Notes under the pieces: generated by a model
Databases searched by the model: none
The model's input: only the letters and a program-made list of their open reading frames with translations
Told to the model about the DNA's origin: nothing
Made by a program: the position numbers and the translations under genes
DNA from: Candidatus Poseidoniales archaeon
GTDB lineage: Archaea > Thermoplasmatota > Poseidoniia > Poseidoniales > Thalassarchaeaceae
Direction: 5' to 3'
DNA length: 37,657 nt
NCBI GenBank assembly: GCA_003602515.1
Contig: QQSB01000034.1
Location: 1-37,657, forward strand
In this document: piece by piece, positions 1-37,657 of the stretch
How positions within the stretch are numbered: position 1 is the stretch's first letter
How the letters are laid out: every line of letters begins with the position of its first letter

Positions 1-1682
1 AGGAAAACTATCGAGGGGCTTGACTGCTTTGCTTTCTTGAAAACCTCTCTGACTGCTTTTTCTGACTCCCCTACCCACTTAGAAATTAATTCGGGTCCTT
101 TGATTGAAATGAAGTTAGCCTTGGCCTCATTGGCAATTGCCTTCGCAATCAGCGTCTTTCCGGTACCCGGGGCGCCGAACAACATTATCCCCCTTGGAGG
201 ACTGATTCCAAAATGAACGAATTTTTCTGGCATATTCAATGGCCATTCTACACTCTCCTTCAGCCTCTCCTTGACGTCCTCCAGACCACCGACCTGATTC
301 CATGAAACTTCTGGAACCTCAACATAAATCTCTCTCAGAGCACTGGGTTCTATCTCCTTGACTGCTTCTTGGAAGTCGGACATCCTCACCTCCATTTTTT
401 CAATGACTTCTGGAGCGATCTCTTCTTCCTCCAAGTCAATCTCTGGGAGATATCTCCGCAGTGCCTTCATTGCTGCCTCTCTAACCAAAGCCGAGATGTC
501 GGCCCCAACAAAACCGTGGGTGTTATCAAGAAGCCAATCTAGATTGTAATCGTCACTTATGGGCATGTCCCTGGTGTGAATTTCAAGGATCTCTCCCCTT
601 CCTACTTTGTCGGGGACCCCTATTTCCAATTCTCTATCAAATCTGCCTGGCCTCCTAAGGGCCTGATCAATGGCGTCTCTTCTGTTTGTGGCACCAATCA
701 CTACGACGTTATCCCTGCCCCCCATTCCATCTAGGAGGGTTAGAAGTTGGGCGACAACTCTTCTCTCAACTTCTCCGGTTACATCTTCTCTCTTTGGAGC
801 AATACTATCCAGCTCGTCGATGAAGATAATTGCTGGTGCGTTTGCTGCGGCCTCATCGAAAATCTCTCGAAGTTGTTTCTCACTCTCGCCGTAATACTTC
901 GAAATTATCTCTGGGCCGTTGATTGATGTAAAGTGGGCTTTAGTCTCGGATGCAACGGCCTTTGCGATTAGTGTCTTCCCGGTTCCTGGAGGCCCGTGAA
1001 GAAGGACCCCCCTGGGAGGATCAATACCAAGACGGCGGAAAAGAATGGGGTGCTTTAGCGGGAGTTCTATCATTTCTCTGACTTTCTGTAATTGATTCCC
1101 TATGCCTCCGATATCTTCGTATGAGATGGTGGGAACTAGATTCTCTTCTTCTTGATCAACTGCATCTTCCTTGATTACAATCTCAGTGTCTGGCAGAACC
1201 TGGACAATTCCCTTAGGGGTAGTTTGTACGATTGCAAATGGGAGGGCCTCGGCGAAAAGGGTCATTCCTGGGATGAAAATTCGATCTCCTGCTACAACTG
1301 GCCTTTTGTTTAGCCCCCTTCTAGCAAACCCTTCTATTCCAGGTCCGAATCGAACCTTCTGTTGTTTTGCCATCACTGGGCTTAGGACCAGTTTGGTACA
1401 TGACTCGATGTCAACTTTTCTAATCTCGGCTCTGTCACCGAGGCTCACACCAGCGTTTTTCCTAATTATTCCATCAACCCTGATTACTCCAAGGTTGGCA
1501 TCTTCAGGCCTACATCTCCATACTATGGCTGCTGTCTTCCTCTCGCCCTCGATCTCTATAATGTCCCCAGGCTTCAGATTTAGATCGTTATCAAAGGGGA
1601 CTCTGGCTCGGCCGTGACCGACATCGCTGGGTATTGCTTTCGCAACCCTCAATGTTAGTGATTCTGATGTATCAGTTGTCAT
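1..1682 (-). CDS. cdc48: CDC48/VCP-type AAA+ ATPase, N-terminal part (truncated by window edge)
   Basis: Read by hand on the minus strand; the ORF track omits it because no stop lies inside the window. The ATG is at 1680-1682 and about 560 codons are present. Residues 1 to about 185 form the CDC48 N-domain (double-psi barrel region). The first AAA domain has Walker A GPPGTGKT near residue 226 and Walker [10 protein letters not shown] near 289. The second AAA domain begins with GAPGTGKT near residue 504, and the window ends exactly at its Walker B strand (SIVF). Family members are hexameric unfoldases that extract and unfold proteins, in archaea usually feeding the proteasome. Two complete AAA modules are expected, with roughly 170-200 residues beyond the edge. 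It is transcribed divergently from the aldehyde dehydrogenase across a 141-base gap. Confidence 0.96.
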
Positions 1683-1823
1683 TTTCTGCTCCCTACCACT
1701 TCTTCTCGTGCATTGGGGGTTGTTAAACCCTGCAATCTTGGATTCTCCATGAGATAAAATGGTTATCGGAACAAAGAGGTGCGATGCGCATAATTCATTT
1801 CAGAAGTAGTACCCGCGAACACC

Positions 1824-3452
1824 ATGGCACACGTACTTGAGGCTGGATTCGAGATTTTAGAAAGAGAGAACCCCAATGGTAGTCCTACAGTGATGGGTTA
1901 CAACATAATCAACGGGGAGTTGCGCTCTTCCAGTGATGGTAAAACCTTCGAAAGTAGGAATCCTGCATGGACAGATGACTGCCTCGGGGTGTTTCCACTT
2001 TCTACCAAGAAAGATGTACACGATGCTTTGGAATCGGCTAGAAAAGCATTCGCCGAGTGGTCTATGACTCCGGCCCCCTCAAGGGGGCAAATCATTGGCA
2101 ACATGGGTAGATTGCTGATGGAGTACAAGGATGATATTGTTAGAGTCGAAACGAGGGAGATCGGGAAGACTCTCAAGGAGAGTGCAGGAGAAGTCCAGGA
2201 AGCAATCGACACATGCCTATTCTTCCAGTCGGAGGGAAGGAGGCTATATGGCCAGACAGTAAACTCAGAATTGCCAGACAAGGAGCTTTTCACATACAGA
2301 AGACCACTTGGCGTATGTGGAATCATCAATGCAAGCAACTTCCCATCGGCTGTTCCTTTCTGGAAAATGATTCCAGCAATAATGTGTGGAAATACTTGCG
2401 TATGGAAGAGCCCTCAGGACTCTCCACTTCTGTCATTCATGTTGACTAGGATAATGTATGAGGCGGGTCTACCGAATGGAGTGATCAATCTAATTCACGG
2501 AAAAGGCAGCGGGGCAGGGCAATTCCTTGTTGATTCTGCGGAAGAAGGGCTGGTCAACAAGATTAGTTTCACTGGTTCCACCCCGGTAGGGAAGATGATT
2601 GGTGAGGTGTGCGGTAGGAACCTCGTTTCCTGCTCTCTGGAGCTAGGGGGCAAGAATCCATTGGTAGTAATGCCATCAGCTAATATTGACAATGCTGTCG
2701 AAGGGGCATATTGGGCGTCATTTGGAACCGCTGGACAGAGGTGTACCAGTCTAGGGAACCTGATTATCCACGAAGATGTCTATGATGAATTCATGAGCAA
2801 GTTCATGGTAAAGGTCGAAGAGACCCGGATTGGAGACTCTCTAAGGAACGAAGACGTTCTGTATGGACCTATGCTTTCTGAGAAATATGCAGACGATTTC
2901 ATCCGGGATCTGGGGATGTGTGAATCTGACGGAGCTACAAAACTCTGGGGAGAGGGGCTGATTACCAATGAAAACAAGCCTACAAACTTCCTAGGGGATG
3001 CATCCGAGGGGGTTTACATGTGGCCACATGTATATGCGGATGTTACTGAAGATATGCGATGCTTCCAAGAGGAGATCTTTGGACCAGTTGTCACGATTGT
3101 TAAGGCTAAGGATTTCGAAAATGCCCTACATTTGGCCAATGCTTCCCCATACGGACTTTCAAGTGCTTGCTACACCAATGATAGGCTAGAAGCGTATCGT
3201 TTCAAGATAGGGATAAAGGCGGGAATGACCGGCATAAACAACTCGACTACCGGAGCCGAAGCCCATCTTCCCTTTGGAGGCGTCAAGGAAAGTGGAAATG
3301 GAACTAGGGAATCTGGAATATGGGTCCTAGAAGCTTATTCCTATTGGCATGCAGTAAATGATGAGTTATCAGGTAAGCTGCAACTTGCGCAGATGGACGT
3401 GGATGAGATCCATATCGAAGAGGCGGATGCGGACTACTCTTCACTAGCTTAG
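1824..3452 (+). CDS. NAD(P)+-dependent aldehyde dehydrogenase, ALDH7-like
   Basis: This 542-residue ORF starts at an ATG with no in-frame competitor close by. It is a full-length aldehyde dehydrogenase. The general-base glutamate lies in LELGGKN (Glu273) and the catalytic cysteine in GQRCTS (Cys307). The NAD-binding FTGSTPVG segment and the C-terminal EIFGPV and LPFGGVKESG motifs are present. The wording FGTAGQRCTS...LIIHEDVYDEF resembles ALDH7 (alpha-aminoadipic semialdehyde dehydrogenase). A lysine-6-aminotransferase-like gene lies about 20 kb away in the same window, so a lysine-catabolism role is plausible but is inference. The N-terminal extension of about 25 residues and the C-terminal acidic tail (EIHIEEADADY) are lineage-specific. 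Other ALDH substrates cannot be excluded. The class call is firm and the substrate uncertain. Confidence 0.93.
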   Translation: MAHVLEAGFEILERENPNGSPTVMGYNIINGELRSSSDGKTFESRNPAWTDDCLGVFPLSTKKDVHDALESARKAFAEWSMTPAPSRGQIIGNMGRLLMEYKDDIVRVETREIGKTLKESAGEVQEAIDTCLFFQSEGRRLYGQTVNSELPDKELFTYRRPLGVCGIINASNFPSAVPFWKMIPAIMCGNTCVWKSPQDSPLLSFMLTRIMYEAGLPNGVINLIHGKGSGAGQFLVDSAEEGLVNKISFTGSTPVGKMIGEVCGRNLVSCSLELGGKNPLVVMPSANIDNAVEGAYWASFGTAGQRCTSLGNLIIHEDVYDEFMSKFMVKVEETRIGDSLRNEDVLYGPMLSEKYADDFIRDLGMCESDGATKLWGEGLITNENKPTNFLGDASEGVYMWPHVYADVTEDMRCFQEEIFGPVVTIVKAKDFENALHLANASPYGLSSACYTNDRLEAYRFKIGIKAGMTGINNSTTGAEAHLPFGGVKESGNGTRESGIWVLEAYSYWHAVNDELSGKLQLAQMDVDEIHIEEADADYSSLA

Positions 3453-3556
3453 AGGAGCGTCTCTCCGCATTTCGGGCATGGCAGTCCCGGAAGCCATGCT
3501 CCGGGCAAGTAGCTGCATTTGGGGCAGATGGAAGACTCCAAACTATCTTCGACCAT
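3449..3556 (-). CDS. Small double zinc-knuckle protein (35 aa)
   Basis: This ORF is below the length cut of the supplied track. On the minus strand an ATG at 3554-3556 opens 35 codons with two CPKC knuckles separated by 13 residues (CPKCSYLPGAWLPGLPCPKCG), followed by GETLL and a stop. The stop overlaps the ALDH stop region by four bases in convergent orientation. Two CPxC pairs at this spacing are the minimal ligand set of a rubredoxin-like zinc ribbon, so the protein could fold around one zinc ion. It occupies most of an otherwise empty 155-base gap, which supports it being real. No function can be assigned; a nucleic-acid or protein-binding zinc ribbon is the usual expectation for such proteins. 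The chance of a fortuitous ORF with four ordered cysteines is low but not zero. Confidence 0.55.
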   Translation of the reverse strand: MVEDSLESSICPKCSYLPGAWLPGLPCPKCGETLL

Positions 3557-3607
3557 GGATACCAAGAAATAATAGTTCAGAAAAACTTTGTGTGATTTTA
3601 GAAAGCA

Positions 3608-4540
3608 ATGACTTATTGCCCACATACATACGCAAATGAATCGGGCGTGGTGCAGATAGACGGCAATGTGAAGCTCCCCCTGAAAAAGGGATTTGGGAAG
3701 ACCGATCGTAGTGATGATTGGTGGAAGGGTCCGACTGCAATGGCGGCTTATCTTGGATTCATGATAATGTACGCTACTTGGAGAGGGTTCATGGAGTCAG
3801 ACTTCTTGTTTTTCAGTGATTTTGGAGCTTCATCGTGTGAGAATTGGGATTCTGCTAAATCTTTCAAGGACGTTTCAGAATGCCAAACCATGTCAATCGA
3901 ACAAGGTAGTCACGTTCTCTCCCCTCTTTACAGCCCTCTAATCTTCCCTCAGTCTTCGTGGATTCCCATAGAATTGTGGTGGATGAGTCCGGCGATGTTC
4001 ATCTTGATTTTCCCGGCTGGATTTCGCGCAACATGCTACTACTATCGCAAGGCATACTATCGTGCCTTCTTCCAGCAGCCTACCGGTTGTGCAGTGTCAA
4101 AGCCATGGAACGAATATAGTGGAGAGAGGGGGATTCTCGTAGTGCAGAATCTGCATAGGATTTTCATGTATATTGCAGTGATTTACCTGCCTATCCTGAC
4201 TTACGATCTATGGCTCTCAGTAAATTTCCATGATGCAACAGGAGATGCATTTGGCGTCTCCGTTGGTTCTCTAATCCTCCTATTGAATGTCATTCTACTC
4301 TCCGGATACACATTTGGGTGTCACGCTTTCAGGCATGTGGTTGGCGGAGGTTCTAACGATTGGACGGGTTCAATGATGAGTCGTTTCAAGTACAAAATGT
4401 GGAAGTTTTCCACCAAACTAAACGAGAAACACAAAGACTGGGCATTATTCAGTCTATTCTGGGTGATGTTCGCTGACTTCTACATCTGGATTTGTCAAGA
4501 TTTCGGTTTTACTGATTACGTTCTAATTGGGGGTTTGTAA
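3608..4540 (+). CDS. Succinate dehydrogenase membrane anchor subunit, large single-subunit type
   Basis: This 310-residue hydrophobic protein sits directly upstream of sdhA, whose start codon follows this stop codon with no gap. About five or six membrane segments are visible: YLGFMIMYATW, PAMFILIFPAGF, IFMYIAVIYLPIL, SLILLLNVILLSG and FSLFWVMFADFYIWI. Conserved-looking polar motifs are ATCYYYRKAYYR, PTGCAV, NLHRIF and GCHAFRH. These do not match the heme-ligand pattern of ordinary SdhC/SdhD pairs. They recall the large single-anchor Sdh subunits of actinobacteria and relatives (mycobacterial Sdh1 type), for which a membrane-embedded Rieske-type cluster has been reported; this comparison is from memory. 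The role would be quinone reduction and anchoring SdhAB at the membrane. The anchor role is well supported by position. The cofactor is unknown. Confidence 0.82.
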   Translation: MTYCPHTYANESGVVQIDGNVKLPLKKGFGKTDRSDDWWKGPTAMAAYLGFMIMYATWRGFMESDFLFFSDFGASSCENWDSAKSFKDVSECQTMSIEQGSHVLSPLYSPLIFPQSSWIPIELWWMSPAMFILIFPAGFRATCYYYRKAYYRAFFQQPTGCAVSKPWNEYSGERGILVVQNLHRIFMYIAVIYLPILTYDLWLSVNFHDATGDAFGVSVGSLILLLNVILLSGYTFGCHAFRHVVGGGSNDWTGSMMSRFKYKMWKFSTKLNEKHKDWALFSLFWVMFADFYIWICQDFGFTDYVLIGGL

Positions 4541-6370
4541 GTGGGGGAAAGTATTACTCATCACGAGTTTGATGTCATCGTTATCGGGGCTGGAGGAGCT
4601 GGACTAAGGGCAGCTATTGAGGCGAGTCGAGCAGGAGTAAGCGTTGGTATGATTTGCAAGTCGATGCTGGGTAAGGCCCACACAGTAATGGCCGAGGGAG
4701 GAGCTGCTGCGGCTCTGGCGAACAAAGATCCCCGCGATTCTTGGCAGACTCACTTCAGAGACACCATGAAAGGAGGCAAGTATCTTGGAGACTGGAGAAT
4801 GGCACAGATCCACGCCCAGGAGGCACCTGATAGAATCAGAGAGTTGGAACAGTGGGGGGCGGTTTTCGACAGGACCCCGAAGGGCCTGACAAGTCAGAGG
4901 AACTTCGGGGGCCACACATACCCCAGACTAGCCCATATTGGAGATGCTACTGGCCTTGAGTTAATTCGAACCCTCCAACAGAAAGGTATCCACGAAGGAA
5001 TGCAGGTGTTCATGGAATATACCGTTCGTAGAATATTCAAGACTGATGGGAAGGTTTCGGGTTGCTTTGCCTACGACAGAAACGACGGTTCACTTCATGT
5101 TTTCAAGGCTAAGACGATTGTACTGGCAACGGGTGGTATTACTCGCTGCTGGGAAGTATGCTCCGGATCATGGGAGTATTCAGGCGAAGGACATGCATTG
5201 GCCTATTGGGCTGGAGCTGAAATGGGAGATATGGAATTCGTCCAGTTCCATCCAACAGGGATGATCTGGCCACCTTCTGTGAAAGGAATTCTCGTTACTG
5301 AAGGAGTGCGTGGAGAAGGTGGCATTCTGAAGAACAAGAAGGGTGAGAGGTTCATGTTCAACTATGTCCCTGAGATGTATGCAGACGAGTTTGCCGATAC
5401 TATTGGTGAGGCAGAGGCTTGGGTCGAAGAGGTCGTGAGTGGAAAATTAGCTACAAAGAGGAGACCGCCTGAGCTCCTAACCAGAGATGTTGTGGCTAAG
5501 GCGATAAACAGCGAGAGAGCAGCAGGAAGAGCCTCTGAGCATGGAGGGGCATACCTCGACATCTCCTGGAGAGATCCAGAGGAAGTGAAGAAGAAGTTGC
5601 CGGGAATGTACCACCAGTTCAAGGAATTAGCTGCAGTGGATATAACCAAACAACCCATGGAGGTGGGCCCAACTGCCCACTACGTCATGGGTGGTGTCAA
5701 AGTTGACCCCTACAGCCAAGAGACGACTGTAGGAGGACTTTTCGCCGCTGGGGAGGTAGCTACTGGATTACACGGTGCAAATAGGCTAGGCGGAAACTCA
5801 CTCTCGGACTTGATTGTTTTCGGAAAGATTGCTGGAGAGAGTGCCGCGAAATACTCTAAACAGCAGGATTTCGCTGACATCAGCCAATCCGATATTGATG
5901 AGTTAATTGAAGAGACGTTGGAACCACTGAGCAGAGAAGATGGCGAAAACCCAGCCGAGGTGGTTAACGATCTTAGAGAAATGATGCAGAATAAAGCGGG
6001 GATAATTAGAACTGGTAATCTCCTTGAAGAAGCACTAGACGATCTTGAGGAGCTGAGAGCTAGGTCTGCCTTGACCTCGCCTGGAGGAGGGAGAACGTAC
6101 AATCCAGGATGGCATCAAGCACTTGAGATAGGAGCTATGGTGGACGTCAGTAAGATGTGTACAATTGCAGCACTTAGGAGGGAGGAAAGTAGAGGGGCCC
6201 ATACGAGAGATGATTTCCCCGAAACCGATGATAGTCACTGGGGTAAAATAAACAGCGTAATTTTGATGGCGGAGGATGGCTCCATGGGTATTGATTTCGT
6301 ATCTTACCCAAAGATTCCGAAGGAATTGAGATCGCTGCTGGATTCTGACGACCTGCAGGAGGAGGAGTGA
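4541..6370 (+). CDS. sdhA: Succinate dehydrogenase/fumarate reductase flavoprotein subunit
   Basis: This 609-residue ORF starts at a GTG immediately after the anchor's TAA. It has the FAD dinucleotide-binding motif DVIVIGAGGAGLRAA and the histidine for covalent FAD attachment in AHTVMAEGG (His47). Dicarboxylate-site elements HPTGM and TEGVRGEGG (with the catalytic arginine) and the C-terminal FAD contact GANRLGGNSLSDL are present. It oxidises succinate to fumarate in the citric acid cycle and passes electrons to SdhB; the soluble head faces the cytoplasm. The length is normal for the family. It forms an operon with the anchor before it and sdhB one base after it. Direction (succinate oxidation or fumarate reduction) cannot be decided from sequence, but the aerobic gene context favours oxidation. 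Confidence 0.97.
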   Translation: MGESITHHEFDVIVIGAGGAGLRAAIEASRAGVSVGMICKSMLGKAHTVMAEGGAAAALANKDPRDSWQTHFRDTMKGGKYLGDWRMAQIHAQEAPDRIRELEQWGAVFDRTPKGLTSQRNFGGHTYPRLAHIGDATGLELIRTLQQKGIHEGMQVFMEYTVRRIFKTDGKVSGCFAYDRNDGSLHVFKAKTIVLATGGITRCWEVCSGSWEYSGEGHALAYWAGAEMGDMEFVQFHPTGMIWPPSVKGILVTEGVRGEGGILKNKKGERFMFNYVPEMYADEFADTIGEAEAWVEEVVSGKLATKRRPPELLTRDVVAKAINSERAAGRASEHGGAYLDISWRDPEEVKKKLPGMYHQFKELAAVDITKQPMEVGPTAHYVMGGVKVDPYSQETTVGGLFAAGEVATGLHGANRLGGNSLSDLIVFGKIAGESAAKYSKQQDFADISQSDIDELIEETLEPLSREDGENPAEVVNDLREMMQNKAGIIRTGNLLEEALDDLEELRARSALTSPGGGRTYNPGWHQALEIGAMVDVSKMCTIAALRREESRGAHTRDDFPETDDSHWGKINSVILMAEDGSMGIDFVSYPKIPKELRSLLDSDDLQEEE

Positions 6371-6371
6371 A

Positions 6372-7301
6372 ATGTCGGAAAAAGTGACGTTTAGGGTTTT
6401 CAGGGGGGAGCCAGACTCTGATGGAGACCCATTTGGAAAAATGGTGGATTACAAAGTCGATCTAGACGAGGGCATGGTGGTGTTGGATGTAATTCACAGA
6501 ATTCAAGCTGAACATGCACCAGATCTAGCATGTCGTTGGAATTGCAAGGCGGGGAAATGCGGTTCTTGCAGTGCAGAAGTGAATGGTAAGGCTAGGCTAA
6601 TGTGTATGACGAGAATGGAGGATATCCTCGATGAGACTCCTAGCGATGAGCCTGTTCTCATTAAGCCGATGCAAGCATTCCCGCTAACCAAGGATCTAGT
6701 TACAGATACTTCCTGGGCATACAAGACTGATCGCCAGATCAAGCCAATTAATGGCCCTGAAGAGCCAGATTGGGTATTCCATCAAGAAGAAGCAGACAGG
6801 TTGCAAGAGTTCAGATCATGTATCGAGTGCATGCTCTGCGTGAACACTTGCCATGTACTAAGAGAACATCAGATGTTCGAAGATTTTGCTGGGCCTAGAT
6901 TCTTTGTTCGCCTTGCCAGCCTAGAAATGCACCCTCTAGACATTGAGAGCAGGGTACCAGAGATCAAAGAGGACTTCGGGATTGGTTATTGCAATATTAC
7001 CAGGTGTTGTACGGAGGTCTGCCCTGCAGGCATCCAGATTACAGACAATGCAATCATACCTCTAAAGGAAAGGGTTGTGACTGAATACTTTGACCCAATC
7101 ATCGACCCAGTGAATACAGCATTGAACCTCACTTCTGGTGTTCTAAGCTACTTTACTGACAATTTCTCAAAGACATCAGATCCAGGGAATACAAAGAAGG
7201 CGAAAACAGCTCTGGAGGAAGAGCGTAGTCGAATCGAGGAAGCGAAGAAGATGGATTCCGAGAGGACAGAAAGGGCCCGAAAGAGATTCAAATCGGAATA
7301 G
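6372..7301 (+). CDS. sdhB: Succinate dehydrogenase iron-sulfur subunit with C-terminal extension
   Basis: This is a 309-residue protein. The N-terminal ferredoxin domain carries the [2Fe-2S] ligands Cys58, Cys63, Cys66 and Cys78 (CKAGKCGSC...C). The C-terminal domain has CIECMLCVNTC (Cys150, 153, 156, 160) and CNITRCCTEVCP (Cys207, 212/213, 217) for the [4Fe-4S] and [3Fe-4S] clusters. It relays electrons from the SdhA flavin to quinone at the membrane. The start ATG lies one base after the sdhA stop. Family members are usually about 230-260 residues. Here roughly 50 extra residues, rich in Lys, Glu and Arg and probably helical (EEERSRIEEAKKMDSERTERARKR), follow the last cluster domain. That tail has no known function and may contact the unusual anchor. 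Confidence 0.96.
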   Translation: MSEKVTFRVFRGEPDSDGDPFGKMVDYKVDLDEGMVVLDVIHRIQAEHAPDLACRWNCKAGKCGSCSAEVNGKARLMCMTRMEDILDETPSDEPVLIKPMQAFPLTKDLVTDTSWAYKTDRQIKPINGPEEPDWVFHQEEADRLQEFRSCIECMLCVNTCHVLREHQMFEDFAGPRFFVRLASLEMHPLDIESRVPEIKEDFGIGYCNITRCCTEVCPAGIQITDNAIIPLKERVVTEYFDPIIDPVNTALNLTSGVLSYFTDNFSKTSDPGNTKKAKTALEEERSRIEEAKKMDSERTERARKRFKSE

Positions 7302-7323
7302 AGATTGTCAGCTCGACTAATGC

Positions 7324-7908
7324 TTATTCCTTCGATGAAAAGAAAATTTTCCCTAACTTAATGAAAAGGTCATTTTCCATTCGTGACAAGCTTGCGACTA
7401 TTTCGTTTCTTGGGGCTCCCTCTTCCTTCCAAATGGGGACCATGGAAGTCCAAACTCCTTCCCCCTTGATTCGTGACCATAGTGCCGCACCGACATGCAT
7501 TGCTATGAGGAGATAGCTGAGATCGGCTGAGAACTCATGCACAGTAAGTGCGAAGTCCTGCATTGGGCCATCAGTGATTCCTTGTGAGAACAAACCTGCG
7601 ATCAACAAGCCAGATAGTGGGAGGAGAATCAGGCACAGATACATGGAGACGTGAATCGATTTTGCGAGATATCTATGGGCTATGGGGACAGGTTCTACAG
7701 CCCCAAGAAACGTCTCAAATTTCCTCATGTAATAATATCGAACGATAACAATGACTAGGAAAATACTTGCAAATGCCACCTCGAAGGCGAGCAAGCCTGA
7801 ATCCTCTAGCTGAGATATGTCATCTACTTGCTTGAATATCCCATATGCATAGAGGATTATGAAGCCCCAGTGAGACACCTTTGCCAGAATGGTATGGGAA
7901 TCGCTCAT
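7324..7908 (-). CDS. Cytochrome b561-like four-helix membrane protein
   Basis: The protein has 194 residues from the ATG at 7906-7908; an alternative in-frame start six codons upstream is given in the ORF track. Four hydrophobic helices are visible. Histidines sit where bacterial cytochrome b561/CybB-family proteins bind two b-hemes: KVSHWGF in helix 1, KSIHVSMY in helix 3, and TVHEF and AMHVGA around helix 4. Members move electrons between quinols and other carriers in the membrane. The gene is convergent with sdhB, with stops 22 bases apart. It could supply heme to an otherwise heme-poor Sdh or act independently; that link is inference only. The C-terminal tail is soluble. The fold call is solid and the partner unknown. 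Confidence 0.78.
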   Translation of the reverse strand: MSDSHTILAKVSHWGFIILYAYGIFKQVDDISQLEDSGLLAFEVAFASIFLVIVIVRYYYMRKFETFLGAVEPVPIAHRYLAKSIHVSMYLCLILLPLSGLLIAGLFSQGITDGPMQDFALTVHEFSADLSYLLIAMHVGAALWSRIKGEGVWTSMVPIWKEEGAPRNEIVASLSRMENDLFIKLGKIFFSSKE

Positions 7909-8015
7909 ACAATACCGTATTTCCAATATGTGAAAAATGAATGGGGAACTACTGTTCGTTGTATACGCTACGCTGAGTTACAACGAAGACCTCCTGAAGT
8001 CGGAAACGACTATTC

Positions 8016-8279
8016 TCAGACTCGGTCTATTCGTAGTTTCTTCACATTGGCCTTATTGATCATGTCAGGTAGCCAGTCGGGTGCGTTTGCTCCCTTTGGG
8101 ACCTTGCTCTTTGAGCCAGAGAACACGTGTACTCTGTTTGTCCCTCTTTCCCTTAGGTGGATGTCTGTGACACCTCTTGAAGCCGCCTTCAAAGCTGCTC
8201 CTCTGGGCTGCTTGCTGTGGAACACTTGAGCAGTGTCCTTGCCGTTCTGCATCAACACGAAATATTTCTTGTCTGCCAT
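8016..8279 (-). CDS. MC1-family non-histone chromosomal protein
   Basis: The true start is the ATG at 8277-8279 (MADKKYFVL), giving 87 residues. The ORF track's 127-residue version adds an N-terminus that overlaps the upstream gene. The sequence aligns by eye with methanogen chromosomal protein MC1: KQPRGAALKAASRG, IHLRERGT.RVHVF, a lysine-rich loop, and APDWLPDMINKANVKK near the end. MC1 is a small monomeric archaeal protein that sharply bends DNA and compacts the chromosome. Length matches the family (about 90-95). A Shine-Dalgarno-like GGAGGA precedes the start on the minus strand, and a TATA-like box and a 12-base palindrome lie upstream. It sits downstream of a RAM-domain gene in the same direction, with its own promoter likely. 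Confidence 0.92.
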   Translation of the reverse strand: MADKKYFVLMQNGKDTAQVFHSKQPRGAALKAASRGVTDIHLRERGTNRVHVFSGSKSKVPKGANAPDWLPDMINKANVKKLRIDRV

Positions 8280-8312
8280 AATTGGATTCCTCCGGCTCCA
8301 TGAGGAACTGCA

Positions 8313-8341
8313 TAGATAATAAAGTTGAGCCGAAATTTCGG
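8313..8341 (-). promoter_or_regulatory. Putative TATA box and 12-bp palindrome upstream of MC1
   Basis: On the minus strand CTTTATTATC (8315-8324) resembles an archaeal TATA box and lies about 35-45 bases before the MC1 ATG. Immediately upstream, at 8330-8341, is the perfect palindrome CCGAAATTTCGG. Its position at and above the BRE site would suit an operator for a dimeric regulator. The upstream neighbour encodes a stand-alone Lrp/AsnC effector domain without a DNA-binding domain, so that protein is not an obvious binder. Confidence 0.4.
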
Positions 8342-8383
8342 GATACTGGGGCAATGTTTTCCGGAAATATGAACTGCCAGATT

Positions 8384-8617
8384 CTATAATTCCGCACAAG
8401 CGAGCGTCTTTGTGTTGGTTACTCCAGGGATTGAACGAACAGAATCAACAACGAGTTTCGCAATTTCACCCATGCTCTCTGCCTCAATTTTGAGAATCAT
8501 ATCATGATCCCCGAACAGAACTTGTGCATCCGAAACAAAGGGAAGAGAAGATGCCTTCTCGAAAACTGAATACTCGGTTCCTGGCTCCACATCGAGCAAA
8601 ACATATCCGGTTGACAT
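8384..8617 (-). CDS. Stand-alone Lrp/AsnC ligand-binding (RAM) domain protein
   Basis: This 77-residue protein matches the C-terminal effector-binding domain of Lrp/AsnC regulators. It has a beta-strand start GYVLLDVEPGTE, a helix, VSDAQVLFGDHDMILKIEAES, a second helix, and the end IPGVTNTKTL. The family signature of a G(D/E)xD turn followed by a hydrophobic strand is visible. No helix-turn-helix is present, so it is a single-domain RAM protein, common in archaea. These form oligomeric rings that bind amino acids and may modulate full-length Lrp proteins or enzymes. It lies upstream of and codirectional with MC1 at about 100 bases. Partner and ligand are not predictable from sequence. Confidence 0.85.
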   Translation of the reverse strand: MSTGYVLLDVEPGTEYSVFEKASSLPFVSDAQVLFGDHDMILKIEAESMGEIAKLVVDSVRSIPGVTNTKTLACAEL

Positions 8618-8676
8618 AGCCTTGGGAAGAGGTCGGTGACGATTAATGTTCCCAAATTTAGAAGATTTTGTCTACG

Positions 8677-9354
8677 ATGGATACATATCAGATGGCCTCT
8701 CTTCCTGTTCTTATGGCCGACGTAGTTATCGTTAGAGAATGCAGGCACGGGCAGGTTCGCGTTCTCTATGGGGATATCGTTGGTGTGGAAGGGGACATAA
8801 TGGTCATTCCTGCCAATAGTAGACTAGCTGGAAGAGAAGGGCTAGATGAAAGAATGCAGCAAGCTGCGGGAGAAGGTCTGAGGGAGGCATGTGCCAATAT
8901 TGCCAAGGAAAGGAGGAAGTCAAATCTACAACCATGCGGAGTGGGGGAAGCAGTGACCACACCGGCCTTTGACCTTCCAGCATCCAATCTTGTTCACGTA
9001 GTTGGTCCTGATTGCAGGAGGCCGACTCAGGATAACTTCAGAAGGGAACTGATGAGGAACTCCTACGATGCTCTTTTCGAAGCAGTGGAGAATCTCAAGC
9101 CCAGAAATACCCTGGTCCTTCCTCCCCTAGGAATGGACGTGTTCGCATATCCACATCGAGAAGGTGCGAGAATGACCATGGAAATAATCCTCCCATGGAT
9201 GGATGGAGAAGAGGATCCCGGAGTGGACATGGTTCTGATTGTTACTAACGAAGATAATTTCCTAAACAACATGAAGACGGTCTACAGAGAAAGTGAGGAT
9301 CAGTTCCCTGGCGTAGATAGGACTAGGGACTACAGAAAGGGAAAGTTTCAGTGA
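8677..9354 (+). CDS. Macro-domain (ADP-ribose-binding) protein
   Basis: The ORF track starts at a TTG (8668). ATG codons follow at 8677, 8692 and 8713; I prefer 8677 (225 residues), but the true start is uncertain. The core is a macro domain: QVRVLYGDIVGVEGDIMVIPANSRL corresponds to the GDIT...DAIVNAAN region, and GVGEAVTTPAF and NLVHVVGPD match the family's central strands. The helix with SYDALFEAVE and PPLGMDVFAYP completes the fold. Macro domains bind ADP-ribose or hydrolyse its esters, including ADP-ribosylated proteins or DNA. The adenine-contacting Asp and N-rich loop are partly altered (IPANSR), so catalytic activity is doubtful. The neighbour is an Hjc-like nuclease, which hints at DNA metabolism. 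Confidence 0.8.
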   Translation: MDTYQMASLPVLMADVVIVRECRHGQVRVLYGDIVGVEGDIMVIPANSRLAGREGLDERMQQAAGEGLREACANIAKERRKSNLQPCGVGEAVTTPAFDLPASNLVHVVGPDCRRPTQDNFRRELMRNSYDALFEAVENLKPRNTLVLPPLGMDVFAYPHREGARMTMEIILPWMDGEEDPGVDMVLIVTNEDNFLNNMKTVYRESEDQFPGVDRTRDYRKGKFQ

Positions 9355-9385
9355 TTGGGACCGGTGTCCTCAATAACCCTGAGAA

Positions 9386-9973
9386 TTGGATAGAGTCGTG
9401 GGAACCAGCTATGAGCGGGAACTGCGTTCTGTTCTTGCTGGTGAATTGAAGGGTGTTCGTGCAGTAACGAGGTCATGCAGTGAGGTAGAGAGAGCCAAGG
9501 CGATGAATGTTACACAGAGGCCATTCTTGGTAGTCAGGGCAGCCGGTAGCGGTTCGGAGGGAACTGGCGATTTACTGGCTCTGAGGGGGGATATGTGCTT
9601 CCCCATTGAAGTCAAGACCTCTAAGAGCGACAGGATTTACCTCTCAGGTAGGACGATGGACCAGTACAAGGCACTGAAGTCTACTGGTGAGAAGTGTGGT
9701 CTGCTGCCGCTATACGCATTCAGACTTAAGGGAGTCAGGGGTGACAGTTGGAGAATAATGAGAGTTGAGGTTGAAGGTCTTACTGGAAAACTAAGGCATC
9801 TCTCAAGGAGCATCCCCTCGCTCCCCCTGACAAGTAGGGGATCACCGCATCTGGACTGGAATGCAGGTATGCCTGTTCACCGATTCTTGTCATTGGTTTG
9901 TAAGTCAAATGGAGCGGGTGGTATCGTATCGGAGACTAGGATTGCCAATTCAAAGGAGTCGACATTAGGCTAG
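9386..9973 (+). CDS. hjc: Hjc-type Holliday junction resolvase with C-terminal extension
   Basis: This is a 195-residue ORF from a TTG; a GTG at 9398 (GTSYEREL) is an equally plausible start. The nuclease core follows the archaeal Hjc pattern: GTSYERELRSVL with the first acidic residue, then VVRAAGSGSEGTGDLLAL with the active-site Asp, and IEVKTSK with the E-x-K pair, typical of PD-(D/E)XK nucleases. Hjc dimers resolve four-way junctions during recombination and repair. Known Hjc proteins are about 120-140 residues; the extra 50-60 C-terminal residues (after about residue 130, SIPSLPLTSRG and onward) are not recognised. It follows the macro-domain gene by about 30 bases and may be co-transcribed with it. 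Confidence 0.83.
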   Translation: MDRVVGTSYERELRSVLAGELKGVRAVTRSCSEVERAKAMNVTQRPFLVVRAAGSGSEGTGDLLALRGDMCFPIEVKTSKSDRIYLSGRTMDQYKALKSTGEKCGLLPLYAFRLKGVRGDSWRIMRVEVEGLTGKLRHLSRSIPSLPLTSRGSPHLDWNAGMPVHRFLSLVCKSNGAGGIVSETRIANSKESTLG

Positions 9974-9975
9974 TT

Positions 9976-10155
9976 TCAACGACCGGAGAGGAGTTCTTCG
10001 ATCGAGTCAAGTTTTTCCTTAAGCGTCCCGATATCTTGCTCAATCCGCTCCAAACCTGCTTGAGCGAGTATCCTGATGATGCTTTCTCTCTCTCTGGAAA
10101 GGGAGTCTATCCTCCTGTTAGTACTCCTTGAGGCATTAGTTGTCCCGAGAGGCAT
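9976..10155 (-). CDS. 59-aa basic N-terminus/coiled-coil microprotein
   Basis: This ORF is missing from the supplied track because of its size. On the minus strand an ATG at 10153-10155 opens 59 codons ending in TGA at 9976-9978. The first 20 residues are Ser/Thr/Arg-rich (NASRSTNRRID). Residues about 16-58 show a heptad-like pattern of Ile/Leu with Glu, Lys and Arg (IDSLSREREII-like, then LERIEQDIGTLKEKL and IEELLSG), typical of a coiled coil. It fills the gap between the Hjc and site-2 protease genes, is convergent with the former and divergent from the latter, and has no internal stop across a region that would otherwise be empty. Function is unknown; a homo-oligomer or small adaptor is the natural guess. 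Confidence 0.55.
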   Translation of the reverse strand: MPLGTTNASRSTNRRIDSLSRERESIIRILAQAGLERIEQDIGTLKEKLDSIEELLSGR

Positions 10156-10233
10156 GAATCTGGGAAACGGTTGGTAGTATTCTCTCTTGCGTTTGAGAGC
10201 AGGTTGAAGAGAGAAGGGCGGACGTGCCTTGTT

Positions 10234-11742
10234 ATGGCAGAGGAAGCAGGCAGCAGGGGAATTCTCGTCCCACTTCTGCTACTGCTTCTTGCCCACTCTC
10301 TAGGTGCCCCGATTTGGTTGTTGGTAATCATCGGAATCTGGTATTCAGGGCTGGTATACGCTGAGTCTTCTGGGCTACTGGACAGATTAGATGCTACTAG
10401 AGCTATGGGCGTTATTCTGATGATTAGAACCAGGAGGGGGATGAGGTTGCTAGATTACGTTTCCAGGCCTAAGAGGTTCTGGCGGGGGTTTGGGGAACTC
10501 TCGATTTGGCTCTGCTTCTTTGTAATGTTCATGGTGGTCCTACTACTGTTCCTTAGCGCCATAGCAGTAGCAGTAAGCCCCCCGGAAGACCCGTTGCCCG
10601 CAAGTGATCTTCTCCTGATTCCTGGTGTAACGAGCTTCGTCCCTTTCTGGTGGCCGGCATTGGCTCTGATCGTGGCAATTGTAATTCACGAGTATAGCCA
10701 TGGAATCCAGGCAAGAGTGCACGGTATGAGGCTTAGGAGCTTCGGTGTTCTACAACTGGGCCCGTTGCCGATGGGGGCATTCGCAGAACCAGAGGAGTCC
10801 GAGATGTGGAGAGCACCAAGGAGGGAGAGGTTGAGGCTTTTTGCAGCGGGCCCTTCTATCAATATCTTCGCGACGTACATCGTACTGATCCTTCTATCTT
10901 CTGTAGCCAGTGGAATGGTAGCAGAAAACGAGGGAGTCCATGCCAGAGGCATTGTTGTTGGAGGAGGAGCAGAAGAAGCTGGCTTACTCCCATTCGAGAC
11001 GATAACCCACATTGATGGGGGTCGGATTGGGGGTTACTCGGAGTTCTCTAGTGAGATGGGCGAGATTGCTGCGGGGGATGAGGCTATTTTGACGGTTCTA
11101 TCATGGTCTGATGATAGTGAGACGTGGTCTGAAAGGACGATAGTTGTCACAATGGGTGATCGATACCAATACTACATCGATGAATGTGGTGGAGACGAAG
11201 CGTGTATCGAAGATACGACAGCTTTGCTAGATTTCTGGGGAATTGAGCCTGGAGACGCATTCTTGGGAGTTTCCAACCTAGTGTCCTCTACAGGAGGAGT
11301 GGATGGTTATGCTAATATTGTCCAGGGCGAGTATTCGGCATTCGGCACGGTGCTAAGCACGGTCGCAAGACCCCTCTTGATGCTCAATGTTCCAATTGCA
11401 AATGATGGACAAACCATGATCCAACAGGAGAGGGTGATGCTGGTTGCAGGGAATGGGGCGATTGCGTCAATGATGGGGACTGAGGGGATGTTGATGGTGT
11501 TCGACTTTCTTTTCTGGCTCGTGTGGATAAACTTCCTACTTGGTTTCGCAAATCTGATTCCAATGATTCCTTTTGACGGAGGGCACCTGGTTAGGGATGG
11601 GGTACACTCCTTACTTAGGAAGTTGAGAAAGAAGTCTCATCCAATGCGAATAGAGGTTCTTTCCAATAGAATAAGCAGTCTCAGCAGCATCTTCATCCTT
11701 CTAGTGCTACTGATTCCGGTAATTCTCCCGCGGATAATCTAG
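10234..11742 (+). CDS. Site-2 protease family (M50) intramembrane zinc metalloprotease with PDZ domain
   Basis: I prefer the ATG at 10234 (MAEEAGSRG, 502 residues) to the TTG at 10171 in the ORF track, because the extra 21 residues look non-coding. The zinc-binding HEYSH is at about residues 152-156, within a membrane helix, with the third ligand in PMIPFDGGHL (Asp about 448). A PDZ-like segment lies between them (GIVVGGGAEEAGLLPFETITHIDGG). Several hydrophobic helices flank the core. M50 proteases cut transmembrane proteins inside the membrane, often to release regulators. The extracytoplasmic insertion after the PDZ (YIDECGGDEACIEDT) has a possible disulfide pair. The substrate is not indicated by neighbours. 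The gene ends two bases from the convergent FKBP gene. Confidence 0.9.
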   Translation: MAEEAGSRGILVPLLLLLLAHSLGAPIWLLVIIGIWYSGLVYAESSGLLDRLDATRAMGVILMIRTRRGMRLLDYVSRPKRFWRGFGELSIWLCFFVMFMVVLLLFLSAIAVAVSPPEDPLPASDLLLIPGVTSFVPFWWPALALIVAIVIHEYSHGIQARVHGMRLRSFGVLQLGPLPMGAFAEPEESEMWRAPRRERLRLFAAGPSINIFATYIVLILLSSVASGMVAENEGVHARGIVVGGGAEEAGLLPFETITHIDGGRIGGYSEFSSEMGEIAAGDEAILTVLSWSDDSETWSERTIVVTMGDRYQYYIDECGGDEACIEDTTALLDFWGIEPGDAFLGVSNLVSSTGGVDGYANIVQGEYSAFGTVLSTVARPLLMLNVPIANDGQTMIQQERVMLVAGNGAIASMMGTEGMLMVFDFLFWLVWINFLLGFANLIPMIPFDGGHLVRDGVHSLLRKLRKKSHPMRIEVLSNRISSLSSIFILLVLLIPVILPRII

Positions 11743-11743
11743 G

Positions 11744-12442
11744 TCACTCTTCTTCATCGATTTTCCTAGGTTCGTGTACTTCTCGGAAAACTACCTTTGC
11801 CACTCCGGCATTCTCCCTCAGAGTTGTGACCAATGAGAACTTGGTGAACGCCCAGTTCTGATCGTATGCCATCTCCTCCGGCAGTGTCATCGTTAGGTCA
11901 TCGCCATCGAAGTCGATTTCGAAATCTTCCCTACCGGTGTTCATCTTCATGAGAGTCTGGACCTTCTCCTCCCTGTCCTCAACAACCTTTACGATCTGGT
12001 AACTGTATCTCAGAGTGACTCCCGCAAGTGGGTGATTGTAGTCAATTCTCGCCCTGCCAGCGCTCATGAACTGGAGGATTCCGTTCCTACCGCCAATCTC
12101 CACAGGAGCGCCAATCGCTAGAGTGTTCGGATCCCTAACGCTACGAAGGAGTACGTTCTGAGAAATTGTCTCGATCTTGTTCTGATCTCTTTCCCCATAT
12201 GCTTCCTCCGGCTCAATGTCGAACTCGTATTCCTTACCAGACTCAGCCTCGGCCAGATGGGCTTCGAAACCAGGAATCAAACGCCCGTCGCCAATTGTAG
12301 TAATCATCGGTGAGTACTCCCTGTTCTCATCATGGAGATCATGCTCCTTGGCAACCTCATCCCTTGTTGTTTCGATCAACTTGTCATTGCTAGCATTGTA
12401 CAGATCATAGTCGATATGAACGATTGAGCCATTATCCATCAT
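11744..12442 (-). CDS. FKBP/SlyD-type peptidyl-prolyl cis-trans isomerase, long archaeal form
   Basis: This is a 232-residue protein. The FKBP fold is marked by GSIVHIDYDLYN at the N-terminus, then GDGRLIPGFEAHLAEAESGKEYEFDIEPEEAYGERD. After the chaperone 'insert-in-flap' segment comes the closing strand DYNHPLAGVTLRYSYQIVKV. This order (FKBP, IF domain, FKBP end) is that of SlyD and the archaeal long FKBPs, which combine prolyl isomerisation with holdase activity. An extra C-terminal domain of about 75 residues (from about residue 158, FEIDFDGDDLTMTLPEEMAYD) is also typical of archaeal long forms. It acts in the cytoplasm, with no signal peptide. Two neighbouring ATGs (12442 and 12439) could start it. 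It lies 36 bases downstream of ccmF and may be co-transcribed. Confidence 0.92.
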   Translation of the reverse strand: MMDNGSIVHIDYDLYNASNDKLIETTRDEVAKEHDLHDENREYSPMITTIGDGRLIPGFEAHLAEAESGKEYEFDIEPEEAYGERDQNKIETISQNVLLRSVRDPNTLAIGAPVEIGGRNGILQFMSAGRARIDYNHPLAGVTLRYSYQIVKVVEDREEKVQTLMKMNTGREDFEIDFDGDDLTMTLPEEMAYDQNWAFTKFSLVTTLRENAGVAKVVFREVHEPRKIDEEE

Positions 12443-12478
12443 AGCACCTCAGGAGCCTCGCGACCGGCTCCCCCTTTT

Positions 12479-14854
12479 TCATTCAAACGGTGGGCTATTT
12501 CTCGTTCCGACGCTAGGTCTTGACAAAGATGAGAGAGCACTACCTAGGATTACTAGAAGCCATCCTGACCAGACAAGATGACTCCCTGGAAGGTGATGAA
12601 TTGTGACCCTTACCTCATTGACTTGATCGGTCTGTCCCAGAATCATTGAAGAAAGAAGGTCATTGGACTGAAGTAGGTCTAGGATTACAATCGTGTCTCC
12701 TGTCATCCCGGACAATCGGTCCACTTCCGACCTGGCCGAAACAGATCCAGATGGAGAGTCAAATCTTAGCATACCAGGTCTGATCGTGCCAAGAGGTTCA
12801 CCATCGTCCCTGACCTCGATAACAACTCCGACGTAGCCGTCCCCAATTTCGTACTCATATCCATCTTCCTCAGCAGAGAACATTTCGACCCCAGTGTACA
12901 TTAGTTCCAAGCCCTGATGCTCAGTTGGGATGTCCTTCTCTAGTGTAACAAAATGAGTAGGGTCTGTACGATCTACCAGAGTGGTAGTCAGAACATGTCC
13001 GACTAGGAGTAAAAGTATTCCAGCATGAGCAACATGGGTTCCGAGTAATCTGGTCTTTGATGGCTTAGAGGTGATTCCATTACTGAGTAGATCTGGGAGA
13101 ATCTCTCTAGATTTACTCCAGAGTCTAGCAAATGTTGGGGGGATAGCGAAGACTAGCCAAGTTAGGATGAATAAGGAAAGTGCCCCTCTGGAAATAATAT
13201 CGGTTATCGGCTGTTCCTGGTTTCCTGGGAGATCGAATTTTCCAGAGTTTGCTGCCAGAAGTACCGATATTATGATTGTAACCACCAATGAAATGGTCCC
13301 AGTCTTGCCACTAATTTTCTCACCCCATGCGTAAAGTGCCAAGCCAACTGCTAGTAATGAAATTAGAGGGGCTCCGTAGTACTCGTGCGCTGCAATGTTG
13401 GTACCTTCAATCTCAACTGTCAACAGTATCCATGTCAGCAAGAGGAATGCCAAGGATAGGTACCACGGGAAGGAGCGAGAGGAAATGGCTCTCTTTTTGG
13501 CATCAGTGATTGAGCCGATAATCCATGAAAAGTCATCCTTCTCCTCCTCGGGGATGACCCAAACTAGAAGGAATGGGGCGATTCCAGCTAAGGACTGATA
13601 CCATTCTGAAACCCAAGCCCATCCTGAGAAAAGCATCAGTAGTACTCCCATGGAGATCCAATGCACTGGAGGTTCTTCTCGATCTCCAAAGATCAATAGG
13701 ACCATGATAGCGAGTCCGAAAAAGAGAACTGCTGATGAGCCAATCCAAAGACCCACTGCAGCATAGTAGACCATCAGAGAGATGGCTAGTATCCTGTTAG
13801 TCTCGAACAGGGTCTGTGAGCCCTTAGCAGCGACTTGAGCCCTCTGCTCTCTCAAAATGTGAGTAACCGATAGGCAGAGGAGACCCACAACTGCGAGTAG
13901 GTAGACCATGACCTCGAATCCGACGGCGCTGAAGTCGATGATCTCGACTATCCGGAAATAGGGATCCTGCGGAAGCGAATTCTCCCCATCGCCTACGAAG
14001 GCATGGACCGATGCCCAGACCCCATTTGCCCTAGTCACTAGGGTTGCATGCATTACCAGTGCCCCGCAGATCAACGCCAGCGCGGGTGTGAATGCAAAGG
14101 GATTAGATGCGCTGGTCCTAGCTCTGGAGTGCAAAATTGCTAGGAGTGCGAGCCATGGAAGCAGAGAGCCGGTCTCAACTGGATCCCATGCCCAGTAACC
14201 TCCCCAATCCAGAACCGTGTATGCCCAAAGACCTCCGAGCCCTATACCGACGGTACCTGCCAGGAATGAGTACCTAGCCCATCGAATCATCGAGGCATGC
14301 GTCTCCTTAGATGGGCGGGAGGTGATCAGACCGGACAGGGCGATGCTAGCGGTTGCCAGACACAGTGAGTAGTATACGAAAACCACTGGTGGGTGGATTA
14401 CCATCAAATCAGTCTGTAGCAATGGACTGATTTCTCCTGTAGAGCCTGCTACGGCAGGGGCGAAGGGGCGTAGTCCTGCTGATACCAGTAGAAGTATGGT
14501 TGTCCAGGAGTGCATGACTCGGATCGTCGTTCTATCCATCCTATGATCCCTTGACATCATCCATGAAATCACACTCATCATAGAGACCCACATCAGGAGA
14601 GGACCGGATCTGCTTCCCCACACGGCAGAAATACGATAGGAAAGAGGGAGTCCGTCTCCCACATATCTAGAGACAAGGTCCAGTGTCTTCGCTTCGATAA
14701 GGAAGGAAGCAGCAAGAAGTAGGAATGGTGCCGATTGTGCAGCCATTGACGTTGTTCGGACGAGGGGCTCGGAGCTAGCCTCGGGACGAATGACTAGATA
14801 CACGCTGACGAGCAGTGCTAGGAGGACCAGGGTATATCCAAGAAAGGTGAGCAT
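12479..14854 (-). CDS. ccmF: CcmF-type cytochrome c heme lyase
   Basis: This 791-residue polytopic membrane protein has about 13-15 hydrophobic helices. The heme-binding WWD signature is WGGYWAWDPVETGSLLPW, near residues 214-230. It is preceded by WGSRSGPLLMW and MVIHPPVVFVYYS and followed by TRANGVWASVHAF, all CcmF/CcsA hallmarks with conserved histidines. A soluble extracytoplasmic domain of about 100 residues precedes the last helix. CcmF attaches heme to apocytochrome c outside the membrane in System I maturation. No other ccm gene is in the window, so CcmE, CcmH and the ABC components must be elsewhere. The start ATG follows the flavoprotein stop by three bases, which indicates an operon. 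A bacterial origin is likely. Confidence 0.94.
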   Translation of the reverse strand: MLTFLGYTLVLLALLVSVYLVIRPEASSEPLVRTTSMAAQSAPFLLLAASFLIEAKTLDLVSRYVGDGLPLSYRISAVWGSRSGPLLMWVSMMSVISWMMSRDHRMDRTTIRVMHSWTTILLLVSAGLRPFAPAVAGSTGEISPLLQTDLMVIHPPVVFVYYSLCLATASIALSGLITSRPSKETHASMIRWARYSFLAGTVGIGLGGLWAYTVLDWGGYWAWDPVETGSLLPWLALLAILHSRARTSASNPFAFTPALALICGALVMHATLVTRANGVWASVHAFVGDGENSLPQDPYFRIVEIIDFSAVGFEVMVYLLAVVGLLCLSVTHILREQRAQVAAKGSQTLFETNRILAISLMVYYAAVGLWIGSSAVLFFGLAIMVLLIFGDREEPPVHWISMGVLLMLFSGWAWVSEWYQSLAGIAPFLLVWVIPEEEKDDFSWIIGSITDAKKRAISSRSFPWYLSLAFLLLTWILLTVEIEGTNIAAHEYYGAPLISLLAVGLALYAWGEKISGKTGTISLVVTIIISVLLAANSGKFDLPGNQEQPITDIISRGALSLFILTWLVFAIPPTFARLWSKSREILPDLLSNGITSKPSKTRLLGTHVAHAGILLLLVGHVLTTTLVDRTDPTHFVTLEKDIPTEHQGLELMYTGVEMFSAEEDGYEYEIGDGYVGVVIEVRDDGEPLGTIRPGMLRFDSPSGSVSARSEVDRLSGMTGDTIVILDLLQSNDLLSSMILGQTDQVNEVRVTIHHLPGSHLVWSGWLLVILGSALSSLSRPSVGTRNSPPFE

Positions 14855-14857
14855 TGT

Positions 14858-16102
14858 TCACCATCCGTAATACTTCGCCCTGCTGTATCCAAAGGCCAGC
14901 ATCGCTGGGACGATCCTCTTGAAGTATAGTCCCGGACTTCTCAGCAGTAGCCTGAATCCTACCATTGCCTTTCCTGTAGCACCCATATCTGACATCTCAT
15001 CCGGGAAGCATGTAGCCATCACCGACATCTCGTCGTCAGATAGTTCGAAGAGAGCGGTCTTGCCTCTCAGAATCTTGTCGTAGGGTGGGAACTCGGCCTT
15101 CCACAGCCTGGTATACTCTGACAGTCTCTCTGAGCTGAGGTCTCCCTCCGATATTGCTTTGGCAGCAGTCTGGGCAGCGAAAACCGCTGATTTCAGAGCT
15201 AGGTGGGATCCCCCCTCGAATAGGGGTGAAGTGAAACCGGCAGCGTCACCGATGAGCATCAGCCCGTCGTGATGGGTTCTATCGAATGGTCCAGAGATGG
15301 GTATTGTCCCGCCGAAAGCCGGACTTCCCTTCTCCTTCCAGGGAGGGAGGGTTTGCTCCAAGCCGGAGAAATGAGTGTCCGCTATGAACTCGTCCAGGGC
15401 CTTCTTTGTCCTAGGCTTGTCCTCGGTAACTAGACCAACGTTAGCACGTCCTTCGCATTTGGGAATCATCCATAGATAACCCTTCTCGGCATATTTTGGC
15501 CAGATATAGAAATCCAGATATCCATCGGTAGGAACATCCAGCATCTCGTACTGCATACCTGCGACGACCTTGCCCTTAGGGTTCAATGGTGCATCTCCAT
15601 CGGGCTTAACCAAACGAGAGCAGACTGCAGCCACTCCTGAGGCATCTATTACTATCTTGGCTCTGATGGGGAACTGATCACCCTTGCCATCACATATCCA
15701 ACCTCCGAAGGAGTCGTCCTCCACCCTCTCCATCGAGAGGAGTTTGTGACTGAGATGGAGGCTTGCACCCGCAGAAACCGCTTCTTCAGCTATCCATCTC
15801 TCAAAGAGGTGCTTCTCCAGGACGTATCCCTCCTCAGTCAGGCACTTCTCGGTGCCATCGGGGAATATTACGCGGATTCCCTTGACACTCATGCTTATCA
15901 CTTCCTCGGGGAGATCAAGGTTGAGGTTCTGGCACGCAATCTCGGAGATGCACTCTCCGCAATGGACTGGGGTCCCGATCTCTGGGTGATCCTCGATAAT
16001 GATGGTCGAGAGCCCTTGTCGAGAGCACTGTAGAGCAGCGTTACCACCGCCCGGTCCCGCTCCCACAACAAGAACGTCGCATACGGTTCCAGCGTCTTCC
16101 AC
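14858..16102 (-). CDS. Geranylgeranyl reductase family FAD-dependent oxidoreductase
   Basis: This is a 414-residue flavoprotein. The N-terminal FAD-binding motif is DVLVVGAGPGGGNAAL, followed by the family motif PVHCGECIS (compare CGEG). The C-terminal FAD motif is LMIGDAAGFTSPLFEGGSHLAL. In archaea this family includes the reductase that saturates the geranylgeranyl chains of membrane lipids; other members reduce menaquinone side chains or geranylgeranyl diphosphate. A residue stretch YLDFYIWPKYAEKGYLWMIP matches the substrate-cavity region of these enzymes. It is first in a minus-strand operon with ccmF and divergent from UbiD/UbiA across 69 bases. That context makes a quinone side-chain reductase a real alternative to the lipid enzyme. 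Confidence 0.86.
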   Translation of the reverse strand: MEDAGTVCDVLVVGAGPGGGNAALQCSRQGLSTIIIEDHPEIGTPVHCGECISEIACQNLNLDLPEEVISMSVKGIRVIFPDGTEKCLTEEGYVLEKHLFERWIAEEAVSAGASLHLSHKLLSMERVEDDSFGGWICDGKGDQFPIRAKIVIDASGVAAVCSRLVKPDGDAPLNPKGKVVAGMQYEMLDVPTDGYLDFYIWPKYAEKGYLWMIPKCEGRANVGLVTEDKPRTKKALDEFIADTHFSGLEQTLPPWKEKGSPAFGGTIPISGPFDRTHHDGLMLIGDAAGFTSPLFEGGSHLALKSAVFAAQTAAKAISEGDLSSERLSEYTRLWKAEFPPYDKILRGKTALFELSDDEMSVMATCFPDEMSDMGATGKAMVGFRLLLRSPGLYFKRIVPAMLAFGYSRAKYYGW

Positions 16103-16171
16103 GGATTATCGGTAGAGTACCCATCAAAGAATCCGTCGGTTTGCTGGTATCCCTAGGAGGCGAACCTTCTC

Positions 16172-18061
16172 ATGTCAGAGGCATCACGAATCACCATGGG
16201 CTGGAGGAGTCTCGAAGAGTTCATCAGAGCCCTAGAGATTAGGGGCGAGTTGCTAAGGGTCGGCCATCCCGTTGATGTGAGGTTCGAAGCCGGTTGTATA
16301 GCTGACCGTTTGGTCAAGATGGGTGGTCCAGCGGTGGTCTTCGATCAACCTAGACTTGATGACGGAAGCATTAGCAGATTCCCACTTGCTATGAATCTCT
16401 TTGGAACCAGGGAGCGGACAAACCTAGCCCTGGGAGTGAATGAGCCGAGTGAGATTGGAGAAATGATGGTCGGTCTGATGAAACCCGATATTGGTGGAAT
16501 TATGAAGAGGCCGTGGACCGGAATCAAACTACTCAGACAAGGAATCTCAATGGCTCCAAATAAGGTCTCGAAGGGAAAGTGCCAGCAGGTAAGAATCGAT
16601 GACCCTGATGTGACGAAACTCCCGATCCCTATCACTTGGCCGGATGATGGGGGACCATTCATGACCCTCCCCCTAGTTGTAACCGCGGACCCGGAGTCTG
16701 GAGCACACAACATGGGAATGTATCGGAGTCAGGTCTTCGGACCAAAGGAAGTCGGACTTCATTGGCAGAAGCACAAACATGGGGCGGACCATGCTGATTC
16801 CTCTGAAGGCAAAATGCCAGTGGCAATATGCCTTGGAGGACCACCTCAGGTAATTTTCAGCTCTATCTCCCCACTACCGGATAATCTATCGGAATACGAG
16901 TTTGCAGGTCTTCTAAGTGGGAAGAGGTTTAGAATCACAAAATGCCTAACAAACGATCTCTGGGTTCCCGCGGATTGTGACTTCGTTATCGAGGGTTACA
17001 CTATCCCAGGCGAGACTAGGACCGAAGGCCCGTTCGGTGACCATTTCGGTCACTACTCCCTTGAAGACGAGTACCCAGTGATGCACGTTACTGCAATCAC
17101 TCACAAGAAGGACCCGATAGTTCCGATGACAATAGTGGGAGTCCCCCCCATGGAGGATGGATACCTCGGTGAGGCTATTGGAGATGCGCTTCTACCTGTC
17201 CTGAAGTTTCAACACCGTGACGTGATTGACACCTTCCTACCCTTGGAGACTGGCTTTCACAATCTAGCTATCGTTTCCTCTAAGCAAAGATTTCCTCGTC
17301 AGGCCAGGAAAACCGCACTGGGTCTACTAGGTGCCGGTCAGATGATGTTCCTCAAGGTGGTCGTTGTTGTGGATGAAGATCATCTCGTGAAGAATCTCGA
17401 CTCCCTACTTGATGCTCTTGAGCTGAGGGTGAGCATCCCTGGCGACCTGGTTACTCTCAAGGGAATGGTAGCTGACTCATTGGCACACACTTCCCCGTGG
17501 GAGAACATCCATGACAAACTGATTATCGACGCGACATCACCTGCGGATGGAGATCCGATAGGACATGTCGATTCTCCTACTGTGAGCAATTCACTGGTAA
17601 TTTCAGCATCCGCGATTGAGGGGGTTGTTCAGGCAAGAATGCTACGTCCTTCTATGATGGTGATTACTACTGAAATCCAAGGAGGGCCAAGACCAGAGGA
17701 GAGCATGGAGGATGCGAACGAGGATCTGGCCGAACTCCAGAGGGAGACGATTGCTGAAATAAGAGACTCGATTTGGGGTTTGGAGGCGTCAAAGGGATTG
17801 AGATGGTTGTTCATCACAGACTCGGATGCGGACTTGGAGAGTGATGGCTGGAAGCGAACGCTGCTATGGCAGCTATTCTGCAGATTCGACGTAGGAAGAG
17901 ACTTGCACTTCGACGAATCGATGTCTAGGGTGGCATGGGATGCAACCGCTCCGATTCCTTCAGAAGGAGGTCCTTTGCCAGTTCGGAGATGGCCTGCGGT
18001 GACTCTCCACGATCCTGAGCTCGTTCAGAGGATAGATTCATGGCTCTCAAAGAGGTTGTAA
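16172..18061 (+). CDS. UbiD-family prenylated-FMN-dependent decarboxylase
   Basis: The 629-residue ORF starts at an ATG that follows an AGGAGG Shine-Dalgarno element at 16155-16160. UbiD-family features include MGMYRSQVFGPKEVGLHWQKHKHGADH (metal and cofactor region) and CLGGPPQVIFSSISPLP. The catalytic-region segment EGYTIPGETRTEGPFGDHFGHYS contains the E...R...E-type residues, and the C-terminal strands also match. UbiD enzymes decarboxylate aromatic or alpha,beta-unsaturated acids using prenylated FMN made by a UbiX partner, which is not in this window. The adjoining UbiA-family prenyltransferase, one base after the stop, supports a role in quinone biosynthesis. The protein is longer than E. 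coli UbiD (about 500), mainly through a C-terminal domain after about residue 480. Confidence 0.93.
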   Translation: MSEASRITMGWRSLEEFIRALEIRGELLRVGHPVDVRFEAGCIADRLVKMGGPAVVFDQPRLDDGSISRFPLAMNLFGTRERTNLALGVNEPSEIGEMMVGLMKPDIGGIMKRPWTGIKLLRQGISMAPNKVSKGKCQQVRIDDPDVTKLPIPITWPDDGGPFMTLPLVVTADPESGAHNMGMYRSQVFGPKEVGLHWQKHKHGADHADSSEGKMPVAICLGGPPQVIFSSISPLPDNLSEYEFAGLLSGKRFRITKCLTNDLWVPADCDFVIEGYTIPGETRTEGPFGDHFGHYSLEDEYPVMHVTAITHKKDPIVPMTIVGVPPMEDGYLGEAIGDALLPVLKFQHRDVIDTFLPLETGFHNLAIVSSKQRFPRQARKTALGLLGAGQMMFLKVVVVVDEDHLVKNLDSLLDALELRVSIPGDLVTLKGMVADSLAHTSPWENIHDKLIIDATSPADGDPIGHVDSPTVSNSLVISASAIEGVVQARMLRPSMMVITTEIQGGPRPEESMEDANEDLAELQRETIAEIRDSIWGLEASKGLRWLFITDSDADLESDGWKRTLLWQLFCRFDVGRDLHFDESMSRVAWDATAPIPSEGGPLPVRRWPAVTLHDPELVQRIDSWLSKRL

Positions 18062-18062
18062 T

Positions 18063-19019
18063 ATGGGCCTGAAGGAGATACTTGAGTTCGTCAAGGTTGA
18101 ACACACCCTGTTCTCGCTCCCCTTCGTTCTAATCGGCTTTGTTCTAGCAGACAATCAGTTCGGAAGCGAGAGAATGGACATCTTCTGGATAATGATTGCA
18201 GCAGTTGGCGCTAGGGGTCTAGCAATGGCCTTGAACAGGATCATTGATCGAGAAATCGACTCTTCTAACCCTAGAACTTCCTCCAGACATCTGCCATCCG
18301 GAACAATGTCAACACAGACAGCTTGGACGCTCTCAGCAGCATTTCTCGGGATGCTATTGTTTGCTGCAGGGATGTTGAACGAAGTGGCCCTGAAGATGGC
18401 TTGGCTTCCGGTCATTGCATTCGTAATCTACCCGTATACGAAGAGATTCTCGTGGATTTGTCACTTCTGGATAGGTTTCTGCCTGGCCCTTGCTCCAGCA
18501 GGTGCATGGGTCGCTATCGCAGCAGACACGCATGGTTGGGCATCCATCACTGGAATGTATGATGGTAGGACGGAGTTCCTATGGTTCCCAGAGGTCTTCT
18601 TCATTTCATTGGGAGTCGCCCTCTGGATATCTGCTTTCGACATCAACTACGCACTAATGGACAAGGATGTAGATCGGAAGCAGGGGATTCGATCGTTCCC
18701 TGCGAGTTATGGGGATGTAGCAACCAGAAATCTTAGCGTTGCTCTGACTGTAGGGTGGATGGTGTGCTTTCTCCTTACAGGGATGCATGAATTCACGGAA
18801 ACCAGGAGGTTTCGTCATACCCTCTGGATCGTTTCAGTAATTGGTATGGCGCTGCTAAACATCTTCGTGATGACGAAGTCTGCCGAATCCGCCTCAGGAT
18901 CTGATGAGAGCATGGAGCGTTATCAGAAGATTCTATTTCGTTCGTCCATGCTAACGGGGTGGGTTCTGCTTGCTAGTATGGCATTCGTAGACTACTTCAG
19001 TGACGGTTTAATTGATTGA
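18063..19019 (+). CDS. UbiA-family prenyltransferase (MqnP-like)
   Basis: This 318-residue membrane protein has about eight hydrophobic helices. The first Asp-rich motif is ALNRIIDREIDSSNPRT (NRxxDxxxD) and the second is YALMDKDVDRKQGIRS (DxxxDxxxG). The Arg-containing first motif and the NPRT following it are characteristic of the MqnP/UbiA branch acting in the futalosine menaquinone pathway rather than of archaeal lipid GGGP synthases. It would attach a polyprenyl chain to an aromatic acid in the membrane before or after UbiD decarboxylation. The ATG comes one base after the UbiD stop, so translation is probably coupled. The uvrB gene starts nine bases after this gene's stop. Confidence 0.92.
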   Translation: MGLKEILEFVKVEHTLFSLPFVLIGFVLADNQFGSERMDIFWIMIAAVGARGLAMALNRIIDREIDSSNPRTSSRHLPSGTMSTQTAWTLSAAFLGMLLFAAGMLNEVALKMAWLPVIAFVIYPYTKRFSWICHFWIGFCLALAPAGAWVAIAADTHGWASITGMYDGRTEFLWFPEVFFISLGVALWISAFDINYALMDKDVDRKQGIRSFPASYGDVATRNLSVALTVGWMVCFLLTGMHEFTETRRFRHTLWIVSVIGMALLNIFVMTKSAESASGSDESMERYQKILFRSSMLTGWVLLASMAFVDYFSDGLID

Positions 19020-19028
19020 GGCGTTGGG

Positions 19029-21302
19029 ATGTTTAGACTTCAGGCAGATTATGAGACCGCTGGTGACCAGCAGCAGGCTATTGACCAGTTAGTCGAGCAA
19101 CTGAACGAGGGACAGGAAAGATGCGTCCTACTTGGTGTGACTGGGTCGGGGAAGACCTTCGCAATGGCCAAGGTCATTGAGGAGTTACAACTTCCGACAT
19201 TGATTCTTTCCCATAACAAGACGCTGGCACGACAGATCTGGCAAGAGATGTCAGGACTTTTCCCGGAAAACTCGGTTGAGTACTTCGTCAGCTACTACGA
19301 CTACTACCAACCAGAGGCGTACATCCCCGGTCGAGACCTGTACATCGACAAGGAGCTCCAGATGAACGAACGCATCGAACAGGAGAGGTTCTCGACAGTA
19401 GCCTCTCTGGTTTCTAGGCCTGATGTCATCACGGTAGGAACCGTCTCGACGATCTACGGCCTCAACCCACCCGAGGTATTCCAGCAGAATCACCTCAGAC
19501 TTCACGTTGGCCAGAAGGCAGACCCTCAGGAAGTCGTCAGAGGCCTTGTCGATCTGCAGTATAGGAGGACGACCGGTGAGATTGCCAGAGGTGATGTCCG
19601 TCTCAGGGGCGAGGTTCTTGACGTATGGATGCCTAGTAGAGACGACCCCCTTAGAGTAAGGTTCGGTTGGGATGGGATTGAGAGAATACAAGTCTGCGAG
19701 GCAGTCTCATGGGAACCCCTGGATGACTTCGAAGAGGCTTGGATCCATCCTAGAGAGTTCTACATGACAAGCGAAGAGAGATTCAATCAGGCGCTAGAGG
19801 ACATTGAGCACGAATTGGACACGAGAGTGGACTGGTTCGATTCAAATGATGGTGGTTTGGAGGCACACAGGCTCGAACAGAGAACGAGGTTCGACCTGGA
19901 AATGCTGAATGAAGTTGGGTCATGCAAGGGTGTGGAAAACTATTCCATGCACTTCGATGGACGAACCAGAGGAGAGAGGTCTTACTGCCTTCTAGACTTC
20001 TTCGCAAGCAATGCAGAGCAATTCCATGGTGATTCGGAAAGATACCTGGTCATCATGGATGAATCTCACGTCACACTCCCCCAGGTTGGAGGCATGTATG
20101 GCGGGGATTTCTCGAGGAAGAAGAACTTGGTCGACCATGGATTCAGGTTACCTTCTGCATATGACAATCGTCCGCTCCGAGTTGATGAGTTTCAAGATCT
20201 GATTCCCCAGATGTTGTATGTCAGTGCGACTCCTGGCGAGAGGGAGCTGAGGCACCTGGCGGAGATTACGGGACAAGAAGTCCCCGAGGGGCTAATTCAT
20301 GTTGATAGTGGAGGAGGGGCTAAGAAGTCCGAAATCGGGAAACCCAAATCGAAGCATAGTATGGAGGAATTGCTAGGTGAGATAGACGGAATAGCAAAGA
20401 TGGAGATTCGCCCAACGGGCCTTCTAGACCCTGGGATAGAAGTTAGGTCGACCGAAGGTCAGGTCCAGGACCTGCTAAGCGAAATCGGAGATCGAGTTAG
20501 CCGTGATCAGAGGGTTCTCGTCACCGTAATGACGATCAAGTTTGCAGAAGAAGTCGCAGAGTACTTGGAGAGAATGGGAGTCAAGGCGCACTACCTTCAT
20601 AGTGAGATTGACACGCTAGAGCGTACAGAGATAATCAAGGCCCTAAGGTTAGGTCTGATTGACGTGGTAGTTGGCATCAATTTGCTGAGGGAGGGGCTGG
20701 ACATTCCCGAAGTCTCCTTAGTTGCAATCTTCGATGCTGACAAGCAGGGTTTCCTCAGGAACGAACGATCGTTGCTACAGACGATTGGAAGGGCTTCTAG
20801 GAATGTGGATGGATCCGTTATTCTCTATGCAGACTCGATCTCCCCGGCAATGGAGGCTGCAATAAGCCAGACCGTGAGAAGAAGATCCCTACAGAGAAAG
20901 CACAACGAAGATAATGGAATCGTGCCACAGACCATCCAGAAGGCTCTTCCAGAAATGGGAGCCGAGATGGAAGACCTCCTCTCAGGTGTTGCTGGAACGG
21001 GTAGCAGCGGCGGTAGGAGAATGGTCGCCAAGCCCCCGGGGAAGAAGGGTTTGGAGGGTCTCGCCAAAAGATTCGGATTGGGTGCAGGGGTTTGGAATTC
21101 TTCGGATTCCGTACTCGAGAATGTGAGCCAGCCGGAGTGGATCGGGGATCCTGAAGGATTGACGGAAGATCAGAGTGAAGATCAGTCGACCCTCATTTCG
21201 AGGTTGGAGAAGGAGATGAAGCAGGCTGCTGATAGGCTTGACTTCGAGAGAGCAGCTAACCTAAGGGACAGGATATTCAATCTCCAGAATGCGACCAATT
21301 GA
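19029..21302 (+). CDS. uvrB: Excinuclease ABC subunit B
   Basis: This is a 757-residue protein. Helicase motif I is LLGVTGSGKTF. The damage-probing beta-hairpin region is YFVSYYDYYQPEAYIPGRDLYIDKE. The motif-II DESH is in VIMDESHVTLPQ, and the later helicase motifs include NLLREGLDIPEV and QTIGRASRN. The C-terminal UVR motif, which binds UvrC, is LEKEMKQAADRLDFERAANLRD. UvrB verifies damage and hands DNA to UvrC in nucleotide excision repair. UvrA and UvrC are not in the window. The Uvr system in archaea is generally taken to be of bacterial origin. Length is above the usual 660-690, mostly from a region (about residues 640-700) between the helicase and UVR motif. It shares an operon with quinone genes, a grouping without obvious functional meaning. 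Confidence 0.97.
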   Translation: MFRLQADYETAGDQQQAIDQLVEQLNEGQERCVLLGVTGSGKTFAMAKVIEELQLPTLILSHNKTLARQIWQEMSGLFPENSVEYFVSYYDYYQPEAYIPGRDLYIDKELQMNERIEQERFSTVASLVSRPDVITVGTVSTIYGLNPPEVFQQNHLRLHVGQKADPQEVVRGLVDLQYRRTTGEIARGDVRLRGEVLDVWMPSRDDPLRVRFGWDGIERIQVCEAVSWEPLDDFEEAWIHPREFYMTSEERFNQALEDIEHELDTRVDWFDSNDGGLEAHRLEQRTRFDLEMLNEVGSCKGVENYSMHFDGRTRGERSYCLLDFFASNAEQFHGDSERYLVIMDESHVTLPQVGGMYGGDFSRKKNLVDHGFRLPSAYDNRPLRVDEFQDLIPQMLYVSATPGERELRHLAEITGQEVPEGLIHVDSGGGAKKSEIGKPKSKHSMEELLGEIDGIAKMEIRPTGLLDPGIEVRSTEGQVQDLLSEIGDRVSRDQRVLVTVMTIKFAEEVAEYLERMGVKAHYLHSEIDTLERTEIIKALRLGLIDVVVGINLLREGLDIPEVSLVAIFDADKQGFLRNERSLLQTIGRASRNVDGSVILYADSISPAMEAAISQTVRRRSLQRKHNEDNGIVPQTIQKALPEMGAEMEDLLSGVAGTGSSGGRRMVAKPPGKKGLEGLAKRFGLGAGVWNSSDSVLENVSQPEWIGDPEGLTEDQSEDQSTLISRLEKEMKQAADRLDFERAANLRDRIFNLQNATN

Positions 21303-21308
21303 AGCCAA

Positions 21309-22319
21309 GTGTCCAGTGCGGTTCCCATGGACGGATACTCGCGGGATGACTTTGACGTCCCAGTAGAGGACTATGACTTCTCTAGAGTATCCGACGTTCG
21401 CACTCTGATAGACCAGATGGGCAGGGCTGGTGGTTTCACGGCATCTAAGTTGTCTCGTGCTAGGGATATTCTGAGTAAGGCGATTTCTAAATCCGATAGC
21501 GATGGGAATCTCAATTGGCTTTCTTTCCCAGCCTGTCTGTGCGCTACAGGAACCAGGGGATTCTTCGTAGAAGCACTGAAGAGAAGGGCGTACAACGTTG
21601 TGGTCACCACCTGTGGAACTCTTGATCACGATATAGCAAGGGCATTCAGAGACTACTTCCACGGCGATTTCAGCCTAGATGACATTGCCTTGGGCAGGGA
21701 AGGTCTGAACAGACTGGGCAACGTAGTAATTCCTAACGAATGCTATGGAGAGATACTGGAGAAGGTCCTTCTGCCTTGGCTAAGTGAGATTGAGGATGAG
21801 AGGAAGGCGAAGGACAGCACCAATCCCTGGAGGGGATTCGGATCGGTGGAGCTTTGCTGGGCAATAGGAGACAGGATAGAAGACCAAAGCTCACTATTGT
21901 ACTGGGCCGCAAAGAACAGAATTCCGATGGTCATCCCAGGCATAACTGATGGATCAATAGGTTCGCAATTATTCATGCACAGACAAAGAAGCCCCGATTT
22001 CATGGTGGACGTTCTAGCAGATGAGCAGATTCTATCTGACCTGATTTGGACAGCGAGCGAGAGTCATGGACTGATGATTGGAGGGGGAATCTCGAAGCAT
22101 CACGTAATCTGGTGGAACCAATTCAGGGAGGATTCGGGGATGGATTCGGCTGTTTCAATTACAACTGCACCGGAATATGATGGTTCACTATCTGGTGCTA
22201 GGCTAAAGGAAGCGATTTCTTGGGGAAAGATTAGACCTGAGGCGGAGCAGATAGTCGTCGAGGGTGAAGCTAGCCTAATCCTCCCACTTCTAGGTTCTGA
22301 TCTGTTTGGAAGCGATTAG
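21309..22319 (+). CDS. dys: Deoxyhypusine synthase
   Basis: This is a 336-residue ORF from a GTG six bases after the uvrB stop; an ATG at 21327 is an alternative start. The sequence shows deoxyhypusine synthase hallmarks: VVTTCGTLDHDIARAF, NRLGNVVIPNECY, NRIPMVIPGITDGSIGSQLF, and the catalytic lysine in GGGISKHHVIW (Lys263). It transfers the aminobutyl group of spermidine to a lysine of aIF5A, an archaeal and eukaryotic hallmark modification. An NAD-binding site is formed by the same segments. It ends the run of four plus-strand genes that begins with UbiD. The family assignment is firm. Confidence 0.95.
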   Translation: MSSAVPMDGYSRDDFDVPVEDYDFSRVSDVRTLIDQMGRAGGFTASKLSRARDILSKAISKSDSDGNLNWLSFPACLCATGTRGFFVEALKRRAYNVVVTTCGTLDHDIARAFRDYFHGDFSLDDIALGREGLNRLGNVVIPNECYGEILEKVLLPWLSEIEDERKAKDSTNPWRGFGSVELCWAIGDRIEDQSSLLYWAAKNRIPMVIPGITDGSIGSQLFMHRQRSPDFMVDVLADEQILSDLIWTASESHGLMIGGGISKHHVIWWNQFREDSGMDSAVSITTAPEYDGSLSGARLKEAISWGKIRPEAEQIVVEGEASLILPLLGSDLFGSD

Positions 22320-22367
22320 AAGCGCGCCGGAGAAACGGCTATTAGTCTGCTTTTTCTGATGGGTGAT

Positions 22368-22550
22368 ATGTCAGTTAGAGAAAAGATTCAGGACATGATA
22401 AACGAATTGACCGAAGCTCTCGGCGACGCTGAGAAGCATGACTCTGGGAATAATGCCGCTGGAACTAGAATTCGGAAGGTTATGCAGACTTGCAAAGGTC
22501 TTGCACAGGAAGTCAGGGTGAAGGTTCAGGGCGACAAAAACTCACGTTGA
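22368..22550 (+). CDS. Histone H1-like (Hc1-family) small DNA-binding protein
   Basis: The product is about 60 residues; the ORF track starts three codons upstream at 22359 and either ATG is possible. The core DAEKHDSGNNAAGTRIRKVMQTCKGLAQEVRVKVQ is close in pattern to the bacterial Hc1/HctA-like proteins of Bacteroidetes and chlamydiae, which share KGNKAAGTRVRK...LAQEIR. Those are basic, helical, histone H1-like proteins that bind DNA. Its presence in an archaeal genome that also encodes MC1 would give two unrelated chromatin proteins. The gene is convergent with the SDR-like gene, with one base between the stops. Function as a nucleoid protein is inferred from the family only. Confidence 0.75.
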   Translation: MSVREKIQDMINELTEALGDAEKHDSGNNAAGTRIRKVMQTCKGLAQEVRVKVQGDKNSR

Positions 22551-22551
22551 G

Positions 22552-23223
22552 TTACTTTGCGCTGGCAATCATTTCCATCAGAGAGACTCTCATTGGAACC
22601 AATGGGTGCCAACCTTCTCCTCCAGACATTACCAGGGCATCGTGGATTTTGCTTAGGTCTGGTCTTTCTTCAATCTCCGAATGTAGCCCCCTTACTGGGC
22701 TGGGTACTTCGGACAAAGATTCAATGGTATGTGAATGGTTGATTGAATGATTGTAACGCTCCCATAGTATTCTGATTTCATCTGTTACGTCGCTCATCTC
22801 CCAAGCTCTTCTGCCGCAGATAGAATAGTTTCCAATTGGCAATTTTTCTCCCTCACTAAGGCAAATTGTAGAAATAGCGTCAACTACATCCCTTACGTTT
22901 ACCCAGAATCTTATCTTGGCTTCTGGATCTGGCTTTTCTCCATTCATTATTTTCCGAATCCAATCGGCCATGACTCCATTACCCCATTTTCTCCCGCCAT
23001 TTGGGATTATGACATCGGACAGTTCGATTACAATACCCGAACCAGAGGATCTGGATCCAGGGGGGACTATAGCGAAATCGCATCTCTCTTGAGTGTCAAT
23101 CTGAATGGTTATTTCTGCCTTCTCTGGCTCGGCAACGAGTTCCGCTCCAGCCCTCTCCAGTCTTTCCTCTAGGGCTTCTCTTAGTCCGTCTGATGAACCT
23201 GAAACATGCACGCTTTTAGGCAT
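22552..23223 (-). CDS. Degenerate NAD-dependent epimerase/dehydratase-like protein
   Basis: This 223-residue protein is only loosely recognisable. The N-terminus (KSVHVSGSSDGLREALEERLERAGAELV) looks like a Rossmann start whose glycine motif is altered. IVIELSDVIIPNGG, FWVNVRDVVDAISTICL and GNYSICGRRAWEMSDVTDEI match the later part of extended SDR sugar epimerases (the hVDDva and family C-terminal segments). The central part with the catalytic YxxxK is missing or unrecognisable, and the length is well below the usual 300. It may be a non-catalytic relic or a specialised binding protein. It follows the aminotransferase gene by 13 bases on the same strand and is probably co-transcribed. Confidence 0.6.
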   Translation of the reverse strand: MPKSVHVSGSSDGLREALEERLERAGAELVAEPEKAEITIQIDTQERCDFAIVPPGSRSSGSGIVIELSDVIIPNGGRKWGNGVMADWIRKIMNGEKPDPEAKIRFWVNVRDVVDAISTICLSEGEKLPIGNYSICGRRAWEMSDVTDEIRILWERYNHSINHSHTIESLSEVPSPVRGLHSEIEERPDLSKIHDALVMSGGEGWHPLVPMRVSLMEMIASAK

Positions 23224-23236
23224 GGAAACGCATCTT

Positions 23237-24745
23237 TTAGTTGGCTTCGATAGTCTTAGACGTGAAGTTTAGCAGTGCTTCCCTAAGAATATCTACAATC
23301 ATATCTATCTCCTGGGAGGTTATTCCGAAGTGAGGAGTGAATCTTAGAGCATTCTGGCCCCCGTGGATTACGCCGAGCCCATTGTTCCTGCACCACTCTT
23401 CGACGAATCCGAATCCTATCACAGGGAGTTTGTCTGGATCTAATTCTGCGCAAAGAAGGAGGCCAGTTCCTTGGACCTCGGTAATCGTGCCTGGCATCTC
23501 TTCTGCGAGTGCTCTCAATTTAGCAACGAATTCAACGCCTCTTTCCTTGATATTATTTCTCAATTCTGGGGTTACTCGATCAAGGACTGAGACTGCGGTT
23601 TCCAAAGCTCTTGGATTCGTAGTCATAGTATTGCCATAAATTCCTACGACGTACAATTCAGCGGCTCTCTCAGAGAGACCAACTACTGAGAGTGGGTATT
23701 GGCCCGCATTGAGAGCCTTCGACCAGGTCTCCATGTCAGGGACCAAACAGTCCTCGAAGCCATCGTAATCAACTATGCTAAGGCATCCTTGACCCCTCAG
23801 TCCTGCTTGGATTGAGTCGACGATTAGCATACTCCCATGCTCGGTACATAGAGTTCTGGCGAGATCATAGAATTCTCTCGTTACGCATAGCCCAGGATTG
23901 CCCTCGCCCATCACTGGTTCCAGTGCCATGAATTCAATGAAGAAGCCCTCTTCATCCGCTCGTTCAAAGGTAGATCTTAGAGAGTCTAGATCGTTGCTTG
24001 GTACGAAGATAACGTTATCCCTCTCACGGAATGAGGCTAGATTCTTCTCATACTTCTCGCTGCACGAGTCTGAAATCTGAGCGGGTCTGTGTGTCCTTCC
24101 ATGGAAGGCCTCGACTAGCGCCAGCATCTTGGTTGGCTTACCCTCGTGCTTTCCGCCCTTGCCAGTAACTCTGAGAGTGTTCGCATCTGCAATTCGTATG
24201 GAGATTGTAACAGATTCTGAACCGCTATTCAAACAGACGAATCTGGAGAATGGGCAACTTCCCCTAGTATGCCCCACTTCCTTCCTAAGTCGTTCAGAGA
24301 GTCTCTTCTGGCTGAAAGAAGGCGTCATGACATTGGCCATGACCCAATTCTGCTGCATTGATTGAATTATGTCATCGGGCCCATGTCCCATTCCAAGCAT
24401 TCCATATCCGCCGTTATCGTGGAGAACAGCACCATGAGAGGTGATTATCCAGGGTCCTCGAGCAGCGATTGCGACGTATGGATTTACAGTGGCGGCAGAA
24501 TAGAAATTGACATAATCCGATTGGAGATATGCGACCAAATCGCCCTCTTTCATAGAAAATAGTTCATCCCCCATGTCGTTGATTAGACTCTGGAAGTTTT
24601 CAGTTGCCTCCTCAATAGCCCGACTTAGGGACGGATCAGTCTCTAAGAAATCAGAGATAACTGAGTCCTTTAGGCCGTTGGTCTGAGCTTTCCCGGTTCG
24701 AGAGCGGATTTCGGCAAGAGAAGCTAGTTTGTCGTCCACGTGCAT
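23237..24745 (-). CDS. Class III PLP aminotransferase, lysine 6-aminotransferase-like
   Basis: I choose the ATG at 24743-24745 (502 residues); the ORF track starts six codons earlier at a GTG. It is a full class III omega-aminotransferase: CLNSGSESVTISIRIA (PLP phosphate loop), VEAFHGRTHRPA, IVDSIQAGLRGQG (the Asp contacting the pyridine nitrogen), and the Schiff-base lysine in WSKALNAGQYP. The pattern and the long N-terminal region resemble lysine 6-aminotransferase (LAT) and related enzymes that convert L-lysine to 2-aminoadipate 6-semialdehyde. An ALDH7-like enzyme elsewhere in this window could take the product further. Other diamine or omega-amino acid substrates are possible. The class is certain and the substrate moderate. 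Confidence 0.88.
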   Translation of the reverse strand: MHVDDKLASLAEIRSRTGKAQTNGLKDSVISDFLETDPSLSRAIEEATENFQSLINDMGDELFSMKEGDLVAYLQSDYVNFYSAATVNPYVAIAARGPWIITSHGAVLHDNGGYGMLGMGHGPDDIIQSMQQNWVMANVMTPSFSQKRLSERLRKEVGHTRGSCPFSRFVCLNSGSESVTISIRIADANTLRVTGKGGKHEGKPTKMLALVEAFHGRTHRPAQISDSCSEKYEKNLASFRERDNVIFVPSNDLDSLRSTFERADEEGFFIEFMALEPVMGEGNPGLCVTREFYDLARTLCTEHGSMLIVDSIQAGLRGQGCLSIVDYDGFEDCLVPDMETWSKALNAGQYPLSVVGLSERAAELYVVGIYGNTMTTNPRALETAVSVLDRVTPELRNNIKERGVEFVAKLRALAEEMPGTITEVQGTGLLLCAELDPDKLPVIGFGFVEEWCRNNGLGVIHGGQNALRFTPHFGITSQEIDMIVDILREALLNFTSKTIEAN

Positions 24746-24799
24746 GGCAGAGGAGCGATGCACATCAACATTCTCCGTAAACGGTCTGAGTTCGAGAAA

Positions 24800-24945
24800 A
24801 TAACTGGCGAAAAATGAAAACTCGCTTTTCTGATAATCATATTAAAAATTAAACTAAAATTAATTTTCTAATTGAAAAATTCATTACTAAAAAAAAATTT
24901 CAATTGGATTATCAGTCTTGATTAACGAATAATATAAGTGCCACT
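24800..24945. other. AT-rich divergent intergenic region with nested inverted repeats
   Basis: The 256 bases between the aminotransferase and the next gene contain a core of about 120 bases made almost only of A and T, unlike the rest of the window. An exact 9-base inverted repeat CTGATAATC/GATTATCAG flanks it at 24830-24838 and 24907-24915. Inside lies an 8-base pair AATTGAAA/TTTCAATT at 24870-24877 and 24898-24905. The region lies between divergent genes, so it must hold both promoters. Palindromes of this kind may be operators. Nothing else coding was seen. Confidence 0.55.
24928..24938 (+). promoter_or_regulatory. TATA-like box upstream of the PRC-barrel-like gene
   Basis: AATAATATAAG lies about 65-75 bases before the ATG at 25002. 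It would place transcription start near 24960, with an untranslated leader containing a GGGAGAG ribosome-binding-like element just before the ATG. The call rests on composition and spacing only. Confidence 0.35.
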
Positions 24946-25001
24946 CCATTGTCTGAGGCTTTGGAGAAGCACGGGGGATGCGCTCTCGCTGAGGGAGAGA
25001 A

Positions 25002-25589
25002 ATGGTAGAGGATTACGAAATACAGGAAATGATACACAGAGATGTCTATGTTGGAGAAAAACACGTGGGAGTGGTGGTTGGCGAGAGATTCCACCCCAGG
25101 GACGAGTTCGTGCGATCTCTGAGGATCAAAGTGGAAGACGAAGTTGCTACTGAATTCATGAGGAAGCCTGCGGATTTGGCGCCTCTAGCCAAAGAGTTGG
25201 TTCACAGCATTAGACCAGACGGGGGGATAAAGCTTTCAAAATCAATGAGGGAATTGCAGAGAAGATGGAGGAACACGGTTAGGATCCAAGAGGATCTCTA
25301 TGCTCCGGATGAGTTGTTGGACAGAGCAGTGCTGGATAATGATGGCATGGATATCGGAAATGTTGTTGAGTTAATCAAAATAAAGCGTACATACAAGGGT
25401 CTCCTAGTGAAGCCTCATTTCATGGTTAGAGCCAGGCATGGCCTTCCAGAGACAATAGCCGTACCTTGTGGGCAATTGGCCAAGACCACATCCAGACTGG
25501 ATGAAGTCATTCTGAAGTGCACCTTTTCCAGGTTGGTGACTCTGCCCAGTTTCCTGAAATTGAATGGCGAAGACTACGAAGAAGAGTGA
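25002..25589 (+). CDS. Archaeal PRC-barrel-like protein, function unknown
   Basis: This 195-residue protein has no firm family match by eye. The N-terminal part contains VYVGEKHVGVVVGERF and the C-terminal part VLDNDGMDIGNVVELIKIKR. Both look like the small beta-barrel pattern (strand, D/G turn, hIGxVxxh) of PRC-barrel domains. Between them is a charged helical stretch (ELQRRWRNTVRIQEDL). The C-terminus is acidic (NGEDYEEE). PRC-barrel proteins in archaea are linked to RNA processing and, in some lineages, to FtsZ-based division. Neither role is supported directly here. A GGGAGAG element precedes the ATG. It is a cytoplasmic protein with no signal peptide or membrane helix. Confidence 0.6.
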   Translation: MVEDYEIQEMIHRDVYVGEKHVGVVVGERFHPRDEFVRSLRIKVEDEVATEFMRKPADLAPLAKELVHSIRPDGGIKLSKSMRELQRRWRNTVRIQEDLYAPDELLDRAVLDNDGMDIGNVVELIKIKRTYKGLLVKPHFMVRARHGLPETIAVPCGQLAKTTSRLDEVILKCTFSRLVTLPSFLKLNGEDYEEE

Positions 25590-25642
25590 GTGAAGCCTTG
25601 AGTAGCCTTCAAATCACAATCACATGTGCCGATGTTGCTTAA

Positions 25643-25720
25643 GGGCGCGTAGCTTAGTTTGGCTGGAGCACCCGGCTGATAACCGGGAGGTCACAGGTTC
25701 AAATCCTGTCGTGCCCACCA
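25643..25720 (+). tRNA. tRNA-Ile (anticodon GAT), CCA encoded
   Basis: The full cloverleaf can be folded by hand. The acceptor GGGCGCG pairs with CGTGCCC (one G-T pair), and the D-arm is GCTT...GAGC with a GG in the loop. The anticodon stem CCCGG/CCGGG has loop CTGATAA (anticodon GAT), the variable loop is AGGTC, and the T-arm ACAGG-TTCAAAT-CCTGT. The discriminator is A, followed by genomic CCA. No intron is seen. It lies in the 201-base gap between the PRC-barrel-like gene and PRPP synthetase. Confidence 0.97.
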
Positions 25721-25790
25721 AAATTCATCATTTTCTGTTTTTGTTAGTGATAAGAAGCATCATGAAGGGACTGCCTTTCCCTGTCCTCAA

Positions 25791-26738
25791 ATGCCTGTCC
25801 TTAGCGGTGCCTCAGGCGCTGGGATTGCTGAGAAACTAGCTCCAATCCTTGACATGGAGCACGTGGCACTGGAGAGTAGGAGATTCCCCGACGGAGAAGC
25901 ATACGTCAGAGTCCCTCCCGAATCAATAGAGTCAGTCAGATCAGAAGCAGTTGTTCTTGTTTCCAATACGTTCCCCGATTCGGGGATCTTGCAGACTCTC
26001 TTACTTCTGGGGGCAATTCGAGACGTTAGGAGGGGGGACCTGTCTAGCTTGAAGGGAGAATGGTCGGGAGATACCGAAGACGTCGGGCCTGGGGTTTTCC
26101 TAGCAATTCCCTACTACGGCTATGCTAGACAAGACAAGCGATTCTCAGCTGGAGAGTCTATTTCCGCGAAAATAGTGACGGAAGTTGTTTCAAAATACTG
26201 TGATGGGATTGCAATTCTGGACCTGCATGCTCCAGAAGTTCTGGATGGGATGGAAGTGCCAATTGAATTCGTCAGCTCGATGCCCGAGATAGCGGAAAGA
26301 CTGCAGAACGGAGTCTCCCCTGACTTCATCCTCAGTCCTGACAAGGGGGCTATCGACAGAGCGACTGAGGTTTCTGGTCTAATCGGGTGCGAGTTTTCAT
26401 ATCTCGAAAAGACCAGGATTGATGCCCACACAATCGAGCACACCCCGAAGGACCTAGACGTCTCTGGCAAGGTCGTGGCGATAGTCGATGACATGATCAG
26501 CACGGGAGGGACGATTTGCAGGGCTAGTGACGCACTGAGAAGGCAGGGTGCCACGGAGGTCCACGCAGCATGTACGCATGGCCTGTTCACTGGGGGGGCG
26601 TTGTCCAGGCTGGCAAATCACGTGGATGGAGTATACACAACAGATTCCCTGCCAAATCCCAGGGCCTGCGTATCCGCAGCACCCGCATTGGCCCGGGGTT
26701 TGAGTAGCCTCATGGAGAAAGTCACTCATAACGGCTGA
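25791..26738 (+). CDS. prs: Ribose-phosphate pyrophosphokinase (PRPP synthetase)
   Basis: This is a 315-residue protein. It carries the N-terminal RRFPDGEAYVRV, the ATP region YYGYARQDKRFSAGESISAK and the ribose-5-phosphate loop DLHAPEVLDG. The catalytic flexible-loop lysine-arginine segment is SPDKGAIDRATEV...EKTRIDAHT, and the PRPP signature VAIVDDMISTGGTI. It makes PRPP from ATP and ribose-5-phosphate for nucleotide, histidine and related pathways. It is about 25 residues longer than typical archaeal enzymes, owing to an insert near residue 80-105 (GDLSSLKGEWSGDTEDVGPG) between the second and third strands. The ATG at 25791 has no clear Shine-Dalgarno, so it may be leaderless. It lies between the tRNA-Ile and the ribosomal protein cluster. 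Confidence 0.95.
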   Translation: MPVLSGASGAGIAEKLAPILDMEHVALESRRFPDGEAYVRVPPESIESVRSEAVVLVSNTFPDSGILQTLLLLGAIRDVRRGDLSSLKGEWSGDTEDVGPGVFLAIPYYGYARQDKRFSAGESISAKIVTEVVSKYCDGIAILDLHAPEVLDGMEVPIEFVSSMPEIAERLQNGVSPDFILSPDKGAIDRATEVSGLIGCEFSYLEKTRIDAHTIEHTPKDLDVSGKVVAIVDDMISTGGTICRASDALRRQGATEVHAACTHGLFTGGALSRLANHVDGVYTTDSLPNPRACVSAAPALARGLSSLMEKVTHNG

Positions 26739-26757
26739 CTGGAGGCAATACGCTGCG

Positions 26758-26765
26758 TTTATATC
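26758..26765 (+). promoter_or_regulatory. TATA-like box of the ribosomal protein cluster
   Basis: TTTATATC lies 43 bases before the L7Ae ATG at 26808. That spacing would put the transcript start near 26785-26790, and a GAGGAG ribosome-binding element follows at 26794-26799. Context (first gene of a conserved cluster) supports it. Confidence 0.5.
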
Positions 26766-26807
26766 GGTCATGCCGTGCGGCGGCTACTAACACGAGGAGA
26801 TGTTCCA

Positions 26808-27188
26808 ATGAGTGTACATATTGATTTCGAAACACCCCAAGACGTACAAGAGCAAGTTTACGAGATGGTCAAGAGCCTGGGCAAGGATGGCAAGGGCCGG
26901 CTAAAGAAGGGGGCCAACGAGGTCACCAAGTCGGCAGAGAGAGGCACTGCGCAGATGGTCGTCATGGCAGAGAATGTGAATCCAGGGGAGTTGCTCGCAC
27001 ATATCCCGATGATTTGCAAGGAGAAGGAAATTCCATTCATCTACGTTGAGGATCAAGCATACCTGGCTGAGGCCGCTGGGATGAGCACCGGGACCAGGAC
27101 GGCTGCAATCGCGGTAATGCAGGTCGAGAAAGAGGGCATGGATCGATTCAACGAGGTAAAGTCGCACTTCGAGACCCTCTCGTCATGA
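26808..27188 (+). CDS. rpl7ae: Ribosomal protein L7Ae
   Basis: I take the ATG at 26808 (MSVHIDFETPQDV, 126 residues) over the upstream start in the track, since a GAGGAG element and a TATA-like box lie before it. The L7Ae/L30e fold is clear: GRLKKGANEVTKSAERGTAQMVVMAENVNPGELLAHIPMICKEKEIPFIYV. The G-A-N-E-V-T-K motif makes the kink-turn RNA contact. It is a large-subunit ribosomal protein that in archaea also serves box C/D and H/ACA RNPs and RNase P. It is first in the cluster L7Ae, S28e, L24e, NDK, aIF5B, an order conserved in many archaea. Confidence 0.97.
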   Translation: MSVHIDFETPQDVQEQVYEMVKSLGKDGKGRLKKGANEVTKSAERGTAQMVVMAENVNPGELLAHIPMICKEKEIPFIYVEDQAYLAEAAGMSTGTRTAAIAVMQVEKEGMDRFNEVKSHFETLSS

Positions 27189-27204
27189 TTTGGAGGTTTG
27201 AGGG

Positions 27205-27447
27205 ATGGCAACCGAAGCATGGCCCGCTGAAGTCGTTGAGATTGTAGGTAGAACGGGCCTAACTGGGGAGGCAATGCAGGTCAAGGTAAGAGTTCTAGAC
27301 TCAGACAACCCTAGAGACGTTGGAAGAATCATCACAAGGAACGTGCTAGGACCTGTAAGAGGCCCTGATCCTGTGACTGGAGAGGCTGGCGACATCCTGA
27401 TGCTAAGAGATACTGGTCGAGAGGCCAGAAGGATAGGCACTAGGTGA
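27205..27447 (+). CDS. rps28e: Ribosomal protein S28e
   Basis: This 80-residue protein matches the archaeal/eukaryotic S28e OB-fold: [29 protein letters not shown] near the start, then [13 protein letters not shown], and the near-invariant end [16 protein letters not shown]. It belongs to the small subunit near the mRNA exit region. It sits 16 bases after L7Ae, and its stop abuts the L24e start, so the three are co-transcribed. The N-terminus (MATEAWPA) is slightly extended compared with the minimal family. Confidence 0.97.
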
Positions 27448-27452
27448 TTATG

Positions 27453-27644
27453 ATGCCAGAGCAGCGTATTTGTAGTTTCACAAATGAGGAGATCGAGCCA
27501 GGAACTGGCATGATGTTTGTCAAGAGGGATGGTTCAGTATACTGGTTCAAGGACAGTAAGTCCCGAAAGAACATGCTCAAGCTGAAGAGAAATGCGAGGA
27601 GACTCAAGTGGACTCGTCGCTATGAGAAGGGCGGAATCAAGTAA
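27453..27644 (+). CDS. rpl24e: Ribosomal protein L24e, zinc-ligand-poor variant
   Basis: This is a 63-residue protein from the ATG at 27453; 27450 and a GTG at 27444 are alternatives. The family pattern is clear: RICSFTNEEIEPGTGMMFVKRDGSVYWFKDSKSRKNMLKLKRNARRLKWT. Most archaeal L24e proteins carry four zinc cysteines (CxxC...CxxxC). Here only the first cysteine remains (CSFT), and the second pair reads FKDSKSRKN without cysteine. Eukaryotic L24 shows a similar loss. The protein is a large-subunit component at an intersubunit bridge. It probably folds without zinc. Confidence 0.94.
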   Translation: MPEQRICSFTNEEIEPGTGMMFVKRDGSVYWFKDSKSRKNMLKLKRNARRLKWTRRYEKGGIK

Positions 27645-27649
27645 TCTCG

Positions 27650-27688
27650 AGGCTACTTTTCCGCATATCTAGAGGGAAAAATAAGCCT
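27650..27688. terminator. Imperfect inverted repeat between convergent L24e and lipoprotein genes
   Basis: AGGCTACTTTTCC (27650-27662) can pair with GGAAAAATAAGCCT (27675-27688) around a 12-base loop, with one bulge. It stands between two convergent stop codons, where a bidirectional end of transcription is expected. Archaeal termination relies mainly on T-runs, and the T4 run here is short, so the call is weak. Confidence 0.3.
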
Positions 27689-27695
27689 AACTACG

Positions 27696-28151
27696 TCACT
27701 GAGCAGTGATTCTGTAGTCGACCCTTGCCCTGTCGTTCTCATCACTGGATAGTAGGCCTCCTTGGTCTGGTGGCTGAGCATCCCCGCAGTCTGTATTGTC
27801 GATTACAGTGACGTACGTCCCAGCATCGATTGTAGCCTCTAGGTTTGCAGCATCGGTGTTTGGATCACTGAGGTCAGCAAGGTAGACGAAACTGTCGCAA
27901 TCCTCGTACTTCTGATAATTCACCTCGGTCATGGTGTAGAGGTCGATGTTCGGACCCTCCTGCTTTTCCAGGGCGATCCTGATCGTGGATACTGATTCGG
28001 TTGTCCAAGTTAGCTTGATGTGCTCGTCTTCGTTGACGAATGTGTTGTCATCGAAGAGTTCTCTCTCTGGGTTCACTGTGTCATTTACGCTATCCACGCA
28101 TCCTGGCAGCAACAGACAAACCGTCAAAAGTAACGGGATTTGTATTTTCAT
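27696..28151 (-). CDS. Secreted lipoprotein, family unknown
   Basis: I take the ATG at 28149-28151 (MKIQIPLLL, 151 residues); the ORF track's 33 extra residues are unlikely, as they lack a signal peptide at the N-terminus and overlap ndk. The start gives a textbook lipoprotein signal: hydrophobic [12 protein letters not shown] with a lipobox cysteine at about residue 18. The mature part is acidic, and its C-terminal half has a beta-rich pattern ([21 protein letters not shown]) typical of small extracellular sandwich domains. Three further cysteines may form disulfides. It is anchored outside the membrane and is otherwise uncharacterised. It is inserted antisense between L24e and NDK in a cluster usually uninterrupted in archaea. 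Confidence 0.75.
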
Positions 28152-28240
28152 GGCATTCCGACTTGATACTAGGCTCATCAAGCATTTGCTCTGGTGACTT
28201 CGTTGAAATAGGGAGGGTGTTTCGCCGGGACATGGGAGAA

Positions 28241-28687
28241 ATGCAGACAACCTTCGTGATGATCAAACCTGATGGAGTACAGAGAGGCTTGGTAGCCGAA
28301 ATTATTGGCAGATTCGAAACAAAGGGTCTACGACTAGTGGGCCTTAGGCAACTAACTCCCCCTCTGGAGTTAGCAGAAGCACACTATGAGGTTCACAACG
28401 AGCGTCCCTTCTACGCGGGCCTCATCGATTTCATCACATCTGGTCCCGTGGTGGCAATGGCATGGTCAGGGGTTGACGCAATCAGCGTGGCTCGGAACAT
28501 AATCGGTCCTACCGACGGTCGTACTGCCGCTCCCGGCACCATAAGGGGGGACTTCGCGATGGACATAGGTCACAATGTGATTCATGGCTCTGATGGAGAG
28601 GACACGGCCTCATTCGAGTTGGGCCTGTGGTTCCCAGACGGGCTTGTCGACTGGACCCGAGACGCAGAGGCGCACATCTACGAGTGA
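28241..28687 (+). CDS. ndk: Nucleoside diphosphate kinase
   Basis: I take the ATG at 28241 ([17 protein letters not shown], 148 residues); the ORF track extends upstream over the antisense lipoprotein start. Family motifs: [34 protein letters not shown], and the phosphohistidine site [15 protein letters not shown] (His115), closing with a W/F-rich end. It exchanges terminal phosphates between NTPs and NDPs. Its place before aIF5B and after the L7Ae/S28e/L24e block is the usual archaeal order. No strong promoter was recognised upstream, but the intervening antisense gene makes a separate promoter probable. Confidence 0.96.
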
Positions 28688-28728
28688 GTAAATCAATTCT
28701 GAAGGGGAAGGAGCATGAGGTGGGTTAA

Positions 28729-30507
28729 ATGTCAGAACGCAGACAACCCATCGTCGCTGTCCTAGGCCATGTTGATCATGGTAAGACCTCCTTGCTAGAT
28801 CATGTGAGATCACTAGGTGAGCAGGGTCGATCCTCGGTAATGGACAGGGAGGCTGGAGGGATTACCCAGCATATCGGAGCCACAGAAGTTCCGTCGGAAA
28901 TCCTCAATGATTTGTGTGCCCCGCTATTGGGGGGGAAGAAATTCGACTCCCCCGGACTACTCTTCATTGATACCCCGGGGCACCATTCGTTTTCCTCGCT
29001 CCGTGCAAGAGGGGGATCTCTGGCAGATATTGCAATTCTAATTGTTGATGTTATGGAGGGCTGCAGGCCACAGACAAGGGAGTCTCTGAGAATCCTGAAG
29101 CAATCGAAGACTCCCTTCGTTGTCGCAGGGAACAAGGTGGACAGGATTCATGGATGGCAGTGCCAAGAAGGGAGGTCGATGGCCATCTCGATGAGAGACC
29201 AGACGAAGGAGGTTCAGGGCCTATTCGACCAGAAGTACTGGGAACTCGTAGGTCAGTTTGCCGAGGAAGGATTCAACCTAGAGAGGTATGAGAGAATTAA
29301 GGACTTCACCAAGGAGATCGCAATGGTCCCAGTTTCTGCTAGGGAGGGAGAGGGCATTCAGGACCTATTAGCGGTTGTGATAGGCCTAGCAGAGCGATAC
29401 CTCTCCGACCAGTTGACAGATGTTGATGGTTCTGGAGAAGCGACCGTCTTGGAGATGAAGGAGGAGAGGGGGCTTGGCAAGACGCTGGACCTTATCCTGC
29501 ATAGGGGATCTATCCGCAAGGGGGATGAGATAGTACTGGTCGGCGATAGAGGAGGGGTCAGCACCCACGTGAAGGGGTTATTCTCGCCAAGAGGGATGAG
29601 CGAGATGCGAGATGCCGGGGACAGATGGGATAACGCAGAAGCTGCTTACGCGGCTGCTGGAATCAAGATTAGCGCACCATCTTTGGAGGGCGTCTTGGTG
29701 GGAACTACGCTTCGAGTAGTTTCATCCGACGAGGAGAGGGACGCTGCATTGGCAGCAGCGGACGAAGAGGCTAATCTCTCGATTGATCTAGACGAAGAAG
29801 GCGTCTGCATCAAGTCGGACACGGTTGGAGGGCTAGAGGCTCTGGCAAAGGAGCTCAGGGAGATAGGCGTGCCAATCAGAGATGCATCCATTGGAAAGGT
29901 CAGTCGTAGGGATGTTCGTAGCGCTGAGGCGTCCACAGACCCCCTGAACCGACTGATCATGGCATTCAGCACTGAGATTCTCGAAGAGGCAGAGGAAGAA
30001 GTAGCAGCCTCAGAAGCGGGAGTCATGTACATTGGATCCGACATTATCTACAGAATTCTGGAAGAGCGGGAAGAATGGGTAGAAGCCCGGAAATCAGAGC
30101 TCGAGGAAGAGCGGAGAGAATTGGTCGTATACCCTGGCAGAATTATGCTCCTCCCTGATCATACATTCAGAATCTCGAAGCCAGCCGTCGTTGGAGTAAG
30201 GGTTCTCGGAGGCAGAATACACATTGGACAGGGGCTTCTCAAAGATGGAGTTCGGGTTGGACGAATAAAATCCATCAGATCAGGGCAAGAGAGCCTAAAG
30301 GAAGCGATGCAGGGTGCTGAGGTGGCAATTTCAGTTGATGGTGTCACTGTAGGAAGGCAGATTGACGAGGGAGACGTCCTCCTGGTCGATATTCCGGAAT
30401 CGCATGCCAGGAAGCTTAGGAAGATGGAGATGACCTCTATGGAGAAGGACGTATACGAGGAGTTGCTGGCAATTCATAGGAAGGATGACCACTTCTGGGG
30501 CAGATAA
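28729..30507 (+). CDS. infB: Translation initiation factor aIF5B (IF-2 homologue)
   Basis: This is a 592-residue GTPase. G1 is VLGHVDHGKTSLLDHVR, switch-1 region GGITQHIGATEVP, G3 DTPGHHSF, G4 GNKVDRIHGW, and G5 region VPVSAREGEGIQDLL. The beta-barrel and helical domains III and IV (e.g. TVGGLEALAKELREIGVPIRDASIGKVSRRDV and LPDHTFRISKPAVVGVRVLGG) follow the archaeal aIF5B plan. Length matches the archaeal form. It promotes subunit joining during initiation. No intein or insertion was seen. It is downstream of ndk by about 41 bases and precedes the MoxR gene. Confidence 0.97.
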   Translation: MSERRQPIVAVLGHVDHGKTSLLDHVRSLGEQGRSSVMDREAGGITQHIGATEVPSEILNDLCAPLLGGKKFDSPGLLFIDTPGHHSFSSLRARGGSLADIAILIVDVMEGCRPQTRESLRILKQSKTPFVVAGNKVDRIHGWQCQEGRSMAISMRDQTKEVQGLFDQKYWELVGQFAEEGFNLERYERIKDFTKEIAMVPVSAREGEGIQDLLAVVIGLAERYLSDQLTDVDGSGEATVLEMKEERGLGKTLDLILHRGSIRKGDEIVLVGDRGGVSTHVKGLFSPRGMSEMRDAGDRWDNAEAAYAAAGIKISAPSLEGVLVGTTLRVVSSDEERDAALAAADEEANLSIDLDEEGVCIKSDTVGGLEALAKELREIGVPIRDASIGKVSRRDVRSAEASTDPLNRLIMAFSTEILEEAEEEVAASEAGVMYIGSDIIYRILEEREEWVEARKSELEEERRELVVYPGRIMLLPDHTFRISKPAVVGVRVLGGRIHIGQGLLKDGVRVGRIKSIRSGQESLKEAMQGAEVAISVDGVTVGRQIDEGDVLLVDIPESHARKLRKMEMTSMEKDVYEELLAIHRKDDHFWGR

Positions 30508-30558
30508 GACAAGAGCGAGGGATGTGCAAAGGCACCTAACACTCAAGTAGTCATCGAA

Positions 30559-31572
30559 TTGGCCTATGGAGTAAGAGGGTTCAGTGTGGCGATTGCTCAG
30601 GGTGGTGGTTCTAGCTCAAAGGACCTCATTAGATCGGTCTCTGGGCATGCTAACAATCTCATGAGCGAGGTTGCCAAGGTCATTATTGGTAAGCCGGAAA
30701 ATATCCGAAAGGTGGCAATTGGAATACTGGCCAATGGTAACATCCTGATTGAAGACAATCCGGGCCTGGCAAAGACTCTGATGTCGAATACTTTCGCTGA
30801 AGCACTCGGTTGCAAGTTCAAGAGAGTGCAGTTCACCCCTGACCTGCTTCCCGCGGATATAATCGGGACCTACATGTATGACCAGAAGACTGGAGAGTTC
30901 AGGCCTAGGTTCGGCCCTCTATTCACCAACATACTTCTAGCAGACGAGATTAACAGAGCCCCTCCGAAGACTCAGGCTGCTCTCCTCGAGGCTATGGAAG
31001 AGAAGCAAGTAACAATTGAGGGGATTACACACAAACTCCCTGCACCATTCGTAACGATGGCAACTCAGAACCCAATTGAGCAGGAGGGGACCTATCCCCT
31101 TCCCGAGGCACAAATGGATAGATTCCTCATGAAGATGAGCATGGGATACCCATCGATGGACGAAGAGAAGGCGATACTGCAGAGAAGGAAGCTGCGAGGA
31201 AAAGACAACTACGATGTTGAACAGATTGTCGAGCCTCGAAAGGTTGTGGCGATGCAGAAGGCCCTGGAGACCGTTCACATCGATCCAGGCATCCTAGGGT
31301 ACATCGTACAAGTCGTCCAGAGAACTAGGGCAGATCCAAGAATAGAGGCAGGGGCCTCACCAAGGGCTAGCCAGGGCCTTTTCAAAGCATCAAGGGCGTC
31401 TGCCGCAATCGATGGGAGGGACTACGTGATCCCTGATGACGTGAAAGGGGTCGCTCTGGATGTGGTCAGCCATAGGATTGTCCTCAAGCCCGAGTCCAAG
31501 ATTAGAGGGGTTACTGGAAGGAGGGTCGTGAACAAGATCCTCAGTGAAGTTCAGGTCCCGGTAATACAGTAA
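30559..31572 (+). CDS. MoxR-family AAA+ ATPase
   Basis: This 337-residue ORF starts at a TTG; a GTG at 30586 (VAIAQGGG) is an alternative. MoxR features: Walker A region LIEDNPGLAKTLM, RVQFTPDLLPADIIGTYMYD, Walker B NILLADEINRAPPKTQAALLEAMEE, sensor 1 TQNPIEQEGTYPLPEAQMDRFLM, and the C-terminal lid domain with sensor 2 SPRASQGLFKASRA. Such ATPases act as chaperones that insert metals or assemble complexes, commonly paired with a VWA-domain protein. No VWA or DUF58 partner is adjacent; the next gene encodes a ParA-like ATPase. The substrate is unknown. Confidence 0.94.
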   Translation: MAYGVRGFSVAIAQGGGSSSKDLIRSVSGHANNLMSEVAKVIIGKPENIRKVAIGILANGNILIEDNPGLAKTLMSNTFAEALGCKFKRVQFTPDLLPADIIGTYMYDQKTGEFRPRFGPLFTNILLADEINRAPPKTQAALLEAMEEKQVTIEGITHKLPAPFVTMATQNPIEQEGTYPLPEAQMDRFLMKMSMGYPSMDEEKAILQRRKLRGKDNYDVEQIVEPRKVVAMQKALETVHIDPGILGYIVQVVQRTRADPRIEAGASPRASQGLFKASRASAAIDGRDYVIPDDVKGVALDVVSHRIVLKPESKIRGVTGRRVVNKILSEVQVPVIQ

Positions 31573-31610
31573 TCGGGAATCCCAATTAACCGGATGCCGT
31601 ATTCAGCCAC

Positions 31611-32513
31611 GTGGCAGTAGTGATAGCCTGCGTGAATCACAAAGGCGGATGTTCTCGGACGACCACTGCAGTGAACCTGGCCTCATCTCTGGCAATGGGG
31701 AGCGAGGATTACGGGATACGAAGCAGGAAGGTTCTGCTTGTTGACATGGACCCGAAGGGAAACGTGGCAACGACCTTCGGTGTTGACAAGAGGAGCGTGG
31801 GGCCGACAATGAATGAGTTGTTCGCTCGGGGTGTGGACGATGAGTCTCTGAAACTGGAGGATTGCATACTTGGTCCGGATCTACTCTCAAGATCGATGAA
31901 GGCTGCTTGGAGGAAGAACAACCCGGAGAAGTCCAGGGGACCCCCCAAGCACATTGGAATCAGAAACTTGTGGATTCTACCAGCGGATCTGGATCTTTCT
32001 GGAATCGAAGTGGACCTAGCGACGAGGGTCGGCAGGGAAAATAGGCTAAAGCTCGCCCTCTCCGAGGCATTAGGTAATTTCGATGTGATCATTATCGACA
32101 CTCCTGCATCCCTGGGGCTGCTCACAGTAAATTCTCTGTGCGCGGCAGACTGGCTACTGATTCCCATTCAAGCGGAGTTCTATGCCTTAGAAGGAATGAG
32201 CCAGCTAATCTCCTCAATAAGGGAGGTTCAGAGGTCAGTGAATCCGGGTCTGGGCCTTTTGGGAATCCTGATGACCATGGTACAATCAAGAAGTAAGTTA
32301 TGCGAAACTGTTACCGAGCATGCTCGAAAGCACTTCGGGGACAGAGTCTTTGAATCGCAGATTCCAAGATCGGTAGCCATAGCAGAATCACCTCTGGAAG
32401 GTGCTCCGATAGTAATTGCACAGAAGCCAAACAAGTCAAACCGTGCTAGTCAATCATACTGGGAGTTTGCAAGAGAGGCAGATGGTAGAATCAGAGCGAT
32501 TACTGAATTATAG
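31611..32513 (+). CDS. ParA/Soj-family ATPase with altered P-loop
   Basis: This 300-residue ORF starts at a GTG. The fold is that of a ParA/Soj chromosome or plasmid partitioning ATPase: deviant Walker A at residues 9-18 (NHKGGCSRTT), Walker A' VLLVDMDPKGN, Walker B DVIIIDTPASLGLLT, and the typical ending IPRSVAIAESPLEGAPI. The signature lysine (Lys11) is present. The canonical phosphate-binding lysine of KGGxGKT is replaced by Arg16, and the preceding glycine by Ser. ATP binding or hydrolysis is therefore probably altered. No ParB gene is nearby. The gene is convergent with a long coiled-coil gene, with stops four bases apart, which suggests but does not prove a shared function in positioning. 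Confidence 0.9.
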   Translation: MAVVIACVNHKGGCSRTTTAVNLASSLAMGSEDYGIRSRKVLLVDMDPKGNVATTFGVDKRSVGPTMNELFARGVDDESLKLEDCILGPDLLSRSMKAAWRKNNPEKSRGPPKHIGIRNLWILPADLDLSGIEVDLATRVGRENRLKLALSEALGNFDVIIIDTPASLGLLTVNSLCAADWLLIPIQAEFYALEGMSQLISSIREVQRSVNPGLGLLGILMTMVQSRSKLCETVTEHARKHFGDRVFESQIPRSVAIAESPLEGAPIVIAQKPNKSNRASQSYWEFAREADGRIRAITEL

Positions 32514-32517
32514 TCCA

Positions 32518-33612
32518 CTAGGAGCCGGATTGCTCCATCACTCTGTGCCTTGCGTCAAGAAGAGCAGTTTCCATCTTTAGCCGGATTTCCGATTCCATGG
32601 TCTTGAGCATCTCCCTGATGTCCTTCTTCGACATGTCTCCCCTCTTCGACATCTGCTTCTCTAGGTTTGACATCATCTCGGACTCCCTCTGCTTGACGAA
32701 ATCGGCAACTCTCTGCTCCATCTCGACCTCTCTCTCCAGGGCTAGTTCTTGTCTTCTGAGCCCGAGTGCTGCCTCCATACTCTCCTTCTCCGCCCTAAAC
32801 CTCCGGTCTAGATCGCCAATGGCGGCTCTCTCGGATTCCTCCTGAAGTGCCTTTGTCCTGACACTGATGTCTGATTTCAGTTCCTTCTCTAGAGACTCTC
32901 TCTCACTCTCAAGCTGCTTCTCCATCTTGGTCTCATATTTTCGCCTCTTCTTGGCAATGCTATCTCTCATTTTTATTTCCTGCTCTAGTCTAAATGCCTC
33001 AGACTTGCGATGGACCTCGGACTCCATTGCCTCTCGGAGATCCATCTCGACCCTTCTTTCCATTCTCTCCATCCCCTGGTTGGCCTCCAACTCAAGCCTC
33101 TCCTCGAGGAATGCTTTCCTTCGAGTGAACTCAACCTCCATTTCCTCTCTGAGTCTTTCTCTAGTCCTAGACGAATGGGCCTCTGTCCTCCTATCCCTCT
33201 CTAGGTCGAGTTGGTCGCGAAGTCTGTTTTCCTCCCTGCGAAGGCGATGTAGCATTTCTTCTCTGAGAAGTCTCTCTTCTCTCTCCAATGATTCCTTCTC
33301 CAACCTCTCAAGCTCATCCTCCAGCTCGTCTCTGAGGTCTGCCTCAATCTGCTGTAATTGCTCTTCGAATAGAATCTCGTTGGCCTTCCTCATTGCACCT
33401 TGCATCCCTGAGACTCTCTCTGTCATCTCAGAAATTCTCATTCTTCGTTCTCTCCTGATTCCAGATCGAAGTGTTGACTCCTCATCCAGCCTTTCTCGAG
33501 CTCTAGCTGCTGCTCCCATTGCTGTCGAGGATAGTGCGTGCTCTGCCCTCAGAGCATCTAGTTCATCCAAACTCTCTGACTCGGTAGAGTCTGCCGACTT
33601 GCTCTCACTCAC
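32518..33612 (-). CDS. Long Arg/Glu-rich coiled-coil protein
   Basis: I prefer the GTG at 33610-33612 (VSESKSADS, 364 residues); the ORF track's ATG at 33735 lies inside the upstream gene. After about 40 Ser/Glu-rich residues, almost the whole protein is a continuous charged helical pattern (blocks such as LEREERLLREEMLHRLRREE and LEANQGMERMERRVEMDL), with few prolines and little glycine. Arg and Glu dominate. A short C-terminal part (DMSKKDIREMLKTMESEI) is less charged. No catalytic motif was recognised. Such proteins are usually structural scaffolds, filaments or spacers. It follows the triple zinc-ribbon gene on the same strand and faces the ParA-like gene. Confidence 0.75.
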   Translation of the reverse strand: MSESKSADSTESESLDELDALRAEHALSSTAMGAAARARERLDEESTLRSGIRRERRMRISEMTERVSGMQGAMRKANEILFEEQLQQIEADLRDELEDELERLEKESLEREERLLREEMLHRLRREENRLRDQLDLERDRRTEAHSSRTRERLREEMEVEFTRRKAFLEERLELEANQGMERMERRVEMDLREAMESEVHRKSEAFRLEQEIKMRDSIAKKRRKYETKMEKQLESERESLEKELKSDISVRTKALQEESERAAIGDLDRRFRAEKESMEAALGLRRQELALEREVEMEQRVADFVKQRESEMMSNLEKQMSKRGDMSKKDIREMLKTMESEIRLKMETALLDARHRVMEQSGS

Positions 33613-33712
33613 GTGCCCATCCCCAATTCGACGCCCTTTTCGGGGTATTTGAGACAAGAGGGTCGGAAATAGTGAGAAATGGCGGTTTCTAACCACTATC
33701 GGATTCTCGGAA

Positions 33713-34102
33713 CTAGAATGTGACGAAGAAGTCATTCTGGCATCCGGGGCACGTCAATTCCCTCTTCCCAGGCCTAGGTCTGATTCTCAGATTTGCTTCG
33801 CAGGACGGGCATTGAACCTCGACCTTGACTATCTTTCTAGTTAGAGTGAAAATTCCTGAGCAGGCTCCACAGGACAGTTCGACTGGTCTCTTTTCGGAAC
33901 CTGCTTCGACGACTGTCATACAATGTGGGCACTGTACCTTCTCCTCCTTGAGGGCGATAATAGTTGGTTGATGGGATACTCGGCATAGGGCCCCGCATAG
34001 TACGCATTCGATTTCTCCCAAACCCTGTGGAAGCATCCCTTCGCACTGCGGACAGTTGACCAAAGGCGGTGCTATCCTTGACTCGACATCGGGAGGTGCC
34101 AT
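33713..34102 (-). CDS. Triple zinc-ribbon protein
   Basis: This 129-residue protein is built of three consecutive zinc-ribbon units, each with two CxxC knuckles: CPQC...CVLC, CPHC...CGAC, and CPSC...CPGC. Spacing within units is about 15-21 residues. The first begins near residue 17, after a Pro-rich start. Between the units are short beta-like stretches with basic residues (RPGKRELTCP). Such arrays bind DNA, RNA or protein partners. No catalytic domain is present. It is the middle gene of three on the minus strand, between the P-type ATPase and the coiled-coil gene, with 25 bases to the ATPase stop. The specific role is unknown. Confidence 0.85.
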   Translation of the reverse strand: MAPPDVESRIAPPLVNCPQCEGMLPQGLGEIECVLCGALCRVSHQPTIIALKEEKVQCPHCMTVVEAGSEKRPVELSCGACSGIFTLTRKIVKVEVQCPSCEANLRIRPRPGKRELTCPGCQNDFFVTF

Positions 34103-34127
34103 GATAGCGGGGAATAATACAAGTTAA

Positions 34128-36830
34128 TCAAGCGGTCGCTGAGGCATCGTCGTCATTTTTGCCGGTGAAAATTGCCCAAATCTCCATGAGGTCGGAGAAA
34201 ATGTCTCTAGCTAGTTCGACCAATGAAGATAGCCTCTGAGTCCCCGTTCCAGATACCCACATTCCATTCAGTATGATGATTATTGCACTAGCCTCGTGAA
34301 GGGCTATACCGGCAGCCAAGTTTATCTCGAAACCCGCCAGTACTGCAGTGACCAGAATCATTGTGACTATCACAGAGATGGCTATGTTGGCATATACGAT
34401 TCTACGAGTTCTCTTTGCTAGTCCCACCATTCTTGAAAGTACCCTGGGATCCTGCCCGGGAATTAGCACGTCAGCTGCATCCAGGTTTACCTGGTCCCCG
34501 CTTCCAACTGCTACTCCGATGTCTGCTGCCGCAAGTGCGCCGGCATCATTGAAGCCGTCTCCAGCCATCATCGTCCGACCCTCAGAGGACAACTGAGTGA
34601 CGTACTCTGCCTTGCCCTCCGGGTCGACACCACCTTTGCATAGTGATGGGTCAATTCCGATCTCCAAAGCGAAAGCCTCCACGCTGGCCTGCTCGTCACC
34701 ACTGAGAATCTCGATCCTGACACCATGGGAGCCGAGTTCATTGATCGTCTCCAGGACTCCCTCTCGGGCATCATCGTGGGCAAATGATATTGCAGCAACA
34801 GCAGAGCCTTCCACTGAAAGGATGCTTGCGCCCTTTCCTGCATCCCTGGAGTCTTCTAGTGCCTCCTCGATTTCATTTGGGATGGAAACTTCGCGTGATC
34901 GAACCCAATCGGCTCTACCCAGGATCACTGATTCTCCCCTGTATATCCCAAACACTCCTGCATCTCCATCCTTGATCTGAGTTACCCTCATTGGATTGAG
35001 AGAGCGGGCTTCAGCCTCCTGGATTATCGTCTTTGCATAGGGGTGATTGGAGCGGGCCTCAAGACCTGCTGCAATTCTGAGCACTCTAGACTCGTCCTCC
35101 CCCCTAGCAACAGAAATGCCTGAGATTGTGGGAGTTCCACTGGTAAGTGTCCCAGTCTTGTCCAACAAGGCGAGTTTTACCTCTGCTGCCGATTCTAGAA
35201 CATCTCCACCCCTGGCTATCAATCCGAAACCGGATGCAGTAGTAAGTGCGGCTGCATGGGGAACCGGGGAAGCTAGTAGGAGTGAGCAAGGGCAAGAAAC
35301 CACCCAGAGAAGCAGCGTTGTCAGAATTGCCTGTTCAGTAGAGTTGGTGAACAAGAACCCGATTATTGGCGAAGCGAAGACAACGAGAGGGGTCCAGACT
35401 AGAGTGAACCTCTCAATCACACTCTGCGTCCTTGTTGGTTGATCCTTGTAGTGCCTCACTAGGTCAATCAAACTGGAAAGCCTAGTATCATCGCCTGTGG
35501 CCTCTGACTGGATGACTAGAGGCCCTCGAGTCAATACTAGACCAGCCTCTACCCTATCGCCTACCTTTACTGGAACCGGGATTGGTTCGCCGGTCAGAGG
35601 TGCTCTGTCTATGGCACCAGATCCTTCCACGATTACTCCGTCTACGGGTACTTTCTCCCCAGATCTTACCTCGATCATCTCTCCGACTTCGAGTGCCTCC
35701 ACTGGGACTAGGTCATTGTCACAGTCTATGGCAGAGGATGGATCCAAGGAAGCGGTAGAAATCACATTTAGAGACCTAGTCACTTCGATCTCCATTGGTT
35801 TTTCACTGGTAACTACTCTCGCCCTCCTCGGGAGTCGGTCGAGCCCTCCCTGCATCGATTGCCTCGCTCTAATCAATGCGCGGTTCTCTAGGTGGGAAGC
35901 AAATGCGACCAGTGATACAACCATCAGGGCCTCTATCAGCTCACCAAGTGCAATTGCCCCTATTACTGCCATTGATGTTAGGACCTGGAATCCAACAACA
36001 CGATTTTTCAGTCCTGCTATGGCTTCCTTGAACAATTGGTTTCCTGCAAAGGCGACGCCCCCGAGAGATAGTGCCCAGACCACTACTTTGGGAATCTGTT
36101 CGGATGCCTCTAAGGCTGCCACTAGCATGATCAGAGGTATTGTCAGAACAGCTGCAAGGAGTTGGATCTGATCCTTCCTAAATCCAGATTCCCTGACAGG
36201 AGAGAGCATGTGACCCTCTCCAAGTATCTCGGACATCTTCTGTTCGGATGCCCCTCTCAGTTCCGGATCGGAAATCCAAACTCGTTGAACATCGATGTGG
36301 CCTTTGTCGGTTCGTGCATCCAATGTCCCGGGAATACTGAGTATAGAGTTCCGAAGTCCCCTGTTGTCTAAACCGAGTCTCGGGGCAATTCTTTCAGGGT
36401 TAGCGCCATCCGCTCTCAGCCACCCAATATCTGGCTCATGTCCAAGACTGGCGAGGACTGAGGAGGCCCTGGAAACCGTACCAACCGATATGTCCTGAGA
36501 TATCTCGACCGTGCCCTCGGCTACTGAAATCCTACAAGACTGGATTCCAGGTAGGCGTTTGACTGCCCGGGATGCCTTCATTGCGCAGTCAGGGCAGTCC
36601 ATCCCCCTGATCCCCCAGTCGAACTGGAAAACCCCATCTAACGAAATCTCAATTCCATCGAATTCTCGTGGTTCTACTTCCCGTGGTTCTGAGGAGTGGA
36701 CTCTTTTTGCGGGCTTCCTCTTTGGTAGTGAGATCTTTGGGAGTGAGATCTTCCTAGATGGGTTCTTTTCCGAAGAGTTGTCACCTTCCTCGTCATCGAG
36801 GTATAGGAAATCATCGGAGTCCTCTACCAT
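34128..36830 (-). CDS. Heavy-metal (P1B-type) P-type ATPase
   Basis: I prefer the ATG at 36828-36830 (MVEDSDDF, 900 residues); the ORF track's longer form overlaps the divergent HAD gene. An acidic, repeat-containing N-terminus of about 60 residues precedes an HMA domain with GMDCPDC (near residues 76-82). A second HMA-like segment without the CxxC follows. Core motifs: TM6 SCPCSLLLASP, phosphorylation site DKTGTLT, SNHPYAKT (SxxHP), and hinge GDGFNDAGALAAADIG. TM8 reads ALHEASAIIIILNG, recalling the HEG[ST]-type of Zn/Cd/Co pumps rather than copper pumps. It exports a soft metal from the cytoplasm using ATP. CPC with HEAS leaves the ion undecided; zinc or a related divalent ion is likeliest. 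Confidence 0.92.
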   Translation of the reverse strand: MVEDSDDFLYLDDEEGDNSSEKNPSRKISLPKISLPKRKPAKRVHSSEPREVEPREFDGIEISLDGVFQFDWGIRGMDCPDCAMKASRAVKRLPGIQSCRISVAEGTVEISQDISVGTVSRASSVLASLGHEPDIGWLRADGANPERIAPRLGLDNRGLRNSILSIPGTLDARTDKGHIDVQRVWISDPELRGASEQKMSEILGEGHMLSPVRESGFRKDQIQLLAAVLTIPLIMLVAALEASEQIPKVVVWALSLGGVAFAGNQLFKEAIAGLKNRVVGFQVLTSMAVIGAIALGELIEALMVVSLVAFASHLENRALIRARQSMQGGLDRLPRRARVVTSEKPMEIEVTRSLNVISTASLDPSSAIDCDNDLVPVEALEVGEMIEVRSGEKVPVDGVIVEGSGAIDRAPLTGEPIPVPVKVGDRVEAGLVLTRGPLVIQSEATGDDTRLSSLIDLVRHYKDQPTRTQSVIERFTLVWTPLVVFASPIIGFLFTNSTEQAILTTLLLWVVSCPCSLLLASPVPHAAALTTASGFGLIARGGDVLESAAEVKLALLDKTGTLTSGTPTISGISVARGEDESRVLRIAAGLEARSNHPYAKTIIQEAEARSLNPMRVTQIKDGDAGVFGIYRGESVILGRADWVRSREVSIPNEIEEALEDSRDAGKGASILSVEGSAVAAISFAHDDAREGVLETINELGSHGVRIEILSGDEQASVEAFALEIGIDPSLCKGGVDPEGKAEYVTQLSSEGRTMMAGDGFNDAGALAAADIGVAVGSGDQVNLDAADVLIPGQDPRVLSRMVGLAKRTRRIVYANIAISVIVTMILVTAVLAGFEINLAAGIALHEASAIIIILNGMWVSGTGTQRLSSLVELARDIFSDLMEIWAIFTGKNDDDASATA
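36721..36750. repeat. In-frame 15-bp tandem repeat in P-type ATPase N-terminus
   Basis: TTTGGTAGTGAGATC is followed directly by TTTGGGAGTGAGATC, one mismatch in 15. It encodes KISLP twice on the minus strand (KISLPKISLP). A second, less exact 15-base duplication lies just upstream in the coding sense, encoding the repeated EPRE motif (EPREVEPREF). Both fall in the linker before the HMA domain, where length change is tolerated. Confidence 0.7.
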
Positions 36831-36911
36831 GTAACTCCCAATATCGGGTATCGCTTCAACATAATGCAGCCCTGTCGGTGGTATCTTGAACGTACGCCAA
36901 TTCGAGGGAGC

Positions 36912-37628
36912 ATGGTAGATGTCCCCAATCTTGGAGAATGGGACATGGTTGTATTCGATGTCGATGGGACGCTTCTCGATAGAGATGGTTTTCATGACGA
37001 ATTGGTGAGTCTTGCAAAAAGGGTTGACAGGGATGTGATGCCTGTATCACTTGCATCGGGGAGGACTCTTCCCAACGTTACTCCTATTATGCAGGCGATA
37101 GGGACTTCGGGATTCATTGTCGCCGAGAATGGAGGAATGGTCTGGGATAGCATACAGGGACATGGAATCAGGTCACTCTCAGATGGTTCCAGGGCGAGGG
37201 AAGCAGCGGAATGGCTGGCGACGAAGATAGAGGGCCTGGATCCTAGAGGAATAGAGTCCAACAGATGGAGGGAGACTGAGTGGTGTCTGAGTAATACCGG
37301 CTCATTCGAAGAGATGAAGGGCCTGATCGCGGATAGTGAGTGGTCTGATCTCGAAGTGGTCTCAACCGGTTTTGCGGTTCACATCGCCAATCCGGGATTG
37401 GACAAATCCCTCGGACTGAGCATCGCTATGGAGCAGAGGGGGATTGATCCCAAGCGAGTTATCGCCTGTGGGGATGCCCCCAATGACATTCCTATGTTCG
37501 ATCTAGTTGGCTTCTCGGTTGCGGTCAGCGACCTCTATCCGGAAGTTGTGGCCTCCGCTGACGCTATCACCGAGGAAAGGGGCAAGAGCGGTTCGATAGA
37601 GCTCCTCAAGACTCTACTCGGTCAGTGA
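36912..37628 (+). CDS. HAD-superfamily phosphatase, phosphoglycolate phosphatase-like
   Basis: I prefer the ATG at 36912 (MVDVPNLGEWDM, 238 residues) to the track's earlier start, which would overlap the divergent ATPase. The HAD motifs are visible: motif I VVFDVDGTLLDRD with the nucleophile and acid aspartates, motif II SLASGRTLPNV, a lysine at DKSLGLSIAM (motif III) and motif IV ACGDAPNDIPMF. The small cap domain between motifs II and III fits the Cof/archaeal phosphoglycolate phosphatase subfamily (about 225-240 residues). Probable substrates are phosphoglycolate or small sugar phosphates. It stands between the divergent P-type ATPase and a minus-strand tRNA. Confidence 0.9.
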   Translation: MVDVPNLGEWDMVVFDVDGTLLDRDGFHDELVSLAKRVDRDVMPVSLASGRTLPNVTPIMQAIGTSGFIVAENGGMVWDSIQGHGIRSLSDGSRAREAAEWLATKIEGLDPRGIESNRWRETEWCLSNTGSFEEMKGLIADSEWSDLEVVSTGFAVHIANPGLDKSLGLSIAMEQRGIDPKRVIACGDAPNDIPMFDLVGFSVAVSDLYPEVVASADAITEERGKSGSIELLKTLLGQ

Positions 37629-37633
37629 CTGGT

Positions 37634-37657
37634 TGGTGCAGGCGGCAGGATTCGAAC
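37634..37657 (-). tRNA. tRNA, 3' end only (truncated by window edge)
   Basis: The reverse complement reads GTTCGAATCCTGCCGCCTGCACCA: last stem base and T-loop GTTCGAAT, T-stem 3' half CCTGC, acceptor 3' strand CGCCTGC, discriminator A, and encoded CCA. The anticodon lies beyond the window, so identity is unknown. The 5' acceptor would read GCAGGCG. It begins five bases after the HAD gene's stop, in the opposite orientation. Confidence 0.88.

Follow-up and report, generated by a model that had tools for sequence, protein, structure and literature searches.

Positioning by ParA proteins is attributed to cycles in which ATP is bound and then hydrolysed. In the K124R mutant of V. cholerae ParA2, ATPase activity is abolished and ATP binding is lowered but kept, DNA affinity is as in the wild type and the foci are immobile, and the K122R mutant of P1 ParA anchors partition complexes irreversibly (PMC10287910). 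Both are laboratory mutants of bacterial type Ia ParAs, which have an extra N-terminal domain. Departures from the P-loop consensus are also retained naturally in the ParA/MinD superfamily, in E. coli BcsQ, whose P-loop reads RGGVGTT (PMC9178275), in McdA (SGGQGKT), where the signature lysine and not the P-loop lysine is altered, and in the KGGVGR-motif ATPases of NCBIfam family NF047398. In systems of the PomXZ/McdAB type an adaptor binds the ParA protein and stimulates its ATPase, while in SegAB, an archaeal chromosome segregation system widespread in Thermoproteota and Euryarchaeota (PMC12284271), SegA is the ParA orthologue and SegB an RHH protein. Our literature search found no report on the KGGVGR motif or on a MinD K16R change, and nothing relevant on ParA in Poseidoniales.

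The window analysed here is a stretch of 37,657 nucleotides, contig C28 of a 1.36 Mb Poseidoniales genome that is 76% complete, falls within Ca. Thalassarchaeaceae (Marine Group IIb) and belongs to a genus labelled g1. It encodes a short, type Ib-length ParA, ParA-1 (Table 1), which has the overall ParA/MinD (deviant Walker A) fold, as seen from the Pfam AAA_31 match and from Soj/ParA matches among PDB sequences down to E=8.7e-49 (ParA family protein 8ray). The original prediction had read KGGCSRT at residues 11-17, and the sequence bears this out: the signature K11 is kept (codon 31641-31643), while the P-loop position holds arginine (R16, CGG at 31656-31658), as it does in all g1 members, so that the strict KGGxxK[ST] pattern is lost. 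P1 ParA K122R and V. cholerae ParA2 K124R carry this very substitution at the corresponding P-loop lysine; here it has arisen in nature and become fixed throughout a genus. McdA shows the reverse situation. The departure is similar to that of NF047398, yet ParA-1 falls far under the curated cut-off of that family (29.1 versus 90 bits). Lys11, Thr17, the catalytic Asp45 and the Walker B Asp163 are invariant, as are all other catalytic residues. As had also been predicted, there is no ParB beside ParA-1, nor is there one beside the second ParA discussed below, and a ParB_N domain search of the genome gave one weak match, away from ParA, which scored 22.1 bits where the cut-off is 26.3.

Table 1. 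Features of the ParA-1 locus, in coordinates of the window.
Feature	Position	Strand	Remarks
aIF2/IF5B-like translation GTPase	28729..30507	+	Conserved upstream neighbour; named from sequence, not family search
MoxR-family AAA ATPase	30559..31572	+	Co-directional, upstream of ParA; kept throughout the order
ParA-family ATPase (ParA-1)	31611..32513	+	300 aa, GTG start; Pfam AAA_31 E=6.9e-43
Deviant P-loop K11-G-G-C-S-R16-T17	31641..31661	+	Within ..VNHKGGCSRTTT..
Long coiled-coil protein	32518..33612	-	364 aa, GTG start at 33612
Triple zinc-ribbon protein	33713..34102	-	129 aa, six CxxC pairs
P1B-type heavy-metal ATPase, N-terminal HMA domain	34128..36995	-	Directly upstream of the zinc-ribbon gene, same strand

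Both families of the order have orthologues of ParA-1; none turned up in the genomes of family f3 of the class. Within g1 the gene is carried by 26 of the 28 genomes, every one of them with Arg16 in the form KGGCSRT or KGGCART, while position 16 is lysine, mostly as KGGCAKT, at 72 of 72 loci from other genera, a set that includes some genomes twice. A DNA search with a degenerate pattern, written for the form NHKGGC..R, matched 12 of 12 sampled g1 members and no other genome; since it requires NHKGGC it is blind to the NQKGG form of family f2, which was checked from the loci instead. Seven lysine or arginine columns are at least 95% invariant outside g1, and because column 16 alone among them changed, and did so in every g1 member, the departure from KGGxxK[ST] is beyond chance. 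Five synonymous codons are in use for Arg16 (AGA 10, AGG 7, CGG 4, CGA 4, CGT 1) and ParA dN/dS within g1 is ~0.09, which together indicate that the residue is held by selection; the comparison values within g1 are 0.035 for IF2, 0.06 for the coiled-coil gene and 0.08 for the zinc-ribbon gene. Arg16 is a real, selected, genus-level change, and the conservation of its column, which the original prediction had put up for testing, holds within g1.

Ordinary lysine in close relatives had been named beforehand as a sign of drift. At the level of the genus such relatives exist, since the sister genera have lysine, but the diversity of the arginine codons opposes the drift part of that argument. We consider it most improbable that Arg16 is an early step in the decay of a ParA drifting after it lost its partner: loss of the RHH-like gene described below did come before Arg16, and some g7 genomes give no ParA-1 match, but five codons maintained for one amino acid, the low dN/dS and a reading frame undisrupted in 26 g1 genomes all speak against it. 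Decay was rejected on codon diversity and dN/dS, the first of which largely refutes it. The missing matches, which occur in several g7 and f2 genomes, fall where contigs end.

Most Poseidoniales have ParA followed on the same strand by the gene of a small RHH-like protein, an arrangement that resembles SegAB. This 80-aa protein begins with an invariant MTSxSVS..RR..N motif and shows the pattern of a helix-loop-helix, and its model (pLDDT 71, modest confidence) gave mostly RHH proteins in Foldseek, with MazE, ParD/PrpA, Arc, NikR, MatP and the pCXC100 ParB among the matches, none of them individually significant (best E 0.7). A PDB sequence search with the profile of the 80-aa protein returned nothing convincing, and thus the RHH assignment draws on the motif pattern and the weak Foldseek matches. 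Its companion of 84 aa, modelled at pLDDT 91, has weak best structural matches to PIN/VapC toxins, and it shows no conservation of the acidic residues that an active PIN site should have. The pair (L073:7842-8341) looks like a domesticated VapBC-like relic, judging by motifs and models, its RHH member standing where SegAB has SegB. The 80-aa protein is SegB-like by position and putative RHH fold only, and the accompanying PIN-like gene is a further difference from SegAB. An RHH partner directly downstream of ParA, its identity taken from a low-confidence model, is found in f2 and in the basal genera of family f1, whereas g1 has no RHH gene and an altered P-loop.

The distribution of these two genes gives the order of events. 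They stand beside ParA at 34 of 35 outgroup loci and at none of the 26 loci of the derived clade; G080 has them inverted, still in the neighbourhood. When 118 genomes of the family were searched in full with its profile, the RHH gene was found in 31, all from g4, g6, g8 and g11, and no homologue in the derived genera. A tree of IF2 and MoxR places g1, g2, g3, g5, g7, g9 and g10 in one group (support 0.87), and the loss of the RHH gene and the shortening of the coiled-coil protein fall on this same branch. Read from these sequences, loss of the RHH-like and 84-aa genes is what brought ParA and the coiled-coil gene together in the derived clade, and Arg16 arose after that loss, in g1 only. As the RHH gene is equally absent from several genera that still have lysine, partner loss alone is insufficient to explain the arginine.

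The original prediction had gone further and joined ParA, the coiled-coil protein and the zinc-ribbon protein into one positioning or scaffold system. The particulars on which it was built are correct: the stop of the coiled-coil gene, at 32518, lies four bases past that of ParA, its product has 364 residues, and the zinc-ribbon protein has six CxxC knuckles, whose 12 paired cysteines are all unchanged in each of 51 homologues from across the order. A 405-aa start for the coiled-coil protein (ORF to 33735) was rejected as an over-extension, since relatives have stop codons in that upstream stretch. The protein contains no proline, and its hydrophobic periodicity is above 99% of shuffles. The hydrophobic period (32518-33612) is 3.78 residues, not the classical 3.5. 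In f2 and the basal f1 genera the protein is ~850 aa long versus ~365-400 aa in the derived clade, with lengths below 100 left out as frame-finder artefacts; at their ends, the long forms found elsewhere carry a disordered tail in which LKPV-like motifs are repeated. The P1B heavy-metal ATPase and the zinc-ribbon gene (window counterpart 33713-36995) are separated by an HTH protein in f2.

A single machine of these three proteins, similar in concept to PomXZ or McdAB, would fit a neighbourhood kept across two families, the adjacency of ParA and coiled-coil in 21 of 24 decidable g1 genomes, and a coiled-coil protein that shortened on the very branch where the RHH gene was lost. However, the order PRPP synthetase, NDK, IF2, MoxR, ParA, coiled-coil, zinc-ribbon is conserved as a whole across both families, and with unrelated housekeeping neighbours equally syntenic (the aIF2/IF5B-like gene served as the control), the conserved adjacency is local background and no evidence for a ParA-specific unit. 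Other genes also separate ParA from the coiled-coil gene in most of the order, namely f2 and the basal f1 genera g4, g6 and g8, where the 80-aa and 84-aa genes on the ParA strand and a gene for a secreted, membrane-anchored protein of ~800 aa on the opposite strand intervene; the four-base spacing is therefore a product of gene loss. The ~800-aa protein has beta-propeller/DxDxDG repeats (L073:8348-10777 and L062:9092-11530, with ParA on the plus strand) and a cytoplasmic tail that finishes with the motif GLPxGWTxxQWxxYGxxW. That the two neighbours stay close to ParA, also put up for testing in the original prediction, is borne out, but the linkage is broken by a 3.3 kb insert between ParA and coiled-coil in G175 and G209, by the placement of the two on different contigs in G173, with other neighbours beside ParA, and in G034, where the RHH-like and 84-aa genes remain with ParA and the zinc-ribbon/coiled-coil module lies on another contig.

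The strands of ParA and the coiled-coil gene are moreover convergent, and where PomXZ/McdAB-type adaptors bind ParA and stimulate its ATPase, the relation here is known only as this convergent adjacency. A K-to-R ParA is expected to lack the hydrolysis and cycling that positioning needs (PMC10287910), which argues against a positioning role, as loss of hydrolysis would take away the engine of such a machine. The comparative evidence does not support the three-part system, and we regard it as quite improbable. We read the zinc-ribbon and coiled-coil genes as a conserved unit of their own, which came to abut ParA through deletion.

A second ParA, ParA-2, with a canonical KGGVGKTT motif, occurs in 44 of 50 family genomes, representing all 11 genera, and may relieve ParA-1 of a cycling role. 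Downstream of ParA-2 lies a DMT/EamA-like transporter that begins with a ParB-type GLGRGL motif, e.g. MAKSGLGRGLDEIY..GPDLSSFV.., as at L072:7537-8499 with the ORF just downstream (G000:C1) and at L230-L234, L236, L244, L246, L247 and L250-L253. The genera g6 and g11 have the motif at the head of a separate protein of ~150 aa, and in g7, g2 and some g3 and g5 genomes the transporter is without it. This start resembles a peptide that activates ParA and has become fused to a membrane protein.

Considering these findings, the explanation that we favour, with confidence only a little better than even, is that ParA-1 of g1 is an orphan, probably hydrolysis-dead SegA-like ParA that selection maintains as a nucleoid clamp dependent on ATP. 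The gene would be a vertically inherited ParA/SegA-type ATPase, which in most Poseidoniales heads a co-directional unit with the RHH-like gene and the PIN-like relic; both partner genes were lost in the derived Thalassarchaeaceae clade, and in g1 the P-loop lysine was subsequently replaced by arginine, which became fixed. As Lys11, Thr17, Asp45 and Asp163 are kept, we infer that the protein may still bind ATP and nucleoid DNA as a dimer. It would hydrolyse ATP little or not at all, and this would make it a long-lived, ATP-dependent clamp on the chromosome, while ParA-2 could cover any cycling function. Counting against this explanation, the K-to-R effects are known from bacterial type Ia ParAs, and most of the genomes compared are incomplete MAGs.

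It is rather unlikely, in our view, that the arginine is simply tolerated, ParA-1 binding and hydrolysing enough ATP to cycle with some other partner as its lysine orthologues do. Strong purifying selection with invariant catalytic residues is what such a protein would display, and the superfamily has other natural departures, the KGGVGR form of NF047398 and RGGVGTT of BcsQ (PMC9178275). Natural P-loop variants can keep activity, which counts against a hydrolysis-dead ParA-1. Against tolerance, two engineered K-to-R ParAs lose ATPase or turnover (PMC10287910), and no compensating column changes are seen beside Arg16 except L46M and I134V.

A more specific version of the clamp explanation is that ParA-1 is a natural hydrolysis-dead ParA, fixed in the genus as a static ATP-gated clamp that possibly anchors the neighbouring coiled-coil/zinc-ribbon protein, with ParA-2 doing the cycling; this we put forward tentatively, as less likely than not. 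If the clamp explanation is true, nature would have selected in g1 an equivalent of the classic hydrolysis-dead mutant, and this would show that a ParA can be useful without cycling. The order also makes available an evolutionary series, from lysine with an RHH partner, through lysine without the partner, to arginine without the partner, in which the contribution of each part can be tested, and which would be relevant to archaeal chromosome segregation, a process that is poorly understood.
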